DNA from: Nitrospinae bacterium RIFCSPLOWO2_12_FULL_45_22
GTDB lineage: Bacteria > 2-12-FULL-45-22
NCBI GenBank assembly: GCA_001803565.1
Contig: MHDQ01000137.1
Coordinates: 1 to 11,000 of the forward strand
Length of the DNA: 11,000 nt
Reading direction: 5' to 3'
Positions 1 through 11,000 of the stretch are shown here, one piece after another. Within the stretch, counting starts at the first letter, position 1. Each line of letters starts with the position of its first letter. The notes beneath the pieces are model-generated. The model was not told where the DNA came from, made no database searches, and saw only the letters and a program-made list of their open reading frames with translations. A program made the translations under genes and the position numbers.

Positions 1-42
1 GGTTCCGGAGACCAACGCTCTATCCACCTGAGCTACTCGCCC
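1..42 (-). tRNA. tRNA-Arg (anticodon CCG), 3' part beyond the window
   Basis: On the minus strand the sequence from position 42 downwards reads as the 5' half of a tRNA. It has a seven-base acceptor strand GGGCGAG, then TA, the D-arm strand GCTC pairing with GAGC, an anticodon stem TTGGT, and the seven-base loop CTCCGGA with CCG at its centre (positions 8-6), followed by the start of the returning stem. CCG decodes the Arg codon CGG. The variable arm, T arm and 3' acceptor strand lie beyond the window edge, so acceptor pairing cannot be checked. Remnants of an integrated element lie on the 5' side of this gene. Confidence 0.88.
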
Positions 43-64
43 AACCCTTTATTTTCTTGGGTGT

Positions 65-205
65 TCAGCCCTTTGTCCTTTTTTTTGGCCAAAAGGTTGA
101 CAAAAATTTGCGTAAAAAATTCTTCCATAAATTACTTATGGTCTTCTCTGGGTAAGGAATTATATCACTCAATTCTTTTATGCTCAAGTATTCTTTCTCG
201 ATCAC
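65..205 (-). pseudogene. Excisionase/AlpA-like helix-turn-helix fragment
   Basis: A 46-codon frame with a possible GTG start at 205-203 encodes YLSIKELSDIIPYPEKTI near its N-terminus. This resembles the start of the short helix-turn-helix proteins (AlpA/excisionase type) that help tyrosine recombinases excise integrated elements. In that family the helix pair is followed by a basic wing and an aromatic-rich C-terminal part. Here the frame instead runs into a Phe- and Lys-rich tail and stops, so it looks truncated. No Shine-Dalgarno sequence is visible. It lies between the tRNA-Arg gene and DUF507, near a recombinase fragment, which supports a decayed integrated element. The family assignment is by motif resemblance only. 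Confidence 0.45.
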
Positions 206-223
206 TTTGTTCGTAGTTGTTAT

Positions 224-418
224 TTAATGCCTATTCGGGGCTAATTTAATATCTGAAGCTCGTAATTTTCCCAGCCGCTGGATGAATTTTCTAAAAATCT
301 TCCCTGCATTAACTACTTCACTCCATTGGCAAGATAGGATATGGTACCGCCTCTTCCCATCCATAAAGCTGTTATATACTTTTCTCTCATGAGCAATTTT
401 AATACCTTTGTCGCCTGT
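224..418 (-). other. Unassigned basic reading frame, possibly a gene remnant
   Basis: Between the stops at 419-421 and 224-226 an open frame of about 64 codons overlaps the 3' end of the DUF507 gene. Its only ATG (364-362) gives 46 residues, rich in Arg and Lys, beginning MDGKRRYHILSCQWSE. It is in the same frame as the helix-turn-helix fragment downstream, from which it is separated by the single TAA at 224-226. There is no visible ribosome binding site. I do not recognise a family. The composition looks protein-like rather than random, so it may be another decayed piece of the element beside the tRNA, but chance cannot be excluded. Confidence 0.2.
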
Positions 419-677
419 TCATTTCTTCTTCATAGAGTTTCTGGTACATAATATCCCATTCCCGAGAACCTTCCTCAATCCTTCTGGTATAAGAAGCCAG
501 GGTCTTCCTCACCGCAGCATCTACTTCATCATCTATCTTTAACTCATCAGTTATTATCTTGACAATCCTTAGCCGGACATCATTATCCCCTTTCAAGAGA
601 GTTATAGCCGGACAGCCTTTCAGGTCTTTAACAATTATTTGCGAGATATAATTAACCTTTTCTCTACTTAACCGCAT
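399..677 (-). CDS. DUF507 family protein
   Basis: This encodes 92 residues, close to the length of single-domain DUF507 proteins as I know them. The family has no established function. The recognisable parts are the N-terminal MRLSREKVNYISQII helix and the C-terminal stretch EEGSREWDIMYQKLYEEE (residues about 69-86), which is the most conserved signature of the family. There is no signal peptide or membrane segment. The protein is charged and probably helical and cytoplasmic. The ATG at 677-675 is the only sensible start because it begins the family signature, but no Shine-Dalgarno sequence precedes it. The 137-base gap to the upstream oxidoreductase gene is filled by a recombinase fragment, so the native promoter and leader may have been lost. 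Transcription may come from readthrough of the por operon. An unassigned frame overlaps its 3' end. Confidence 0.88.
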   Translation of the reverse strand: MRLSREKVNYISQIIVKDLKGCPAITLLKGDNDVRLRIVKIITDELKIDDEVDAAVRKTLASYTRRIEEGSREWDIMYQKLYEEEMNRRQRY

Positions 678-816
678 AGTTGTTTGGCATCTTATCCGTA
701 GTATTGCGGATATTTTTTACTATATTCTCTACCTTTAACTTTACTATTTCACTTACCCGGAGTCCAGCCGAATAAACCAGCATCATGATGGCCTTGTGTT
801 TTAGATTAATGTTTTT
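664..816 (-). pseudogene. Tyrosine recombinase (phage integrase family) fragment
   Basis: Translating the minus strand from about 816 to the TAG at 666-664 gives a stretch containing NLKHKAIMML and then YSAGLRVSEIVKLKVENI. This is the first conserved block of the tyrosine recombinase catalytic domain, with the catalytic Arg in GLRVSE. Family knowledge: a complete enzyme also needs the HxxR block and the nucleophilic Tyr about 100-150 residues later. None of these are present. After the homologous part the frame drifts into unrelated residues and stops. Its upstream edge runs into the 3' end of the alpha-beta oxidoreductase gene (stop at 815-817), and its downstream end overlaps the DUF507 start by 14 bases. 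It is therefore an internal gene fragment of about 35 recognisable residues, not a functional enzyme. Confidence 0.75.
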
Positions 817-2932
817 ATGTAATGGGAGAGCTTGCCCCTTCTTTCTTGGGTAAAAGGGAATTTATTAGTTGGTCAGCATATTGCTGTAGAGTTTGGATCT
901 GTCCGGTGCTCAGGTGCCGGAAACGGCCCTGGAGCTTAGTATATTCCGTGACGGGCTTAGGTGACTTGACCTTTTTTGTCAGGCTAAGCACCCCTTCCTC
1001 AATCTGGTACAGGGGCCAGAGGTTTGTTTCTACTGCCAATCGGGCTATTTCAATCCCTAGATGGGCCGGGAAGCGCCAGCCCGTTGAGCAGGGTGTATGG
1101 GCATGGATATATGCCAGCCCTTTCCGCTCTCTTACTACCTGGGCGGCCTTTTTTAACTTCCGCCTATAATCCTCCAGAAAGGCTACTGAAGCCGTTGCCA
1201 CATAAGGGATATCATGGGCCGCCATGATCCGGGGCATATTTTTAGACAATAAAGGATTACCTTCACCCAGGCAGGCAACGGGTGTAGTAGTAGTTCGGGC
1301 GCCAAATGGTGTGGTGCCACTCTTCTGAATGCCAGTATTCATATAGGCCTCATTATCATAGCAGATATAAATAATCGGTTCCTTACGATCAGCCGCCCCA
1401 GACAGCGACTGGATGCCAATATCGGCAGTACCGCCATCACCGGCCATCCCTAAGACCAGATTATTTGTTTTACTCCGCATATCCAGCCCGGCCCTCACCC
1501 CCGTTGCTGCGGCAGCGGTAGAGGCAAAAGTGGTCATATAAAAAGGTATTTTTACTGGTGAATGGCCCGGCCACCCCACAGTATTAACTACTGATATGCA
1601 GCAAGGGGGCATAATCAGGCAGGTATCTTTACCCAGGGTATCAATAGTAGTGCGGAAGAGCAGGGTAGCAGTACAGCCGGCACAACTGGGTGTGCCTGGG
1701 TAAACCAGCCTCTGGGCATTATCCCGTGGAATAACTCCGGTAGTAATTGGTAAAGGAGGCAGGGCCCATTCTACTTCCTTTTCTATCCATCCTTTCCGAC
1801 CAGCTTCAAGGGCATTTAAGAGGAAGGAATGGATCATCTCTTCGGTAATATCTAATCCGCCTAAGCCGGCTATCAGGCTCAGGATAATGGGGGTCTGTCT
1901 CTGTCCATAGAGGGCTGATTTAATGTCCAGGCAGATAATCCCACAACCCCCTCCACCACCATGACTCACATTGCGGTCAATGACCGCTAATGTCTTGACC
2001 CGCCTGGCCAAAGCCCTGATCTCTTCGGTAGGAAAAGGACGTAATACCCGCAGTTTTAACAATCCCACGGGTAATCCTTTCTCCCGCATCCTATCCACTA
2101 CTTCCCGGGCAGTACCGGTCATAGAACCTACGGTTACTATTACGGCCTCTGCCCCTTCGCACCGGTACTCTTCTGCCAGCCCATATCTTCGGCCAAAGCG
2201 ACTAAAGAATTCCTCCTCTACCTCTCTGATAACCTCCGGTACTTCTTGCATAACCTGGTCAATCTGATAATCGTAATGGATAGTAGCTAATGGCTCACAG
2301 AACAACGCCATAGGATCATCAGGGTCTAATAGGGCATGGGTTGGCTGGTATAGAGGTAGGAAGGCATCTACTTCTTCCTGGTCAGGGATATAGACAATTT
2401 CCGAAGAGAAGGATAGATAAAACCCGTCTATGCTAACCATAGCAGGTAATAATACCCGCGGGTCTTCGGCAATCCGATACGCCATCAAGATAGTATCCAG
2501 GGCCTCCTGGTTGCTCTCGACATAGAACTGCAGAAAGCCAAAATCCCTGGCCGACATCACGTCGGAATAATCTGGGCCACCACCACCCATGGGTGCCCCT
2601 AAGGTACGGTTAGCTACGCCAATTACTACGGGCAAGCGCATGCCATGGAGGAAGGTCAGCCCCTCAAACATATAACCCAATCCCATAGAGCTGGTAGCGG
2701 TAAAACTGCGGGCACCAGCCAGCTCTGCACCAGTACAGATAGCCAACGAGCTGTGTTCTGATTCTACATTGATGAATTTAGCCTCTAACTGACCACTGGC
2801 GACAAAATTAGCTATCTCATCAACAATAGAGGTTTGAGGTGTAATAGGGTAGGGGGCTATTACCTGCACCCGCGCTAATCGAACCCCATGGGCAAGGGCG
2901 CTATTACCTGTTATTATCTCTGTAGTAGCCAT
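815..2932 (-). CDS. porAB: 2-oxoacid:ferredoxin oxidoreductase, fused alpha and beta subunits
   Basis: This 705-residue protein joins the alpha and beta subunits of a pyruvate-type 2-oxoacid:ferredoxin oxidoreductase, which converts 2-oxoacid, CoA and ferredoxin to acyl-CoA, CO2 and reduced ferredoxin in the cytoplasm. Residues 1 to about 392 are alpha: a PYPITPQT motif near 28-34, the VESEHSSL block at 56-63, and a C-terminal transketolase-like domain around 260-380. Residues from about 393 are beta: CAGC at 417-420, PPCC at 442-445 and Cys615 supply candidate ligands of the [4Fe-4S] cluster. AGDGGTADIG (497-506) and DNEAYMNTG (526-534) form the thiamine diphosphate-Mg site. In most four-subunit enzymes alpha and beta are separate chains. 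The ATG follows the porD stop by seven bases, and AGGA overlaps that stop, suggesting translational coupling. Pyruvate is the likely substrate, but a branched-chain oxoacid cannot be excluded. Confidence 0.9.
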   Translation of the reverse strand: MATTEIITGNSALAHGVRLARVQVIAPYPITPQTSIVDEIANFVASGQLEAKFINVESEHSSLAICTGAELAGARSFTATSSMGLGYMFEGLTFLHGMRLPVVIGVANRTLGAPMGGGGPDYSDVMSARDFGFLQFYVESNQEALDTILMAYRIAEDPRVLLPAMVSIDGFYLSFSSEIVYIPDQEEVDAFLPLYQPTHALLDPDDPMALFCEPLATIHYDYQIDQVMQEVPEVIREVEEEFFSRFGRRYGLAEEYRCEGAEAVIVTVGSMTGTAREVVDRMREKGLPVGLLKLRVLRPFPTEEIRALARRVKTLAVIDRNVSHGGGGGCGIICLDIKSALYGQRQTPIILSLIAGLGGLDITEEMIHSFLLNALEAGRKGWIEKEVEWALPPLPITTGVIPRDNAQRLVYPGTPSCAGCTATLLFRTTIDTLGKDTCLIMPPCCISVVNTVGWPGHSPVKIPFYMTTFASTAAAATGVRAGLDMRSKTNNLVLGMAGDGGTADIGIQSLSGAADRKEPIIYICYDNEAYMNTGIQKSGTTPFGARTTTTPVACLGEGNPLLSKNMPRIMAAHDIPYVATASVAFLEDYRRKLKKAAQVVRERKGLAYIHAHTPCSTGWRFPAHLGIEIARLAVETNLWPLYQIEEGVLSLTKKVKSPKPVTEYTKLQGRFRHLSTGQIQTLQQYADQLINSLLPKKEGASSPIT

Positions 2933-2939
2933 ATAATCC

Positions 2940-3182
2940 TCATTCCATAATCATGTTAATAGCTTTTTTGGGACATTCGCACGCACAGATACCGCAGCCT
3001 TTACAGAAGAGATAATCAATGACTGGCTTTTCTTCTTTCAGGATTATCCCTTCCGGACAATACTCTATACAGCGGCCACAGTCACTACATATTTCTAAGT
3101 CTATAATAGGCCGTTCGGTACGCCAACTTCCTGTCTCGCGGGTAGCAAACTCCCGGGTCATGCTAGTAAATGGCAATATCAT
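2940..3182 (-). CDS. porD: 2-oxoacid:ferredoxin oxidoreductase delta subunit (2x[4Fe-4S] ferredoxin)
   Basis: This small ferredoxin-like subunit carries electrons from the cluster of the beta part to external ferredoxin. Two CxxCxxCxxxCP motifs, CSDCGRCIEYCP and CKGCGICACECP, indicate two [4Fe-4S] clusters. The preceding GSWRTERPIID is the usual PorD lead-in. I chose the ATG at 3182-3180 (80 residues), which has a run of seven G three bases upstream that may act as a ribosome binding site. A GTG at 3197-3195 would add five residues but has no visible Shine-Dalgarno sequence. The gene is seven bases upstream of the alpha-beta fusion gene and is separated from the gamma gene by an inverted-repeat element, so it lies within the operon. 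The order gamma-delta-alpha-beta is that of archaeal and Thermotoga enzymes. Confidence 0.9.
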   Translation of the reverse strand: MILPFTSMTREFATRETGSWRTERPIIDLEICSDCGRCIEYCPEGIILKEEKPVIDYLFCKGCGICACECPKKAINMIME

Positions 3183-3242
3183 CTTCCCCCCCGTCACTGG
3201 ACTTTGTCACATTTACCTGGAGCAACCCAGCTTAACAAATTC

Positions 3243-3414
3243 TAAATCCTAAGCACTAAACCCTAAATAATATCAAAATCCTAATTCCAAATCTCAGTGT
3301 TTACCGTGTCGGTGTCCGTGTTCCGTGACCGTGAATTTTACGGACACGACAAATTGTTTTGAATTTTGGTCATTTGAATTTGTTTAGGATTTAGGATTTC
3401 GAGCTTAGGATTTA
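3243..3414. repeat. Palindromic intergenic element between porG and porD
   Basis: A 172-bp element is bounded by a perfect 12-bp inverted repeat, TAAATCCTAAGC at 3243-3254 and GCTTAGGATTTA at 3403-3414. The outer parts are low-complexity AT-rich repeats of CCTAAAT/ATTTAGG type. Inside lies a second imperfect inverted repeat, at 3308-3319 (GTCGGTGTCCGT) and 3340-3350 (ACGGACACGAC), flanked by GTGTCCGTG-like units. It encodes no protein and ends one base before the porG stop codon. Repeats of this look are dispersed in many environmental bacterial genomes. Transcribed, it could fold into a long structure between two subunit genes of one operon. Confidence 0.75.
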
Positions 3415-3415
3415 T

Positions 3416-3994
3416 CTAATGTGACAATGTTATGTTAACTTCTAACCGTTTTATTCGGGCCTTATCGTAAGCAGCCGAGGCCGCTCTAAAATTTAATTCT
3501 GCTTGTTTATCATCAGGGAAGTTCTTGTGAATAGCCTCTTTTATAGCTGTAAGAGTAATTATGGGATAAGCCCGGGCAAAGGCCCCTACCATAGTAGTAT
3601 TGGTAATAGGCGCCCCCAGGATCTCTTTGGCAATATTATTAGCATCTACTACAGCTATTTGGCCTACCTGCTCCATACCAGGCAACTCTTCAGGGAACAG
3701 AGGAGAATTGAATATAGCCGTACCACCTGGTTTCAACCCGTTCAGCACGTTAATGACGTGTGGAAGACGGGCATCCAGAACCATTATGCAATCGGGCTGA
3801 TAGATCTGGGATTTGAGCCGGATGGGCTGCTGATCAATCCTGACGAAAGCTGCTACGGGCGCACCACGGCGCTCGGGGCCATAAAAGGGGTTAGCCCGCA
3901 CCTGATACCCTTCCAGATAAGCCGCTAAGGCCAAGATATTAGCGGCTGTCACTGCCCCCTGGCCACCGCGGCCATGTAATCTAACACTAAGCAT
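3416..3994 (-). CDS. porG: 2-oxoacid:ferredoxin oxidoreductase gamma subunit
   Basis: This 192-residue protein is the gamma subunit/domain of the 2-oxoacid:ferredoxin oxidoreductase and contributes to the CoA side of the complex. The N-terminal GRGGQGAVTAA (residues 8-18) is the Gly-rich signature of the family, and NPFYGPERRGAPV (about 35-47) is a second conserved block. The length is typical, and there is no signal peptide or membrane segment. The ATG at 3994-3992 has a strong GGAGGAG ribosome binding site just upstream, in the 18-base gap after asnS, so it is almost certainly co-transcribed with asnS. The stop codon lies one base from a palindromic element that separates it from porD. With porD and the alpha-beta fusion it makes a complete enzyme. 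Confidence 0.92.
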   Translation of the reverse strand: MLSVRLHGRGGQGAVTAANILALAAYLEGYQVRANPFYGPERRGAPVAAFVRIDQQPIRLKSQIYQPDCIMVLDARLPHVINVLNGLKPGGTAIFNSPLFPEELPGMEQVGQIAVVDANNIAKEILGAPITNTTMVGAFARAYPIITLTAIKEAIHKNFPDDKQAELNFRAASAAYDKARIKRLEVNITLSH

Positions 3995-4012
3995 TTCTCC
4001 TCCATTTTTGTC

Positions 4013-5308
4013 CTACGGATAAATACGCTCCATCATCCGGGGGAAAGGTATAGTCTCCCGCACATGCTTGAGCCCACAAATCCATCCGACAGTCCGCTCT
4101 ATACCGAGGCCAAAACCAGCATGGGGTACTGACCCGTATCTCCTTAAGTCTATATACCACTCGAAGGCCTCTTTAGGTAGGTTCTGCTGCTCGATCTTCT
4201 CTAATAATCGCTCTAAATGGTCTTCTCTTTGCGAGCCACCAATAATTTCCCCATAGCCTTCCGGGGCCAATATATCCATATTAAGTACCCGGCCTTCTGC
4301 CTCAGGATCACCCTTCATATAGAAGGCCTTGCACTGCCGGGGATAGCGATGGATGATAATAGGTTGGTCATAAATAGTGGATAGAATCGTCTCCTCGTCA
4401 CCACCAAAGTCTTCTCCCCATTCTATCTTTGATCCTTGTTGTTGCAAATACTTTATGGCCTCGTCATAGGAGAGCCGGGGGAAAGGTGAATTAATCTTTT
4501 TTAAGGGAGCCAGATCCCTGTCTAGCGCTTCTAACTCCTTGCCCTTTTTGGTCAAGATGCACTCGACCAAGTATTGGAGCATCTCTTCACTAAAGGCCAT
4601 AATATAGTCCAGATCAGCATAGGCTATCTCTGGTTCTAACATCCAAAACTCGGTCAGATGACGTCGGGTCTTGGATTTTTCTGCCCGGAAAGTGGGGCCA
4701 AAGCAATAGACCTTGCCAAAGGCCATTGCCCCTGCCTCGGCATATAGCTGGCCACTCTGTGAGAGATAAGCCTTGCCGCTATCAAAATATTCTGTCTCAA
4801 AAAGGGTCGTAGTACCTTCACAAGCCGCCGGTGTTAGGATCGGGGTATCCAGCAAGATAAACCCGCGCTCATCAAAAAAATCCCTCAGGGCCTTTATGAT
4901 TTCACTGCGGATACTCAAGATGGCATGCTGACGGCTGGAGCGGAGCCACAGGTGCCTGTGCTCCATAAGGAAGGCTGTGCCATGTTCTTTCAGGGCAATA
5001 GGATACTCCTGGGCTATATGGACTGGGATCAGATCAGTAAGGTAAAGCTCATAGCCTCCCGGTGCCCGTTTATCAGCCCGGGCCTTTCCCTGGACGATGA
5101 GGGAAGACTCCTGGGTCAGATCATTATATAGTGCAAAGGTCTCTGGTGATATTTCCTTTTCCTCCATTATACCCTGGATAATACCAGTGCCATCCCGGAT
5201 CAATAAGAAATGGATCCTGCCACTGGACCTCTTATTATAAAGCCATCCCTTAATGATTATCTCTTCATCCAGATGTTGTGCAATATCGCTTATATACACC
5301 CATTTCAT
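4013..5308 (-). CDS. asnS: Asparaginyl-tRNA synthetase
   Basis: This 431-residue class IIb aminoacyl-tRNA synthetase charges tRNA-Asn with asparagine in the cytoplasm. An N-terminal OB-fold anticodon-binding domain (about 1-110) contains [20 protein letters not shown]. The catalytic core has motif 2 at about 207-228 ([19 protein letters not shown]) and motif 3 at about 397-424 ([12 protein letters not shown]). The ending [15 protein letters not shown] fits AsnRS better than AspRS, and the length is normal for bacterial AsnRS. The ATG at 5308-5306 follows a weak GGTGAG ribosome binding site and lies a short distance from a good sigma-70-type promoter. It is the first gene of the probable asnS-porG-porD-porAB operon. 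Confidence 0.95.
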
Positions 5309-5332
5309 AATCTTCTCACCGCCAGTCTCTCT

Positions 5333-5362
5333 ATTCTATTTCGCTGGGCTATCCTTTGTCAA
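5333..5362 (-). promoter_or_regulatory. Sigma-70-type promoter for the asnS-por operon
   Basis: On the minus strand a perfect -35 TTGACA (5362-5357) is followed after 18 bases by TAGAAT (5338-5333), one mismatch from TATAAT. Transcription would start near 5326 and give a leader of about 18-20 bases before the asnS ATG. The position, just inside the gap between the antiporter gene and asnS, fits the first gene of an operon. No operator is evident apart from the inverted-repeat element upstream. Confidence 0.65.
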
Positions 5363-5372
5363 ATCATAATTT

Positions 5373-5533
5373 GGTAACAGTTCACAGGGGTCAGGGATCA
5401 GTTGTCAGGCAGGCTTTTTCTCAAAGACCTACATGGGCTATTAAACCTTCGCGCGATCTCTAAATATTGATAACCATTCAAAATTTAAAGTCTTTTCCTG
5501 AACCCTGGTAACTGAACCCCGCGAACTGTTATC
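5373..5533. repeat. Inverted-repeat element between kefB-like gene and asnS
   Basis: Two 37-base arms, at 5373-5409 and 5497-5533, are inverted copies matching at about 27 of 37 positions by hand alignment. GTAACAGTTC/GAACTGTTAT is the best part, followed by CAGGG-rich tracts. The 87-base centre shows no open frame or further structure I can support. The element fills nearly the whole intergenic space, ending five bases before the antiporter stop codon and starting just upstream of the asnS promoter. It looks like a small non-autonomous palindromic element. It might also act as a transcription barrier, but there is no T-tract beside a short stem. Confidence 0.6.
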
Positions 5534-5538
5534 TTACT

Positions 5539-7533
5539 TCAATGGGGCTTCTTGTCGCTGAGAAAGGTAATGGCCTTATCAACATCCTCTTTCGTTCCAA
5601 CCAGGAAAAGGATATCATGGGGTTTCAGCATGAATTCTGCCCCTGGATTTGGATAAATACTGTTATCTCCCCTCTTAACCGCAAGGACAGTTGCCCCGGC
5701 CTCGGTGCGCAGCTTCAAGTCCCCCAGAGAATGCCCTGCGACAAAGGAATCTTCTTCAATAAAAAATGTTTCCGTCTCGATGTCATAAAGCATCTCGTAT
5801 CTTTCTAGTAAGGATTTTCGGGGTAGTTCTACGCCCCTCAGCACTTGGTAGTTGTCACTCCGTATCCGGTCTATCTGGTCCAGGATAAAGTTTTTGGGGA
5901 TATGGTAGTGATGCAGCACCCGGGCAAAGATCTCTATGGAGGTCTCGAACTCTTCAGGAATTACCTCGTTAGCCCCAAGCCCCTTTAGGTCTTCCACCTC
6001 AGATGCGTATCTGGTCCTGACAATGATGTACAACTCTGGGTTCCCTCTTCTGGCTGTCTGAACTATCTTCCTGGTGGAGGCGGGGTCTGATATGGCAATG
6101 ACCAGGAGCTTTGCCGTTTCAAGGCTGGCTTTGTGGAGGATTTCTAGCCTTGTCCCATCTCCATAGAATATGGGTTCTCCCGCCTTTTTCATTGATCGCA
6201 CGGTGCTAGCATTAAGCTCAATGACTATATAGGGTATCGAGGTCTCCCGCAGGACTCTGGCAAGATTCCTCCCATTAAGGCCAAAACCTACAATTATAAC
6301 ATGGTCTACCCTCTTTCCCGGAATGCCACCCTTTCTGCCCTTATCCCTTATTCGGGCAGCCCTTTTTAAAAGTCTTCTCGAAGAGAGGGAGCTTGAGAGC
6401 CAGGGGGAAGCATTCATGATAAAGGGTGTCATGACCATTGTTATGACCGATGCAGAAAGGAACAGTTGGTAGTAATTGCCCGGGATGAGTCCGGCCTTTT
6501 CGCCTGCTATAGCCAGGACAAAAGAGAATTCCCCTATCTGGAAAATGCCCAGCCCGGTCTGCATTGCTATCCTCAGTGTATAACCGAGGATTAAGGCAGC
6601 CATTAAACCCATGAGCGTCTTAAGCAAGAATATGGCCAGCACTATAGGGATAACTAATGAGAGGTTAGAGATCAAAAAGCCAATGTCCAAAAGCATACCG
6701 ACCGATATAAAAAATATTCCAGTAAAGCTATTGGTGAAGGGTAAGATATCTGCCATAGCCTGATAAGCATATTCAGATTCAGAGATCACCAGGCCCGCGA
6801 GAAAGGCACCAAGGGCAAGGGAAAGACCAAACCTTGACGTCAGTAGCGCTGTCCCAAGGCAGAGGAAGATGATGGTTATTATGAAGAGTTCCCGGCTCCT
6901 GGTATGAACAATCTGGTGTAGAATACGGGGTACCAGCCAGTTAGCGCCAAAGATTATTGTGCCTATAATGATGACTGCCTTGGCCATAGTTACGATGAGC
7001 GCTATCAGACCATATCCTCCAGCGAGAACTGGCACCAGGAGCATAAAGGGGACTATACATAAGTCCTGAAAGATTAGTATGCCTACCATCAATCTGCCGT
7101 GGGGAGTATCTATCTCTCCACGGTCAGAGAGCATTTTCAAGACTATGACCGTGCTGCTTAAGGCGATGATAAACCCGATAAAGACAGCAGACCTTATATC
7201 CTTTATTAAAAAATAGGTTACTGTAGCTGTGGTTGCGATAGTGAGAGAAACCTGGGCTAACCCACCGCCTATAACGGTAGAGCGGAACCTCAGGAGCTTC
7301 TTCAGGGAAAATTCAAGTCCGATAGTAAATAGAAGTAAAATTATACCGATCTCAGCCAGGAGCTCTACCTCATGAATATCGTTGATAAATCTAAACCCGT
7401 GAGGGCCAAGGCATATCCCGGCAATAAGAAACCCAACAATAGGGGGTAGCCTTAGTCTATGGAGAATAAAGACTACTGTGGCAGAGACCCCAAATATAAC
7501 TACCAGGGATTTAAGGACTTCAAACTCTTCCAT
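5539..7533 (-). CDS. KefB/KefC-type monovalent cation:proton antiporter (CPA2) with RCK domain
   Basis: This inner-membrane antiporter is expected to exchange K+ or Na+ for protons. The first 375 or so residues form a Na+/H+-exchanger domain of about 12-13 membrane segments, with family motifs GFLIAGICLGPHGF (37-50, counted from the TTG start), LLLFTIGLEFSL (69-80) and the FQD triad near 158-160. A basic linker (about 389-411) leads to an RCK N-terminal Rossmann domain with GFGLNG at 419-424 and FYGDGTR near 459-465. An RCK/TrkA C-terminal domain occupies about 585-660. Full length is 664-667 residues, longer than E. coli KefB/KefC (about 600-620), the extra being the TrkA_C part. The ATG at 7533-7531 has GAGAAG 11 bases upstream; a TTG at 7542 would add three residues. 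The exact ion and any ligand (glutathione, nucleotide) are unknown. It lies upstream of asnS but the element between them suggests a separate transcript. Confidence 0.9.
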   Translation of the reverse strand: MEEFEVLKSLVVIFGVSATVVFILHRLRLPPIVGFLIAGICLGPHGFRFINDIHEVELLAEIGIILLLFTIGLEFSLKKLLRFRSTVIGGGLAQVSLTIATTATVTYFLIKDIRSAVFIGFIIALSSTVIVLKMLSDRGEIDTPHGRLMVGILIFQDLCIVPFMLLVPVLAGGYGLIALIVTMAKAVIIIGTIIFGANWLVPRILHQIVHTRSRELFIITIIFLCLGTALLTSRFGLSLALGAFLAGLVISESEYAYQAMADILPFTNSFTGIFFISVGMLLDIGFLISNLSLVIPIVLAIFLLKTLMGLMAALILGYTLRIAMQTGLGIFQIGEFSFVLAIAGEKAGLIPGNYYQLFLSASVITMVMTPFIMNASPWLSSSLSSRRLLKRAARIRDKGRKGGIPGKRVDHVIIVGFGLNGRNLARVLRETSIPYIVIELNASTVRSMKKAGEPIFYGDGTRLEILHKASLETAKLLVIAISDPASTRKIVQTARRGNPELYIIVRTRYASEVEDLKGLGANEVIPEEFETSIEIFARVLHHYHIPKNFILDQIDRIRSDNYQVLRGVELPRKSLLERYEMLYDIETETFFIEEDSFVAGHSLGDLKLRTEAGATVLAVKRGDNSIYPNPGAEFMLKPHDILFLVGTKEDVDKAITFLSDKKPH

Positions 7534-7590
7534 ACCCGGCAAAACTTCTCAAAAACTTGAATAAAAATATAGTGAACGATAAAATAAAGT

Positions 7591-7618
7591 CGTCATTGCT
7601 TCGCTCTGCTCGCAATGA
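7591..7618. repeat. Short palindrome of the TCATTGC...GCAATGA type
   Basis: A perfect 7-bp inverted repeat, TCATTGC (7593-7599) and GCAATGA (7612-7618), flanks TTCGCTCTGCTC. This resembles the widely dispersed intergenic repeats built on TCATTGCGAGCGAAGCAATGA. It sits about 60 bases upstream of the antiporter start, possibly within its leader. No coding content. Confidence 0.55.
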
Positions 7619-7720
7619 TACGCTAATGTTACAAAAAAAGAAATATTACTGGCAAATGTGCATCCTTCATTTTGCCCAAAAAGTAGTTAACACTTTTCGT
7701 CAGTAAAATTATTTTGCTAA

Positions 7721-7853
7721 TTTACCACAGAGCACACAGAGATCACAGAGATACGTACATCGTAAGGAGTGAGAAGTGAGGTGTAAGGGGGTGAGGAGTT
7801 ATCGCTTTACGCCTTACTACTAACGCCTTACGGCTTTTTGCGTTTGTGGTGAA
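7721..7853. repeat. Composite palindromic element upstream of yqgF
   Basis: The outer ends are inverted copies (TTTACCACA at 7721-7729 and TGTGGTGAA at 7845-7853). Just inside the left end are three imperfect CACAGAG units (7726-7750). The core is a long imperfect hairpin: arms 7761-7788 and 7805-7832 match at about 22 of 28 positions, both built from GTAAGG/GTGAGG units, with a 16-base loop. Together with the plain AT-rich stretch 7619-7720 it fills most of the 352-base divergent gap between the antiporter and yqgF. I see no gene and no convincing promoter in this gap. The element ends 16 bases before the yqgF ribosome binding site, so it may lie in the yqgF leader. Confidence 0.65.
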
Positions 7854-7885
7854 GGGTTAAAAAACTATCGGAGGTCATAAACATT

Positions 7886-8308
7886 ATGATGAACCGTATC
7901 TTAGGACTAGATATGGGAGAAAAGTTTATTGGTGTGGCGGTGAGTGATCCATCAAAAAAGATTGCTTGCGGCCTCGAAACTTACCAGAGAAAAGGGTTAG
8001 AAAACGACCTGGTTTATCTCAAATGTCTCATAGAACAGTATGAAGTGGAATGCATTGTAGTCGGGTTACCTAAACAAATGGATGGCAGCATAGGTTTACA
8101 GGGAGAAAAAATCCTTGCCTTAGTCAACCAGCTAAGAGAGACCCTTCCCTGCCCGGTATTGACCTGGGATGAAAGACTAACAACCATCTGGGCAGAGAGA
8201 ACCTTATTAGAGGCCGATCTCAGCCGAAGAAAACGAAAAAAGGTGATCAATAAGTTAGCTGCCCAACTTATCCTCCAAAACTATCTGGACTATCGAGCTG
8301 CTCATTGA
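7886..8308 (+). CDS. yqgF: YqgF/RuvX RNase H-like protein (putative Holliday junction resolvase)
   Basis: This 140-residue cytoplasmic protein belongs to the YqgF family, an RNase H-fold group linked to pre-16S rRNA 5' end processing and proposed as a Holliday junction resolvase (RuvX). It is of normal length. Visible motifs are GLDMGEKFIGVAVSD (7-21, with acidic Asp9), VVGLPKQMDGS (58-68), DERLTT (95-100, with Glu96) and NKLAAQLILQNYLD (122-135). In relatives I know, the residue at 122 is the third active-site acid (usually IDxxAA); here the codon 8249-8251 is AAT, Asn. A GGAGGT ribosome binding site at 7870-7875 lies ten bases before the ATG at 7886; a second ATG follows directly. It is the only plus-strand gene here, divergent from the antiporter and convergent, by six bases, with the small membrane protein gene. 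Confidence 0.92.
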   Translation: MMNRILGLDMGEKFIGVAVSDPSKKIACGLETYQRKGLENDLVYLKCLIEQYEVECIVVGLPKQMDGSIGLQGEKILALVNQLRETLPCPVLTWDERLTTIWAERTLLEADLSRRKRKKVINKLAAQLILQNYLDYRAAH

Positions 8309-8314
8309 GGGAGA

Positions 8315-8500
8315 TTAAGCAGCCTTTACCAAATCTTCGGATTTATACTTCGGAACAAGCCCCTTCTTTACCTTTTGTCTTAAAGAGCGGATACCTACCA
8401 CCGCCGCTAATCCAAAAGATAGTAAAAGGGATAGACTAGCCACCAGATTGTTTATGGTTAGCAACGTCTGGTTTGCTGGAAAGCTATATAGATTTTCCAT
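8315..8500 (-). CDS. Small single-pass membrane protein, likely sigma-54 target
   Basis: This 61-residue protein has one hydrophobic segment, about residues 16-36 (INNLVASLSLLLSFGLAAVV), preceded by an uncharged N-terminus. It is followed by a strongly basic tail (RSLRQKVKKGLVPKYK) ending SEDLVKAA. The positive tail suggests N-out/C-in topology by the positive-inside rule. I do not recognise a family. That it is a real gene is supported by an exceptionally purine-rich ribosome binding site, GGAGGAGGTGGAG, just before the ATG at 8500-8498. It is also supported by a consensus -24/-12 promoter 83 bases upstream, and by position directly downstream of a sigma-54 activator gene. It converges on yqgF with no obvious terminator between them. 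A regulatory membrane peptide or a small subunit of a membrane complex are both possible. Confidence 0.72.
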   Translation of the reverse strand: MENLYSFPANQTLLTINNLVASLSLLLSFGLAAVVGIRSLRQKVKKGLVPKYKSEDLVKAA

Positions 8501-8502
8501 CT

Positions 8503-8517
8503 CTCTCCACCTCCTCC
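8503..8517 (-). promoter_or_regulatory. Strong ribosome binding site of the small membrane protein gene
   Basis: On the minus strand GGAGGAGGTGGAGAG precedes the ATG at 8500. It contains two overlapping near-perfect matches to the anti-16S consensus and is much stronger than those of neighbouring genes except porG. It fixes the start and suggests high translation. Directly upstream, GGGAA-CA-TTCCC (8519-8530) is a small perfect dyad that could be an operator or stabilise the leader. Confidence 0.7.
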
Positions 8518-8530
8518 AGGGAACATTCCC

Positions 8531-8582
8531 TTATCAGCCGTCAGCTTTCAGATGAATCAATCGTGAGGCGTAAGGAGTAAGG
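8531..8582. repeat. Fragments of dispersed repeats in the small-gene leader
   Basis: CAGCCGTCAGCTTTCAG (about 8536-8552) and GAGGCGTAAGGAGTAAGGAG (8563-8582) look like pieces of dispersed intergenic repeats. The second matches the GTAAGG/GTGAGG units of the element at 7761-7788. Only one arm is present, so this is not a hairpin. Its right edge runs directly into the -12 part of the sigma-54 promoter. Confidence 0.4.
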
Positions 8583-8598
8583 AGCAAAAACTGTGCCA
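8583..8598 (-). promoter_or_regulatory. Sigma-54 (RpoN) -24/-12 promoter
   Basis: The minus strand reads TGGCAC (8598-8593), five bases, TTGCT (8587-8583). This is a full match to the sigma-54 consensus TGGCAC-N5-TTGCW, with the required ten bases between the GG and GC dinucleotides. The start site would be near 8572, giving a 70-base leader before the 61-residue membrane protein gene. A sigma-54 activator gene ends 133 bases upstream and possible activator sites lie about 100-150 bases upstream of the start, the usual distance. Confidence 0.8.
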
Positions 8599-8673
8599 TC
8601 TAACGGGCAAGGAGTAGAGATCAGACCCAGTGCGGCTAAAGAGACATATAGGCTTTTACCCAACCGGGCAAAC

Positions 8674-8737
8674 TGTTAACTTATAGGTTAACATTGCTAA
8701 GGGTTAGTTTACCATGGTTAACATCTGGGGTTAGTTT
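8674..8737. promoter_or_regulatory. Candidate upstream activating sequence: GTTAAC dyad and tandem repeats
   Basis: TGTTAAC-N6-GTTAACA (8674-8693) is a perfect 7-bp dyad. GTTAAC recurs at 8717-8722 within GTTTACCATGGTTAAC (8707-8722), a near-perfect 16-bp palindrome. GGTTAACAT occurs at 8686-8694 and 8716-8724, and GGTTAGTTT at 8702-8710 and 8729-8737, so a unit of about 27-30 bp is tandemly repeated. The repeats lie about 100-150 bases upstream of the predicted sigma-54 start and overlap the end of the activator gene. This is where the Fis-type domain of an enhancer-binding protein would bind. The function is inferred; the repeats are directly visible. Confidence 0.6.
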
Positions 8738-10134
8738 TTCGTGATGCCGAATTTCTTCATCCTCTTCCAGAGACTCACTCGGCTAATACCGAGGGCCTGG
8801 GCAGTTTTGGTGCGGTTCCAATTGTGTTTTTCCAAAACGACCCGCAAATGGTCTTTTGGTGAAAGGGTTGAAGAAGAGGACTGATCTTTGGGCAGCAAAT
8901 CCCTTTCCGATGAGATGGTAGGGGGATGGTTCTGGTCTTTGGGTTGTATTACTTCTATAGGTAGGTCTTCTAATTTTATTTCAGGAGCATCAGTAACTAC
9001 AAAGGCATATTCCAGGGCATTTTCCAGTTCCCGTATGTTTCCGGGCCAGCTATAGTTCAAAATAGTCCTCATTACCTCTGGGGAACAACCGTAGACCTGT
9101 TTGTTATTCTCTTGATTAAATTTTTTAATGAAATGATCTACCAGGAGGGGGATGTCATCTTTCCTTTCTCTTAAAGGGGGGACATGGATAGGGAATACCT
9201 TGAGGCGGTAATAGAGGTCCTCTCTAAATTTCCCTTGATCAACTAATTGCATCAGGTCTTTGTTAGTAGCCGAGATTATCCTCACATCAATTTTAATGGG
9301 TTTATTATCCCCCACTCGCTCAAATTCCTTTTCCTGTAATACCCGTAGGAGTTTCATCTGGATTAACGGGCTGATATCCCCGATCTCATCCAGGAAAATG
9401 CTCCCACCATTAGCCGCCTCGAACCGACCGGCATGATCTTTGATCGCACCGGTAAAGGCCCCTTTCACATGACCGAATAGTTCGCTCTCCAGGATAGTTT
9501 CGGAGAGGACTGAGCAATTGACTTTTACTAAGGGGTAGTCCTTACGGCTGCTCAGGTAGTGGATAGCATTAGCTATAAGCTCTTTGCCGGTACCACTTTC
9601 TCCCTGGATAAGGACTGATGCATTACTATTAGCGGCCTTTTTAATCAGATCATATAGATTGAGCATCTTATGGTTTTTACCCACTATATTCTCGAAACTA
9701 TATATCTTTTTTAGCCTGGATTGCAGGTCTGTGATCTCTTCTTTAATCTTCTTGAGGGAAGTAATATCGGTTATATTTTCTATCCCACCAATAGCCTCTC
9801 CTAGTTTATTTTTAAGGATGCGGGCATTCTTTAGGATAATCACTTCCCTACCGTCTTTTGCCTGGAAGGTACATTCCTTATTTTCGATATAGCCCAGAGA
9901 AAAGAGCCCACATTTCATTATACCAGTATCACAGGAGGGGCCTTTACAGGTCTCTCCCTCAAAGATATTACAATGTTTTCCCAGGGCTTCCTCTTTGCTG
10001 TATCCGGTGATCCGCTCGGCCCCTTTATTCCAATAGGTGATCCTACCAGACAGGTCTACGGTAAAGAGACCATCGGCCATAGTATCCAGAATGGTCTCAA
10101 TATTTTCCTGCAAAAATTTTAAATCCTCACTCAA
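8731..10134 (-). CDS. Sigma-54-dependent transcriptional activator, PAS-AAA+-Fis
   Basis: This 467-residue enhancer-binding protein drives open-complex formation by sigma-54 RNA polymerase. A PAS sensor domain occupies about 8-125 (DGLFTVDLSGRITYWN at 21-36) and holds a cluster of cysteines at 55, 63, 68 and 75, with a fifth at 88. A short coiled linker follows (about 126-146). The AAA+ domain (about 148-375) has Walker A GESGTGKE (178-185), an intact sigma-54 contact loop GAFTGA (225-230), Walker B GGSIFLDEIGD (243-253) and FREDLYYRL (303-311) with the arginine finger region. A Fis-type helix-turn-helix ends the protein (NRTKTAQALGISRVSLWKRM, 440-459). There is no receiver domain, so the signal is sensed by the PAS domain rather than by phosphorylation. 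The start is TTG at 10134, with AGAGGG about 11 bases upstream. It probably controls the small membrane protein gene just downstream. Confidence 0.92.
   Translation of the reverse strand: MSEDLKFLQENIETILDTMADGLFTVDLSGRITYWNKGAERITGYSKEEALGKHCNIFEGETCKGPSCDTGIMKCGLFSLGYIENKECTFQAKDGREVIILKNARILKNKLGEAIGGIENITDITSLKKIKEEITDLQSRLKKIYSFENIVGKNHKMLNLYDLIKKAANSNASVLIQGESGTGKELIANAIHYLSSRKDYPLVKVNCSVLSETILESELFGHVKGAFTGAIKDHAGRFEAANGGSIFLDEIGDISPLIQMKLLRVLQEKEFERVGDNKPIKIDVRIISATNKDLMQLVDQGKFREDLYYRLKVFPIHVPPLRERKDDIPLLVDHFIKKFNQENNKQVYGCSPEVMRTILNYSWPGNIRELENALEYAFVVTDAPEIKLEDLPIEVIQPKDQNHPPTISSERDLLPKDQSSSSTLSPKDHLRVVLEKHNWNRTKTAQALGISRVSLWKRMKKFGITKN
8851..8946 (-). repeat. PKDQ-type repeats in the AAA+/HTH linker
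   Basis: Residues 397-428 of the sigma-54 activator contain three PKDQ/PKDH units (398-401, 415-418, 426-429) in a Pro- and Ser-rich stretch. At the DNA level CCAAAGACCAG and CCAAAGATCAG recur on the minus strand. The segment is a flexible linker between the AAA+ ring and the DNA-binding helix pair and probably grew by small duplications. Confidence 0.5.
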
Positions 10135-10179
10135 GCTTAAAAAAACCCTCTACTAAAAATAGCCTTTCAATATGTTTTA

Positions 10180-10205
10180 GCGACCCTTCTTGTCCCTTCG
10201 TGGCT
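10180..10205. repeat. Short dispersed-repeat fragment upstream of the sigma-54 activator
   Basis: The stretch contains CCCTTCTTGTCCCTTCGTGG, a tandem of two CCTTCxTG units. It resembles the dispersed intergenic repeats made of CTTCGTG units in many environmental genomes. It lies in the 89-base gap between the protease gene and the activator, where I see no convincing promoter. Confidence 0.3.
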
Positions 10206-10223
10206 AATTAGTTAGCTCAAATC

Positions 10224-11000
10224 TTAAGGGATGTGGAAAGGAACGGGTGTAAAAGAGAGAATAAATATAATGATCCCAATGATGCCCAATATCTTCCTAT
10301 TCCTATCCAGGGGTGTTAGATGATCTAAAGGCTGTGGGTGCCGCAGGCCAAAGAGACTAATCAACAAGACCCCCCAGACAAACCAACCCGGCCATTGAAA
10401 GCCCAGATATATCAACCCACAATAAGTCCCACTGGCAATCAGCTTATGCCTCTTCCGGAATAGAGAATAGGTTATATGACCCCCATCCAATTGACCTACC
10501 GGTAAGAGGTTCAGAGCAGTTACAAACAGACCTATCCACCCAGCAAAGGCAATGGGATGAAGGATGATAGTATGGCTTTCACTCGTTACCCCTAAAACCC
10601 AACGGGTCAATAAAGAGAATATGATTGAGGCTCCCAGAGAAATACCCGTCCCCCCGGCATCGCCGGTGGTCAAAGTAACCTCAGAGAGTTTCAATCCCAT
10701 TATTATTACCGGGATAGCGATAATAAAGCCGGCCAGGGGGCCCGCTATACCAATATCTAGCAGGACATTTCTATTGGGCAGAGGTGATTTAATCTTAATA
10801 AATGCCCCAAAGGTACCCAAGAAGGTAGGGGCGGGGATAAAATATGGTAGCGTTGCCTTCACCCCCCTTTTATGGGAGACTATAAAATGACCCAATTCGT
10901 GGGCACCTAAAATAAGGATTAGGGTAAGGGAAAACGGGAGTCCACGATAAATAGAGAAAGGTTCTTTCAGAGGATTAATGCCACTCTGCATAGCCCCAGC
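10224..11000 (-). CDS. Site-2-protease-like membrane metalloprotease (M50), N-terminus beyond the window
   Basis: This is a polytopic membrane zinc protease of the M50/site-2 protease type, which cleaves substrates within the membrane. HELGH near the start (residues 31-35 counted from the ATG at 10991) gives the zinc-binding HExxH. NLLPVGQLDGGH (161-172) supplies the third zinc ligand in the LDG motif. FIPAPTFLGTFGAFIKI (51-67) and DIGIAGPLAGF (79-89) are typical of the PDZ-less EGY1-like branch. Several further hydrophobic segments run to the C-terminus. The frame stays open to the window edge (Ala-Gly-Ala before that Met), and relatives have an N-terminal membrane segment before this point, so I treat it as partial rather than starting at 10991. 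It ends 89 bases upstream of the sigma-54 activator gene, on the same strand. The substrate is unknown. Confidence 0.88.
   Translation of the reverse strand, partial: AGAMQSGINPLKEPFSIYRGLPFSLTLILILGAHELGHFIVSHKRGVKATLPYFIPAPTFLGTFGAFIKIKSPLPNRNVLLDIGIAGPLAGFIIAIPVIIMGLKLSEVTLTTGDAGGTGISLGASIIFSLLTRWVLGVTSESHTIILHPIAFAGWIGLFVTALNLLPVGQLDGGHITYSLFRKRHKLIASGTYCGLIYLGFQWPGWFVWGVLLISLFGLRHPQPLDHLTPLDRNRKILGIIGIIIFILSFTPVPFHIP

What the first reader, a model, noticed from the sequence alone, without database searches (positions are those of the whole stretch)
8315..10134. Self-contained sigma-54 regulon controlling an unknown 61-residue membrane protein
Four parts lie in order on the minus strand: a PAS-AAA+-Fis activator with intact GAFTGA, a GTTAAC dyad/tandem repeat cluster, a full-consensus TGGCAC-N5-TTGCT promoter, and a tiny single-pass membrane protein with a very strong ribosome binding site. 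The spacing (repeats about 100-150 bases upstream of the predicted start) is what enhancer-binding proteins need. Seen: motifs and distances. Known: sigma-54 activator architecture. Inferred: that this activator acts on this promoter, and that the small protein is the main output. I do not recognise the small protein.
Basis: partly seen in the sequence, partly recalled or inferred. Interest (0 to 1): 0.72.

Follow-up and report, generated by a model that had tools for sequence, protein, structure and literature searches.

The report
Sulfur-sensor-like switch driving tiny membrane protein
A bacterial gene switch, related to ones that in other bacteria stand beside sulfur-detoxification genes, here appears to drive only one tiny, previously undescribed membrane protein, which makes that protein a candidate new player in how cells cope with reactive sulfur.

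Summary
In order on the minus strand lie a PAS-AAA+-Fis activator (8731-10134), three GTTAAC sites (8675-8722), a perfect TGGCAC-N5-TTGCT site (8583-8598), and a well-started 61-codon ORF (8315-8500). The genome encodes RpoN and has 16 such exact sites against 1 in the reversed control. The small ORF is a gene: two diverged paralogs exist, with synonymous changes saturated and purifying selection on the shared N-terminus. It has no relative in about 780 other genomes searched.

Comparative evidence ties activator to operator. The activator belongs to a cysteine-PAS group of EBPs. A 14-member subclade of that group repeats the window's layout: EBP stop, GTTAACs, a sigma-54 site about 100-220 bp downstream, then in those with an identifiable target mostly rhodanese or MBL-rhodanese genes. 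GTTAAC occurs 31 times there (window included) against 1.2 expected, and 0 times beside 16 other EBPs. Sister groups neighbour thioredoxin, DsrE2, TusA and sulfur-transport genes.

So the best reading is a FisR-like, probably reactive-sulfur-responsive, dedicated switch whose sulfur gene output is replaced by an orphan single-pass membrane protein. The small protein is not conserved beside homologous activators. The signal and the protein's job are inferred, not shown.

The parts
8731..10134 (-). Activator gene (467 aa): PAS domain with Cys55/63/68/75/88, sigma-54 AAA+ domain with GAFTGA, Fis-type HTH
8674..8722 (.). Operator (upstream activating sequence): GTTAACCATGGTAAAC (8707-8722) and TGTTAACCTATAAGTTAACA (8674-8693), with three GTTAAC cores
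8583..8598 (-). -24/-12 sigma-54 promoter TGGCACAGTTTTTGCT (predicted start about 8572)
8519..8530 (-). GGGAATGTTCCC inverted repeat in the leader, immediately before the ribosome binding site (role unknown)
   Evidence: stem present in the fold
8507..8517 (-). Shine-Dalgarno GGAGGAGGTGG
8315..8500 (-). 61-aa single-pass membrane protein (TM about residues 19-37, +6 net charge after it), founder of a 3-member orphan family
7886..8308 (+). Convergent ruvX (PF03652), which bounds the transcript so that the small gene is the only ORF behind the promoter

Best explanation
This is a dedicated one-component sigma-54 switch of the FisR-like, cysteine-PAS kind. The activator's PAS cysteines most likely sense a reactive sulfur (sulfane sulfur/persulfide) or thiol-redox signal. 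The activator binds the GTTAAC cluster just behind its own stop codon and uses its GAFTGA AAA+ domain to open RpoN-polymerase at the -24/-12 site about 85-125 bp away. The product is a monocistronic mRNA for a 61-residue single-pass membrane protein, predicted N-out/C-in with a basic cytosolic tail, which probably acts as a small accessory or modulator of a membrane partner during that stress. Shown by sequence and comparison: the parts, the operator-promoter layout, the clade, and the reality of the gene. Inferred: the sulfur signal, the binding itself, and the small protein's job.
For: Operator and promoter: the 14 FisR-type homologs plus the window carry 31 GTTAACs in the 250 bp after the EBP stop against 1.2 expected, in 14 of 15 loci, and 0 in 16 other EBPs. 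A sigma-54 site follows at about +102 to +222 in 14 of the 15 (window +132). An earlier regex for inverted GTTA(A)C, fixed on the first set, found 6 of 8 against 0 of 16 and was then hit again in the new set. Clade: the window activator branches beside the FisR-type and sulfur-transport/rhodanese-type groups (94/88), all keeping Cys at window positions 55, 63 and 88, apart from one homolog (L148) with Ala at 55. Neighbours of the group: MBL+rhodanese, rhodanese, thioredoxin, pyridine-nucleotide disulfide reductase, DsrE2, TusA, PF04143 sulfur transport. Known biology: Cupriavidus FisR forms a C53-C64 tetrasulfide (PMC8614764), and FisR activates sulfide-oxidation genes from a predicted sigma-54 promoter in A. 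baumannii (PMC7315123). Small gene: paralogs and purifying selection, and a helix over residues 8-45 (pLDDT 70).
Against: The window's own target is not a sulfur gene, and no recognised sulfur gene lies in the window. The activator is a sister of, not inside, the FisR-type subclade, and its extra Cys68/Cys75 pattern differs. L113/L114, the closest homologs (56-57%), have a shorter GTTAC palindrome. The small protein has no known relative or partner, and its paralogs sit in unrelated contexts.
Confidence: 0.6

Rival explanations
1. Same dedicated sigma-54 switch, but the PAS-Cys domain senses something other than reactive sulfur (oxygen/redox, metal, nitric oxide or a small organic ligand), and the sulfur neighbours of relatives do not carry over.
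For: PAS domains are promiscuous sensors. The window lies outside the FisR-type subclade and its target is not a sulfur gene. Related Cys-PAS EBPs with another spacing (L053, L055, L058, L120) lie beside unrelated genes.
Against: The operator (GTTAAC) and the sulfur/thiol theme are shared by several independent branches around the window's branch.
Confidence: 0.25
2. The promoter's product is a regulatory RNA (or an antisense RNA to convergent ruvX) and the ORF is secondary.
For: The transcript would be short, folds somewhat better than shuffles (z -2.5) and could run into ruvX; no clear terminator was found.
Against: Strong Shine-Dalgarno, protein-level conservation with saturated synonymous sites against a paralog, and paralogs with their own ribosome sites.
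Confidence: 0.08
3. The small protein is a membrane-acting toxin-like or stress peptide whose sigma-54 control simply limits its dose.
For: A single hydrophobic helix with a basic tail, orphan distribution, several copies per genome.
Against: No antitoxin RNA or partner gene seen. One paralog sits between two chemoreceptor genes, which fits a membrane accessory role better. A conserved soluble N-terminal MxN[LM]Y[ST]FP motif is unusual for such peptides.
Confidence: 0.12

Closest known systems
FisR (sigma-54 activator of sulfide oxidation; Cupriavidus pinatubonensis, Acinetobacter baumannii)
   Same: N-terminal sensor domain (with conserved cysteines in Cupriavidus), AAA+ domain, Fis-type DNA-binding domain, target promoter of -24/-12 type next to the activator gene; related clade members sit beside rhodanese/MBL genes
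   Different: Output is an orphan 61-aa membrane protein, not sqr/pdo; target is downstream and co-directional rather than divergent as in A. baumannii; extra Cys68/Cys75; sister branch rather than inside the FisR-type subclade; sulfide response untested
PspF / phage-shock operon
   Same: Sigma-54 activator adjacent to a gene for a small membrane protein
   Different: PspF has no sensor domain and its operon encodes PspA-E (own knowledge); no PspA here and no sequence relation of the small protein
NorR
   Same: One-component sigma-54 activator with sensory N-terminus and clustered operators near the target
   Different: NorR has a GAF iron domain; here PAS; NCBIfam NorR match is far below cut-off (340 vs 476 bits)
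Small membrane subunits (CydX, KdpF, CcmD, symporter small subunits)
   Same: Size and single-pass topology
   Different: No profile match in Pfam or NCBIfam; no adjacent partner complex

Membership tests
Sigma-54 enhancer-binding proteins (EBPs) | AAA+ sigma-54 interaction domain with Walker A and GAFTGA, Fis-type HTH | tested here: met
   PF00158 4e-71, PF02954 7e-12, GAFTGA in the translation
Sigma-54 enhancer-binding proteins (EBPs) | Cognate RpoN and -24/-12 promoter with upstream operator at looping distance | tested here: met
   rpoN in genome; perfect site, 16 vs 1 control genome-wide; GTTAAC 82-124 bp upstream of the site
FisR | Conserved sensor-domain cysteines (C53/C64 cross-link in Cupriavidus) | tested here: inconclusive
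FisR | Regulates adjacent sulfide-oxidation genes (sqr, pdo) | tested here: not met
   Adjacent target is the 61-aa orphan; no recognised sulfur gene in the window
FisR | Falls inside the subclade that neighbours MBL/rhodanese genes | tested here: not met
   Window is sister to it (94/88) rather than inside
FisR | Activation by sulfide or sulfane sulfur | not testable with these tools
   needs expression data
Known small membrane protein families (Pfam, NCBIfam) | Profile match above cut-off | tested here: not met
   Pfam best E 0.11, below cut-off; NCBIfam none

The most novel reading that the evidence does not exclude
A reactive-sulfur-responsive sigma-54 activator has exchanged its usual sulfur-detoxification output for a lineage-specific tiny membrane protein family (with a chemoreceptor-operon paralog), so that the cell's sulfur alarm acts through a membrane modulator, possibly tuning chemotaxis or respiration, rather than through an enzyme.
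Probability: 0.3. Interest if true: 0.65.

Novelty: new variant of a known kind. Interest (0 to 1): 0.45.

Why it matters
Orphan small proteins are rarely assignable to any process. Here an operator shared with sulfur-linked activators gives a concrete, testable prediction (induction by sulfane sulfur) for an otherwise uninformative 61-residue protein. The GTTAAC operator with its fixed spacing offers a ready signature for finding FisR-like regulons in uncultured bacteria, and shows how an activator-operator-promoter cassette can keep its wiring while its output changes.

Tried and rejected
Homologs of the small protein: none convincing in 97 and 385 diverse other genomes, 395 genomes of the BMS3Abin06 phylum (the two best hits checked lie in frames with stops or unrelated frames), viral contigs, or plasmids (with a paralog). 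The only same-order genome held (G001, 68% complete) lacks the small protein; its best activator hit is an ortholog of another own-genome EBP (C295), so it cannot test conservation. Genome-wide matches to the palindrome with up to 2 mismatches are near control level (24 vs 16), and the one-mismatch site lies inside a coding frame, so no wider regulon is claimed. Paralogs under the same promoter type: L003 has no good -24/-12 site and instead a sigma-70-like TTGACA-N17-TATTTT; L002 lies inside an MCP operon. Plasmid relatives of the activator (Bosea, Roseomonas) have no sulfur neighbours and about 40% identity, so they were not used. AlphaFold model and Foldseek of the small protein: a lone helix, no meaningful match. 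Small-RNA reading considered and set low.

Full report
Check of the observation. The window holds, in order on the minus strand, a site-2-protease-like gene, the activator, an intergenic operator-promoter stretch, the 61-aa ORF, and then convergent ruvX. The promoter TGGCACAGTTTTTGCT matches the -24/-12 consensus at every informative position. In the whole genome (G000, 3.67 Mb) the exact pattern TGGCAC-N5-TTGCW occurs 16 times against once for the reversed pattern. Many sites lie before plausible targets (flgB-like, FprA-like and histidine kinase genes, judged by eye). RpoN is encoded. Five of the 16 sites, including this one, lie within 250 bp downstream of a co-directional EBP gene, so 'activator, then its promoter' is a habit of this genome. 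The three GTTAACs lie 82, 94 and 124 bp upstream of the -24 element; none of the other exact sigma-54 sites has a GTTAAC within 200 bp.

Is the small ORF a gene? Yes. The genome has two paralogs: L002, 40 aa, between two chemoreceptor (MCP) genes, and L003, 64 aa, upstream of mtnA. L002 is clear (E 1e-7); L003 is weak pairwise (E 0.07) but shares the N-terminal motif. All three begin MxN[LM]Y[ST]FP, have one hydrophobic stretch and keep an Arg after it. Against L002, the shared first 23 codons show dN about 0.19 with dS saturated. Each has its own Shine-Dalgarno. Hydropathy and the positive-inside rule suggest N-out/C-in. AlphaFold gives one helix over residues 8-45 at modest confidence. No Pfam or NCBIfam family matches, and no convincing relative was found in about 780 other genomes, viral contigs or plasmids.

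Does the activator act on this operator? Homologs with the same PAS domain were collected from two searches. A first set of eight clade members showed an inverted GTTA(A)C repeat within 400 bp in six, against none of 16 other EBPs, with about 0.015 expected per locus. That motif was written after seeing some of these sites, so it was then applied to 30 newly fetched loci. In the FisR-type subclade (14 loci, 100/100 support) plus the window, GTTAAC occurs 31 times in the 250 bp after the activator's stop against 1.2 expected, in 14 of 15 loci. A sigma-54 site follows, most often at about +120 to +150. The window (GTTAAC at +8, +38, +50; promoter at +132) is a standard example of this layout. 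Other EBPs: 0 GTTAACs in 16 loci.

What does it sense? The PAS domain carries Cys55, 63, 68, 75 and 88. Positions 55, 63 and 88 are shared by nearly all of the sulfur-linked homologs (L148 has Ala at 55). Genes beside these homologs: MBL plus rhodanese (L119, L148, L164, L167), rhodanese (L147, L152, L161 downstream; L142, L144, L145 and L151 divergent), thioredoxin (L113, L114, L115), disulfide reductase (L115), DsrE2 with Hdr-like genes (L116), DsrE2 plus TusA (L146), and PF04143 sulfur transport (L118, L166). Some of these were assigned by Pfam and the rest by eye from the translated starts. Not every FisR-type locus has such a gene within reach: L153, L156 and L158 lead with a secreted HHYC-motif protein, and several loci show nothing recognisable in the 1.5 kb held. 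In the literature, FisR of Cupriavidus forms a tetrasulfide between C53 and C64 (PMC8614764), and FisR of A. baumannii activates a sulfide-oxidation operon from a predicted sigma-54 promoter, though without those cysteines (PMC7315123). A reactive-sulfur or thiol-redox signal is therefore the best inference, not a demonstration. 'FisR-type' here names the subclade by its neighbours and operator; the Cupriavidus protein itself could not be aligned.

What is different? In the window the place of the sulfur genes is taken by the orphan 61-aa gene, alone before convergent ruvX. In the two closest homologs (56-57%) it is taken by a 62-63-aa lipoprotein followed by a thioredoxin. So the wiring is conserved and the output is not. 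The activator-promoter link survives; the idea of a widely conserved small-protein regulon does not.

Mechanism. Shown: parts, layout, clade, gene reality. Inferred: cysteine chemistry relieves the PAS domain, the activator oligomerises on the GTTAACs, loops to RpoN-polymerase and hydrolyses ATP to open the promoter; the short mRNA is translated strongly; the membrane protein modulates a partner. A hint of a second target is the MCP-small protein-MCP operon, which has GCAGTTAACTGC about 70 bp before an imperfect -24/-12-like sequence (GGCAGGCATAATGCA) upstream of the first MCP. This is weak and post hoc.

Limits. The genome is a draft (85% complete) from an isolated lineage: only one same-order genome is held, 68% complete, with no rpoN match. 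The rooting of the activator tree is uncertain and the key branch has 94/88 support. No expression or binding data exist.

Noticed in passing
L068:1311-1433 (-) and 3030-3420 (-): A 40-aa paralog of the small protein lies between two MCP genes, the second with a CLHCH heme-like motif. Upstream of the first MCP are two GTTAACs, one in a GCAGTTAACTGC palindrome, before a weak GG-N10-GC site.
   Followed up: partly
L003:1465-1659 (-): A 64-aa paralog upstream of mtnA with a sigma-70-like TTGACA-N17-TATTTT promoter instead of sigma-54.
   Followed up: partly
L035, L045 (and a diverged copy in L047): Two sigma-54 promoters of the same genome share TTGGGTAATTT[GA][TC]TTCCCA upstream, an operator of another EBP regulon, possibly the PEP-CTERM/exopolysaccharide type.
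   Followed up: no
L131:9960-11525, L132:1313-1936: The closest activator homologs drive a 62-63-aa lipoprotein followed by a thioredoxin, in one genome in the same frame as a Ser/Thr kinase domain.
   Followed up: partly
L142-L146, L149-L151, L154, L155, L159, L160, L162, L165, L166, L170: A sister group of Cys-PAS EBPs in the BMS3Abin06 phylum mostly has divergent sigma-54 promoters toward universal-stress-like proteins, PF04143 transport, rhodanese/cytochrome or TusA/DsrE2 genes.
   Followed up: partly
L064:5660-6193; L153, L156, L158 downstream: Secreted proteins with a DIHIVAPH...FHHYC motif recur beside Cys-PAS EBPs in different genomes, including the window's order-mate; a possible common target family.
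   Followed up: no
window 8519-8530: GGGAATGTTCCC perfect inverted repeat directly before the ribosome binding site of the small gene; could be a leader hairpin.
   Followed up: no
window 664-786 (-): A 40-aa ORF (LVYSAGLRVSEIVKL) that looks by eye like a fragment of a tyrosine recombinase.
   Followed up: no
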